This document shows positions 1 to 64,000 of a stretch of DNA of 64,000 bases, in pieces (positions within the stretch are counted from its first letter, which is position 1; every line of letters starts with the position of its first letter). The stretch spans positions 4,216,001-4,280,000 of the forward strand of contig NC_079490.1 in NCBI RefSeq assembly GCF_020520425.1. The letters are read 5' to 3'. The DNA comes from Spinacia oleracea (Eukaryota > Streptophyta > Magnoliopsida > Caryophyllales > Amaranthaceae). The notes beneath the pieces were generated by a model. It made no database searches and was not told the DNA's origin. It saw only the letters and a list, made by a program, of their open reading frames with translations. A program made the translations under genes and the position numbers.

Positions 1-770
1 AAGCTGACTATTCAGTATATCTATACTCTTTATAGGACTAGGGAAGCTGACTATTCAGTATATCTATAAACTTTATAAGCATATATCCACGGTATAATGA
101 AGAAAGAGTACACAGCCTCTTCCCTATCAGATTCAACCATGGAGTTGATTTCGCGTCGGCTCATACTTAGCGCCCATTAAAATACAGCGCCAGTAATCAG
201 TATTTTCGACGCACACACTATCAGTTCATGTTGTATACATTAGAGAACACATCAAAACACCCTAATCAGTGCTGTCAAACTAGAAATACGGCTAAATTAT
301 CATTTATTGACATACCAGGCCAAGGGAAGCTAACTACTCAGTATCTACACTGACTGTATGTTAAATGAGTGATAAGCATATATCCATGAATGAGTGAAGA
401 AAGAGTATGCAACCTCTTCCCAAAACAAATTCAAACATGGAGTTCAATTTCGCATCGGCTCATACATAACGCCCATAATAAAGGTTAAACGCTAGTAATC
501 AGTATTTCGACGCACTAAATAGATCTATGTTATATTCAATATAGAAAACAAAAGACACGAATTATCACTATCACTAGGCTAAGGTTGATTATTAAAACCC
601 CACTACATGTCAAATGAGTGATAAACATATATCCCTGTTCAAGTAAAGAAAGAGTATACAACCTCTGCCTAACAAAATTCAAACATGGAGGTAAATTTCG
701 CATCGGCTCATACATAACGCCCATTAATAAGGTTCAACGCTAGTAATCAGTATTTTCGACGCATTGGATT
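1..770. repeat. Direct repeat, about 290 bp, three diverged copies
   Basis: Three diverged copies follow each other, at about 47-230, 327-535 and 597-762, with a fragment at 1-26. Shared landmarks are GCATATATCCA, AAAGAAAGAGTA, CATGGAG, a TCGGCTCATAC block and CAGTATTTTCGACGCA. No coding frame runs through them. They lie downstream, in the minus sense, of the putative leader at 1.5-1.6 kb, so they may sit in a long first intron of that gene. This location is inference. Confidence 0.6.
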
Positions 771-1141
771 GGTTCACAACACATACAATTAAAACAGTAA
801 ATAAAAAAACACCCAGATTTTTTAATCAAAAAAAAATGGCACAACCCTACACTATGCAGAACAACATAACACCATGCACAAACCTCTCTACATTTAACTT
901 TGAATCAATCAACAAATTTACCCAAACCTCAGCTAACCACTCTCTTCCCAATTAAGAATCAGTATTTACACGCATTGGGTTGATTCACAATACCTCCGAT
1001 TATAACATCAAATCAAATCAAATCAAAAGCAACCTAATATCAAAAAGAAAAATGGTACAACCCTCAATTTTAAATCCATTAAACTTTAAATCGATCAACA
1101 ACTTTACCCAAACCTAAGCTAACCACTCTCTTCCCAACTAT
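761..1141. repeat. Tandem duplication, about 205 bp
   Basis: Two copies start at GCATTGGATTGGTTCAC (about 761) and GCATTGGGTTGATTCAC (about 973). Both continue through an ATGGYACAACCCT block and end in CTAACCACTCTCTTCCCAA. The copies are diverged and non-coding. From 1,142 to about 1,500 I see only AT-rich sequence without a feature. Confidence 0.55.
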
Positions 1142-1499
1142 CCCAACTAAGATTCATCGTCATTAATGATTTAAATTAAGCTCATCAGTACTCGATCCGA
1201 AGCAATCTGCTGTATAAATTTCATGCTATAAGATAAATCAACACACACTTTGAGCTAAAAAAAATGCATTACTATACCCCCGCAAACTCCTAGATCCTAA
1301 ATAATAAATGAATAGCAAATTCAATGTAAACTATCGATTTCTCAATTAAATACTAACAGAATGAATCAATTTGTAATACCCAGAAATTGCCAATAATTCC
1401 TAAGAACAACCATTATAAAATGCTATAAACAATCTGGTAATTTAGAGAAATTAACTACAATAATTCATCATTTCTAACAGATCAAAGAGAACAAATCAG

Positions 1500-1645
1500 T
1501 AAACAAATAGAGAAATGTTCGAGAAATTATACCATTTTTGCTAAGCTCGAAAATGCCAAGTACCGGTTTGAGCTGATGAAGAATTCTCTCTCCTCTGGTT
1601 TTCCGGCGGATGGGAAGTATATATGTAGGGTTTGTAGTTGTTATG
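1500..1645 (-). other. Putative leader and first-exon end of a minus-strand gene
   Basis: On the minus strand this stretch reads as a pyrimidine-rich leader. It ends in an ATG (near 1,526) followed at once by GTATAA, which could be a splice donor, so the ATG may be the last codon of exon 1. The rest of the gene would lie left of the window or beyond the repeats at 1-1,141. The plus-strand open frame at 1,576-1,911 has no recognisable domain and I do not call it. The splice donor is weak, so this is a tentative reading. Confidence 0.3.
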
Positions 1646-1835
1646 TGAAAAACCCTAATTTTGAGATTGTATTGTTTCCGATTTTGTCCCTGTTTTTTTA
1701 TTGCAATTTCCTTAACTATTTATTGGTATTATTGATTTGGGCTTTTGGAGTTGGGCCAATTTTGTCAATTTTCGTTTTAGTTTGTAGCCCAATTATAAAG
1801 GTAGCAAAATGTGGTATTGGGCTTTGGTTGATATG
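1645..1835 (-). promoter_or_regulatory. Telo-box and site II promoter elements
   Basis: An AAACCCTAA telo-box lies near 1,650. Upstream of it in the minus sense, between about 1,738 and 1,826, are several TGGGCC/TGGGCT site II-like motifs in both orientations. In plants this combination is typical of promoters of ribosomal-protein and other translation or growth genes. Together with the leader at 1.5-1.64 kb it suggests a housekeeping gene reading leftwards. Confidence 0.45.
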
Positions 1836-1920
1836 TAGAGTATCGTACATGCGGTACGTTTATGTTCCCTTTGATCGGGTGTACAACATTTTAATGGAAA
1901 ACAATTTATAAGGGAAAACA

Positions 1921-3032
1921 CAATTTTAAATTTAGGGGTAGTTCGGTATCACGGTCAGTTTTCAGTTTTTGGTTTACTGATTTTAAAAGTCATATGATTT
2001 TGATTGAATCATGAATTAAAAATTAGTTATACTAATAATCATTTTGATTTTGAAACTGACAACAAAATTCTTAAAACTATTTTTTGTGATTTTTATATTT
2101 GGTTTTTAGTTTTGTAAAAAATAAAAAACTGGAAACAAAAAACGATACCAAACAGGGCCTTAGTTTTTCGTTGTTTGGTTCCATGTCGGATAAATGATGA
2201 ACCGAAAGGGAAAGTAAGCAGGTAGTGAGAGGAGTGTACAATAGAGATAAGAAAACTGAAGTAATCCCTTCATTTTGATGGGGAAATGTTTCTTCGTCAT
2301 TGGGATAACAATTTTACTCATGGGAAAAACAGTTTTACACCCCTTTACATACCAAACAATGTAAATTTTAAAATAGAGGAAAATCGTTTTCTAGGAAAAT
2401 ATTTTACGCCCTACCACACCGATCCTTAGAGTTTGATACATATCGAGTTGTGTAGGCCCACATGCCTCGTCGCCTAATGGACTGTGGGTAGACCGTGACC
2501 AAAGAAAAATCATGCAGTACCAACATACTCCCTTAAAATAATGGTTAAAAATTGGTGGGTCGACGTACGAGCTTAGCCCCTTGTGTCAAATTTCTAAATT
2601 GATGTTCATGCACAATCCATAGTTCATTGATGTGTCTCAGTTTTTGATGTTGGGCTTAAACGGGCTCATTCTATGTTGGATCGATTTCATTGTAGCACAC
2701 ATACCCAATTCTAGATACACCTAATTATACACCTAATTATACATGATAATTGAGAAGTCCAGGCCATTTTATTCATATCTAACAACCACCATCTTGTTTT
2801 TATTTGAGCCTATGAAATCATCTAGTTTCATGTATGATTCGAAATCTGATTGAGTAGTTTAGGCCGGTAGATTTTTCTCCTGAATACTCATGGTTATGAC
2901 TTGTGAGTTGTGAGTTGGAAGATTTTAGAGTTGTCATCTTATCACATTGGCAAACTAACGAGATACTTCGTATGTAACATAAATTGATGAAGGTATGGTA
3001 CTAAACACTTTTTGTAGAGGAAGTTAAAATCC
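1921..3032. other. Gene-free spacer with MITE-like ends
   Basis: No coding frame is convincing. At 1,937-2,159 the ends resemble each other inverted (GTTCGGTATC at the left, GATACCAAACAGGGCC at the right), as in a small DNA transposon. At about 2,270-2,420 there is sequence similar to the TAA/TTA-flanked MITE family found elsewhere in the window (GTTTTACAC, ACCAAACAATGTAA). The rest is AT-rich and unremarkable. Confidence 0.3.
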
Positions 3033-3767
3033 CATGTTGTGATGTATCACCAAAAATATAACAGCAACAAAGAGACAAAATAGAGAAAAGACAAAATTGT
3101 TTGCTGTCATATTTTTTTGGACCGATTATGGGTACGAGCGAATGATGTAATGGTAGAAAAAAATGAAATAAAGTGGTATTTTATAAATAAAAATGGTATT
3201 TTGTTAAAAAATGGTACTTGTTTTTTTAAGAAATGATACATTTTAAAAGAAAATGGTACTGTTTTTTAAGAAAATGACATTTTTTAAAAGAGAAATGGTA
3301 CTTCATGTCACTTTCTCTCTTATCTTTTTCTGTCATTCTCTTCTCTTTTATTTATTAATTTTGTCCTTTTCTGGTTGTCCTATTCATTTTGTCATATTCT
3401 TAATTTGTTTGATGTTGGTGTAAATTTACGAAAATATCCCTGTGATGTATTTGTTCATACATCACAACATGACCCCACTCCAACCTCCTTTTTCTATGCA
3501 TTGAGCTACAAGAGAAAGTAAAAACCCTGGCATGTTATTTTTTTTACATAACAACAAAAAAAAACAATGAAATGGTACATGCTTTAATCGAAACGGTACA
3601 TATTTTAATTGAAATGATACTTTGTTTTTAATGAAATAGTACTCTTTTTAACTAAATGGTACTATATTTAACAAAATGATACTCCTTTTTAAATGAATGG
3701 TACATTTTTTTTAAAGAAATGGTGCATGTTTGACGATGTAATGTGTTTGCTCACACATCACAGCATG
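3033..3767. repeat. Inverted-repeat element pair with degenerate ATGGTAC motif arrays
   Basis: CATGTTGTGATGTAT at 3,033-3,047 is matched by its exact complement at 3,457-3,471, a 15-bp terminal inverted repeat around a 439-bp segment. A third, diverged copy of the end lies near 3,748-3,767, so two units seem to sit head to tail. Inside both, a loose array of GAAATGGTAC followed by a T/A-rich run recurs about every 25-30 bases, at roughly 3,150-3,305 and 3,565-3,730. No transposase is present. This looks like a non-autonomous DNA transposon. Confidence 0.5.
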
Positions 3768-4229
3768 CCGCTTCTCCGCACTCTGAGCTACAATGACAAT
3801 ACAGATTACAAACGAGTAGGTGGATTAGAAAAACGATGAAGTATGAGTATGACAACTTGATGTGATGGTACGATGAAGTAGAAGACCAAAAGTATCAATT
3901 CCACATCTTCACAAAGCTTTTGGTGGTCCAATTAAAACAAGGTCTCACTCTTCAAAGATGATTATTCCAATCCCACCCCATCCCTTAACAATGAAGCAAA
4001 TTTCTAAAAATACATTATTTTCACCGCGTTATTCCAAAAGTTGTACAATCCAACTTTTTTTCTCTTTTGTTGATATCTTCATGGCTTCAATCAAATATGG
4101 AATTGCACCATTCTTTTGATAAAGTAACTCAAACAAACATGACATGTCATTATATTTTTTGATGTCATTTGATATGTTTTTTATCTTATAAAAACAATTA
4201 TTTATTAGGTAATATACGGAGTACTTAAT

Positions 4230-4790
4230 AGTACTAGTAGTTCTTAGCTTAGTTGGTAGGGGATGGGTCGGGTACCGAACCAATAACATTATCGGATCGA
4301 ATAGCCGATAACCAATAAGGCTAAAATTGATATCCATGAACCGAACCGTTAAGTTCGGGTACCCAAACTTTCGGATCGGATATCGGGTGCCCGTTATGAT
4401 ATCCAATTAGAAAAAATAGACTTTATAATTACATTATTGTAATATCATTAGCACTAAATACCAACATTAACACATGATTTTGACTAAATTACTAATGAAA
4501 TTAGAATTTACTCAAATTATACATTGATTATTACCATTTAGGATTTTGAGCTACTGGGAAAAAATATTTAAATTGATATTTTTTTTTATAAAAAAGGGCT
4601 TATCGGATCGTTATCGGGTACCCGTTATTTATAAAATGATATCCGTAACCATATCCAATAACCAAATTTTGGATCCGGTACCCGAACCGATAACCATATC
4701 GGTTCTGGTACCCACTTTTTTCGGATTGGATACCGGTTCGGGTTTCGAATTTTTTATTTTTCGAATAGTTTTGCTCAGCCCTAGGTTTCA
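4230..4790. repeat. GGTACCCG-rich repeat element
   Basis: Repeated words such as CGGGTACCCG, CGGATCGGATA and ATATCCRTAACC occur in both orientations, giving a strongly palindromic segment about 560 bp long. The minus-strand open frame 4,029-4,406 and the frames at 4.5-4.9 kb are by-products of it, with repeating Arg/Tyr/Gly-type residues and no domain. Similar sequence recurs at 24,905-25,060. I infer a MITE-like repeat; the ends are not defined. Confidence 0.4.
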
Positions 4791-5223
4791 ACACTTATGG
4801 AATGCAATTCTTAGAAATATAACACCCCATCTCCTCCCCTCTCCTCCCCTCTTGTTTCCAAGAGCTTGATCTAAGTAGTATATTCGTAGAATATTCATTC
4901 CTTTTAGCAAAAAAACGAAACAAAATTACAATTACCGTGAATGTAAAGTACTTCATTCCCTAAGATGATCTACGATGCGTCGATGTATTACATTTACACT
5001 AGTTAAATTTGTTCCAAAATAATACTAAAGTATTAAATTAACAGTAATATTGAAAAATCTCTTGGTTTTTTGTTTGACTTTAGAAAATGGGGAGCATTAA
5101 ATCAAAATAAATATTGGATGAACCAACAACCAAACTCACCATACAACCCCCCAATCTTGTGTGGGCGCTTGGTCAAGGGTTTCAATACCCCTGATTCTCA
5201 TCCTCCCAAAAAAAACCCGCATA

Positions 5224-5804
5224 TACAATAGTTACACCTTTAATATATGTTGTAACTTGTTCAATTGTTGGGTCACAAGCTTAGAATTTATTGTGTGAAC
5301 GTGCACACGAATAATTGATGTTTCTTTTGGCATTTTGAGAACACGAAAAAATTCAATCAAACAGTTAGATATTGATTTGATCAATGATACAATAAATACA
5401 ACTTTAATATATATTGTAACTTGTTCAATTAATGGGTCTCAAGCTTAGATTTTCTTGTATGAACGTGGCAAACAATCAATTGATATTTCTTTTGACATTT
5501 TGAAAACACAAAGAATTAAATCAAATAGTTATATGTTGGATAGATCAACAATTAAGCTAACTATACAAAGTTCTCATTGTGGTCTACTCTTTGATTACCA
5601 CCGATGTCTAACCCCTCTAAAAGTTTTAGCGCGATTTATGATAAATTCAAACAAAATATATTGATACAATTACTCATACAATAGTTACACATTTAATACC
5701 CTTAAAAAAAAGAGTTACACATTTAATATATGGAGTATGTAGTAATGTAATTGTAACTTTGTTTTATTGCTGAATTTGCGAACTTAGATTTTCTTGTACG
5801 AACG
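5224..5804. repeat. Diverged direct repeats of about 175 bp around the retrotransposon target
   Basis: Copies begin near 5,224 and 5,395 with a fragmentary third near 5,680. Shared words are TTTAATATATRTTGTAACTTGTTCAATT, AAGCTTAGA, GAACGTG and CAATTGATRTTTCTTTTG-like blocks. The Ty3 element inserted within GAACGTG of the last copy. Non-coding. Confidence 0.5.
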
Positions 5805-6182
5805 TGTTACAGGACACTAATATCCTGTAATGATCAACTAATGATCAATCCGAATCTTGAGAAAGAATGAAGATAGAAGATAGATTTGAGAGAAGAAACA
5901 GAATGAGAGAAGAAACAGAATAAGAGATAAAGAAGAGAATAGAAAGTTTGAGAGTAGACGACAAGAAGTTGTTGTTGTTATTCGATGAAAATGATCCAAG
6001 AGATCATTGAGTACATTTATACAACTTCTTAGCTTGATCAATAAGCTAGAATGCAACTGAATTCTATAACAGAATTCTGTTTAACAAAAACTGATGCCAC
6101 ATCATCAACTAGCTAACTAACTAACAGAAAGTCAATGAGTTGACTTTTCTTGAATTAGTTGATAGGTAAGTTGCCCCTAACA
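5805..6182 (-). repeat. 3' LTR
   Basis: 378 bp, beginning TGTTACAGG and ending CCCCTAACA on the plus strand. I see no difference from the copy at 10,803-11,180. The 72-aa frame within each LTR is non-coding. Confidence 0.97.
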
Positions 6183-6196
6183 ATCCACCCTCCTTA
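6183..6196 (-). other. Polypurine tract of the Ty3 element
   Basis: On the minus strand this is AAGGAGGGTGGAT, directly abutting the 3' LTR, where the plus-strand DNA primer of reverse transcription is expected. Confidence 0.75.
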
Positions 6197-6215
6197 AAAA
6201 CCTTGTCCACAAGGT

Positions 6216-9200
6216 TTAAGAGACAACAAAATGGGGGTACTGAGTTTGAAAAACAGTAGCTGATTCCCAAGTAGCATCATGTACTTCAGAACCTTCCCAC
6301 TGAACCAAAATCTGTACTTGATCTTTATTCTGAAACTTCACTATTCTAGAATCCAGGATAGCAATAGGAACCAAGTCAGCAGCAGAATGTTGGCCATGTA
6401 ACCATTGAGGAATATGGGTTGCAACAGGCAATGTTCCACGAAAGAGTTTCAACTGAGACACATGGAATACATCATGAATCTTGGCTGACTCTGGTAATTG
6501 GAGCTTGTATGCTACTTGACCAATCACAGCAGACACCTGGAAGGGTCCATAGTACTTAGGAGCTAGCTTTTGGTTGGGCCTATGATGGACTGTATTTTGC
6601 CTATAGGGTTGTAACTTTAACCAAACCCAAGATCCCACCACAAAAGATCTTTCAGACCTGTTCTTGTCTGCTTGTTGTTTCATTCTAGTCTGTGATCTGA
6701 GTAAATGAAATTTGACTAAGTTAATCATGTTTTCCCTCCTTTGTAGACTCCTGTCTACTTCATCCACAGATGATTCACCAGGTAGGTATGGTAAATGCAA
6801 AGGTGGTGGCTGGCCATACACAATTTCATAGGGAGTCAGTTGAGTAGCAGAATGAAAGTGGGTATTATACCACCATTCAGCCACTGGCAACCAAGCATTC
6901 CAGTCTTTAGGTGTATCACTACACATACACCTCAAATATGTCTCAATACATCTGTTCACCACCTCAGTTTGACCATCTGTTTGAGGGTGATAAGCAGATG
7001 ACAACAAAAACTCAGTTCCATGTAAACTAAACAAGCCCTTCCAGAATTGGCTTAGAAAAACTGAATCTCTGTCACTAACAATGCTTCTAGGCCATCCATG
7101 GAGTTTGAACACATGGTCAAGGTATGCTTGTGCCACCTGAATTGCAGAATATGGATGAGACAAAGCCATGAAGTGACCATACTTACTAAACCTGTCCACC
7201 ACTACAAAAATCACATCTTTTCCCCCAGATTTGGGTAAGCCAGTGATAAAATCCATTGAGATATCAAACCAAACTTCTTCAGGTATGGGTAAAGGTTGTA
7301 GTAAACCAGGGCTAGCTGCAGTATCATATTTAGAAGCTTGACACACTTGACACTGTCTAACAAATAACCTTACATCAGCAGTCAAACCCTTCCAGTAAAA
7401 CAAATTCTGAACCCTCTTTGTTGTTATTTCTCTACCAGAATGACCACTCTCTGGAGAAGCATGCAACCAAGTAATCACTTTGGTTTTAAGAACATGATCA
7501 GATCCCAAAACCAACTTACCCTTCCTTCTAAGCAACCCATCTTGCCAAGTATAACCATCCACAGATTCAGCATTTTGTAACTTGGTAATAATGTCTTGTA
7601 GATGATCATCCAACATATAACTAGCTTGAATGAGTGCAGTAAGGTCAGATTGAACTACTGAAATTGCTAGACATAAAATAGAAGATCCTTGCACCCTAGA
7701 CAAGGCATCAGCAGCCAAATTTTCTTTTCCAGCTTTGTATTGAATGTCATAATCAAACCCCATAAGCTTGGACAACCAAAACTGCTGAAAAGGAGTAGAT
7801 ACCTTTTGTTGTAAGAGCCACTTTAGACTCTTTTGATCTGTCCTAATGGTAAAATGAGAGCTCATCAGGTACTGCTCCCACTTCTGCACAGCAAACACTA
7901 TAGCCAAAAGCTCTTTTTCATACACAGACAATCTTTGCCATTTAGGACCTAAAGTTCTGCTGATGTAAGCCAAGGGGTGGTTTTCTTGCATTAATACAGC
8001 CCCAATACCAGTTTTGGAAGCATCTGTCTCAACAATAAAGCCCTTAGAAAAATCTGGCACAGCCAAAACTGGTGCAGTAACAAGTGCTTGTTTCAGTTTT
8101 ACAAATGCAGAATTGGCTTCATCTGACCATTCAAAAGCTCCCTTTTTTAACAATTCAGTCAAAGGTTTACTAATCAAGGAATAATGTCTGACAAACTTTC
8201 TATAGTAACCAGCCAACCCAAGGAAACTTCTTAATTCCTTGACTGATTTAGGCACAGGCCAACTTTCTACAGCAGTAATTTTGTTTGGATCTGTTTCAAC
8301 TCCTTTGGCAGAGATGAAGTGTCCCAAATATTCCACCTTATCCATGGCAAAACTACACTTACTAGCTTTTGCAAACATCTTATTCTCCCTCATCAACTCA
8401 AAAACTTGCTTCAAATGTATCCAATGTTCCTCCTTGCTTCTGCTGTAAATTAGAATATCATCAAAAAACACCAAAACACACCTCCTTAGAAGAGGTTTAA
8501 ACACACTGTACATCCAACTTTGGAAAGATGCTGGAGCATTTGTCAAGCCAAATGGCATGACTAAGAACTCAAAATGTCCTGAGTGTGTTTTGAAAGCAGT
8601 TTTATACACATCTTGTTCATGTACTCTCAACTGATGATATCCTGCCCTCAGATCTAGTTTACTGAAAACCACAGCACCTGCTAGTTCATCAATGAGCTCA
8701 TCTATAACTGGTATAGGAAATTTATTCTTAATTGTCCTATTGTTCAATTCTCTATAATCCACACATAACCTCCAAGTTCCATCCTTCTTTCCTACCAGAA
8801 CCACAGGGGAAGCAAAAGGACTTGAACTATTTTGGATTACACCCCTTTCCAGCATGTCTTGTACCAATTGTTCTATCACATCTCTTTGCTTGAGTGGGTA
8901 TCTGTAAGGCCTAATATTGACTGGCCTAGCATTTGGTTCCATAGGTATAGTGTGATCAAACACACCTCTATGTGGAGGTAGCTCTTCTGGATCAGCAAAG
9001 ATATCATTGTACTGATCTTTCAACTCTTCTAAAGCATTAGAAGTTTGTGATTGACTCACTTCAGTTGAAACAGACATGAAGGTGATATCCCTAACTTGCA
9101 AAAGACATAATTGTACTGCATTACTTATCAGTTTTGCAGATGGTGCTCCTTCCACCAGTTTTACTTTCTGTGGATGAATACCCTTTAACACAAACTGACA

Positions 9201-9746
9201 ATCTCCCAAACTGAACTCCATCAAAAGAGCTTTGAAATCCCAGCAAATTGGTCCCAAAGTAGCCAACCATTGGACTCCTAACACCATGTCACACCCTCCT
9301 AATGTGATCAACATCATATCTGCTGTAAATGTTCTACCCTGCATATCCCAAGTAAAACTCTTGCACACATGTTGACAGGCTAAGTGATTCCCATCAGCCA
9401 CAGTCACTGCTTGAGAAGGAATGGATTCTATCTTACAACCCATCTTTTTAGCTAACTCTAGGTCCAGAAAGTTATGAGTACTACCAGAATCAATCAGCAC
9501 ATGAAACATCTTACTATGCCTGTTGCCTTTGACTCTCATAGTCTGAAAGTTTTGATTACCAGATAATGCATTCAAGGATAAAATTGGGTCTGTCAGACCA
9601 TCATTTTCCAACTCATCTTGTTCTTCCTCACTGGAATCAGAACTCTTGTATTCATTACTGCTAGAAATTTCTACAGTGAAGAGTTGGGGTTCTTTGAATT
9701 GACATTTATGAGTTCTATCATAAGGTGCATCACAATAATAACACAA
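6216..9746 (-). CDS. Ty3 Pol polyprotein with integrase chromodomain
   Basis: The open frame has 1,176 codons. In order: a CCHC-like zinc knuckle at residues 2-15 (C-x2-C-x7-H-x-C, normally the end of Gag), aspartic protease (DSG at 86-88), reverse transcriptase (KKDGTWR near 320, FFDD at 427-430), RNase H (first Asp near 574), integrase zinc finger (H762, H769, C799, C802), integrase catalytic triad D832, D892, E928 with the last two 35 residues apart, and a chromodomain at about 1,126-1,174. All catalytic residues I can check are present. The 9,746 boundary is only where the frame opens (a TTG); no ATG start is implied. Pol is reached from gag by a -1 shift or by an ancestral continuous frame broken by a one-base change. 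Confidence 0.95.
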   Translation of the reverse strand: MCYYCDAPYDRTHKCQFKEPQLFTVEISSSNEYKSSDSSEEEQDELENDGLTDPILSLNALSGNQNFQTMRVKGNRHSKMFHVLIDSGSTHNFLDLELAKKMGCKIESIPSQAVTVADGNHLACQHVCKSFTWDMQGRTFTADMMLITLGGCDMVLGVQWLATLGPICWDFKALLMEFSLGDCQFVLKGIHPQKVKLVEGAPSAKLISNAVQLCLLQVRDITFMSVSTEVSQSQTSNALEELKDQYNDIFADPEELPPHRGVFDHTIPMEPNARPVNIRPYRYPLKQRDVIEQLVQDMLERGVIQNSSSPFASPVVLVGKKDGTWRLCVDYRELNNRTIKNKFPIPVIDELIDELAGAVVFSKLDLRAGYHQLRVHEQDVYKTAFKTHSGHFEFLVMPFGLTNAPASFQSWMYSVFKPLLRRCVLVFFDDILIYSRSKEEHWIHLKQVFELMRENKMFAKASKCSFAMDKVEYLGHFISAKGVETDPNKITAVESWPVPKSVKELRSFLGLAGYYRKFVRHYSLISKPLTELLKKGAFEWSDEANSAFVKLKQALVTAPVLAVPDFSKGFIVETDASKTGIGAVLMQENHPLAYISRTLGPKWQRLSVYEKELLAIVFAVQKWEQYLMSSHFTIRTDQKSLKWLLQQKVSTPFQQFWLSKLMGFDYDIQYKAGKENLAADALSRVQGSSILCLAISVVQSDLTALIQASYMLDDHLQDIITKLQNAESVDGYTWQDGLLRRKGKLVLGSDHVLKTKVITWLHASPESGHSGREITTKRVQNLFYWKGLTADVRLFVRQCQVCQASKYDTAASPGLLQPLPIPEEVWFDISMDFITGLPKSGGKDVIFVVVDRFSKYGHFMALSHPYSAIQVAQAYLDHVFKLHGWPRSIVSDRDSVFLSQFWKGLFSLHGTEFLLSSAYHPQTDGQTEVVNRCIETYLRCMCSDTPKDWNAWLPVAEWWYNTHFHSATQLTPYEIVYGQPPPLHLPYLPGESSVDEVDRSLQRRENMINLVKFHLLRSQTRMKQQADKNRSERSFVVGSWVWLKLQPYRQNTVHHRPNQKLAPKYYGPFQVSAVIGQVAYKLQLPESAKIHDVFHVSQLKLFRGTLPVATHIPQWLHGQHSAADLVPIAILDSRIVKFQNKDQVQILVQWEGSEVHDATWESATVFQTQYPHFVVS

Positions 9747-10711
9747 CCCTTTTTTGCTATCTTATCAGCTCTCACATCTGCTGGGATATGCCTAAAATTC
9801 TTGGCATATCTTGGGTTATACTTCACTATTTGAGTGGGTTTAGTGTTTGGGGTGGGTAGCAAAGCAGGTAGGCTAGAATTTGTAGGTTTGTTTGTACTAA
9901 CTGGTATAGCTTGTATTGCCTTTTGGGAAACAGGATAGGATTTTGGAGTGTATAATTTTTGTGTAAAGGCTGCAGTCTGCTCCTCCTGTAGTCTAGCAAA
10001 CTCTACTGCTTCAGCAATAGTAGATGGTCTAAATGCTTTGACAAAAGGCTTCACTGTAGGATTTAACCCCCCAATGAAGCTTTCCAACACATAATCCTCA
10101 GGCAGGTCATGATGAGTATTCATAACATCAGATTTCAAATCTTCAAAATTGTCTAAATAAGCTTCAATTGAGTCAGTCTGTTGTAATTTGTTAAATTGCT
10201 CAACAGTATTGGATCCCCTAACATCTTTAAACCTAGCAGAAAGATCAAGACAGAACTCCCCCCAATCCACATTTCTTTTCACAGATAGGTAACTTGTAAC
10301 CCATTTTTCAGCCTTATCCACCATATTCAAGGAAGCTAAATCCACCTTATGCTCATCACTGATATTACACAAACTGAAGTATCTACTGCACTTTTTAATC
10401 CATGTTCTACTGTTGATACCATCAAATTTAGGAAAAGAAAGCTTAGGATTATAGCTAAAAGTTTTGTGAGAATTACCCTCTCTTGGAGTATGATGTCTGC
10501 TGTTCTCTGCGCTGGAATCCTTCATCTGATTCCTCATCTCCAACAATACTGTCATTAGACCATCAATTTTCTTTGATTGATCTTCAATTTGTGCAGATTG
10601 ATTCTCCACCTTCTGAGTTTGCTCACGCATTTTCTCCTCTAATTGTTTCAGATGCTCCTCCATTGCCCTCCTAGTAGATGGAGCCAGCTTTGAAATTCCC
10701 CAGAAATTCAA
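9671..10711 (-). CDS. Ty3 Gag capsid protein
   Basis: 346 aa from an ATG about 90 bp inside the 5' LTR. Residues about 16-60 are Glu/Gln/Lys-rich and coiled-coil-like. Residues about 95-230 carry the retrotransposon Gag signature (FPKFDG, a Trp about 8 residues on, then AEKWVTSYL). The frame overlaps pol by 76 bp. The zinc knuckle is read correctly only in the pol frame, so the last roughly 30 residues here are out of frame. The overlap contains A AAA AAG in the gag frame, a canonical -1 slippery heptamer, just before the knuckle. Confidence 0.9.
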   Translation of the reverse strand: MNFWGISKLAPSTRRAMEEHLKQLEEKMREQTQKVENQSAQIEDQSKKIDGLMTVLLEMRNQMKDSSAENSRHHTPREGNSHKTFSYNPKLSFPKFDGINSRTWIKKCSRYFSLCNISDEHKVDLASLNMVDKAEKWVTSYLSVKRNVDWGEFCLDLSARFKDVRGSNTVEQFNKLQQTDSIEAYLDNFEDLKSDVMNTHHDLPEDYVLESFIGGLNPTVKPFVKAFRPSTIAEAVEFARLQEEQTAAFTQKLYTPKSYPVSQKAIQAIPVSTNKPTNSSLPALLPTPNTKPTQIVKYNPRYAKNFRHIPADVRADKIAKKGCVIIVMHLMIELINVNSKNPNSSL

Positions 10712-10788
10712 TTTTTACTTCAAGAACCAATGTTCTCCAGGATTATTGGAGATTACTACAACCACTATCAATCGATTGAGTAATCAGT

Positions 10789-10801
10789 GGCTCTGATACC
10801 A
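10789..10801 (-). other. Primer-binding site, initiator tRNA-Met type
   Basis: The minus strand reads TGGTATCAGAGCC one base inside the 5' LTR. This is the common plant LTR-retrotransposon site for priming by the 3' end of tRNA-Met. Confidence 0.9.
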
Positions 10802-10802
10802 A

Positions 10803-11180
10803 TGTTACAGGACACTAATATCCTGTAATGATCAACTAATGATCAATCCGAATCTTGAGAAAGAATGAAGATAGAAGATAGATTTGAGAGAAGAAACAGA
10901 ATGAGAGAAGAAACAGAATAAGAGATAAAGAAGAGAATAGAAAGTTTGAGAGTAGACGACAAGAAGTTGTTGTTGTTATTCGATGAAAATGATCCAAGAG
11001 ATCATTGAGTACATTTATACAACTTCTTAGCTTGATCAATAAGCTAGAATGCAACTGAATTCTATAACAGAATTCTGTTTAACAAAAACTGATGCCACAT
11101 CATCAACTAGCTAACTAACTAACAGAAAGTCAATGAGTTGACTTTTCTTGAATTAGTTGATAGGTAAGTTGCCCCTAACA
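10803..11180 (-). repeat. 5' LTR
   Basis: 378 bp, TG...CA, read as identical to the other LTR. Its outer edge abuts the right-hand GAACG target duplication. Confidence 0.97.
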
Positions 11181-11569
11181 GAACGTGCCGTATCGAGTAT
11201 CGACTTTTTATCGATTTTTTTTAAAAATATTTTTACAAAGAGTTCAACATGTGTTTAATAAATGCATTTTGTGGATTATTTTCTGCATTTACAGTCTTTT
11301 ATCTTTTTTTCCCCTTTTTGCTCTCATGGTAATGTTTATTCCCTAATTAATTCCACTTAATAAAGAGTGTTGTACTCTGAAAGACTACACGAGTTGACTC
11401 AGTTTCCCTCAGTTTAAAAAGAGAACACTGCTTCACTTCTGCAGCTTTTCTTTGTACCAAAAAAATCTAGAGATTTTCAAATTTAAATTCTGTAACATCA
11501 CTCAAATCACCATTGATGATTACCGACTGCAAAAGTTAAAGAAATCCCAGAATTTGAATTTCCTTAATT

Positions 11570-11938
11570 GTAAGTATTTTCTTCATTCTCCTTAACATTC
11601 CCCAAATTTCAAACCTTTTTTTCAACCTAGGAAAAAAACGCAATAAATATTTGCATGTATTACTGTGTAACCCCCATATATTTTTTTAACTTATTGGTAA
11701 TTTGATCATCTGGGTAAGTGGGAAAACTCTTAATTTTCCATTAATTTCAGAGCATTGTAATTATTTTTCATTGGTAGTTCGATCATCAAGGGAAAAAAAT
11801 ATCAAAAATTACCAAAACCCCTGTTTTTTTCATTATTCCTAAACTAATCGAATTTGTAATTTTGATGAAAAGAAAAATATTGGGTTTAATTTGCAAAAGA
11901 TTTTAGGATTTTAAAAAAGATTACTTTTTTCTATTCAG
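11570..11938 (+). other. Probable 5'-UTR intron of DCL2
   Basis: GTAAGT at 11,570 and a pyrimidine-rich CTATTCAG ending at 11,938 would define a 369-bp leader intron. The leader would then resume about 30 bases before the DCL2 ATG. The transcription start is probably between about 11,380 and 11,480 but I see no clear TATA box. Long 5'-UTR introns are common in plant genes. Confidence 0.5.
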
Positions 11939-11969
11939 GGTATAGAGAGAAGAAGAATAAGGGAAGACA

Positions 11970-14900
11970 ATGGAACCAGTTAATATGGAGATTTGCGAGG
12001 AACAAAATAACTCATCCGCTGAACTTCCATTTGCTAGAAGGTGAACAAGATAACAAGATAACTTATCCTTCATTCATAATCTTCCATATTGCTTTTTTCA
12101 GCATTTTTTCATAATTTTGAGTAAGATTTCTTGATAATGCTGCTGTTTTTAGGGGATGTTTTCTTGAAATTTTCATTGATATTGGTGTTGTTAGATTTTA
12201 TGAACAGGGTTGTGCAATTTTGTGTTTGGGTTGAGTCGATTTCAGATTGATTTTCGAGTTTTGTTCGATTTTGGGGTTGAAAGTGTTGTTCAAGACCCTA
12301 GAGTAATGAGGGGTTTGGGTCAGGTTTTCATGTTGGGTCACTTTTTATTTTGAGGGAAATTGAAAATCAATAACCGTGATTTGTGTATATTGTAGATAAC
12401 ATCACATTTTCGTAATTAAATCGATAAGATAAACAGTGTGGAAATAAAAAAGATACGAAAGAATAAGATTTGAGCTCAAATGAACAAAATTTGAGCTTAA
12501 ACAATAAAAATTGAGTTTAAATGAATATCTTGAAAGTCTATTTATTAAAGATTATGCAATGTGACTTGTACTATTCATTATTAATCAGTAACAATTATTG
12601 ATTTGGAATAACCATTTTTTTGAGTATGTGTTGAACTTATAGTTATCATCAAATTGGTTGTAAATTTTTTGACAAAAGATACTTAAACCCTAATTGTTTG
12701 TTGTTATAGCTACCAGCTTGAGGCTTTGGAGAAAGCCAAGAAGCAGAACACTATTGTGTTCTTGGAAACTGGTTCGGGAAAGACATTGATTGCTGTCATG
12801 CTTCTTCGCAGTTTTGCTCACTCCCTTCACCGGCCTGCACAATCCAATATTGCCGTGTTCTTAGTGCCTACTGTTGTTCTGGTTACGCAAGTATGGTTCA
12901 TAACTTCATACTGTTTTTCTAAATCGCGTATCTACCCTTTTTTTTTTGAAGGGATGATACACAAGAAACTAGTTTAAAATGGTCCGTGTAAGTATGTCGC
13001 GAGTTGATCATTGTTATGTTTCTTTGGTTCTCTCCTATCACTATTGATTAGCAAGCAGAAGTTATTAAGATGCATACGGAATTAAAAGTGGGCAAGTATT
13101 GGGGAGATATGGGCGTTGATTTTTGGGATGCTGCTACTTGGCAGAAAGAGCTTGATGAACATGAGGTGAGTTTCCTGTATTTCTTTCAGTTAATGATCAA
13201 CTAAGTGCATGTTTGGTATGAATCTAGGAAAGGAAATGGATTAGAAACATTTAACAAGGAGAAATGGTAATGTTAAGTTTTATCATTATTTGTTTTTTTG
13301 GTATGCCTAAGGAAAGCAATCCCTTGTATTAAATTAGGGATCGAGGAGGGTAATACTTTGTTACCACAAGGTTAGGAGAGGTAACAAATTGGGTAATGGT
13401 TACCCTTTGGAAATGGAGTGTGTTACGCATCTCTCATACCAAATAATAGGTAGTGGAATTAGTTAATTGATTCCATTTCCAACACTTAAAAAGTGTTACA
13501 CCAAACATGCTCTAAGCTTTACTTCTTCATTTGTAGGAAAAAAGATGCGAAAATACATTATTTGAGTAAAACTTGCCATCATTTAAGAGGAGAGGGGGTT
13601 AATTTTTGGCTAATTTGGAGTAGTACTACTACTTGGCCTTACTTTGACATAATTTTGGGACGAATTGTTTAATTTTCTTTTGTGTCACAGGTCCTTGTGA
13701 TGACACCAAAGATCTTGCTTGATGCTTTGAGCCATACTTACATCAAACTGGACAAAATCAAAGTTTTAATATTTGATGAATGCCATAATGCAAGAGGAAA
13801 TCATCCCTATGCTCGCATAATGAAGGTGAGTTTACATTTCCATTTACTGCAGAAGTTGCCGCCTCACTATGGATTCTAAATTCTGCTTCTGGATGTTTCT
13901 TTTCACCTGTTTTGCTTGTTGATCCGTATGTTTTTGCTCTGAAATGGGGGATCTATGGAGACTGTCAAATTTATTTTCTGATGAGCTATTGTTACAAATG
14001 TGTATGTTAGCGGTGTCACGGTGTGTGTAGATGTATGGCAAGTATGATCAGAAAAAAACGTAACTTTAAAGGACTCACGTGCTATATTCTAGCAATTTGT
14101 TAGTTTTTCTTTGACAGGGCAATTTTCTGTTATTGTGTTTGACCCCAATAATATTACATAGTCTTTAATGGAGTTTAGTTAATGTTGGATGAATTATTAT
14201 GTTTTCTTCCCCGTGGCAATGAATCTCCTAATCTTTCGGGGTGCATCTTACAATTCTTGACAAATTATTTTGTTTCACGAGTAAGTCTCGCGATTAAAAA
14301 AATGTAACCTCTTGTTCTTCAGGACTTCTATCACCGTCAAATGCATACTAATGACGTCCCCAGGATATTTGGCATGACAGCTTCTCCTATCAAAGCGAAA
14401 GTTAAAGGTAAAATGTAGGACCATTTGTATATATCCGAAGAATAATTTATCACTAGTTGTGCTCTTAGTGTTTTATGCTCCGTTTGGTAGGGTGTAAAAC
14501 ATTTTTGTGGAAAACGATTTTCTCCTTTTCAATCATGTTACGTTGTTTGGTATGGTAAGGGATGGAAAACAATTTTCCATGACTCCCTCAACGGTGGAAA
14601 AACCTTTTCCATTTGGAAGGGAGAAAAACCATTCTCCTACCTTTTCTCCTTACCTTCCTCTCCCTTCTTCACCTCAATCTTCACCATCTTCTCTCATTTT
14701 CTTTTAAGGAACCAAACAAAGGAAAACTAGTTTTGAATTGTGTTTTTCCTTGGAAAATTATTTCCATGGAAAATCATTTTACACCGAAAATGTTTTACAC
14801 CAAACCAAATGGAGCCTTAGTGACAAGTGAGCATGCTTGTTCTGGAGATTTTGACTTGACTTGTCCGTGCTTTGCAGGTACGTCTGACTCATATGGTTAC

Positions 14901-17900
14901 TGGAAAGATATCCAAGCCCTGGAAAACCTCATGCATTCAAAGGTTTATTGCTCACTTATTAGCATTGTAGGTAGCAATTTTCTATATGTCCCACTTTATT
15001 TCATATTTGATGTTGCTATCTCTGGATTGAAGGTCTATACCTGTGTTAGTGAGGCAATCTTGGCTGAGTATATTCCTTTCCCAAGTGCGAAGGCTCAACT
15101 TTACACTGAAGATGCACCAAATGCATTGCAGATGGGTTTGATTAATAGCTTGGACATGCTGAGGGCGAAGGTACCAAATTTTTTCTCATATGAGTTTTAA
15201 TTTTTTGGTGTAAATCCAATCTTATTGCATACCAAATTGCCAATGAACTTTCCTATTCCCTTCTTTTTTAGTTTTTAGTTTTTTTTTGCCATCAAATATT
15301 ACTAATTCCCGATTCACCTTCAGCACGTATCTGTTGTCAGAAATTTGGATGTTGAAGAATCGGCAGAACGATCTATATGTAGCAAGTTAAAAAAGCTGTC
15401 AAAAACTTTTCAGTTTTGTTTGAATGAGCTTGGTCTTTGGGCAGCATTGAAGGTATAGTTTTTATTTTTCTGTATCTTATGGCCTTTGGATATTCTAGTA
15501 ACCGGTAAGACATCTGAATGCTATGCTTTGATACTAGGTTGCAGAAATTATGTCTTCTGAAGAAACCGACATTTTCAGCTGGGGTGAATTGGATGTTCGT
15601 GGTGAGACGACCATAAAAGCATTCAATTCTGACGTGCTCAAGGAGTTATCAACCCACAAACCGCCTGGTAATTAAGAATTTTTTAACTTAAACATGTAGG
15701 GTGGTATTGATCCATTATATAAATGCTACCGATTCATATATCATTTGATTTTCTCATACATTTAGGCTGCAATTGGTCAACTTCAAGTATGAAGGCTATT
15801 TTGGATGCCAGGATTATATCTTCAAAAGTGTTTTGTCTAGTGGAATCTCTTCGTCGTTATAGGTGAGGACTGCAGTGTATCTTATTGTTATGGCTTCTCT
15901 GGTTTAGTTGTGATTCTCTTTTATGATTAATGTAGTAATTTGGAAGATGATGTTTTAGTTTTTGGAATTATGTATGGAAATATTAAGCACAAGAAAGAGT
16001 AATAACTACGATTCCGCCAAGCCTCTTCCCTTGTTTTTTATGAATGTTTACTTGACTTATTCATTGTACAAGTCTCTCTTTATTTTGCATGCCATAACTT
16101 TAAAATGTAATGTTGTTGCTGATCTATTTCCTTTTATTACTTCAAAGCAGTTAAGATTTTTTTTTTAACTCTGAACAAAGATCATTTATATTTTCTTAAA
16201 AATACTTTTCTTTGTTATGAAATTCACAATAAAATTGATTTGGCTGTTCAATGAATAGTTTACTCAGCGCTTCCTTCCGCTGTGCAACTAACTGGCTTGA
16301 CTTGTTTGCACTCTGATTAGTTTGTTGCTGAATTATGACTGGTTTGTACTCTGATTAGTACTTTGCTGTTAATGGTTGATCATACTTTTTACTTAATTTT
16401 TACTTGGTGGTTTGTCATAATTCATGTTCTATTTCTGAGCCAACTTCTTTAACTGATTTCCTGTGTAATGACTAATGACTAATGAGTAATCTACCCACCT
16501 TCCCTAATGTTCTGCAAAAAGTAAAATTAACTGGTATACAGGTTTATATTAGTTAGTTGCTGATTAAGTGGTTGATCCATACTTTTTGTCGCAGTTAGTT
16601 AACATTTAGTTACTTCTGTTTTCATCTGATAGGAGTTTAAAAGATTTGAGGTGTATAATATTCGTCGAAAGGGTAGTTACTGCAATGGTTCTTGAGACTA
16701 TCTTGGATCAGCTACTTTCTCAAACAAGTGGCTGGAGGGCACGATACATTGCCGGAAATCAATCTGCATTAAAGTCCCAAAGCAGGAAGGAGCAAAATAA
16801 GATTGTTGAAGAGTTTCGCCAAGGGGCTGTGAGTTTCTTCTCCCTTTGTCCAACTGTTGTTTCTTTCTTCTTCTAATTTTACCCTCTTTTTTTTTGAAGG
16901 TAAAATTAATTCATTAATAAAACAGTCATACAGCATCTACAATAGAAATAAAAACTAACAAATGCGTAACAGTTTATATCAAATAAAATTCATAACGAGG
17001 CAAGATTTGCAGTTTGTGAACTAGATTGATGTAATACCCTCTTTTCTTTGTATGGAGTTCTACATTGATGGTATTGGTTGTGAACTAGATCTTCTGGTTT
17101 TTGCTACTTTTTTCAGGTGCACATTCTTGTTGCTACCTCCATTCTAGAAGAAGGGTTAGATGTCCAAAGCTGCAACTTGGTTGTCCGGTTTGATCCATCA
17201 GCCAACATTTGCAGTTTTATTCAGTCGAGAGGTCGTGCTAGGATGCAAAATTCCGATTTCTTGTTGATGGTGAAAAAGTACTCCCTCTTTTTTCTTTTTC
17301 TTTTTTTTAAGGAGTCACATGTTGACCGGCACAAGTATTAAGGAAAAATAGATGAATTTGATATAATAATGATATAAGTGGGGTAGTTAACAATAAAGAA
17401 ATATAAAAAGAACGAGTGAGGTGAAAAAGTTACCAAAAATGGAAATATTTATGATTTAAGTGGGGTTAAAGGAAAGTAAAATTAACAAATAATTGAGGAG
17501 TGGGTGTAAAAGTTACCAAAAATGGAAGGGAGTATTGTTTTATTCTGATGCAAAAATGTATAACTTGCTTCGACTCCCACAACCAGAGGCTGAAGAAATT
17601 ACTCTCCTCTCTCCCTCCTTCCCTTTAAGAAATACGAAAACGGGAATAGAATTGCTGTTACGGAATTACTGGGCATTCACAAATTATTTGCAGAGTTGAA
17701 GTCATTATTCAATTCTAAGTCCTTGATTTAGATTCGCTCAGCATTTACTGATTAAAAAAGATGATATATTTAATGTAAAAAGAGATACGTGTAAGTGAGA
17801 TTCTTTATAACTTGGTATCTTGTGTTAAAAAATAGGGGAGATGATTCTCAGCTGTTACGCATGAACAACTATCTTTCCTCTGGTGATGTAATGCGGAAGG

Positions 17901-20900
17901 AAAGTTTGAGCCATGCTACGGTTCCTTGTCAGCCTGTAGAATTTAGTGAATTTGATGAGATCTTCTACCGTGTTCCGAGCACAGGAGCAGTTGTTACGCT
18001 GAGTTCTAGTGTGAGCTTGATATACTTTTATTGCTCTCGTCTACCTTCTGACGGGTATGCTCTTGTGGAACTTTGCAATTTGTTTATTTTCTGGTTTTGT
18101 TTTGACTTTTGTACTTCCTCTGTTTCAAAAAAATTGCAACACTTGACTAGCCTAGCACGTTTGGCAAGATACAATTTTGACCGTAATTATACTTTTTTTA
18201 TCTCTAATTATCATTTTTTTTATTAAATCTTAAAATTTAATATTATGAAAGCACACACTGAAATCAATTCTGTGATATTTTACTTGTTAACATTTTCGTT
18301 TAATAAATTAGTAAAAATATATGGTCAAAGTTGGTGTATGAATAGTGTCAAAACCAAAAGTTTTGCAATTTTTTTTGAAAAGGAGGAAGTATGTGTTTGG
18401 TTTCATACATGTTGAGCAATTAGTATTTTTCTTACTCAGGTACTTTAAACCATCTCCTCGCTGCACCATTGATGAGGTTTCAGAGACATGTACACTACAA
18501 TTTCCGAATAGTTGTCCTGTGCAGTCAGTTTCTGTTAAAGGCGATAAAAAAATGCTGAAGCACCTCGCTTGCTTGGAAGCATGCAAGAAGCTGCATGAGA
18601 AAGGTGCTTTGACAGATAGTCTCGTTCCGGATATTGTTGTAGAAGAGCGTCTTATGAAAGGCATTGGTATGTACTTCCTTATTTTGAACTATACCTGGTT
18701 ATTGGTCGGGTCGGTTCAGGGTCAATGCGGGTCAAGAGTGGGTCGGGTAATAAAAGGGTGTTGATGATCTAACCCTATACCCAATGGGCTACCCTGTCCA
18801 ATAACCAGGTCTACTTTGCATCCTTGTATAAATTTTGCATGTGAGTGTGAGTTTGGTGGATCCCTGATTACTTTTATGATGCAGAGCGTGAAATCTATGA
18901 TGAGAACCAAGCAAAATACACCCCACCAGAACTAGTCGGCGATGGCCCAAGATATGCATCTGACACATACCACAGCTACTTAATGGAGCTGAAGCAAGAC
19001 TTTTACTCTGACATCCCTGTACACGATGTTATTTTAGTTTTCAAAACTGAGCTTGCTTCCGATGTTGGAAACATGCATTTTGACATGGCAGTTGACTGGG
19101 GTAACATGTCCGTGGACATAAAGTATGCAGGAAAGATCAATCTCAGTGATGAACAGGTAAACTTTTCTATTGTTCTTAGTTGGACCTGATCAAATTGCGG
19201 GCCTGACCATGCCTTCAAAAGTTCTGCACATCATGTCGGGCCGGGCCGGGCCTAATTTTTGTGTCCAAGCCCCGATATTTTGGGCAAAAAATAACGGGCT
19301 TTTCGTACCGGACTAAATTTACAACTAAAATTGCCATTTTGAGTTGCCCAAAATTTATAAAATTGTGGGCGGGTTTTGGCCGGCCATGCCTTCAAAATTC
19401 TGCACATTATGTCGGCCGGGCCAAACTTTTGTGTCCAAACCCCGATATTTCGGGACAAAAATAACAAGCTTTGGCCATTTCGGACTAGGCCAAATTTACA
19501 ACTAAAATTGCAATTTTGAGTTGCCCAAAACCCACCCAAAATTTTAAAATCAGACCGGGTCGGGGTGGCCCCGAAAATGGGCCTAAAAATTCTGTCCCAA
19601 ACCCGCTATTTTCCGGGACGGGCTAGTCTGGTCAGAGGGCCGGGCTCGTGATGATCAGGTCAATTCTAAGCGATGTTGAGAAAAAAGTACCTCCCTTTGT
19701 TCACTTGAGCTAACTCTCCATTACTCACGTGACCAGGTACTTCTTTGTAGCCAATACCAGGCGGCTGTATTGAGGGTTCTTAGAGATCACAATTTTGATA
19801 AGTTAGTGGAATCATTGAAGGGATTATTTGAACGGGAGAAAAATGATAGTATGCCTGTTTCACATCATGACTATCTTATTCTCCCTCGTCATTGGCTTCA
19901 TCGAAGTTCACTTGTTTCTGATTTGGAACGTATAACTTCCGCATCATTTTTACGTGACGTTGTTCAAGGTTCATTCCCTAACTGCAATAAGCGCAAGTGT
20001 CCTCAGCCTAAAAAAAAAGATGAAGTTTACACCAAGAACGGGTTTTTACATCGTAGTGTGCTGGAAAACTGTTTGGTGTGCACACCTCATAATGGTTACA
20101 TCTATTCTATCTCGGGTTTTTTAGATGGTATGGATGGAAACTCCCTTTTGAGTTTGAGCAATGGTGAAGTAAAAACATACAAGAGTTACTACAAAATTCG
20201 GTATGTATCTTTTTTCATTTGTAACCTCTTAAAGTTAAATTTACCTTTTTGGGATGCTTTTGTGATGGTTAACATGCTTAATTGATATGTTACAGCCATG
20301 GGGTTGACCTAAAATTTGAAAGTCAAGCCCTACTTTGTGGGAGGCAGGTTTTCCGACTGCGGAATTACCTCCATAGGTGCAAGCAGAAAAAGGAGAAGGG
20401 TATGTTATGTATCTGCATTCTACAACTATCAATATCATATGATCATCTATACTTTATACTAAAGCACAATTTTTATTTGCCCCCAAAACCTCACATGTTT
20501 TTTTATTTTTTTTTTAAAAAAAATTAAGTACAAACATTTATTAATTCTTCTTAGAAACAATGACTTTAAAATATTCAATATGGAGTAAATTACGAAGTTA
20601 CCCCTTTTATTTATTGCATCTAAACCCAACTCCTTTTTTAGTTATTGACATTGGAAACCAAAATTATTAACTAATGTCCACTTTAAAATTACCCTTAGCC
20701 GCATTTGAATAAACTAAATGTTCTATAAAATTTAATGAAACCCTGCAACTAAATGTTCTATAAAATTTAATGAAACCCTGCATTGTACGGATGCTAACTA
20801 GTTGACATTATGCTAGATTTTTCTAATTAAATAGTAAATACTTGTCAAATTACATTTTAGTTTTATGAAGAACCAAAAATTTGAAAATCATTTTCTGATC

Positions 20901-23900
20901 AATGAACGGATTTCCTCAAGTTTTTCCATACCCGTGTTTTTCTTAAATGATCTATCGTGATTTCTATATTCTTCAGATTACTTCCTTAACCTTGAGTGAT
21001 TTTATCTGGCATAATTTCATGAAAGTCATTAAAGTATTTACCGACGTATTTCCGCTTTTAGCTGATATAGTTATTTCTGTGTTGCAGAGTCGAGTGGTGC
21101 TTCTGTTGAACTGCCTCCTGAACTCTGTCTCGTCATCATGTCGCCCATTTCAGTTGCGACCTTATATACGTTTTCATTTATTCCTTCGATTATGCACCGA
21201 GTTGAGTCTCTGCTATTGAGTGCCAACTTGATAGCCATTATCACGGAACACTGCACGCAAAATGTTTTTATTCCCGCCACCAAGGTTCTTTTCACACTTC
21301 TTATTTAGTGGATTATATTGCACGGGTAATTTCTACCATTTCTTGTTTTATTATTAATTGCTTGCTTTTAATAGGTTCTGGAAGCAATTACTACCAAACG
21401 CTGCCAGGAGAAATTTCATCTAGAATCCCTAGAGACCCTCGGAGATTCGTTTTTGAAGTATGCTGTTTGCCAACAGCTGTTTAAGACTCATCAACACAAT
21501 CACGAGGGACTCCTTAGTATAAAAAAAGATAGAATTATTTCCAACGTTGCCCTTTGCAGGCTAGGGTGCCAACGCAAGATTCCGGTATGTATCATCTAAT
21601 CACCCTATTTGCTACTCACAGAGTCACAGGGCTTGTATAATAATTACCCCGTATTTGCTACTTAAAGAATGATGATAGATACTCTCCCTGTCTTGTTTTA
21701 TTCTTTATGTTTGGTATTATGCACGCGATTTAACAAATAACTAATTTGAACAAAGATTTTTTAATTTTTTTTTTACTTAAACAATGCAAACTATTTTTAT
21801 TAATACTAATATTTACACTTTTATTTAAACTTTGACATGGGAAATGAGAAAGATTTAATGTTAATGGGAAAGTATGAGAGATTAAATAGTCTATTTTGAT
21901 TGGTTTAAATAATTACTGGTACGATTTTTGACAGAATATTAGGAACTTTATGTTATATAATATAAAAGGAAATATTCAAAGTGTAATGATTAAATTGGGA
22001 CACTAGAAACGGAAAGCGTAAAGAATAAAAAATATTTGTCTTGGGGGTAACGAGTCTCACTTGTGTTGTTGATTCATGCAGGGTTTCATACGCTATGATT
22101 CCTTCGATCCTAAGAATTGGATCATCCCCGGGGATCCCGGAGACTCCAGACTGGATAAAGAGCTAATTAGTAGCACTCATAAGGTCTACAATGGCGGAGT
22201 TAGAAAAATCAAGAGCAAGAGAGTTGCCGATGTTGTTGAAGCACTAATTGGTGCATTTCTTAGCTCTGCTGGAGAAATACCGGCATTGAGGTTCATGAAC
22301 TGGCTTGGCATAGAGGTGGAGTTTTCGTGTATTCTGTATCAGAGGAACATCCCTGTAAATCCCCGTTTGCTCGTAAACATAACACGTATTGAGTCCATTT
22401 TGAATTACTCGTTCAAGGATCCGTCTCTGGTAGTTGAAGCACTTACCCACGGTTCATATATGTTACCCGAAATCCCTCGATGCTATCAAGTAAGTTTATA
22501 CTCGTGGTTTTTATGCTTTATAAATTTTTTGTTACAGGCTAGAGGCATCTTTTGTTTGAGGTTGGTTGGATGACTTAGTTATAAAAGCCATGGAAAATTG
22601 GATGAAATATGACTTAGGCTTTGTTCTCTTCACCTTATTTTTATTGCTTATTAGACCAGACTAGACCTGATCAACATGAGCCCGGCCCAAATTTTTGCGG
22701 GTTTGGGCAGAATTTTTAGGCTCGATTTTTGGGCCAGGTCCGGTCCGAAATTTTAAATTTTTTGATGGCTTTGGACAACGTAAAACCACATTTTTAGTTG
22801 TAAATTTGACCCAACCCGAAAATGGCCTGAAAGCCGGGTATTTTAGACCCGAAATAGCGGGTTTGGGCACAAAAAATCGACCCGAATCTTGGCCCGGCCA
22901 GACATGATGGGTTGTTTTTTATGTCTCGGACCGGCCAGACATGATGGGGTGATTTTTATGTTTCGGCCCGACCCGAACCCGCCTTTTGATCAAGTCTAGA
23001 CCAGACTAGACCAGGAAAAGCAAAAAACACTCACATAAAACGTTCAGACCAGATTAGACATCAGAAACTGATCAGGTGAAAGAGAACAAGGTCTTATGTT
23101 AATATCTTTATCATTTTGCCACGTTTTTTCTTAACAGGAAAAAACTGGATCTTACTGTCTTTTTTTGTGTGCGCAGCGTTTGGAATTTCTGGGAGATGCG
23201 GTGTTGGATCATCTGATCACATTATACCTTTACTCAAAAGATCCCGAGATGTCTCCTGGTCTGTTGACTGATCTGAGATCAGCCTCGGTTAATAACGAAT
23301 GTTATGCTCTATCTGCTATTCGCGCTGGACTTCACAAGCATATACTCCATGCTTCACAGATCCTGTACAAGCAGATGGGTGCTGCTGTTGCAAGTTTTCA
23401 GAATTCATCTTTAGAGTCGACATTCGGTTGGGAATCAGAAACAAATTATCCCAAGGTGGGTTTACAAGGAATATCAACTCTTGTCTTGTCTTGTGGTTTA
23501 ACAAACTTCTTCTCGTGTATGTTTTATATGCTTTTTTTTTTGTTATCTTTTTATGTCTGAAGTAGACTGAATACTTCATCTTAGACCAGACGGGCCTGTG
23601 GCAGAATTTTCGGGCTTGACCCTACCCAACCCGGGCTTTTTTGGGGGGGGTGGGGTTTGATAAACTAAAAACTGTTATTTTTGGCCTGAATAGCGGGTTT
23701 TGCGCACAAAAAATGTTCAAAGTTTGGCCCGGCCCGGCCCGACGCTACATGGCTGGCTGGTTTTGGTCGCGGATCAACCCTACCCCCGTTTTGCAGGTTT
23801 AGTCTGAAGGGAATATATATGAGGAAACGGCTAGTTGTGTGTTGTGTTCATATGGGTTTTAGAGGCTTAGAGCTGATCAACATGAACCCGGCCCGAAATT

Positions 23901-24663
23901 AGCGAGTTTGGGAAGAAAATTTAGGCCCGGTTCCAGGCCCAGCCTGAAATTTAATTTCTTTTGCTGGTTTTTGGCATCGTAAAACTACACTTTTAGTTAC
24001 AAATTTAACATAGTCCAAAAATGGCCCGCTATTTTGACCCGAATAGTGAGTTCCGGACGCTTAAAATTGGCCCGCAGCTCGGCCCGGTCCGACACAATGG
24101 GCAGATTTCTATGGCCGTGGCCCGGCCCGAAGCCGGCCAATGGGTTTCAGCAATCAAGAGGAAGCTATTTCATTGTTTTTTCTGAAAGAGTCGTTTAATT
24201 TGCTTACTGTATTTAGATGAAACATGTTCTTGTCCTGTCTTGCATGGTGGATTCTTTCTTTCTTCAGTTTCGTCTAATTACTCATTGACGAATTTTTGTT
24301 TGATCAATACAGGTTTTGGCAGACATAATAGAATCCTTAGCCGGGGCAATCTTCGTCGATTCTGGATTCGACAAACAAGTCGTATTCAACAGTATACGAC
24401 CTCTCTTGGAACCCCTCGTTACACCAGAAACACTGAAGCTAAACCCGGTACGAGAGCTGAATCATTTGTGTCAAACACATCATCTGACTATAAGTAAGAA
24501 CAGAACTTCCGAGAACGGTGTTGCTTCGATCACACTCGAGGTCGTCGAGGCAAACGGGGTTGTACACAAACATACGTGCACTGCTTCTGATAGAAAGATG
24601 GCCAAGAAAATCGCTTCTAAAGCTATTCTCAAGTCGTTGAAAGAAAGTTCCGGAAAATTGTGA
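11970..24663 (+). CDS. DCL2: Dicer-like 2 endoribonuclease, 22 coding exons
   Basis: Exons: 11970-12040, 12710-12890, 13052-13165, 13691-13825, 14323-14407, 14878-14942, 15033-15170, 15324-15452, 15538-15667, 15766-15862, 16633-16828, 17117-17277, 17836-18054, 18440-18666, 18885-19156, 19737-20200, 20296-20399, 21088-21284, 21375-21584, 22082-22489, 23177-23455, 24313-24663. All introns are GT-AG and phases join to 1,410 aa, close to the roughly 1,390 aa of Arabidopsis DCL2. Helicase: GSGKT 45-49, DECH 151-154, MTAS 185-188, QSRGRARM 483-490. A dimerisation domain follows at about 565-650 and a PAZ region at about 740-900. RNase IIIa has E1015, D1019, D1115, E1118; RNase IIIb has E1204, D1208, D1298, E1301. 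One double-stranded-RNA-binding domain ends the protein. Catalytic residues are intact. Family role: makes 22-nt siRNAs from long double-stranded RNA in antiviral and transitive silencing. Assignment to DCL2 rests on alignment from memory along the whole length. Confidence 0.96.
13205..13512. mobile_element. Tourist-like MITE in DCL2 intron 3
   Basis: 308 bp with inverted ends GTGCATGTTTGGT and ACCAAACATGCTC, flanked by TAA on both sides (13,202-13,204 and 13,513-13,515). A TWA target duplication indicates PIF/Harbinger. No coding capacity. Confidence 0.7.
14476..14816. mobile_element. Tourist-like MITE, family A copy 1, in DCL2 intron 5
   Basis: 341 bp, ends TGCTCCGTTTGGT and CCAAATGGAGCC, flanked by TTA. 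The inside (TTTTCAATCATGTTACGTTGTTTGGT, split by related purine-rich blocks) matches the elements at 39,979 and 41,583. The open frames at 14.5-15.2 kb run across this element and are not genes. Confidence 0.75.
17281..17532. mobile_element. Stowaway MITE touching the exon 12 splice donor of DCL2
   Basis: 252 bp, CTCCCTC at the left and GGAAGGGAG at the right, flanked by TA. The left TA (17,279-17,280) supplies the T and A of the donor GTA at 17,278-17,280, so the element sits two bases inside intron 12. After splicing the frame is unaffected. Confidence 0.7.
18687..18815. mobile_element. Small hAT-like MITE in DCL2 intron 14
   Basis: ACCTGGTTATTGG and its complement CCAATAACCAGGT bound about 129 bp of GGGTCGGG/GCGGGTCA-rich sequence. 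It is a short relative of the 394-bp element at 35,017. I see no matching target duplication. Confidence 0.6.
19183..19661. mobile_element. GC-rich hAT-like MITE in DCL2 intron 15
   Basis: GACCTGATCA and TGATCAGGTC form the ends of a 479-bp segment rich in GGGCCGGGCC and CCCCGATATTT. It contains an internal duplication (a CATGCCTTCAAAAKTTCTGCAC word occurs at about 19,209 and 19,385). Related copies lie in introns 20 and 21. The open frames on both strands here are repeat artefacts. Confidence 0.6.
20710..20783. repeat. Perfect 37-bp tandem duplication in DCL2 intron 17
   Basis: ACTAAATGTTCTATAAAATT and the following TAATGAAACCCTGCA occur twice in direct succession. Surrounding intron sequence is AT-rich and featureless. 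Confidence 0.7.
22662..22998. mobile_element. hAT MITE with 8-bp target duplication in DCL2 intron 20
   Basis: 337 bp, ends TAGACCTGATCAA and TTGATCAAGTCTA, flanked by the direct repeat GACCAGAC (22,654-22,661 and 22,999-23,006). The inside is GCCCGG/GGGTTTGGGC-rich, related to the element at 19,183. The 8-bp duplication places the family in hAT. Confidence 0.8.
23580..24140. repeat. Two further GC-rich MITE-like repeats in DCL2 intron 21
   Basis: About 23,580-23,800 and 23,870-24,140 carry the same CCCGGCCCG, GGGTTTGGGC and CTGATCAACATGAACCCGGCCC words as the intron 15 and 20 elements. Ends are less clear. They lengthen intron 21 to 857 bp. Confidence 0.5.
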
Positions 24664-24754
24664 AACTTCTTCTGCTCAGGTGAATCACGTTCCGAGAAGT
24701 ATGGAAACTCGTAGATTTCGTGCTTAATCATGCACGCGGTTGTAGAATTTTGTC

Positions 24755-24781
24755 CGGCTCCGGCTCCGGCTCCGGCTCCGG
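24755..24781. repeat. GGCTCC microsatellite after DCL2
   Basis: Four to five uninterrupted hexamer units, roughly 95 bp after the DCL2 stop, probably in the 3' UTR. Confidence 0.85.
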
Positions 24782-24904
24782 TAGGAAAGAGATAGGGTAA
24801 ATAGTTTTGTTAGGTGGTCTTTTTTGATGTAGAGTGATCCAACCTTCTGGGAAGTAGTTATGGAGTAGTGTGTTAGTACATGAGTGTATAGGCCTCTTTT
24901 TTCA

Positions 24905-25060
24905 TAATTATTTTACCGGGTATTCGGTACCCGTTTGACTAAAAGAACGGCGATAATAAACCAAGTCGGGTACCCGACCAATTATTTTGGAATAAATAGA
25001 AAATTACCCGGTTATATTGTGTCGCGTCAGTGGGTTTTCGGGTCAGGTATTTTTGAACAC
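24905..25060. repeat. GGTACCCG-type repeat, second copy
   Basis: Contains CGGTACCCG, CGGGTACCCGACC and CCCGGTTATAT in both orientations, like 4,230-4,790. Probably the same repeat family. It lies between DCL2 and the first F-box gene. Confidence 0.4.
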
Positions 25061-25308
25061 CCCTATGTATAGCGTTTTGTTATCGTATACGAAATATGTA
25101 CTCCGCAGTCCGTATGTAGTGAGGTTACATGAAAAATTGTTTGATACTCTACGTACTACGGAGTAATAATAAATTTGATTAAAAAACAAAGATGTATCTG
25201 TATTTGTTTCACAAGAGAAACAGGAAGAATAGAAAGAGACTGAGGGAGTACTAGGCAAGAGACTAATTACGAAAGCACTAATCAAATTGGCCAAGATTTA
25301 AAATAGTT

Positions 25309-26247
25309 ATGGCAAATCAAAATCAACTTGAAACATTAGCCGATCTCAATTATCTGCCGCCGGACTTATGTCAAGAGATGTTGGCGAGATTACCGGTAAA
25401 AACCCTGCTGAAATTCAGGTGTGTCTGTAAATATTGGCGTTCAATTATTGATTCGTCTATAGTTACTTATATGCATCTTAATCTCTCCAACAAAAACAAT
25501 CACCACAAAAATAATAATCTTGTATTATGTTTAGAAAATTACAAAATTAACCCAACTCTTTGTGTTCATTTCCATGGCATCAACACGTTTCACCGAATTG
25601 GTGAAAAGATTGAAATTCATAGTCGTGAAGGATGTTGCACAGTTATTGGGAGTTGTAAAGGGTTGTTGTTATGTGACGGGATGAGACTATGGAACTTCTC
25701 GATAAGAAAGTCATTTCTTCTTTCACGTTGCCCTATTCGGGACGATGTCAATCGTGTCAACTATGTTGTGGGATTTGCCCCTTCTACTAATGATTATAAG
25801 GTGGTTGCCTTTACGGATAATTCAATGGCCGTTTATTCACTTTGTGATCATTGCTGGAAGGTAAAAAACAACACGATGTTTATAAACCCTGAGTGGAATA
25901 TAGCAATAGAATTACAATTTTTTGATGTTATTTTCGTAGGAAATGCTGCATACTGGTTTGAATTTTTTCCTCCTTATTATGAAAATCCGGACAAATACCA
26001 AGAAAACCGTATTGTCTCGTTTGATTTCGACCGGGAAGAATTTCACCTCTTTGAACTACCAGATCATGTCGTTTGGAATGAAATTATAGTTATATTTTTA
26101 TGTAGTATAGAAGACTCATTGGCAATTTTTAGCGTATTTAACAAAAGGATTCGTGTATGTGTTTATGCCAAATTTCGTATGGACGACCTTTGGTTGGGAC
26201 ATAGACGACTAGATAAACTAACTATGCAAATGACAGGAAATAAATGA
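25309..26247 (+). pseudogene. F-box gene 1, probably 3'-truncated
   Basis: 312 codons from an ATG. An F-box lies at about residues 16-52 (LPPDLCQEMLARLP, FRCVCKYWRSII), which binds SKP1 in SCF ubiquitin ligases, followed by an F-box-associated interaction domain that selects the substrate. It is about 65 residues shorter than gene 2. Similarity to genes 2 and 3 ends around 26,160, and the last roughly 30 codons run into the transposon-like tract that begins near 26,200. I infer that an insertion removed the 3' end. It may still be expressed as a shorter protein. Confidence 0.75.
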
Positions 26248-26249
26248 CA

Positions 26250-29200
26250 GAAAATAAAGAGAGACGAGACAAGAGATGGTGACGCGGAAAACCCGAAAGG
26301 GATAAAAACCGCGGGTGGCAATGAGGCCACCAATCCACTATGTTGTCGGCATAAATAGCCTAGGTGAATACAAGTACAACGTTTATTGCGTGTATCTAAA
26401 TGTAAACAATGAAGCATAAGTATATGGTATTCGAGCGATGAGGACGGTAATGGTTTAAGGTAAATATCTGTGGGTAATAACTTTACGAAATGTCTTGGCT
26501 AAGCATAATAATGATTAACAATAATGGGTAAGACCTTTTGTGGGGGTTAGGAAAGAAACTTCTTTATGATTGGCAGGGACTACGGGAAGGAATATGGCAT
26601 TAGATGGCTTCTCCATTAAAGAGGGGTAAGGCAAGCGGTTGATATTGGTATGGCTTCACCGTGGGTATTGAGAGTAATTGCAGTAGGTATTTTAGTTTAC
26701 AATGGACAATTGTCTGGAGGAGATGGATGAGGGGTTCATCTTAGGTGTTTTTTGGGTGTGTCTCTCGCCTCCTCTGGTGTTATAGACTGATGATCTTTAT
26801 ATAGTCCTAGGTCAAGCATAGGAAGCAGAATAATGCCATTAGTGGCTCCTTGAATTGTTCAACTGACTCCTTGATCTCCTCTAACTGCTTGCTTGACCTT
26901 TGCTAGCCTCTTTGACCTTTCTCAACAAGCATATAGTGGAGATGATGGCTCCTTGAATATAGGAACCAACCTTGACTGCTTCCTTAATAGGATCCGAGGA
27001 CGGACTGACTTGCGATGACTTGTTCCCGCGTCGACCTCACGTCGTACAAAACGACCAATAACAATAGCCCCCATTTTCCTAATTGTAGCGAGTCGAAAGT
27101 TAGGAAAATAATCTTCAAAGTCTGTCACCGCGTGCATTTGATGTCGATACTAATCTATCATTGTCTTCGTCTTGTCCGTCGTCTTCCATACTTAATCTCG
27201 ATCAGTGGCGTCGCAACTTGGTGTCATCCATGATTTTTGACAGCACTTGATGTCATCATGCGTATATTGGCGTCTTCATGTCGGCGTTGGTGTCCTTAGC
27301 TTAATTAGGTGTAAACCTGACATCTTGTGAAAGAATCGTTCCTCTTAACGAGCGTGAGAGAACAGAATGTAGTTCTCAAAAAACCTGTGCGAAAACATAT
27401 ATGTTAAGACACAACGTTAGTTAGGTATCTAGCGTCATGGCCAACTTTTGTATCTTCGTCTGTCGTTTGATATTTGCGGGCGTCACGGCCAACTATTGTA
27501 CCTTAGTCCGTCGTTTGATGTTTACAGGCGTCATGGCCAACTGTTGTATCTTAGTCTGTCTTCTGATGTTTACAGGAGTCATGGCCAACTGTTGTATCTT
27601 AGTCTGTCGTCTGATGTTTACGGGCGTCATGGCCAACGATTGTATCTTAGTCCGTCATCTGATGTTTACGGGCGTCATGGCCAACGATTGTATCTTAGTC
27701 TGTCGTCTGATGTTTACAGGCGTCATGGCCAACTGTTGTATCTCAGTCGGTCATCTGATGTTTACAGGCGTGCCTCTATTGTCGCTGTTGTGTGACATCT
27801 ATGGTATGCATGCGATATAATCCTCTTCGTTTGTTCGTAGTCATGCGAAGAATTTAGAGAAGGAAGTTGCGTCGATTGGGCATAAGGTCGAATTATTTTA
27901 GTCGGATGTAATGTCGTGTGAGGGTAGGTAGCAGGAGACTAAGTTGAAGTTACAGGTGAATGAAGTGAATGATTCGAAGCAACCTTATGACGAATGTCAA
28001 GAAGATTTGAAGGGTTGTGAGGTTTCCTATAACATGAGGACAAGGGATAAGATGTTTTGATGGTGTAGTCTATGGCATAAGACTTTAGCCTATGGGATTT
28101 TTAGAACAGCAATTTAAGTAGGTTTTGAGCATTCTGGGCTTGCTTTGTTTTTCGTCAGTGTTGAGGGGGAAAGGCATGTGTTTTTCTATTTTGTATTTGG
28201 CGATTGGTTAGGCGTTTGGACAAGCGTCGGGTGTGCATACATGTCGGTAGCTTTTACGCTGTCTCTGTTGTTCGCTGTGGAATAGATGTCACCTGTGAGG
28301 TACTCAAAGAACGAAGTTATGTGCGCATAAATAGTACCTGGGTCGTCTGTAGTATTCGCGCTTAGAAGCGACATGTCATCGTTGGGATCCAATTAGTTTA
28401 AGGGTCGTGACCTTGGAGGCGTCGTCGCTTGCATTTTATGGCGTCGTTCGTTGATGTCGTCTTCTGATGACGTCGTTCGCTGCTGTTGCCGTTGGTGATA
28501 TCGTTAAGAAGTGATCCGTAGAAAATACAAAAGGTAGAGGTGGACGTTTTCTTGATGCGATGTTAGTGTTGGTTTTCAAACAAATAAGATGAAACATAAA
28601 TATAATATAATTGCGTTTGGAAAGAGATATTCAAAGCGACAGATGACAAAAACTGAAATTGAACTTTAATCGCAGTGTAGTGAAAAATGTAATAAATTAA
28701 TTAACGCACGAAGTAAGTGTTAGATATTACTTAATATGGGCTCGTGTAACGAAATTACGTCGTGTCGCTGACTGTCCCTTGATGACGATTCTACAATCAA
28801 CAGCATTCTCCTGATGTCGTGGCACCTCTCGTCGCCGATCTTGTTTTCGTTCCTGAGATCATTGTCATCGCTTGTATCATCGTCGTCACATCTGGCGTCG
28901 TCCCGTCACGTTGAATGAGATTGACGCATCGCTGGTCTTGACACTATTCATTCCAACGCCGGTCGACTTATTGGTTGATCCTCGCAATGTGGCACAAGAA
29001 GGAGCATATGGTTAATGTGAATTCTTTATACTGTCTTAAGTGGACTTTTTCTTTAACGTCTTTGGTAAAATCATTTGACAAACTTACATTACAATATGTC
29101 GTAAATTCAAATACATGTGAACTCTTTATAAATTACCTTTCTTGTTAATCGGTTGACGTCTTATCACTTGTCGTCTTTGGGAAACCCAATGACTTTTTCT

Positions 29201-29740
29201 TTATCCGCCTATTTCGACATGTGATAGTGGTTGAGCCCCCAGTGTTCGTACATTTGTCTTAGCGTCGTACCTGTTACCAAAATCTTACGACAAGATCATC
29301 ATGAAAATAAATTGTATCACATCGTTAGTTAAATTTCAAAGTTGTAACAAGTATATTAAACTGAACGGGAGTATGTACTATCTTGCCCCCCTGTGGCGGC
29401 TTTAGGAAGATATCATGACTGAAGTCGGCCACAGATATGATGACGTTAGTTTATATTTGACTTCGTACATGCGTGCCAGCATGATGCAACCTCTAAACGT
29501 CCTGTCAAGTCAAATTACCTCAAAACGATTTGATAAAATGGTTTAGTCATTAGAAAAATTGAGACATTCATGGTGCGATGCAAAAATTTATTAGTTAACT
29601 TGATGAACGTTGAATACGAGACATATTAATACAAGAGAACAACAATGAATGAATTGAAATGAGAAAGTGTGTGAAAAATAGTTTAGAAGTTACTCATGTG
29701 TCATCATGGTCATTGATGATGATTATTCGACATTCCGATT
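26250..29740. other. Unclassified transposon-like tract, GTCGTC-rich, no intact gene
   Basis: About 3.5 kb without a credible protein. Base composition changes from the flanking AT-rich DNA to many GTCG/CGTC words (for example about 27,000-27,330 and 28,390-28,950). It contains a 48-bp minisatellite (27,436-27,771). I cannot find LTRs, a primer site or transposase. It may be a decayed retrotransposon or large non-autonomous derivative. Confidence 0.4.
27436..27771. repeat. 48-bp minisatellite, seven units
   Basis: Units begin with TCATGGCCAAC and continue TGTATCTTAGTCYGTC and TGATGTTTACRGGCG. Seven units of 48 bp fill 336 bp. Because the period is divisible by three, two plus-strand frames stay open through it, giving 16-residue protein repeats (MANCCILVC...LMFTGV in one frame). 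These look like by-products, not genes. Confidence 0.85.
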
Positions 29741-29754
29741 TCCTTAACTTTACC

Positions 29755-29905
29755 ACCTAGAAAAATTGATAAATTGTTTTTTATTTTATTTTTAGGTGGT
29801 AAAAGACAATTTTTATTTTATTTTTAGGTGGTAAAAAACAATTTTTATTTTTTTAGGTGGTAAAAAACAATTTGCCAATTTTTTTAGGTGGTAACAAACC
29901 ATTTA
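29755..29905. repeat. Short tandem repeat of an AGGTGGTAAAAAACAATTTT word
   Basis: Four imperfect units. The same word, as an inverted pair, makes up the element at 39,230-39,360 in a PrfB intron, so it is probably a MITE remnant. Confidence 0.55.
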
Positions 29906-30009
29906 ACCTAATACATAGAGAGAAAAAATTAACACAATAAAATATTTGTCTAATATTAATAAGAAACAATTAATAAGAAACAAAGTATGTCAATGTCCTT
30001 AATGGTCAT

Positions 30010-30176
30010 TTTACATATCAAACAGCTAACAACTATCAGCTAATTTACCAAACACTTTTACACAAACAGCTAATGCAACCAGCTAGTCAAATCAGATAAT
30101 ACAAACAGCTAACCACTAACAGCTAGTCAAACCAGCTATCAGCTAACAACTAACAGCTCCTAACCAAACAGGGCCA
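30010..30176. repeat. hAT/MULE-type terminal repeat with CAGCTAAC words
   Basis: CAGCTAACA, CAGCTAGTC and ATCAGCTAA recur throughout and the segment ends in CCAAACAGGGCC, a common terminus of plant DNA transposons. The opposite end is not recognisable. Confidence 0.4.
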
Positions 30177-30464
30177 GTATTTGAGCGATGAGTCGTGCGC
30201 TTTAGTCTAACTTCAATAAGGTTATTATAAGAAATCAATCAAATAATAATATACCGCTAATTTTGAGGTCAATTTATGTAACCTCAATTCAGATCCAATT
30301 TGAATTTGTGAGTTATCTAACGGACATCTAATAATACCTCAAACCTAATGAACACTTAACTTACATATATTATATATAGGTTTGTTGGAACCAATAATGT
30401 CCTAGTCTTAATTTTGACGGAGCTTGATTTAATTTAATAAAATTATTCGCCGAACGTTTCTTTC

Positions 30465-30660
30465 AAAAAAAAAAAAAATTGTCTTAGCCTGATGGTTAAT
30501 TCTAAGGAGTAATCGCAAGTGTACGACAGGTCATAAGTTCGAATTCCCCCTTTCTCGTGTGTATTTTGTACTCCTCTGACCCTTAATACTCGACCTGTTT
30601 TGACCGGACACGCTTGCAAATGCACAACTTTGACCACCAATTTCTTTAACTCCATATTAT
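30465..30660 (+). repeat. Possible tRNA-derived SINE
   Basis: TTAGCCTGATGGTTAA (about 30,484) resembles a pol III A box and AAGTTCGAATTCC (about 30,534) a B box, about 50 bases apart as in tRNA-derived SINEs. An A-run lies just before it. I see no clear 3' tail or target duplication. Confidence 0.35.
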
Positions 30661-31456
30661 AAAAACTTATAAAATACTAACATTTAATTTCATATACCAG
30701 AAATAAAATAGAGTCAAAGTAAATTATGTGAATAGTTCAAAATGTTAAATTGGATCGAGTATTAAGGGACACAGGGAGTATTACCCTTATGGTCATGCGC
30801 ACAAATTATAATTTTTTAAAGTATTAGTTTTACTTTGAGCTTCTTTTCTTTTATCTCAATATACACTTATAAATTTGAGTCATTATTAGTGGTGTAAACA
30901 ACTCCAACAAAGTCGTATAATGTTAATGCACGCTATACATGGTTGAGATTTAATTAAAATTTTGCAATTATAACAAAACCATGTGGATTTAATTATAGAA
31001 TTTTTTATCAATTGCGATTTGTATTCTTAAACGCACACGTTGAAATAGTTAGGAAAAACATTTAAGCTTATCTTTATAAATCTTATTAGAGTTATGGTAT
31101 ATCGAGGGTTTTAGTATTTTAGGAAACTAGAATTGTATTGAGGATAACGTAGTTATCCTAGATTATATAATATCATACGTAGTAGAGTTATATTATAACT
31201 ACTATATGATATGATATAGGATAGAAGTCGATATGAATGTGGAAACCTACAAAGAGTAGGACATCTAGTTTGTATTATAAATAGAAGCGTATGCCCACAA
31301 CTAACGCACAACATAACCCAATATTATATTTTTCCATCAATATTATTTTATCAAATTGTGTTTTAGGAATCTAATGTTAGAATCTTTCCATTAATATTAT
31401 ATTCTACTTAGTTTAACAACCTGCACACGAGATCATATTCTTCCAAATTGATTGCT

Positions 31457-31460
<4 letters not shown>
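30660..31460. other. AT-rich upstream region of F-box gene 2
   Basis: No gene. About 31,060-31,180 is similar to 33,690-33,790 upstream of F-box gene 3 (TTTAAGCTT, ATGGTATATCG, GAAACTAGAATTG), so the F-box duplication included upstream sequence. A run of about 32 T lies at 31,461-31,492, near the leader of gene 2. Confidence 0.5.
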
Positions 31461-31500
<40 letters not shown>

Positions 31501-31525
31501 AAAGTTTAGTTCTTGACTTTTTGCA

Positions 31526-32656
31526 ATGAGAAATCGCAAGAAGGAGAAGAGAAAATCAGACATAGCACATCTTCCATTGCACTTATGCGAAGAGATATTG
31601 GCGAGGATGTCTATAAGTCACCTATTTAAATTCAGGTGTGTCTGTAAATCTTGGCGTTCAATTATCGATTCGTCTGTATTCACTTATATGCATATTAATC
31701 TCTATAAAAACAATCGTCATAAAAATGTTGTATTATGTGTTGAAATATACAATGCAAAACAAACTCTTTGTCTTCGTCACATCAACATGTTTTCCCAAAT
31801 TGAAAAGATTGAAATTCTTGTTCCTGGAAAACGATTTTGCATAATGGTTGGGAGTTGTAAAGGGTTGGTGTTGACAAAACAAGGCTTTATAAGAAACGAA
31901 GAGACAAGACTATGGAACTTCTCTATGAGAAAGTCCTTTAAACTTCCATGTTGCCCTATTTCAAACAATCCTAATTATGTTGTGGGATTTTCCCCTTCGA
32001 CTAATGACTATAAGGTGGTTGCCTTTACGAGGAATTTAATGGCGGTTTATTCACTTCGTGAGCACCGGTGGAAGGTAAAAAACATCACGACGATTATGAA
32101 CCTTAGGCGGCATATAGCAACACAACTACGGTTTAGTGATGTTATTTTCGTAGAAAAGGCTGCATACTGGTTTGAACCTCTTATGGATTGGAACAAATAT
32201 CAACAAACTCGTATTGTCTCGTTTGATTTCGATGTGGAAGAAATTAACCTTTTGGAACTGCCGGATGTTGGAAATTCAGCCGAAACTATAGTTAGGTTTA
32301 TTTTCAGCTTAGAGGGCTTATTAGCAGTTTTTAGCATGTCTACCAAAAGGAGTCGTATATGGATACTCGAAAAAGATCGTGGCAGCAGTAAGTCACCGTG
32401 GACTCTATGGTATTCTGCGGAAACGAATGTTGATTTTGGCAAGCTTATTCGTGAGAATAGATACTATGATTTACCTTCAAAGATTCTTTATCTCCAAAAC
32501 CATAAAACATTTCTTATGACGGTCAATAAATCATTGATATCTTATAATATCAAAAGTCACGAATTTCGATATGTGAGTAAATTTTTTATGGGGGATATTG
32601 ACAATTATATGGAGAGCTTGGTATCGTACACAGATTCAAAATGGAGTGACTACTAG
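31526..32656 (+). CDS. F-box protein with F-box-associated domain
   Basis: 376 aa, single exon. The start is the ATG in GCAATGAGAAATCGC, conserved in gene 3. The F-box is at about residues 15-52 (LPLHLCEEILARMS, FRCVCKSWRSIIDSS). The rest has F-box-associated repeats (VGFSPSTNDYKVVAF, WKVKN, IVSFDFDVEE). Expected role: substrate adaptor of an SCF E3 ubiquitin ligase; the substrate is unknown. It is the intact member of the local trio and ends 10 bp before a hAT MITE. Confidence 0.88.
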   Translation: MRNRKKEKRKSDIAHLPLHLCEEILARMSISHLFKFRCVCKSWRSIIDSSVFTYMHINLYKNNRHKNVVLCVEIYNAKQTLCLRHINMFSQIEKIEILVPGKRFCIMVGSCKGLVLTKQGFIRNEETRLWNFSMRKSFKLPCCPISNNPNYVVGFSPSTNDYKVVAFTRNLMAVYSLREHRWKVKNITTIMNLRRHIATQLRFSDVIFVEKAAYWFEPLMDWNKYQQTRIVSFDFDVEEINLLELPDVGNSAETIVRFIFSLEGLLAVFSMSTKRSRIWILEKDRGSSKSPWTLWYSAETNVDFGKLIRENRYYDLPSKILYLQNHKTFLMTVNKSLISYNIKSHEFRYVSKFFMGDIDNYMESLVSYTDSKWSDY

Positions 32657-32666
32657 TACTTACTAG

Positions 32667-32842
32667 CAGTGGCGGACCTTGAACGGTTTTACGAGGGGGG
32701 CCGGTAGAAAAAAATTAAGCAATATACTATGTAATTATACAATTATACACAAATTTTGGGGGGAGCTGTAACTAAAAATACACTACAAAATTTTCCGGCC
32801 GGGGGCCAGGCCCACCCCAGCCACAACAAAGATCCGCCCCTG
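32667..32842. mobile_element. hAT MITE with 8-bp target duplication
   Basis: 176 bp with ends CAGTGGCGGACC and GATCCGCCCCTG, flanked by the direct repeat CTTACTAG (32,659-32,666 and 32,843-32,850). It lies immediately after the stop of F-box gene 2, inside its 3' UTR. Confidence 0.85.
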
Positions 32843-33059
32843 CTTACTAGCACGTACATCCATGACAGCCCCCTGACCTCATGTGGGAAGAAGCAAATTC
32901 AGCAAGCAATGTTGCTAATGAATCGGACTTCATCAAATATGGCAAGAGGATTTCATCAGCTTAGCTAAAATCTAGATGCAATTTAGTGGAATAATATTAT
33001 ATACTTTATTTATTTAATTTGGAAATTATTTCGTACTTTGTAGTGCAATTTTTTCAGTT

Positions 33060-33215
33060 TGTTTGAATGGTTTAAATAATGGTACAAGCTTAAATTGCAT
33101 AAGTCAATACCATGGTCGAAGTTAAAAACTCATAAGTCTGTACATGGTACGAGCTTAAAATTCATAAGTTGTACCATGGACATGGTACAAGCTAAGAATG
33201 CATAAGTTTCTAAAA
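33060..33215. repeat. Imperfect tandem repeat with CATGGTACRAGCTTAA words
   Basis: About four units of 40-45 bp (TGGTACAAGCTTAAATTGCAT, ATAAGT). Both orientations of CCATGGTAC occur. A short A-run and a GGTGGCCGG-rich stretch follow to about 33,320. From 33,320 to 33,980 I see AT-rich sequence, one CTCCCTCCG Stowaway-like end at 33,466, and the duplicated F-box upstream region. Confidence 0.5.
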
Positions 33216-33984
33216 AAAATTCCGGACAAAAAAAAAAAAAAAAAAAACTCTTGTGAAGACTCAGACCTTTTGTCGCCTACCACGATGGTGGCCGGAGGTG
33301 GTGGCCGGCGGTGGTGGTTAGATTTGGGACGGGTAAATGAGTAAATATTGGATGAGGGGATAAATAAAAAAGTGTATATGGGTAAATAAATGGAGCGGTT
33401 TTGAATAATATTGGGCGGTAAATAGTAAGTACGATGTATGTATATCCAAATGTTTTAACATATTTACTCCCTCCGTTTTTTTTTCTTTACGTTTGGTCGA
33501 TGAGAAAATTTTTGTGGTCCTAGTCAATCCAGATCAATTTATATGGATTTTATTATGGTATTTTTATCAATTTTGATTTTTATTCTCAAACTCACGCGAT
33601 TAAGATTAGTGGCTAATAAACAAAAGACGGATATTATTAATGTTAGGGCAAATAGGAATCGGAAAGTACGCGTCGAATTAGTTCAGGAATAGAATTTAAG
33701 CTTGTTTTTAATTTAGAATCTTGTTAGAGTGATGGTATATCGTGGGTTCTAATATGTTTATGAAACTAGAATTGCATTAGTTTAAGAATCAATTAAGTTA
33801 GAGTTCTATATCTATTATAATTATGTTATGGTTTCCTGCCTACATCAATTATATAGCCAAGTTATGTTCAAGATGTTAATTTATATTATCCACCATTAAG
33901 ATCATATTCTTCCAATTGATTACTACGTTTTTTTTGTTTTTTTTATTTATTATTATTTTAAAGTTTAGTTCTTGAATTTTTGCA

Positions 33985-35580
33985 ATGAGAAATCGCAAGA
34001 AGGAGATGAGAAAATCAGACACAAAGCATATACCATTGCAATTATGCGAAGAGATATTGGCGAGGATGTCGGTAAGAGACCTATTAAGATTCAGGTGTGT
34101 CTATAAATCTTGGCGTTCAATTATTGATTCGTCTATATTCACTAGTATGCATCTTAATCTCTATAAAAACAACAATGATCATAAAAATGTTTTATTGGGT
34201 GTGGATAAGTACACTACAAAACCAACTCTTTGTCTTCTTCCTATCAACAAGTTTTTCCAAATTGGTGAAAAGATTGAAATTCATATTCCTAGATAAGGAT
34301 TTTGCATACTTGTTGGGAGTTGCAAAGGGTTGTTGTTGACAAAACTATGCAAAACGACAGAGACAAGACTATGGAACTTCTCTATGAGAAAGTCCCTTAA
34401 ACTTCCATGTTGCCCTATTTCAAACTATCCTTATTATATTGTGGGATTTTCTCCTTCGACTAATGACTATAAGGTGGTTGCATTTACGATTAATTCAATG
34501 GCGGTTTATTCACTTCGTGATCACCAGTGGAAGGTAAAGAACAACACGATGCTTATGAACCCTAAGTGGCATGTAGCAATACGACTACGGTTTAATGATG
34601 TTATTTTCGTAGAAAATGTTGCATACTGGTTTGAATATAATGCTCTTGATAATCTTGGTCCGTACACATACCAACAAAATCGTATTGTCTCGTTTGATTT
34701 CGATGTGGAAGAATTTAACCTTTTGGAACTGCCGGATGTTGAAAAAGAAATTATATTCAGATTTGTTTTCAGGCTAGAGGACTCACTAGCAGTTTTTAGC
34801 ATATCTACCGGTAACAGTCGTATATGGGTACTCGGAAAAGATCGTGGTAGCGGTAAGGCACCGTGGACTCTATGGTATTTTGGGGAAACAAATGTTGAAT
34901 TTGGCAAGTTCATTCATGAGCATAAATACAATTTACGTTCAAAGATTCTTTATCTCCAAGAAAGAAATACGTTTTTTACCACGTTGGTCGATGGACCATT
35001 GATATCTTATAACATCTAGACCTGGTAATCGGGCGGGGTGGGTCAGGGTCGGTGCGGGTCAAAAGAGGGTCGGGTATTGAAAGGGTCATTTTTAGCGGGT
35101 CGATAATGGGCGGGTCAAAAGCGGGTCGTGGGTCAATAGCGGGTCATTAGTGGGCGGGTCAATAAACGAGGAATGAAAAATGAAAAACAAAAGAGCCATG
35201 TGCAAGTACAAGTAAATACGAAGCTATACACGTAATTTTTTGTATCATTACTATTTTAATTTTCAAAATAATTGTAGTATAAGTTTGACCCTATAATGAC
35301 CCTGTCCAATAAAGGGCTCTGTCCAATAAGAGCCCTGCCCAATAAAAGCCCTATTAACTTGACCCTAACCCCTATATCCATTGGACTACCCTGTCCAATA
35401 ACCAGGTCTAATAACATCACAAGTCATGAATTTCGGTATGTGATGAAAAAAATTAACGGGTTTGTTGATACTTATACGGAGAGCTTGGTGTCACACACAG
35501 ATTCAAAATGGAGCGACGAGTACATTTGTCCTCAGAAGGTGAGAAAAAATAGTAAGCAGAAGCAAATCCAACAAGATTAG
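33985..35580 (+). pseudogene. F-box gene 3, pseudogene (nonsense codon plus MITE insertion)
   Basis: Closely related to gene 2 over its whole length. The frame starts at an ATG in the same context (F-box at about residues 15-52) and hits an in-frame TAA at 34,294-34,296 where gene 2 has AAA. The frame continues without indel to 35,016, where a 394-bp hAT MITE begins; its first TAG is also in frame. Homology resumes at 35,419 and ends at a TAG at 35,578-35,580. Either break alone would remove the C-terminal domain. Confidence 0.9.
35017..35410. mobile_element. hAT MITE inserted in F-box gene 3
   Basis: 394 bp, ends TAGACCTGGTAATCGG and CCAATAACCAGGTCTA, flanked by ATAACATC on both sides (35,009-35,016 and 35,411-35,418). 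Gene 2 shows the empty site as ATAATATC, confirming insertion. GCGGGTCA/GGGTCGGG words link it to the element at 18,687. Confidence 0.92.
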
Positions 35581-36112
35581 GATGCAAGTTAAGTTCAAGA
35601 ACTGTAATTTAAGAATTTTAGATTATTGTTAATGTAGTGTAGCCATGATTCATAATTAATTATTGGAGTTTATATTGTCATTCAATAGTTAAACCAATCT
35701 GTTGTTCGAAGTATGAAAAATTTAGTTAGAGATAAGCAAGCAATTAGGCGATAGTATTCTAGTTGAGTAAGAGTCTAATTAGTTCATTCCATGGTCAATG
35801 ACATCCTTGTTAGTGGTAAGATCGAGGTTCATTGGTTCAATGCATAAATATGTTACATGTTCAAATCCCCATTTGTAATTTGCATTGTTCTTGTGCTTTA
35901 AAAAAAAAGTCTAATTAGTTTAGGAATAGGATTTATGATTAATATACAAAAGAGTAGTTTATTAATGTTAGGCCGAATAGGAATTTGTAAGTAATTAAGA
36001 GTTAGAATCTTATTGATAGAGATAGAATCTCTTAGGATATTTGATGTATAATAGATTTCTAGTCGCATTAGGTTTCCTAATACACTTAGGACTACACACA
36101 TTCTTATTTATA

Positions 36113-36400
36113 TGGGGTGTACGATAAATATTGTACACCGAAGTTAAAGTTGACGTTAAATGTTTAAAAATTACCCTTATAGATGTAAAAGTTATCTACT
36201 GTAATAAAATTTTTCATTTTAATAAAAACTATTTCTTTAAAGTCAGTAATAACGTATAAAATTAATCATTCAACACTTTAAAATGTTTATTTATTAACTT
36301 TTCTTTTAATAATATAAAAGTTAGAGAAAACTGAGTAAAAGTTAGAGAAAACTGGGTAAAAGTTATGTTGGTGCACAATAAATTTATTGTACACCTTGTG
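36113..36400. mobile_element. MITE with palindromic ends
   Basis: GGTGTACGATAAATATTGTACACC at about 36,116 and GGTGCACAATAAATTTATTGTACACC at about 36,372 are each near-palindromes and match each other. They bound roughly 285 bp of AT-rich, non-coding DNA. From 35,581 to 36,112 only a possible SINE-like B-box (GTTCAAATCCCC, about 35,859) and F-box-flank duplication are visible. Confidence 0.5.
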
Positions 36401-36540
36401 CATGCAAGACCTTTTGTATACTATCTCAAAAGCGGTGGGCTGAGACCAGGGTCGAAGCGCAAGACCGAATAGGAAAATAGTTAACTTTTATCGCTTTATT
36501 GGTTTTTTTTTCTTTCACGAATTTTATAGTAATTCTCTTA

Positions 36541-36775
36541 TACTCCATCCTTCCTAGCATATTGTCCCGTTTGACTTTTCACATTTTTCAAAAACACGAC
36601 TTAATACGTAAATATTTCTAACTCTATTCGCATAAAAATTATTTAAAAAAAGTAGATATTCCAAAAAATATATAGAAACAAATATTATAAGACACCATAT
36701 GAGTCCTGGCTATATTATTACTTATAGGCTAATGAAAATTCATGGTCAAAGAATAATCTTTTTGGGACGGAGGGA
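36541..36775. mobile_element. Stowaway-like MITE
   Basis: CTCCATCC at the left and GGGACGGAGGGA at the right are inverted, with TA next to each. About 235 bp, AT-rich. The left end is one mismatch from the Stowaway consensus. Confidence 0.5.
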
Positions 36776-37193
36776 TAACTCTGTATTTGTTTGTGAAAGG
36801 TTATGACTTATGACTAGGCTAGTGGTGATAGACAAATAAAAAAGAACAATCTCGACATATTTTCATTCATCTTTTCCAAAAATACATTGATAGTGTCTCT
36901 TAAGTCTTAACCAATGGTTTGAGGTTTGAATCCTAACTTTTAAAAAATGAAAAAAGATCAACCTGCTACCCTTAATTGGATCATGTGGGGCGAGAGAGTT
37001 AGTCATTACGGTCGGCGGCGGACCCCTATAGTTTTTGCACAGAGTATTCTCAAAAAAATAAAAAAATAAAAAGTTGATAAACAAAATGAGTCCAAAACGG
37101 TGTCGTTTGGAAGACATATTAGCACAACAAAAGGCTTATCCATGACCAATTCCCCTCTTCTTTCTCCTCGTCTTGGCTGAAGTGTTGAGAGCC

Positions 37194-37400
37194 ATGGATG
37201 GAGCTCTGCAGATTTTCTGCACAAATTTCAAAGTACCCACCTCCATTAAAATGCCCCTCTTTGCAATCCACTCCCCTTCTTCCTCTCTCTCTCATCATTT
37301 TCTCTCTCTTCCCCCAAATCCCACCTCCTGTTTCTCTTCATACCTTTCTATGCCATCTCGCTTCCCTCCTACTTTCGGTAACAAAATTCTATCTTTCTTG

Positions 37401-37439
<39 letters not shown>

Positions 37440-40400
37440 TGAGAAATTATACCTATCTTTATGTGTTGTTTAGCTTGGATTGAGTTTATAATTTGAATTG
37501 CTTTTGTGGGTTTTGAATTTTTGATTGATTTCTGTTTTTGATGATTTCCTCTTTACATAATCTTTGTCTATGTACTGTTGTTGTACTTTTCGCTGCCCAC
37601 TTAGTAGGCTGTAATAAATAATTGTAGAACTAATTCTTATGTTATTTGGATGATTCTTTGTTGATTAGTGTTGGGTGTTGCTTGAATTTCTACATTTGAT
37701 GCCTTCCATTTTGCTTAATCTACTTATAATGTTATCTGAAATGAGTTTATTTTGTGTTTTTTGAACTTGGATTCAGTCCAATTTGCAACCCCAGATAGCC
37801 AATTGAGCGTTGAGGTCAGCACTGAAACTAGTGAATGGGGAATGCAAGGTATGTGCATTTCTGTATTTGATCAAATTCTTACTATCAACCTATTGAATCA
37901 TGTGACCTAATTTGTGACTAGATTTCGACGCACGTTAGACTTAAGACCTTAAATATTCACAATTGATTTGGGCTCATTATATTATAAAGACACCTTTCAT
38001 GATTTTCTTTTTCCTAGGTTTGATCCTTTTTCTTGTCAATGTTGGTAATTTGGGTGTTTTTCTAGTGAATGGGTGTTCGGAATTGTGGAAAGTTTGGAGA
38101 TTTGGGGGATTGAAACGTTGATCATGGGCCATTTAGTTCATAATACTTTCGTTACAGTTGAGTCAAAACTTTTTTGTGTTAGCCCTTAACTAGTTATTAC
38201 ACATTTAGTTTCCAAGTAAATAGACATAGGTATGGTGTTATATTAACGCTTCAATTCGTAGAGGGAATGAAGTAAGTAAATGGAAAGAGAAAAGGAGGTG
38301 AAAAATGGAGGAAGATTCATAATATTAATGTTATTTTTAGTGGTTTATGAAGATCATGGATGCTTTCGTGGCTCCTCTCGTTTCTGTCTACATTACAGCT
38401 TTTACATATGCAATTTTGTGACACGGAAAATCTGCCTTTTATATTTCTCATGATTCACTTTCAAACACAAATGCATTGATGTCAAGAAAGAAAACCAGTT
38501 GCCAATAGCTGAGTTTAAGCATGTTGGGGCATCTAGTTGATAGCTTCTTATAAACATTTGGATTTGTAATTACATTCACCATTTTCAGCCTATCCTATTG
38601 CCAATCTTGAAAAGCAATAATAGTTGCCTTTTGTTACTTAATTTGTTATTTGGCAAATATTGGAAGTTTTAACTATTTAAACCCAACTTGTTTGCCATTA
38701 TGTGGATGCTCATCCAGTCATCCATCTTCTATTCAGAAGTTCTTTTATTGATCAACCCCATTTCCATAACATCAATGATTTGATTCCATGTTATCACTTG
38801 GCTTGCAGATTTTTATACACTAAGAAAAGAGGTAGAAAATACAAGTAAACGTGCGGAAGAGATTGTAGTCTCTGCTGGATCGGAACATTTGGAGAGAGAG
38901 CTTGCAGATTTGGAGTCCAAAGCAGCTGATAGCACTTTGTGGGATGACCGTGCTAAGGCCCAAGAAACTCTTTCGGCTCTGAATGATGTCAAAGATAAAC
39001 TAAAACTTCTCAAAGATTTTCGAACCCAGGTCTCGACTTCTGTCATCTATGAAGTTATTCTGCACCATGATTCCATTATTTTCTGTCAGTTAAAAGATAC
39101 AGAATTTGCCATTCCCCTTCCCCTCTCAATCCTTGGTTGAATTAAAACTTCTCTTCAAAACTGAACCAGATCTTGTAAAACTACTACGACAACATTTCCA
39201 TGTACGTCTACTTATCTTAGGCAACAAATCAAGCTTATTTCCATTAAAAAAATTGTTTTTACCACCTATAAAAATCGAAAATTTGTTTTTTACCACCTAA
39301 AAAAAATTAAAACTTGTCGAAAAAAATTCGATTTTTGTAGGTGGTAAAAAACAATGTCCTAATTTATTTATTTTTTTAAAAAAAACAAGCTTGTTGATAC
39401 TGGCGCTTCTTCCTGAACGTCCGGGTTCAACAAAACAAAATATTGAGTTAGACTGCACGGCTTATTGGTACTGCTAAACAAGACCAAATTTTCAACTGTG
39501 TTACGTTACATACATACTGCTGATGTTCTTTATTTCATGTATCGGTTCTAAATGCATTCATTTCTTGCAGGTTGAAGAGGCAGAAACAATAGTTAACCTT
39601 ACTGAAGAGATGGATTCTACTGATACTGCACTTCTTCAAGAGGCTGCCAGCATTATTAAGGAGTTGAACAAAGCACTTGATCGTTTTGAATTAACAGAGC
39701 TGCTTTCTGGTCTTTATGACAAAGAGGGTGCTGTTATAACTATCTCAGCTGGTGCCGGGGGGACTGATGCTCAGGTGGGTTGATCCTTCAAGCACATTAT
39801 TTTCTTTCCATAAATTGGGTTTTGCGGCTGAGTTTTTCTTTCTATTTTTTCGTTATGTTTATAAATTTTTTCTTGGGATATCGGATGAAAAGCTTGAACT
39901 TTGTCAGAGAAGGTTAAAATAAGGAAGTCCAGTAACATATTCACAATACAGTTAATTGATGAATTGCTTTATGTCTTAGGCTCTATCTGATAGGGTATAA
40001 AACGTTTTCATGGAAAACAATTTTCCTCTTTTCAATCATTTTACGTTGTTTGGTTTTGCAAGGGATGAAAACAATTTCCCATAACTCACTCAAAGGTGGA
40101 AACATCCTTTCCATTTGAAAGGGAGGGGAACCACTTTTCCACTTTTCCACCTTTCCTCCTTACCTCCCTCTCCCTTCTTCCCCTCAATTTTCACCATTTT
40201 CTCCCATTTTCCTTTAAGGAACCAAACAACATAAAACTAGTTTGGAATTGTTTTTTCTATGGAAAATCATTTTGTACTGAAAACGTTTTACACCAAACCA
40301 AACGGAGCCTTAAATTGGTTTATGAGACCTGTGATTCGGCTTGTTCCTTCAACTCATATCTGTACATGAGATAAATGTTAGAATCTTCTTGCCCTATTAT

Positions 40401-42611
40401 TCCAGTCTTTTGTAAATTCTTTGATATATTTCAGTGCAGGATTGGGCTGATATGCTTCTCAGGATGTATATGAGATGGGCAGAAAAGCAGAAATATAAGG
40501 CTAAAGTGGTTGATAAATCTTTTGGAGAAGAAGCAGGTATCAAATCTGCAACAGTTGAGATTGATGGTCGTTATGCTTATGGTTATCTTTCTGGAGAAAA
40601 AGGCACACATCGCATAGTGAGGCAGTCGCCTTTTAATTCCAAGGGTCTTCGTCAGGTTATCTCCCTATTCACATCTCTGTTCTTCTGCATTCCAAACTTT
40701 GACCTTTCCTTTTCATCTCCCGTAAATACTATTTTGTTCTAACAACTTAGTTAATATTTTGGTTGTTGAAGTTTTATACTCCCTCTGTAGTACGGTTTGA
40801 CTAAAAACACGGGTTTTAAGAAAAGTGAATAAGTGTATGGGAAATTGAAATATAATACATTGATGATTGATTTTATGAGAAAGTAGAATACACTACATGT
40901 GGAAGTGAAATATAGTACTTAGGGAAGTGGAATATAATGGGGAGGTTTTCAAGGCATTTTTAATTAATATAGTACATGGGAAAGTGGGAAAATTAATGAC
41001 AAAAAATAGAAATAGGATTATAATTTTGAGACGCCTAAAATAGAAACAGGGACTATAAAAATGGGACGGAGGGAGTACATCCTAATTTCACACTATATGA
41101 CTTGACTAATCAAAGCTGAAAGTTTGCAAATTTTGACCTCAAAAGTCCAAACAGAACAAAGTTTTTACTCGAATTGCAAGTAATAGTTGGTCTTGTCCCA
41201 CTTCACAGTCTGTCAACGTATGTGTTTGAAGTCTGGTATGAGTAAACATTAACATCATTTGCAGACACACTTTCATGTGTTTAAGATTAACATTGTATTT
41301 AGTTTACTTTGACGTTGTATGCAGACAAGTTTTTCTGGTGTTGAAGTTATGCCTCTTCTTCCTGAAGAGTCACTGAATGTTGAAATTCCTGAAGAAGACT
41401 TGGAAATAACTTTCACAAGGGCTGGTGGAAAAGGAGGTCAAAATGTTAACAAGGTTGAAACTGCTGTTAGAATCACTCACATTCCAACTGGTGTCGCAGT
41501 CCGATGCTCAGGTCTGACACTTCCCCTCAAACTAATATCTATGTTGAACCAAGATTAATTTTAGATTTATTTTTACACTTAAGCTCCGTATGGTTTGATG
41601 TAAAACGTCTTCATTACAAAATGATTTTCACAATTCCAAACTAGTTTTCCTTTGTTTGGTTCCTTAAAAGACAAGTGGTTTCCCTCCCTTTCAAATGGAA
41701 AAAGGTTTTCCACCTTTAAGGGAGTTAGGGAAAATTGTTTTTCATCCCTTGCCCAACCAAACAACGTAAATGATTGAAAAGGGAAAAATCATTTTCCATG
41801 AAAACGTTTTGCACTCTACTAAATGGAACCTAAGTATTCCCTCCATCTCGTTTTACTTGTTCCATTTGACTGTTTTTTTATGAGAGTATTTTGAGTAAAA
41901 TGGAGCAAGTAAAATTAGACGCAGGGAGTAATTGCAAAGAAAACCTAGGTTATTAGACTCCCAGCAATCAGCATTAGTGAAAATGGACTCGAACCAAAAT
42001 TAACCCAAATTTTTCAGCAGTAATTGCTGAATAGTGCTACGCATGAGTTACATGATGCTATGTTACCGGACTCAGATACCCATATCGGACACGGGTATGT
42101 GTCCAAGTGTCCGACACGTCTATTTTGTGAAAAATTGCATGATTCTGGTCCAAAATGAAGTGTCGAAGTGTCCATACCCACGTCCAAGTGTCGAGGATCT
42201 GACACGGGTATTTAAGGTTATCTATATCTGATTATTTGCTAGCAAAAAATTTCAAATGTTCTTTACATTCTTGATGGTTTAAACATCTGATACTTTTGGA
42301 ACCGGTGATATTCAGAGGAGAGATCCCAAATACAAAACAAAGTGAAGGCTCTAAATCGACTGAAAGCCAAACTTTTGGTCATTGCTGTGGAGCAAAGGGC
42401 GTCCGAGATCAAGCAGATCAGGGGAGATGTCGTGAAGGCGGAGTGGGGCCAGCAAATACGAAATTACGTGTTTCACCCGTACAAGCTTGTGAAAGACGTG
42501 CGTACGAGCTACGAGACTTCAGATATCACTTCAGTAATGGATGGTGATTTAGATCCATTCATTAAATCTTACTTGAAACATAAGTACACTCAGATGCTTA
42601 CAAGTAGTTAG
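37194..42611 (+). CDS. PrfB1: Plastid peptide chain release factor 2, seven exons
   Basis: Exons: 37194-37377, 37777-37848, 38809-39029, 39571-39774, 40440-40655, 41325-41511, 42316-42611. All GT-AG, joining to 459 aa, close to the roughly 456 aa of Arabidopsis PrfB1 (HCF109). The first 60 or so residues are Ser/Pro-rich with few acidic residues, as in a chloroplast transit peptide. The SPF codon-recognition tripeptide is at 290-292 and the GGQ peptidyl-tRNA hydrolysis motif at 336-338. It releases plastid polypeptides at UGA and UAA; in Arabidopsis it also stabilises UGA-containing plastid transcripts. No frameshift site of the bacterial prfB type is present. Introns carry four MITEs. The upstream TTG-initiated extension to 37,173 is not used. 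Confidence 0.95.
37402..37436. repeat. (AT)n microsatellite in PrfB intron 1
   Basis: About 17 uninterrupted AT units shortly after the exon 1 donor; a likely length-polymorphic marker. Confidence 0.95.
39230..39360. repeat. Inverted TTTTTTACCACCTA repeat in PrfB intron 3
   Basis: TTGTTTTTTACCACCTA and TAGGTGGTAAAAAACAA face each other around a short AT-rich loop, forming a hairpin. The same word is tandemly repeated at 29,755-29,905. Confidence 0.55.
39979..40309. mobile_element. Tourist-like MITE, family A copy 2, in PrfB intron 4
   Basis: 331 bp, ends GGCTCTATCTGAT and CCAAACGGAGCC, flanked by TTA (39,976-39,978 and 40,310-40,312). Shares internal sequence with 14,476-14,816. Confidence 0.8.
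40779..41075. mobile_element. Stowaway MITE in PrfB intron 5
   Basis: 297 bp, CTCCCTCTGT and GACGGAGGGAG ends, flanked by TA. Inside are repeated GAAATATARTAC blocks. No coding capacity. Confidence 0.8.
41583..41830. mobile_element. Tourist-like MITE, family A copy 3, inverted, in PrfB intron 6
   Basis: 248 bp, ends GCTCCGTATGGTTTG and CTAAATGGAACC, flanked by TAA (41,580-41,582 and 41,831-41,833). It is in the opposite orientation to copies 1 and 2 and lacks part of the interior. Confidence 0.75.
41837..41928. mobile_element. Short Stowaway MITE in PrfB intron 6
   Basis: About 92 bp, TTCCCTCCATCTCG and GACGCAGGGAG ends flanked by TA, with TTTTACTTGTTCCATTT and its complement making a near-complete hairpin. 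It lies within a few bases of the family A element. Confidence 0.65.
42055..42220. repeat. GGACACGGGTATGTGTCC-type repeat in PrfB intron 6
   Basis: GGACACGGGTA, GTCCGACACG, AAGTGTCGAAGTGTCC and GACACGGGTA form direct and inverted copies over about 160 bp. It looks like another small dispersed repeat. The open frames here are artefacts. Confidence 0.4.
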
Positions 42612-42962
42612 AGATTGAGTTTGTATATCTTCTTCTTTGTGGAAGGTTAGGTGTCAAAGATAATTTTTTGTATAATGATTAATGAGTAGTTGGATTCTGG
42701 AGTTTATGATCATATTTTATTCATATGTAATCTTCTGCTGATTACTCTGTTGTAATGACGTACGTGGAGAAGGCTTCAATTGAATGGTTACGCAAAATGT
42801 ATAGCACTTGTAGCCTGCACTGTAATTGAGTGGTTTCGTAACCAGATGTTCTTTTACTATATAAATATTAGTGTTCTTAAGGTGTACCATAGTCCACCTT
42901 CTAAATTGCGGCAGTTGAATCGTTGAACTCTATACAAATCTTTATAACTCTGACGGCAGATT

Positions 42963-45300
42963 AGACCTGTCAAAAATCGTCCCTAACAGGAGATACAGTC
43001 TTGAACAAGATTTTTGTGACCCGTAACCTGGTCAAAATCGAACCCGAATAATCAGAAAAATAACAGGTCAAAACCGGACCGAACGGCTTGACCTATTAGA
43101 AATCGTTGTATTTATATTAATAAATAAGATTACGAAAAATTTTAAGCACATTAAACATGTTACTATTGTTGGGTGTAATATGATTTTGATTTGAATTATA
43201 CGTCATTTTATGGTTGAATTTGGCTAAATATAAAGTTGTGTATGAATATTGATTAATTTATGCACATATTTGGTATTTTTATTACCCAAATTAATTAACG
43301 GTTTTTTCATGAAATGCCCCCGAGGTTTGCAAAAATGCACCAAATACCCTCGTGTGTTTCGAATCACATAATATACCCCTATTTTTCCGTACTGTTCATG
43401 AGATGCACTTGGAGCTAACGGACGTTAGTCTTCCGTTAGTTGCAATTTACCATTTTGCCCTTAATGATGTTTTTCGACATAAATTCCAAAAAAATCTCAA
43501 ACTTCTTATCTTTCTCTCTCCTCTCCCCTGTTCTTCCTCTTTCTCTCTCCTCTCCCCTGTTCTCTCCTCTCCCCTGTTCTTACTCTTGCTCTCTGGTCGG
43601 CGGTGGTCGATCTCCTTCGCACGCCACCGCAATGTTCTTCGGTGTAGATCGAGATCCTTCACGCGCCATCAAATTTAAATGGATTGTTCTTGAATTCACT
43701 CCTCCCTCAATTCTTAATTGTGCTCTCTACCATTGTTGACCAAGGTTGGAAGCTTTAACCGTGATGACAGGTAATCTCTCTCCTTAACTCCTCCCTCGAT
43801 TCTTTTTCACTATGTTCTCTTTGTGATGTTTTTGTGTTGTGAAATTGGGGGTTTCTTTATAAATTAGGGTTCTCTTATTGGGGGTTTTAAAAATTAGGGT
43901 TCTTCGATTGGAGGATTGGTTAAACTAGGGTTGTTTTATTGGGGGTTTTTCGAAAACTAGGGTTCTCGACTGAGGCTTTTTCGGTAATTGAGTGTTGGTA
44001 ATTTGGGGATATCATTGTCGATTTGGATAGTAATTAACAAAGAAAGGGTTGTTGATTGGATTTGTATATTAATGTTGCAGGTTAAATTGTGCCCATTAAA
44101 ATTTGGGGCTTTGACAAAACAAGAACTAAGATACTGAATTACTGGGGCTTGACTTATGAGAACACGTTAATCTTTCTTGTAGAGGAGAACAAAGCACGGG
44201 TTATGACTTATGAGAACATATTATGATTTTAATTGTAAAGAGTAAAGAATACCACAAATATGGGTAAGCAACCGGCAATCCTCAATATAAAAGGGCTCAG
44301 CAACAAGTTAATGCACGTTAAGATTACAAGTTACCTAAATTGTATTTCTTATCTCTTGTTTTGTTGGTTCTTTTTTGTGTGTTGCAGTGCCGCACCTGCT
44401 GTAAGAATGGGTTTAGATTAGAGAAGAAAGGTCTGGAATGGAGAAAAATAAGACTGCAGAAGAGAAATTAATGGGAAATCGTATTGATAACCAACCAATG
44501 AAACCAGCTTGCATTCGAGAGACTAGACTATCCCAACAACAAAGCTGCTAAAACATGATTTCTGAATGGATCTACTTCTCTTTTATCTCCTCTTTTAATT
44601 ACATTTCTCACTGGCATACAAGCTGACTTTCCAATCCCCATAGTAATGCTACATTGCTAGCAGCAGCAATGTCTCCTCTTTTTCTTTTGTTTCTTTTCCT
44701 TGCATTCACGCCAAGTGCATCCAGGCTTCCAGGTAGGGCAATACGCAGAGTGAATAAAGATTTTCAAAGGCTCCTAACAGGGGATGTAATAAAGCACTCT
44801 TAAACGCTATATAAGTCTTGTTATTCCACAATTTTATTTGATTATTACTTATATTTCTGTTTTAGGTTTAACTTTTAGGTTGATTAAATTGATTTAGGTG
44901 AACGATTTGTGGAAATCAAATTCTGCAGTTTAAAAGCAGTTTGGGTATTTGGTGCAACTTAGTTTCAAAATAGGTGTATTTTATGAATTATGAACACGAC
45001 TTAACGGATGACTAACGGAAAGTCGGTTTAGGGGTATTTGGTGCAAACTTGGGAAAAAATAGGGGTATATTATGTGATTCAAAAGACGCGAGGGTATTTG
45101 GTGCGTTTTTGCAAACCTCAGGGGCATTTCATGAAAAAACCGATTAATTAAAATATAATACGCGTTTTAAAATCTCTCAAACCGTTGGTCGATCCAAACT
45201 CGAAAGTTCTAGGTCTTGAACAAGTATTTGTGAACCCAAACTCGAAAGTGACCAACCCACCTGGAAGTTATTACCCTACCGACCCGTTTGACATGTCTAG
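42963..45300. mobile_element. hAT-like element interrupted by a MULE
   Basis: TAGACCTGTCAAA at 42,963 and TTTGACATGTCTA ending near 45,297 are inverted ends. Both flanking arms carry degenerate GGTCAAAACCGGACC or CGACCCGTTTGAC-type sequence like the other hAT MITEs. GGCAGAT and GGCAGCAT outside the ends may be a decayed 8-bp duplication. Removing the nested MULE leaves about 480 bp, the size of a MITE. Confidence 0.5.
43299..45142. mobile_element. Non-autonomous Mutator-like element, long TIRs and 9-bp duplication
   Basis: 1,844 bp. About the first 97 bp, starting CGGTTTTTTCATGAAATGCCCC, is repeated inverted at the right end with few mismatches. The 9-bp direct repeat ATTAATTAA flanks it (43,290-43,298 and 45,143-45,151), the Mutator signature. 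The inside has no transposase. It contains CTCTCCTCTCCCCTGTTC repeats (about 43,520-43,590), a GC-rich stretch at 43,590-43,680, and splice-like and leader-like sequence to about 44,500, so captured gene fragments (Pack-MULE) are possible but I recognise none. Confidence 0.88.
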
Positions 45301-45612
45301 GCAGCATGCATACAGAGGAAACTTAAATCTGAAATAAGCCAAAGAAATGAAAAGAGGAAAAGAGGAAATGCAGTGCTAATCAATTAAATTACTCCATAGG
45401 TATCTGCTACTTTGATCACTGAAAACTGAAGAATAAAGCTTTTTGCTTGCCAAATATGGTAACATTACTTTTATACTTGACCAGCAGATCAGCTAAAAAG
45501 GGTTAGTTCCATATACAAAAACCATTTACAGGGACAAAATAACTACATATTAACAACAAAAACAGGGGATATCACATAGGATTAGATCTAAAAGCCTTGC
45601 CTCAAAACACCA

Positions 45613-48600
45613 TCACAGCTGACTTCTAAGCATGTTCCTCCATTTATCTTTCAAATCTACATTACTTCTTCCCTCAAATGCATCACCATGACATTGCAAG
45701 ATCAATTTCCAGTTCCTGCCCAACTCCTTTACTGCAACCCTCAACGTATCCTCTTCTTCCACACTCCATTTCTTTCTTCCTTTGATGAGAGGTTGAGGTT
45801 TTGGTTTTGGTTTATCTTCATACTGCTCCAAAGGGGTTACCTTACTCCTCTTTGGACTAGGAGGTAAGTGTAGCTCACTACCTCTGTTCACATTATCAAT
45901 TGAATCATCCCATTCAAATGTATGACTAGTTCCATTAGCCTCCATCAAACTACGCTTACTTCTATGCTGTTTCTTCGGATCATCAGTCTCATTGTTGCCT
46001 TGTGCATCTCCTGCAAGCTCGGGCATCTCCTCCTCTACATTCTCAGTGTTCTTCTCAGTTGCATGGATAACTGGTGGTTGTATCTGGTTTTCTAACACAT
46101 CATCATTGCCCGTGTTTCGGTTTTCTAACACAGCATCATTGCCCGTGTTTTGGTTTTCTAACACAGCATCATTGCCCGTGTTGTGGTTTTCAAACACAGT
46201 ATCACTGCCCGTGTTGTGGTTTTCAAACACACCATCATTGCCCGTGTTTTGGTTTTCTAACACATCATCATTGCTAGTGGTTTGGTTTTCTAACACATCA
46301 TCATTGCTCGTGTTTTGGTTTTCTACACCTGTCACATGACCAGTACCATGGTTTAAAGTAGCACCAACTGCAGAAGACAAGGTCTTAGCTATTTCAAGAG
46401 CTTCAGGAAGAGGATCTGTGACAGCCTCATGCAGCTCCCTAGCACTGAAATTAAGTGCTTCCTGCACTCTTCTCACTTCGGGCGTTTCATGTGTTGTCTG
46501 CTTTTTTATAGCATTCAAATTACTCATGTTGTCTGTCACCTTAGTTACTGACATATTATGAACTGCTTCAAGAGGATCAAGATGAGAATCACTCACATCA
46601 GCATGCAGATGAAAGGAATTGGATTCAAGTGCTTCTTGAACTTTGTCCATTTTGAAGATAGGGGCATCATTGTCTTTTCCACATGACAAATTACGAGCGG
46701 TTCGAGAAGTGCTAGGATGAGAATCATTCACAGCACCATGCAGCTGCGTGGAACTGGGTTGAAGTGCTTCTTGAACTTTGTCCATTTTGTAGATAGGGGC
46801 ATCATTGTTCTTTCCACATGATAAATTATGAGCAGTTCGAGAAGTGCTAGGATGAGAATCATTCGCAGCACCATGCTGCTGCGTGGAGCTGGGTTGAAGT
46901 GTTTCTTGAACTTTGTCCATTTCACGGGTTTGGATATCATTGGCCGTGTTCATAGATGTTTCTGCTGCTTCAACAGCATCAAAAATCTTTATGCCTCTGG
47001 GACGCCTAGTCTTAACTGCAACATGTTTCCGCCGATTAAAAGCCTGGCTTTCCACTAATCCTACTAAAAAAAATACATACTTTTAATACGGAAAGCTGTA
47101 TTAAAGAACAAGCTTCAAGATTAAGACCAGAACATTGACAGTGAAAGGGAGAAGAAAACTAAGAGTTACAGCTGAAACAGATACAAGACCAGCAACATTT
47201 TACCATGATAACGTGTCGTATTTATATTTTACCCCTGTTGGTTCAGAAGTTACATGCACAGTTAAGAAAAATCCCTTATACTACAATAAAATTAGTCTAA
47301 AATTCCCTATTCAGGCAAAATGTGTTTCATGCTTTCTCTCTGTAAATCCATATAGTATACTGGTGCAATCGGCAAAACATGTATGGAATCACCAACATAG
47401 AAACACCTCGACTGGCAATCAATCCATTAAAGCAATGCACTACTCCATTTTACCCCCATTTACAAAAAGAAAATTGATGTTACAATACACCATCCAAGGA
47501 AATAACAAAACACTACAAGGAACTATACTTTCTGCCCATCAAGTAATAGGGTAACTAATACTTGACTTTTGAATTACATTGAACTCTGCCCATCTAATTA
47601 TCATGGAATCAACTGTGGTTATATTGTATATAGATGAAAGGTCAACAAGAAACAAGCTCTTTGTTAACTGTGGTTATTGAATATAAATGAAATGTTCTAC
47701 TGAAAAGATTTCAACTGTGATTCCTTGGTCACTTCATTACCTACAACTCTTCAAGCTTCAACATTTCTCAATAGTTATCACACATTTCATTCATAATAAG
47801 AAAAAAAACGGTTCTCTAATTCGATTTTGTGTTATAATAAACTATCCATTGGCATAGCTATATTAACAGGCAGGACAATAATTCCATCAAACAAACCAAA
47901 ATCATAAAAATTAAACCAACAATTAGCCAAAATCAAACAAATTCTACCTTGAGGATCAATCAATGTGCGGCACGGATTATCCGAACCCACCACCCCACCA
48001 CTACCACCACCACCACTACTACCACTACCACCACCACCACCACCATCACCACCACCACCACCCTCGCTTCGACATAGCTCCCCCACATCATTCCCTACCT
48101 TCAAAGCCACCAATTCAAGAAATGACGGTCCCATACTCTCCCAAGCTTCCTTCAAATACCTTTTAACAGCCCTTAAAGCTTCATTCCTGGTATTCCTCAT
48201 CAAAATCTTCTCACAAACACTAGAATCCCAAACCGCAGCTTCAATATCCTCTAGCCACCGGTTTAATTCTTCCGACACCAAACTTTCCACTTTGCAAACC
48301 CTATCCCTCCAAACTCTCTCCACCGCTTCGAAATACTTCCCGTTCTCCTCCACATTTTCCTCCAGAAACCTCACCGTACAATCCACCGCAACCGCACAAT
48401 ACGCCCTTTTCATAGAATCCGGCACCGTTTTACCCGCCCCGTGATTCAATTCATCGACCATTTCAAGTAATTCTAGAAGCTTCTCGGACACTGAACCATC
48501 TGAAATCGCCGATTCAATTTTCCGCAGCAAAATCGTCTTCTTCAACCGTTTATCGTTGTTGGAAAGAGGGAGACATGAGAGTACGCCATTGATGATTTTC

Positions 48601-48659
48601 TCGTCAATTGGTTTTCGCAACAGGAATTCTATGATCCATTTTGCGACTTTTTCGTCCAT
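45613..48659 (-). CDS. Single-Myb telomere-repeat-binding-like protein, two exons
   Basis: Exon 1 48659-47948, exon 2 47060-45613, one 887-bp GT-AG intron, 719 aa. Residues 1-200 form a helical acidic/basic domain, followed by a Gly-rich linker (about 202-232). The C-terminal Myb domain at about 664-719 ends in VDLKDKWRNML, the telobox motif of plant TRB/TRF-like proteins, which bind TTTAGGG telomeric repeats or telo-box promoters in the nucleus. The centre is Asn/Asp/Glu-rich with two tandem repeat families. A basic KPKPKPQPLIKGRKK segment just before Myb could be a nuclear signal. I assign the TRF-like class from the Myb domain; the exact orthologue is not certain. Confidence 0.85.
46087..46325 (-). 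repeat. 33-bp coding minisatellite, seven units
   Basis: Encodes seven 11-residue units of the form ENQNTGNDDVL in the middle of the Myb protein. Units differ at a few positions (H/Q/R, D/A/G, L/F). The opposite strand stays open too, which explains the two plus-strand frames here. Confidence 0.92.
46560..46930 (-). repeat. About 135-bp coding repeat, three units
   Basis: Three diverged 45-residue units beginning MDKVQEAL and ending near LSCGKNNDAPI. The first two are nearly identical, the third more diverged. Repetition preserves the frame of the Myb protein. Confidence 0.85.
47985..48062 (-). repeat. (GGT/GGC)n repeat coding for a Gly-rich linker
   Basis: About 75 bp of ACC/CCA repeats on the plus strand, coding for Gly with Ser and Asp interruptions at the end of exon 1 of the Myb gene. 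Confidence 0.9.
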
Positions 48660-48954
48660 GATTTCACTGAAATATCAACCCTAGGGCTTAAATTAGCGGG
48701 AAATTATGAATTTTGGTTAGAAAAATTGAAAGTTCAGGGTTTTGAAGATGACTCGGGTTGAGAGGGTTTGAATCTTTTTCATAGATTTGAATTTTCGTCT
48801 TTTAGGGTTTGGGGGTTTGGACAACAGGGAATTGGGGGAATTGGGGAAATGATGAAATTTGGAAGTTTCAGCAAATTTGTGTCAAAACTTATTTTTATTT
48901 TTATTTTTATTTTTAGGTTTAATCCGGTATTTATTTTTGGTGAATATGGAGTAC

Positions 48955-49170
48955 ATGTAAGGGAAGTGTTGGCCCTAAGCCAGGTGATCCCTTTATATGA
49001 TTTCCTCGACACTTTAAAGCACCTAAGAAAACATCGCACTGTTTTGCACAAATTTATTTATTTGGCATGGTTAATATGGAAGGAAAGAAATGATTGTTTC
49101 TTCTCCAACTCTACTATGTTGGCTTGTCGCTGCTACTTCAAGGCTGTCAATGCCTACAAGGACTGGGAGC
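48955..49170 (+). pseudogene. LINE remnant, C-terminal zf-RVT-like region
   Basis: Within the frame 48,768-49,397, residues around FIYLAWLIWKERNDCFF and the downstream KDWELR resemble the region after reverse transcriptase in plant LINEs (zf-RVT, AxWxxWKxRN pattern). Only about 70 residues are recognisable. The rest of the frame is unrelated. It lies between the Myb gene and the MULE. Confidence 0.45.
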
Positions 49171-49179
49171 TCCGGCTCT

Positions 49180-49473
49180 GTGCGCAATTTCGATGGTGCA
49201 GGCGTGTGCACCTAGATCTAGGTGCACTGGGATTAAAACGCAAACATTTTAAAACAAAACGCGTATTTTCATTAATTCTGCAGTTAAAAAGAACAAGTCT
49301 CACAATACAAAAGAACATCATGTGCTCTGTTCTTCCCTGTTTAGTTTTCGCGATTTTTTTTGTTCTTCGCTCCTTTTTATATGTCTGGGCTTCATAATTT
49401 TGAATTCAAAAAGTGTGAATAGGAGAGAGAAAGCTTACATTTGTGCATAAATTTTTTTTAGAGAGAGAAACTG
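49180..49473. promoter_or_regulatory. Upstream region of the transposase gene, possible left end of the MULE
   Basis: Begins near a GTGCACCTAGATCTAGGTGCAC palindrome (about 49,207-49,228), then AT-rich sequence with AAAAGAAC words in the antisense orientation and GAGAGAGAAA just before the ATG. If the transposase and Ulp1 genes share one element, its left terminus should be here. I find no convincing inverted partner inside the window. Confidence 0.3.
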
Positions 49474-52400
49474 ATGGAAAATTCTCAAATATTCCATGAT
49501 TTCTCTGTTTCAACATCAATTTCGAATGATTCTTCTTCTTGTCATCTGAATTCTTCAGCTGAAAATCAGAGTTACGAAGGTATTATTTCAATTTGTAATA
49601 ACGAGTTGCATTTTTCTTTGATTTTATGATTTCGATTTCATAATAATCGTACTTTTTATGTTTTTTGTGATTGTAATTAGTTTGATTAATTTAATTTTGA
49701 ATCTCATTCTTCGTTGATTTTGGTGATTGTTGATAATGAAGGTTACGAATTGGTTTTTTCGTTGATTTCGCATTTATTTCATTTATGTGGTGAAACTGAT
49801 TCTGTAATAACTATTATATTTAAGGAAGATACGTTGATTTTGTCTGTTTGCAAAAAAGAACATTGTATCATTTCAGAAGAACATTTTTCAGTATCAAATG
49901 AACATGTTAAGAATACGTATTGAGACGTTCCTTTTTATTATATTTAGCTTTTCAAATAAACACTGATTGTTCTTTATTGATTGTTCTTTTAACTCTTCAT
50001 TGATTGTTCTTTAAGTCATAGTGTTCTTTTCGGTCACCTTTTGTGTTCGTTTACTCTATTTTTATTGTTCATTTTAATAGTTACTGTTCCTTTGATTCTT
50101 TATTGGTTTTTTTATTATATTTGCACGGATTTTTCTTTTATGTTTTTATGAGTTTACATTGTTCTTTTGATTGACAAAATTGATTGTTGATAATTATGCC
50201 GATATTGTTCTTTTAGGTTTTAATGTGTTCTTTTGATTGACAAAACTGATTGTTCTTTTAACTGTTTATTGATTGTTCTTTTAATGCGTAGTGTTCTTTC
50301 CAGTCTAGTTGGAGTGTGTAATTTACTCTTGATGCATTGTTCTTTTCTAATAGGTACTGTTGTTTTTTATTCTTTATTGGTTGTTCTTTTATATCTGCCC
50401 AAATTGTTCTTTTAAGTTTTAATGTGTTCTTTTGATTGACTAATTGATTGTTCTTTTAACTCTTCTTTGATTGTTCTTTTCATGCCTAGTGTTCTTTTCA
50501 GTCTACATGGATTGTTCGTTTACTCTGTGCATTGTTCTTTTTAATGGCTACTGTTCTTTTAAGTTCTTTTGTTCTTTTCTTTTTCTGATTTTTTTTATTT
50601 TATAAATTTCCAGATATATTAAATAATTCAGTTAATAATTCAGAACAAAATGATGCTAATGAGGATCCAGAATCCTATGTGGTTATTGGCCAAGGTACAT
50701 GAATTGTACTTTTACTTGTTTATCACAATGTTCGTTTACGTCTTGTGTTTGTTCCTTTATCATACTTATGATGTTCTTTGTGTTCTTTTTTATCGTCATG
50801 CAGATTTTGAAAACCAGTTTCATTAGAGGGAAGTGTAGTTAAGGATGATGATGAGGCGTATGAGTTATACAACAGTCATGCATTTAGGAATGGTTTTGGT
50901 ACTAGGAAGGGTAAAAAGGAGTATAGAAGTGGTACTAGAATAGTTCGACAACGGTTTTTTGTTTGTGCATACGAGGGGTTTAAAAATCCAGATGGTGTTG
51001 TGCCTAAATCCTTTAAAAAAATTGATAGGAGAACTGGATGCAAGGCTTCAGTTCAGTTTGATGTTGATAAGAAAACTGGAGTGTATGTTCTTTCTAAACA
51101 TTCCCGTCTGCATAACCATTCAATGGTTCCTGCTAATAAGAGACACCTTATTAGGTCACATAGGCACATTTCAAAAGAACAATTGGCTTTTCTTACTACT
51201 TTTACTTGTAGTGGCACGAAGCTTGCTGATGTTCTTAGAGCTATGAGGAAAGAAGTTGGTGGTGAGGCGAATTTAGGGTTCACTGTTCCTGACGCGTATG
51301 ATGCTGTTTTGGCAGAGAAGAAGAAAAAGTTGGATGGTTGTGATTCAAATCAGTTGATCAGATGGTTCGCTATGAGGCAAGCTAAAGAACATGATTTTTA
51401 TTATGATTTTCAATTGAATGAAGAGAATCAGTTGATCAATTTTTTTTGGAGAGATGGAAGAATGCGGTCTGATTATGAAGCTTTTGGTGATTTATTGATT
51501 CATGATACAACTTATCGTACTAATAAATACGATATGATTTGTGGGCCTTTTGTTGGAATGAATCTTCACACTCAAAATATCATGTTTGGAGTGGGTTTTA
51601 TATTGAATGAGAAGGCAGGTACTTTTGACTGGCTTTTTAATTCTTTTTTGACTTCAATGGGAGGGAAGCAACCTGTGACTATCATGACTGATCAATCTTC
51701 TGCCATGGACAAGGCTATAAGGTAAAGTTCTTTTAGGTTGTTTGTATGTTCGTTCATCAAACACTTTTGTTCTTTTGTATTTTTGTACAATTTTTTATGT
51801 TCTTTTTCTTTTGTCTTTTTGTTTAGTTTATATTTTTATCTATTTTTTTGGTTTATGGTTTTTTAGGGAAGTGTTTCCAAAATCGAGGCATCGTTTGTGT
51901 ACATGGCACATAGGGGAAAATGCTGTTGTAAACATCAAAGGTGTTATGGCCAAAGAAGGTTTCAAACGTCGGTTTGATTATGTTTTGAAATATACTGACA
52001 CAGTTGCTGAGTTCGAGCATTATTGGAATAGGTAAAAATTATTTTGCTAATAGACTGATTAGTATTTAAAATTTTGTTTTGTTCTTTTCATTCGACGACA
52101 TGTTTTTTGTAATGTTAAATAGTGTTCTTTTCATGGTTGATGAAACTTGTTCTTTTAATCTGGTATTTTAATGTTCTTTTCTTTGTTTAATAGAGTCCAT
52201 ACTTCTTGAACTGTGATTGTGTGTACTTTCTTTTCAAGTTTTATTGTACTGTATATTGTTCTTTTTTTGTCTTCATTTGTTCTTTGTTTTACTCAGGGCG
52301 TTCGTTTTGTGTCTCTGATTGTTCTTTTGTTCTCCTCGTTTGTTCTTTTGTAGTCTTATGACTGATTACAATTGCAAGACACACAAATGGATAGAGAGGT

Positions 52401-53984
52401 TATATGATTTGAAAGAGAAATGGTGTCCTGCATATAACAAAGAGTGGTTTTCTGGGGGTATTTTATCTTCTCAAAGGAGTGAGACGACAAATCATTCTAT
52501 TTCTAGGAGGTTGCATAAAACGAATGGTTTATGTGATTTTTATAAGTGTTTTTTAGATGTAATTGATGAATGGAGAAGTAAGGAGAACAAGGGAGATTAT
52601 AATTCTTCTACTGGAAATAGATATTACGCATGTGCGGATAACATGTTATGTTTGCATGCGCGGGATGTGTATACCATTGCAATATATTTGATATTTGAGC
52701 AACGATTCATCAAAGCAATTGGTTTGAGGTGTCAACGCATTTCCTATGAGTTTCCAGTTTCTAAGTACATTGTTGGGCATCCTACAAAGGATTTTATTAG
52801 ACATGTTGTGATGTTTAATGAGCAAGAGTTGGTTGTTGATTGTACTTGCAAGTCATATGGAGAGATAGGAGTTCTTTGTTCTCATATTCTTCGAGTTTTC
52901 ATTGTCCATAATGTTGAAGAGATTCCCAAACAATACATTATGAAGAGATGGACCAAAAAGGCTATGAACATGATTGTTGAAGAAGGAGAAGATAGAGATA
53001 ATGAAGTAAGTGTTGTTTCTGCTTCAGTTTGGAGGATGCAAAGCATAAGAAATTGCATTAAAGTTATAAATGAAGCTCAACATTGTCCGGCTGCAAGGAA
53101 GCTTATTGATTTGGGTGTGTTGGATATGTCATGCAAAGTGAAGGAGTATATTGGTGGTGTTGAAGGGGATGGTAATGTATCAAACAAGTATGTGCGAGAA
53201 GAAACTCTACTTGATGGCATTGAGCCTTCAACAGACACAGTTTTGCCGGATGTTGTTGAACCGATTGCTGAAAAAGTCATTCCAACAATGATTCAAAATC
53301 CACCAAAGCGAAAGAGGAAGATTAAGAACGGGACTGAAAAGGCTAAAGAGAGGAATGTGAGACCTAAAGGAATTGTTGAGAAGAAACGCAATAAACTGAA
53401 AGGTTGGAACAAGAGAAGAGAAAGACATGTTGATAATTTGAGGGAGGAAACTCAGTCTACTGATCAGGTAAACTGTTCTTTTTAAACATTTATTTGTTCT
53501 TTTATTACTTTGGAATGTTCTTTTTGTTTATCATTGTTCTTTTTTCCATTTTTATTTTCTATTTATCCTTTTTGTTTATGATCTTTTAGTTTACTTTATT
53601 ATGTTCTGTTCTTTTTAATAATCTATTTGTTCTTCTATTCCTTTAGTTTGTTCCTTTTGTTTATCATTGTTCGTTTTTCTTTCTATATGTTCTTTCGTCT
53701 TTTTGTTTATGTTCTTTTGCTAAACAGTTCATTTTTAAAAAAAACATCTATTTGTTCTTTTAATGTTTATTACGTTCTTTTTTGAACTGTTCTTTTTTAT
53801 TATCTATTTTGTTCTTTTTTCTTCTTTATCATGTTCTTTTATTCCTTATTGTTTGTTTGTTCTTTTTCAGTGTATCATAAATTTACCTGTTGGTGGGGTT
53901 TTGGTTCATCCAACATCTTCAAATTCACAATTGGAAGCATATGTTCCAGATGATTATTTTGGAGTACACATACAACCTTTGTAG
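49474..53984 (+). CDS. FAR1-type Mutator-like transposase, six exons
   Basis: Exons: 49474-49579, 50614-50694, 50818-51721, 51867-52031, 52354-53467, 53871-53984; all GT-AG, joining to 827 aa. FAR1 zinc finger at about 75-165 (C112, C137, H161, H163). MULE catalytic domain at about 285-420, with D292 in HDTTYRTNKY, D354 in MTDQSSAM, CTWH at 375-378 and a Glu at 412 or 414. SWIM zinc finger C582, C584, C594, H596. The basic tail at about 720-790 may be nuclear-targeting. The exon 3 acceptor is the least certain: I used the AG at 50,816-50,817, because the nearer AG at 50,802-50,803 meets a stop. Intact catalytic residues suggest an autonomous element; a domesticated FRS gene is the alternative. 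All five introns are filled with TGTTCTTTT in the sense orientation. Confidence 0.88.
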
Positions 53985-54075
53985 ATTCATTTACGATTGG
54001 TAATATTTTTATTTTTAGTTTGTTGTGTTTTTAATCATTTGTTTTTGTATTCTCAACAATGTTCTTTTACTCTTT
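49960..54075 (+). repeat. TGTTCTTTT motif field, plus orientation
   Basis: Dispersed copies of TGTTCTTTT and one-base variants fill all five transposase introns and the first 80 bp after the stop. In intron 1 alone I count about 17 exact copies in some 600 bp. Exons are almost free of it. The last plus-orientation copy is near 54,060. Confidence 0.9.
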
Positions 54076-54529
54076 TGATGTATATTTTTACGGGCTACTG
54101 ATGTTTGGCTCATTCAATATTTTGAAATGAGAATTTTTAGTTGTATATATTCTTATTTTTGTTTTTATTTTTGTGCAATTAGGATTGCAAAATTATTGCA
54201 TAAAGGAGTATATTCTTAAATGTGAAAAGAACTTACTAAAAGAGAATAAAAAGAATTTTGGAAAGGAAAGAACATATCCCATGATATAGAAGAACATGGT
54301 CTGGGATTGAAAAGAACTTGAACCTTTAATTGAAATACTTGTTTAAAATATCCAAACTACTTATCTGCAACTACTAGAACATCTAATTGTTTCCAAAAGA
54401 ACACCACACATGTTTAAAAGAACAACCCATAACTCCAGCAATAACCATATCTACAAAATATACCATTGTTTTTTAAAGCATACTTCTAATAAAAGGTAAA
54501 TATTATTCTGCCTTCATGAAAACAACCAA

Positions 54530-57500
54530 CTATTCAACTTGATTAGCTCTCTTCAATGCCAGATACATTAGCTCATGCCTTTTGTTCAGAACGGATAATA
54601 AGATTTCAGTACCGTACCGCATTCTCAGCCTGCAAATAAAGTCTTTCTGAAAACATAAAATAGTACATTAATAAAAGATTATATATTAAAATAATATACG
54701 TACATATATTCAAAATTTACTTACATCTTCATCTGTGTTTTTGAAGCCACAATTCCAAGTCTGGTTGCCTTTGTAGGTCTCCATATGCCTCATTGCATAT
54801 ACCCCACAATCAGTCTTGTTTGTTCTGTTCTTCCATGGCATTTCAAGCAACACAATTTCATATGCTGAAATCTGTGCCTTCCGCAAAGGATGTCCTTCTT
54901 GTTCAGAAAATATTGTCCATGCTTCAAACTGAAATAAAAAGAACATTTAACTTAGTAAAAGAACAAAGAACAACAAAGAAACATAGAACAACAAAGGAAG
55001 GAAAAAAGAACATTTAATTTAGTAAAAGAATAAAGAACAACAAAGGAAAGAACAAATAAAATATATAAGAGGAAATTCTTCAAATAGACTTACAGTTCTT
55101 TCTGCAAATGTTTTATATTTATCATCATATGTAATTCCTTCAGGTAAGGAGAGATTGTCAATGATCTCCACCTTCTTCGCCTTTTGGTTGATTACAATGA
55201 GATAAAAATGATCACCAGACCAGACTGGAAAGAACAACTACAAGCAGAGAAAAGAACATTAAACAAAGGAAAAGGAACATATGTAAAAAAGAAAAGAACA
55301 ATTTTATAATTTTACCAGATGGAATCCCTTCAAAGACTTCACACCAGCAGTTTCATACTCATGGCGTACACTTAAAATAAAATTTTCTAAGCGTTTGCTT
55401 TCGGTTGCTTGACTATCCTGTGATCCACCATACGGTTCATTCTGGCAGAGCATATTCTGCACCGAAAAAAAAATAATTTTAAATATATGTTATATAATAA
55501 AAATTATTGAAGAAGTACGAAAATATGATTTTTTAGTGATATTAAAACTTACGAAAGGGATTGTAGAGAAATAGAACTTCAAGTTACTCTTGACACTTTG
55601 ATCTGGATCATCATTCAGTATTCTTGCAAAAGTGTCAATAACATTATTCATCACCCACGCATTGGGAGCTGTTTTAAAGGAAAAGAACAAAAATATGAGT
55701 AAAAGGAACATCAACAGCATTTAAAAGAACATTTTAAATTCCAATAATTAAATATATACCTAGGGTTTGAAACTCTTCTCTGGTAACTATATTCCAATCA
55801 TCAGTGTACAACACCTGACTGTTATAAGAATGAAAATAAAATTTCCATAAGAACATGTACAAAAAGAACATCTACATTCAAATACTTGTAATAGTATAAA
55901 ATTCTTACGTTGGGCTTCCCTTTCCAAAGGCATAATCCAGTACGCATCGCATGTCCTTTTCCTTTTGATTCAACTGTTCTTCCCCAACCAGTAGGTGTGA
56001 ATACTGAGTTAAGAAGGGTGACAGTAACTTGAGGGGAACATTTTTCTTTCTCTTAACAAGTTTAGGTACTTGTACGTTATCTGGATCCTCTTCCTCACTT
56101 ATGAAAACAAAGACATTATAAAGTAAAAAGAACATATTAGCGGGAAAAACGAATTCAGACTAACAATAAAAAGAACAACAAAGTGAAAAGAAAAGAACAT
56201 TTTATAAATGATAATGAAAAATAACTTGTAATAATAAACGAAAAATAACTTATAAAATAAAATGCAGTAGTCATACTCTATGTTCATAGATGTAGGTGCA
56301 TTTTCTGGTTGCGAGTACACCGCACTTGGAGTGCTAAAAGAGTGGAAAGAAAAGAATATATTACTATAAATAAAAAGAACAAAAGCGAGAAAGAAAAGAA
56401 CATTAAATTGAAGATTATGAAAATTATATTTTAATAAAATACAGTAGTCTTACTTCAGGAATATTGATGGAGTTTCCATTTCAGTCTGCGACTCAGCAGC
56501 AGTTGGAGTATTAAACTCGGATTCTTCAGTTCTAACAGTTGGAGACATGGGGTTTCCATCTTCAGCTCCTTTGATTAAACCTTCCATAGTCTAAAACTCG
56601 GAGTCTTCAGTTCTAACGGTTGGAGACATTGGTTTTCCATCTTCAGCTCCTTGGATTAAACCTTCCATATCTGATCTCACATTTTCAGGTTCTCTGTGTA
56701 TTACAAAAAAAAAAGAACATGTGAGGAGGAACAAAGAACACAATGAGAAGAATTAAAGAACAAAAGTGCAATGAAAAAGAACATATAAGTTAATATTAAA
56801 AGTAGGAAGATATTAAAGTAAATATAGAAAGAACATAAAGAAATATATGAAAGGAACATTCCGAATAAAAGAAACAAAAGATCCATTAAATAATTGTATA
56901 AAGACAGAGAATTAATAAAAAGAACAAATCAAACGAATAAAAAAACAAATAATTGTTTATAAAAGAACATTGTGAATAATGAAAGAAACAGTCACATATT
57001 TATTATACATGTGTATGTGAACTGTTTTAAAAGAACGCATACTCAGTTTTTTCTGTAGGTGGCTGTTGTTTTTCAGCTTCATTTTTGTTGTCCCCTGAAA
57101 TTGTCTCCAAATCACGTTCAGTCAAAGTTTTGTTTGCCAAGATTGCTTCTAATCTCATTTCCTCTTCAAAGTCGTGTGCCTGAGGAGGAGGATTTGAATC
57201 GGAAACCATTCCAAGCTTCAATGTCAAATCAGCAAATACATTAGGCTGGGAAGGCATGATCGGAGGTGTTAAAAATGGTGGCAAATCAAATGTAACATCC
57301 TCAGATTCCTTGATTTCCTTTCTTTCATTTCCTTCTGTTGCCTTTCGTACTGCTTCCTCAAATAGTATTGTGAAGTAGTCTGAACTGAAAAATTCTTTAT
57401 CTTGACTGAGGATTGAACCAATCTCCTCAGTATTCCTTCCTTCTTGCCGCTCTTCTGTAGAGTTGCCCTTCTCAAAAGTAACTGGAATTTCAGTTCCAGA

Positions 57501-60500
57501 GCATGTTGACCACATTTTTGCCATATTGAATGGCAGACTTTTTTTGACATCAATAGTAGTGTCAAAGAACTTTCTGGACAACGACAATAAGTCGTTGAAC
57601 TTGTTCATGACACTACTGAGTTCAGTAGTGGTTTTAGTGAATTCAGCATGGAATTCCTGTTTAACAATAACAACAATAAGGACTGGATAAATAAAAAGAA
57701 CATTCGAATGGAAAAAAGAACAAGAGAGATCCCTAAAAGAACATTCAAGTAGAACATAGAAACATTGTTAAAGATCGAAAGAACATGTTAAAGAGATAAA
57801 TGAACATGTAAATAACATGCTTAAACATATAAAAGAACATTCAAATGTAAAGAACATCTTTTTAAGAAAAAAGAACATGCTTAAATAACATGAATAAACA
57901 TTTAAAAGAACATGTAAAAGAACGTAAAGAACTAGTTTTTGATAAAAAGAACATAAACACAGAAAGCAAAAAACATGGTAGGAAAAAAGATTATATTGAG
58001 TACGTAAAAGAACATTTGTTGGAGGAAAAAGAACATTACAACAAAAACGTTGAAAAAATAAATGCAATGGTTTTGTTGAGTGAATTTAATTTTTACCTCA
58101 ATTGTAGAAGGGACTTTTGCTTTCTCACTGGGGTCTGCCTGTTGCTCTGGCAAATCTTTGTCATCCCCGAGTTGAGTCACTGGTGCACCTTGATGTTCTC
58201 TGGACACATCATTTGTGGACCAGTTAGGCTCTTGGTGTTGATGTTGCTGTTGTGGTTGCTGCAGTGGTTGCTGCGATGGTTGTTCATCATGTTGCTGCTG
58301 TTGTTGTTGTGGGTGTTGAAGAAGAAGTGGTGGTGGTTGTTCACTGAGTGCTTTTTGCTGTTTGAGCAGCTCCATATCCTCCCTGTACAGTTGTAGCTCA
58401 GGTGGACCTTGAATTCTGTCCAGAATCAAGCCATGTCCGAAGCCTGTAGCATTGTCATTGCGTACCCTGCTGCTTATCATATCTCTTGTCCAGCAAGAAA
58501 TTAGGGGGAAGTTCCTTGGAGGGTACTCTTCCATGATCTGCACCCGATCGAAATAACATACCTAATTTAACAATAACAACATAATTTATTGTTAGTTAGG
58601 TGAAAGAAGAAGATGAAAGTAATATATATATAACAAAGGGAAATGCTAGCTTAATGATTGAAATTTACCATTAGAAATGGTAGTGGACCAGCAAACCATC
58701 TGCTACGGTCCACATTCCAGTACATAGCTGCCCCAAGAAGGCTGGTGTATGCATACTGGCACCAATTTAGATTCCTCACTTGCTCCAAGTCAACAGTGCT
58801 TGCTAGGAATCTGAAGTTTGGCTTTTGAAACAGAAAAATATAAAAGAAAAGAACATTAATTATGATTTTAAATAGAATAAGAAAATAGAACATTCAATAG
58901 AAAATAAAGGAACATTAGAGAGAATGAAAAGAACAATGAAAGAAGAGCAAAAGAATATTGAATACAACTGAAAAGAACACAACTAACATTCATATAAAGG
59001 AAAGTACAACAATAGGACAGTGAAAGAGAAAGAAAGAACATGGAATTCGACAAACAAATAAAAGAACAATAAATATTAATAAACATTTAAAAGAACATAA
59101 TACGCAAACAAAAGAACATTAATGAGAAATAAAAGAACATAAATGAGAAACAAAGGAATTTTGATGTAAGAAAGAACATGGAATATCATACAGAATAAAA
59201 GAACAGTGAGAAATATTTAAAAGAACATAATACGCAAACAAAAGAACATTAATGAGAAATAAAAGAACATTAATGAGAAACAAAGGAATTTTGATGTAAG
59301 AAAGAACATGGAATATCATACAGAATAAAAGAACAGTGAAAGAGAAAGAAAGAACATGGAATTCGACAAACAAATAAAAGAACAATAAAAATATTAATAA
59401 ACATTTAAAAGAACATAATACGCAAACAAAAGAACATTAATGAGAAATAAAAGAACATTAATGAGAAACAAAGGAATTTTGATGTTTACCGATAAATTAG
59501 TAGTGGATTTAATGCAGGTGTTAACTGCAACCACTAGGAAAGATCTCTTCCAGTTATCATCAACTGGAGTCTCATCTTTGATCAGTTTTTCAACCATTTC
59601 TTTCAATTTTGGGCATCCAGACTTCACTTGCCAGTATGCCCAAAATTCAGCAAAAACCCTCAACACTTCAGGATCTTGTTCATCCGTCCATTCCACGACC
59701 GGAGCTCCTCCAATAGGTATACCGTACACCAGGTATACATCCTCTACAGTAATATCAAGGGAAGACTTTGGTAGATGCAAGGACCGGTCGGACGAGTTGA
59801 AATTCCTAACCAACTCGTACGGGAATGGATTTTCGTTTTGTGGGATGTCAAGTTGCAGAAGAGATCCAAAGCCTAACTCCACGATGGCTTGTTGTTTTCT
59901 TATATCATGTGGTTCATTAGATGCAATTCCCCTCAAGAATCGCATCATCAATTGCGGAGTTTGCCTTAGATTTAGTTTCCTTTCTTCAGGTTTTGGTTTG
60001 GCAACAACCAAAGATTTTGGTTTCTCATCATCCACCTCCTCCATGACCTCATCAGAAACAACAATTTGTTTACTTCTTGTTGCTCTCTGGAAAAAAGAAA
60101 AAATATAAAGAACATTAGTCAGGGAGTAAAAGAACATTATATGGAAGAAAAAGAACAAATAACTTAAGAAAATTTTTGACCTTCTCAACTACTTTTTTCC
60201 CCTTCTTCATTAAGGGTTCACTTTCCTCTTCTACTTCTTCACCTTCTTCTTCACCTCCTTCTTCATCTTCCTCGTCTTCATAAACCTCCCTCACAACTAT
60301 CTGATTAACTTTGCTACCCCTCTGAATGAAAAAAGAACATAAATGATGATGTAAAGAACACAAGACAGGAAAAAAAGAACATTCTTTATTTAAAACACAG
60401 CATTTATCTCTATTATAATATAACATTAAGGTAAATAAAAAGATATACAAAAAGGGTAATGTGAAGTTTACCTTAAGTGCTGCAGTCTTTTTCAAAGTAA

Positions 60501-62996
60501 CTCCATTCCCCTTCTTAGCATTTGGTGCAACTTTTTTTGTTGAAATTTTCTCAGCAGGCAACAAGCTCTTCTTCTTATGTGCCTCTTCCAATTCCTGCTT
60601 TACCTCTTTGATAAGATCGGGAAATTCTTCTTTCAGCAATTGACTTCTGTTGACCAAAACAATAGAACATAAGTAGTAAAAAAAAAGTAAAACACAGAAA
60701 ATAAAAAGAACACCATTTATGTAAGTTACCTTGTCCTTTTCCTGTTTGGTATTGATTTCCTAGACTTCCCCTTTGCTTTTTCAGGTTCCTCACCAGCTTC
60801 TTCTCCGTCTTTTTTCTTTCTAGTAAAAACATAAATGCAAAAGTATGTTTAAGAAACGAAAAATAACAACTACAATGTAAATATGAAATAGTATTAACAA
60901 ACACAGATGATACCTCAAAGTAATTTTTAAGTTCGTTTTCTTTTCTTTTCTTTCTGGTTCATCCAGCTCTTCTGGAACTTTTACCTCAGCCTCCTCTTTT
61001 TCAGGTTCTTTCACTTCTTCATGCACTTTTACTTCATGCTCTTTCTTTTCAGTTTCTTCCTGCTTTTCAGGATCTTTGCTGGAATTTTTTTGTCCTTCTC
61101 CACCCTTCTTTTTTTGTTCAATCAGATCCAGCTGCTTTTCCTGTTGTAGCAGCTTTTCCTGAAGTGCTTGCACCATCTTCTGTTGTTCTTGCAATGCTTT
61201 CCTTTGTTTGGAAAGTCTATAATGAAAAAATATATGTCATGAAAAAAAGAACAACACCAAAAACACATGTTATGAAAAAAGAACAACAGAAAAATGTTTA
61301 AAATAACACATGTAATGGAAAAAGAACAACATGTCGTGTACAAAAGAACACAGCTATGCTTTTGGAAAGAACACATATTATGAAAAAAGGAACAACACAA
61401 AAAACAAGTGCACAGTTCTCATCCTGCACCCTTGTACAATATCTTATTCATCTGATTTTTTTTATTTTTTCATATACAATATATAAATAATGTTTGTCCT
61501 CCATATTCTCATTCATTCATCATTTCATAATTTTAGCAACACATTTTAGAGAGAGAAAAATGAGAGGTTTTATTTTCTCTCAACAGAAGAGAGAATTTAA
61601 GAGAGAGAAAGAGTGAAATGCGATTTCTACTTTCTTCTCTCTCCAACTTTTCGCATTATTGTTCCTGTTTTTTTGAGAATTAGTGAATTAATCAGAATAC
61701 TAATTCTCAGGAGATGAAAAAATACAATTTGCTAATTTTCGTAGAAAGAAAATTGAAGGAGATAATGAAATTCAAGAGGATTGTGATCATTTGCTGAGGA
61801 TTTATGTTGATGTTGTTGATAAATGTTGTTCAACTGTTGATCAAGGTATGCTTATATGTTCCTTTTCTTATGTTCTTTTTATTAAGTGTTCTTTTACTGT
61901 GTGCTAACAGTTTTAGGTTTGTCTTTTAAATGTAGATGGTTTGTTCTTTTATCCGTGATTGATTGTTCTTTATTTTTTAAAATACATTTAAGAACAAGTA
62001 AAAAGAACACCATCTTATCAAATCTAAGCACATTGTTCTTTTTAATTTTCATTGATTGTTCTTTTAATGCCTAGTGATCTTTTAAGTAGACATGGACTGT
62101 TCTTTTCTTCTAGATGCATAGTTCTTTTTAAGCCTACATTAATACTGTACTGTTCTTTTGAGTGTACATTGGTTGTTCTTTTGAGTCTACATTGATTGTT
62201 CTTTAAACCTGCACAGTTGGTTCTTTTAAGTTTTTATAGATAAGAACATAGATAAAAAAGAACATAGATCAAATTCAATAGATAAGAACAAAATTATAGA
62301 TCTAGGTTTAAGTTCGTCAAAATTGTACTGTTCTTTTTAGTCTATTTGTTGTTCTTTTAACCTGGGCGAATTGTTCGTCAAACAGTAGGGCTAATAAAAA
62401 GAACAGACAGTAAATAAATAAAAGAACATAGATCTACTTATTTAATTTAAATTTCCACTGTTCTTTTGAGTTAACATTCGTTGTTCTTTTAAATCTATAC
62501 CATTGTTCTTCTAAGTGTATGATTCAGTGACTTAAAATACATTTAAAAAAAAATATAAATGTAGATCTACTTTTAAATTCGTTAAAAAATGTATTTGGTT
62601 TCGTTATTGTAATTAGAACATTAAGGAAAACAAAAAGAACAAACAGAAGGTGTAAATGAACCTAGGTTTTTGTTTAAAAAATCCACTTACTCGCTCTCTT
62701 CTTCTTCTTCTTCCGTTTCTGAAACTTCTTTGTTGATATCTTCCAACAAATCCGCATCAATTGTTGGTGTAATTTCTTTCTCTTTCTTCTTTTTGTTTCT
62801 TAAGTTCAATAAAGTCGTTGTCAAAGGAACATCATCCCTTCAAATGAAATTTTATAGAAAATTAAAATTCATGGGAAATTCTCTAAAAATTAAAATTAAA
62901 CTGAAATTCAAGAAAAAAGAAAAGAAAAATGAAGTTGAATTCTTACTCAATAGAACATTTCGCATCAACTTCTTCTCCTTTTTTCGATTTCCCCAT
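54530..62996 (-). CDS. Ulp1-like cysteine protease gene of MULE type, 19 exons, one in-frame stop
   Basis: Exons: 62996-62947, 62837-62691, 61216-60914, 60819-60730, 60646-60472, 60321-60181, 60086-59490, 58821-58669, 58537-58097, 57656-57043, 56693-56454, 56333-56277, 56097-55909, 55818-55760, 55668-55553, 55456-55316, 55237-55094, 54928-54725, 54646-54530. Phases join to 1,326 codons. Residues 60-300 are Lys/Glu-rich. About 303-552 resemble the N-terminal domain of plant transposon Ulp proteins; a Gln/Pro-rich stretch follows. The Ulp1 (C48) fold is at about 1,085-1,290 with H1181 (GDHFYL), D1198 (IIDN) and C1260 (TDCGVY). The usual glutamine about six residues before the Cys is not seen. 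Codon 938 (56,593-56,591) is TAG. Exon 11, which holds it, is 240 bp, so skipping it keeps the frame. Exons 1-2 are linked across a 1.47-kb intron and are less sure. Known relatives (Kaonashi, CUMULE) cleave or are thought to cleave SUMO-like modifiers. Confidence 0.72.
56505..56670 (-). repeat. 81-bp tandem duplication in exon 11 of the Ulp1-like gene
   Basis: Two units of 81 bp (27 codons), each coding for a segment of the form MEGLIxGAEDGxPMSPTVRTED. They are in frame with each other. The junction carries GAG TTT TAG ACT, creating the in-frame stop; the second unit has GAG TTT AAT ACT at the same place. Confidence 0.88.
58990..59485 (-). repeat. Triplicated 130-180-bp block in intron 7 of the Ulp1-like gene
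   Basis: The sequence from TTTAAAAGAACATAATACGC through AAACAAAGGAATTTTGATGT occurs three times, near 59,088, 59,217 and 59,403, nearly without change. Each unit carries several AAAAGAACA motifs, so this duplication multiplies the motif. It also creates the repeated hydrophobic minus-strand frames here. Confidence 0.88.
61434..61850 (+). other. Motif-free island with an exon-like plus-strand segment
   Basis: Lies inside the long intron 2 of the Ulp1-like gene. It is free of TGTTCTTTT, has GAGAGAGAAA blocks (61,553; 61,596) like those before the transposase ATG, and an open plus-strand stretch at about 61,708-61,842 ending CAAG|GTATGC, a good donor. No ATG lies in that frame. It may be the first exon of a second plus-strand gene or a decayed copy of a MULE 5' end. 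Confidence 0.3.
61855..62640. repeat. TGTTCTTTT field of mixed orientation
   Basis: Plus-orientation copies dominate at 61,860-62,225, then short clusters alternate: minus at 61,985-62,010, 62,240-62,290, 62,396-62,430 and 62,630; plus at 62,330-62,365 and 62,458-62,510. This is the only place in the window where orientation is mixed. Confidence 0.8.
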
Positions 62997-64000
62997 TTTC
63001 AATTGTTAGGGTTCAAGTTTTTGTAACCAGATTATCACTTCCAAAAAACAAATTGGGGAAGTTTTTAGAGTGAAAATAGTAGAATTCCAAATTGGAGAAG
63101 TTCGGATTTGCAATAATTTGAAAGGTTTTGCACTGTTTTTTTGATTGTTGGTGAGTGAAGGTTTTGCATGTAGGTTGAGTGTGAAAGTGAAAATAAATGT
63201 CGCATTCAATGATGTCTTTATATATGATAAATTGAAGAGAGAGAAAATAACTGCTACAGTATTTTCAAATTTAAACTTCCTTTTTTTTTTGTTGTTCTTT
63301 TCGTCCGCTCTTTTGTTCTTTTGGCCTATAAGTAAAGAAAATGATGTTCGTTTGAGTCTCCTTTGTGTTCTTTTTATTATCTGTTGTTAGTATTTTTAAA
63401 TTTGTTTTTTATTAATGTTTTTACTTAAATTATATTTTTTAATTTTTTTTATTTTAAACAGTAATCTATTTTTTAATTTTTTAAAATACAAAATGAAAGA
63501 CAAGTAACTTATTTAATTTTTTTTTTATTAAAAGATTTTGAGGAGAGAGAAATTAACTGCCACGTTTTATGTTTTCATAGGAAAACTTCTGTTTTGCGGT
63601 TTTTTTCTTGCCACGTTCATTATTTCAATAAAAAACTTCTGTTTGGCGGTTTTTTCACTTTTTAACGTTTTTGTTGTTCTTTTCGTTGGTTCTTTTGTTC
63701 TTTTGTGCGTCTGGTGTTGCATTTGCCATGTTCTTTTTAAAAGTGCAGAGAAATCGTTCTTTCCTTGTTTTAACCTTTCTGGTTTTTAATATGTTTGTGT
63801 TTTTCTTTTTTTCTTTTTGTTCTTTTCCTTTACTTTCTGATCTTCTCTCATTTTAGTGTATTATGTTCTTTTACGTGTTTTAATCTTTTTGGTTTTTAAT
63901 ATGATTGTTCTTTTCTATTTGTTCTTTCGTTTAATTGCTGATGTTCTTTCTTTTTAGTGTTTTATGTTCTTTTACGTGTTTTTACTTATTGTTCTTTTAC
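62997..64000. promoter_or_regulatory. Upstream region of the Ulp1-like gene and new plus-oriented motif field
   Basis: No coding frame is credible. A GAGAGAGAAAWTAACTGCYAC block occurs twice (about 63,236 and 63,544), and GAAAACTTCTGTTTTGCGG / AAAACTTCTGTTTGGCGG is repeated at 63,582 and 63,630. From about 63,290 to the window end TGTTCTTTT recurs in plus orientation. The right end of the mobile unit should be here or beyond 64,000. Confidence 0.4.

Follow-up and report, generated by a model that had tools for sequence, protein, structure and literature searches.

A dense, strand-polarised word array in a spinach Mutator-like element, probable target of a VANC-type anti-silencing system

The 9-base word TGTTCTTTT forms a dense field in a Mutator-like element (MULE) located in a 64-kb stretch of spinach DNA (the window, meaning the whole stretch analysed). 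Most probably the field serves as target array for an anti-silencing system that is sequence-specific and of the VANC type. The element carries two convergent genes, one coding for a transposase and the other for a protein with a domain whose predicted fold is VANC21-like. In the introns, between the genes and in the terminal DNA of members of its family, this second protein would bind the numerous copies of TGTTCTTT(T), which lie at intervals of about two helical turns, and its binding would lift silent chromatin there. The anatomy of the element is that of a VANC system, and suggests that it is also one biochemically. Recognition of the TGTTCTTT word by the second protein is predicted from the modelled fold, and the removal of methylation upon binding is proposed by analogy.

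The element runs from 49183 to the window edge at 64000 and on to 64656 (15,474 bp in full, no strand assigned), its ends having been set by comparison of copies. It is flanked by the target-site duplication GGCTCTGTG, present at 49174..49182 and, outside the window after the right end, at 64657-64665; 9-bp duplications likewise flank the three further copies whose two ends were read. The left terminal inverted repeat (49192..49262) pairs with 64577-64647, although imperfectly: identity is 82% over 71 columns, and the 9 bases at the very ends are unmatched. The left end, CGCAATTTCGATGG, is common, single changes aside, to the 14 other copies fetched there, and the right end, GCGCGTTG, to all three copies compared. 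The transposase gene (49474..53984, + strand) codes for 827 amino acids in six exons (49474-49579, 50614-50694, 50818-51721, 51867-52031, 52354-53467 and 53871-53984). Its product contains FAR1, MULE and SWIM domains, all of them above their Pfam cut-offs (for MULE, PF10551, 62.9 bits versus 27.6). Transposase domain, target-site duplication of about 9 bp and terminal inverted repeats are the features of a MULE. The element is referred to here as a MULE; membership of the VANDAL lineage would call for a VANA-type transposase by phylogeny.

With respect to its setting, an RVT_3 domain adjoins the element on the right, and it therefore seems to be inserted in a LINE reading frame. A neighbouring open reading frame (45613-47082, - strand) codes for a C-terminal Myb-like domain and contains long coding tandem repeats with units of 33 and 135 bp. 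A Rubisco small-subunit fragment encoded in the same genome agrees with PDB 1ir1, the spinach protein, at 75 of 76 residues, in keeping with spinach as host. The family is well represented in the 894-Mb genome: transposase exon residues 1-304 gave 21 further matches at 97% identity or more among the 133 matches listed. One locus, L016 (C3:5344930-5348841), bears an internal deletion that fuses the equivalents of 51884 and 60027, and is possibly a non-autonomous derivative that retains the arrays.

The window contains 63 forward and 63 reverse copies of TGTTCTTTT. Outside the element there are only one forward and one reverse copy in 1-49182, and none in the 9,344 bp rightward of it. According to the gene models, 107 copies are found in 6,492 bp of introns versus one in 6,486 bp of exons; three more lie between the genes, two in the left terminal region (49287..49317, - strand) and 19 in the right one (63293..64000, + strand), where the array runs on as tandem units past the window edge. 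A short word that is dense in the non-coding DNA of the element and sparse in its coding DNA is what characterizes VANC-type systems. A sequence-only reading of the window had described a motif field at 49960..64000; it is a field indeed, but its extent matches the whole element, 49183-64656. The high density and near absence from exons claimed in that reading hold well; transposase intron 1 (array at 49982..50578, + strand) alone carries 17 forward copies, at 49982 to 50570. The last transposase intron (53474..53866, + strand) contains 12 copies of TGTTCTTT, all sense. The excess also goes beyond composition: the introns have 94 sense copies, whereas 200 dinucleotide-shuffled versions averaged 1.98 and never held more than 9.

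The second gene (54530..62996, - strand) is composed of 19 exons (62996-62947, 62837-62691, then 17 between 61216 and 54530), in agreement with the NCBI models P0009 and P0001. In its introns (arrays at 54929..61374, - strand) the word is again sense, save in the interior of the longest one. Altogether 94 intron copies are sense and 13 antisense, and in 22 of the 23 introns combined the figures are 85 and one. The flip reported between the 3' ends of the two genes is there, the last + copy being at 54060 and the next exact - copy at 54395. However, the claim that the motif is always on the sense strand goes too far. The longest intron (61217-62690, 1,474 bp) is mixed, with 9 sense and 12 antisense TGTTCTTTT copies, the antisense ones sitting in the intron interior (14 copies of TGTTCTTT at 61871..62490, + strand, amid sense copies). 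In addition, both terminal arrays point outward, the 19 right copies being antisense to the second gene and the two left ones antisense to the transposase gene.

The strand switch of the mixed intron occurs around a promoter-like block (61455-61611, 79% alike in the related family E2) followed by a short open reading frame on the + strand (61704-61907), and could reflect divergent transcription. As a possible third gene, this reading frame had no Pfam match and its best PDB E value was 0.48.

The polarity and the near absence from exons could be expected from a splicing-enhancer array, in which U-rich UUCUUU words would recruit host proteins of the PTB or U2AF type and enable the splicing of many introns. 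The confinement of the antisense copies to the interior of the mixed intron is also in its favour. However, splicing as the primary role is very unlikely (the sequence-only reading had listed a splicing enhancer among several possibilities), because the word is also dense beyond the gene bodies (the 19 right-terminal copies being antisense to the gene that they precede), 5 of the 18 second-gene introns are devoid of TGTTCTTT, and related families use other words, in one group (F2, L070 and L071, with the word TGTTCA) on a single strand through both genes, regardless of gene direction. Moreover, the spacing of 20-22 bp has no obvious RNA reason.

This spacing is a constant feature of the arrays. 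The distance between nearest same-strand copies is mostly 21-23 bp for the window copy and E2 (mode 21), 22 bp for F2 and 20 bp for L065, and multiples are seen in the autocorrelation. When only distances of 9-60 bp with spacers less than 70% alike are considered, 45 of 96 fall within 19-23 bp in the window copy, 44 of 90 in E2 and 19 of 41 in F2; in L065, the repeats of which are more alike, only 8 of 31 do. Among the first 100 pairs of AGTAACTAT, the L065 word, listed genome-wide, 83 had a distance of exactly 20 bp, anything from 14 to 34 being permitted. A spacing of two helical turns is what a DNA-binding array would favour; the alternative reason for a constant spacing is old tandem duplication.

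Some stretches are in fact recent tandem duplications, such as a 130-bp unit at 59081-59339 (98% matches) and units of about 141 bp in L009, as would be expected if the array were a neutral tandem-repeat expansion in AT-rich introns, devoid of any binding function. Such an origin is likewise very unlikely: copies stay 21-22 bp apart even across many spacers with under 70% similarity, related families have independent words, and close motif pairs number 12,762 genome-wide versus 79 in a mirrored control. The motif columns have also changed less than the spacer columns. In introns of 21 aligned copies (the one in the window plus 20 from the 30 transposase loci L011-L040; L011, which is the window copy, was left out, as were L016 and L030, with broken alignments, and the diverged L033-L037, L039 and L040) there were 0.049 changes per column in the motif versus 0.097 in spacers, and 0.035 versus 0.069 when only T columns are counted. 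In a circular-shift test 35 of 2,000 shifts gave an equally low rate, and G columns showed the reverse (0.0175 per base in the motif versus 0.0095 in spacers). The reduced change inside the motif thus gives modest support to constraint.

The word was also examined in seven diverged families or copies (E2, F2, L065, L066 and L069-L072; eight loci) of the 133 matches listed. E2 (L060 and L061), whose transposase exon is 92% identical to that of the window and whose second protein is of the P0010 type (68%), retains the same word, with 81 forward and 103 reverse copies of TGTTCTTT; in its non-coding part, there are 52 sense and no antisense copies in the transposase gene, and 88 and 19, respectively, in the second gene. 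F2 (L062-L064; transposase 55% identical) has the same convergent gene order but the word TGTTCA, present in 7 forward and 100 reverse copies throughout the element, so that it runs antisense to the transposase gene and sense to the second gene. L070 and L071 show TGTTCA with the same strand bias. L065 (39% identical) carries AGTAACTAT, with 58 forward and 14 reverse copies of GTAACTAT versus 0.8 expected, and inside its genes the word follows gene direction (7 versus 1 and 19 versus 4). Weak words were found in L066 (TGAACATT, 11+1 versus 0.9) and L069 (AAAGAACA, 10+2 versus 0.9). As is typical of VANC-type systems, the word therefore varies between related families (TGTTCTTT, TGTTCA and AGTAACTAT). 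With exon borders defined by homology, and hence approximate, word density in E2, F2 and L065 is 1.09, 0.88 and 0 per kb of coding DNA, and 19.6, 8.0 and 15.5 elsewhere.

Both TGTTCTTT and TGTTCAT words occur in L072, whose transposase belongs to the F2 group, and in L078 (C1:3007900-3008899), which matches L072; these F2-related repeats contribute many of the close pairs listed genome-wide. Comparison of the window copy with E2 (L060/L061) over 50799-54016 gave 96% identity at 52300-54016 and 86% at 50799-52088, the matched parts of the second gene being 72-78% identical. Judging from these identities, the two look like mosaics, as if subfamilies had swapped segments.

CACTA and Ac elements have subterminal repeats that serve as transposase sites. 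The spinach copies might in the same way be sites for the transposase itself, since this protein has a FAR1 domain and the copies extend into both terminal regions. However, they span introns over the whole 15 kb and not just the vicinity of the ends, and the fold evidence concerns the second protein; such a role is very unlikely. The families do not separate it from the anti-silencing reading, the E2 and window transposases being close and that of F2 of the same type but accompanied by another word.

The anti-silencing reading also draws on the second protein. It contains a PMD-like domain (under the Pfam cut-off), with a predicted fold like VANC21, followed by a Ulp1 domain (Peptidase_C48, 22.3 bits versus a cut-off of 20.7; 20.1 bits, just under it, in the relative P0010). 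The element thus encodes a protein with a predicted VANC fold. The match of yeast Ulp1 to P0001 (E 0.0023) spans only 76 residues. By sequence, DUF1985 had no match in the window's protein, and in that of L065 it appeared below the cut-off (E 0.0099). Sequence profiles built on the second-protein family did not find VANC21 in the PDB, and a Pfam scan of single second-gene exons found little. VANC21 was the only family to stand out in the VIA lists, though a family missing from them is not thereby excluded. In the window copy the gene is interrupted by a single in-frame stop, which falls within a coding tandem repeat of 81-bp units (1.9 copies; 56513..56669, - strand). Binding by a host protein had been suggested earlier; a binding array is what the evidence supports, but its target appears to be DNA rather than RNA, and the predicted fold points to the element's own protein instead of a host one.

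DUF1985-domain sequences are abundant in spinach (at least 149 matches). In five of these loci (L073-L077) scanned for a dense word, nothing near the density of the window was found, the strongest being TTGTAT (21 versus 1.5-1.7 expected, in two loci).

Although the earlier reading knew of no description of such a motif, the kind has already been described: in the account of Hosaka et al. 2017 (PMC5735166), VANDAL elements carry 9-base motifs in one orientation in non-coding regions, including introns. VANDAL21 (Hiun) of Arabidopsis thaliana, which encodes VANC21, is presented there as Mutator-like, with a word that is abundant in introns, between genes and in terminal DNA, forms one-orientation arrays, is rare in coding DNA and differs between related families, as in spinach. 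VANC21 shares with the spinach protein the fold (predicted for the latter) and variable, partly repeated regions, which that account reports for VANC proteins. The systems differ in the word (YAGTATTAY in VANDAL21, TGTTCTTTT here), in the Ulp1 domain that follows the VANC21-like domain in spinach, and in gene content (VANA, VANB and VANC versus the two genes found here); the available text of that account contains no counterpart of the spacing and gene-following polarity. For VANC21 there is a PDB structure (9lnj); binding of the word by the spinach protein is a prediction. KIU (Kaonashi) genes are presented in PMC13317346 as Ulp1-carrying VANC genes of MULEs. The spinach gene resembles them in domain content, with VANC-like and C-terminal Ulp1 protease domains within a MULE, but is PMD-like where KIU, as described there, has a Pfam-recognised DUF1985. 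AT9TSD1, a non-VANDAL repeat with VANC6 words, is reported to be demethylated by VANC6 (PMC5735166); in spinach, TGTTCTTT is likewise dense in repeats outside this family, those of the L072/L078 type, together with TGTTCAT, and cross-activation would be a hypothetical parallel. In the open-access literature searched, neither arrays of this type in spinach nor the VANC21 structure were the subject of any listed paper. Anti-silencing proteins and target words reportedly co-evolve in eudicot Mu-like elements, a result attributed to Sasaki et al. 2022 (EMBO J). This work is cited in PMC10398659 and PMC13317346.

The strand bias is probably secondary. Copies would have spread through local block-wise duplication in one direction and, within introns, the need of plant introns for U-rich sequence would have kept the pyrimidine strand on the RNA side. 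This need may explain why the T strand is the sense one in nearly all introns. The F2-type word, with almost as much A as T, ignores the strand rule, as this explanation predicts; the L065 word, only slightly skewed yet following the rule, is covered less well. More tentatively, the array might serve in two registers, as a phased lattice in DNA and as a U-rich intron signal in RNA. A family-specific word and pitch (20, 21-22 or 22 bp) would place VANC-like proteins on one helix face, and the pyrimidine strand, on the RNA everywhere save in the interior of the longest intron, would double as the U-rich signal. If so, word choice would be limited jointly by anti-silencing and splicing, and nearly balanced words (TGTTCA) would be exempt from the strand rule, as observed.

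The anti-silencing reading would place VANC-type self-marking in spinach, in a family with many near-identical copies. Related families with differing words and spacings in one genome would constitute a natural series on how proteins read DNA, and the VANC21-DNA structure makes such a series testable. A strand-polarised intron word, in turn, need not be an RNA signal.
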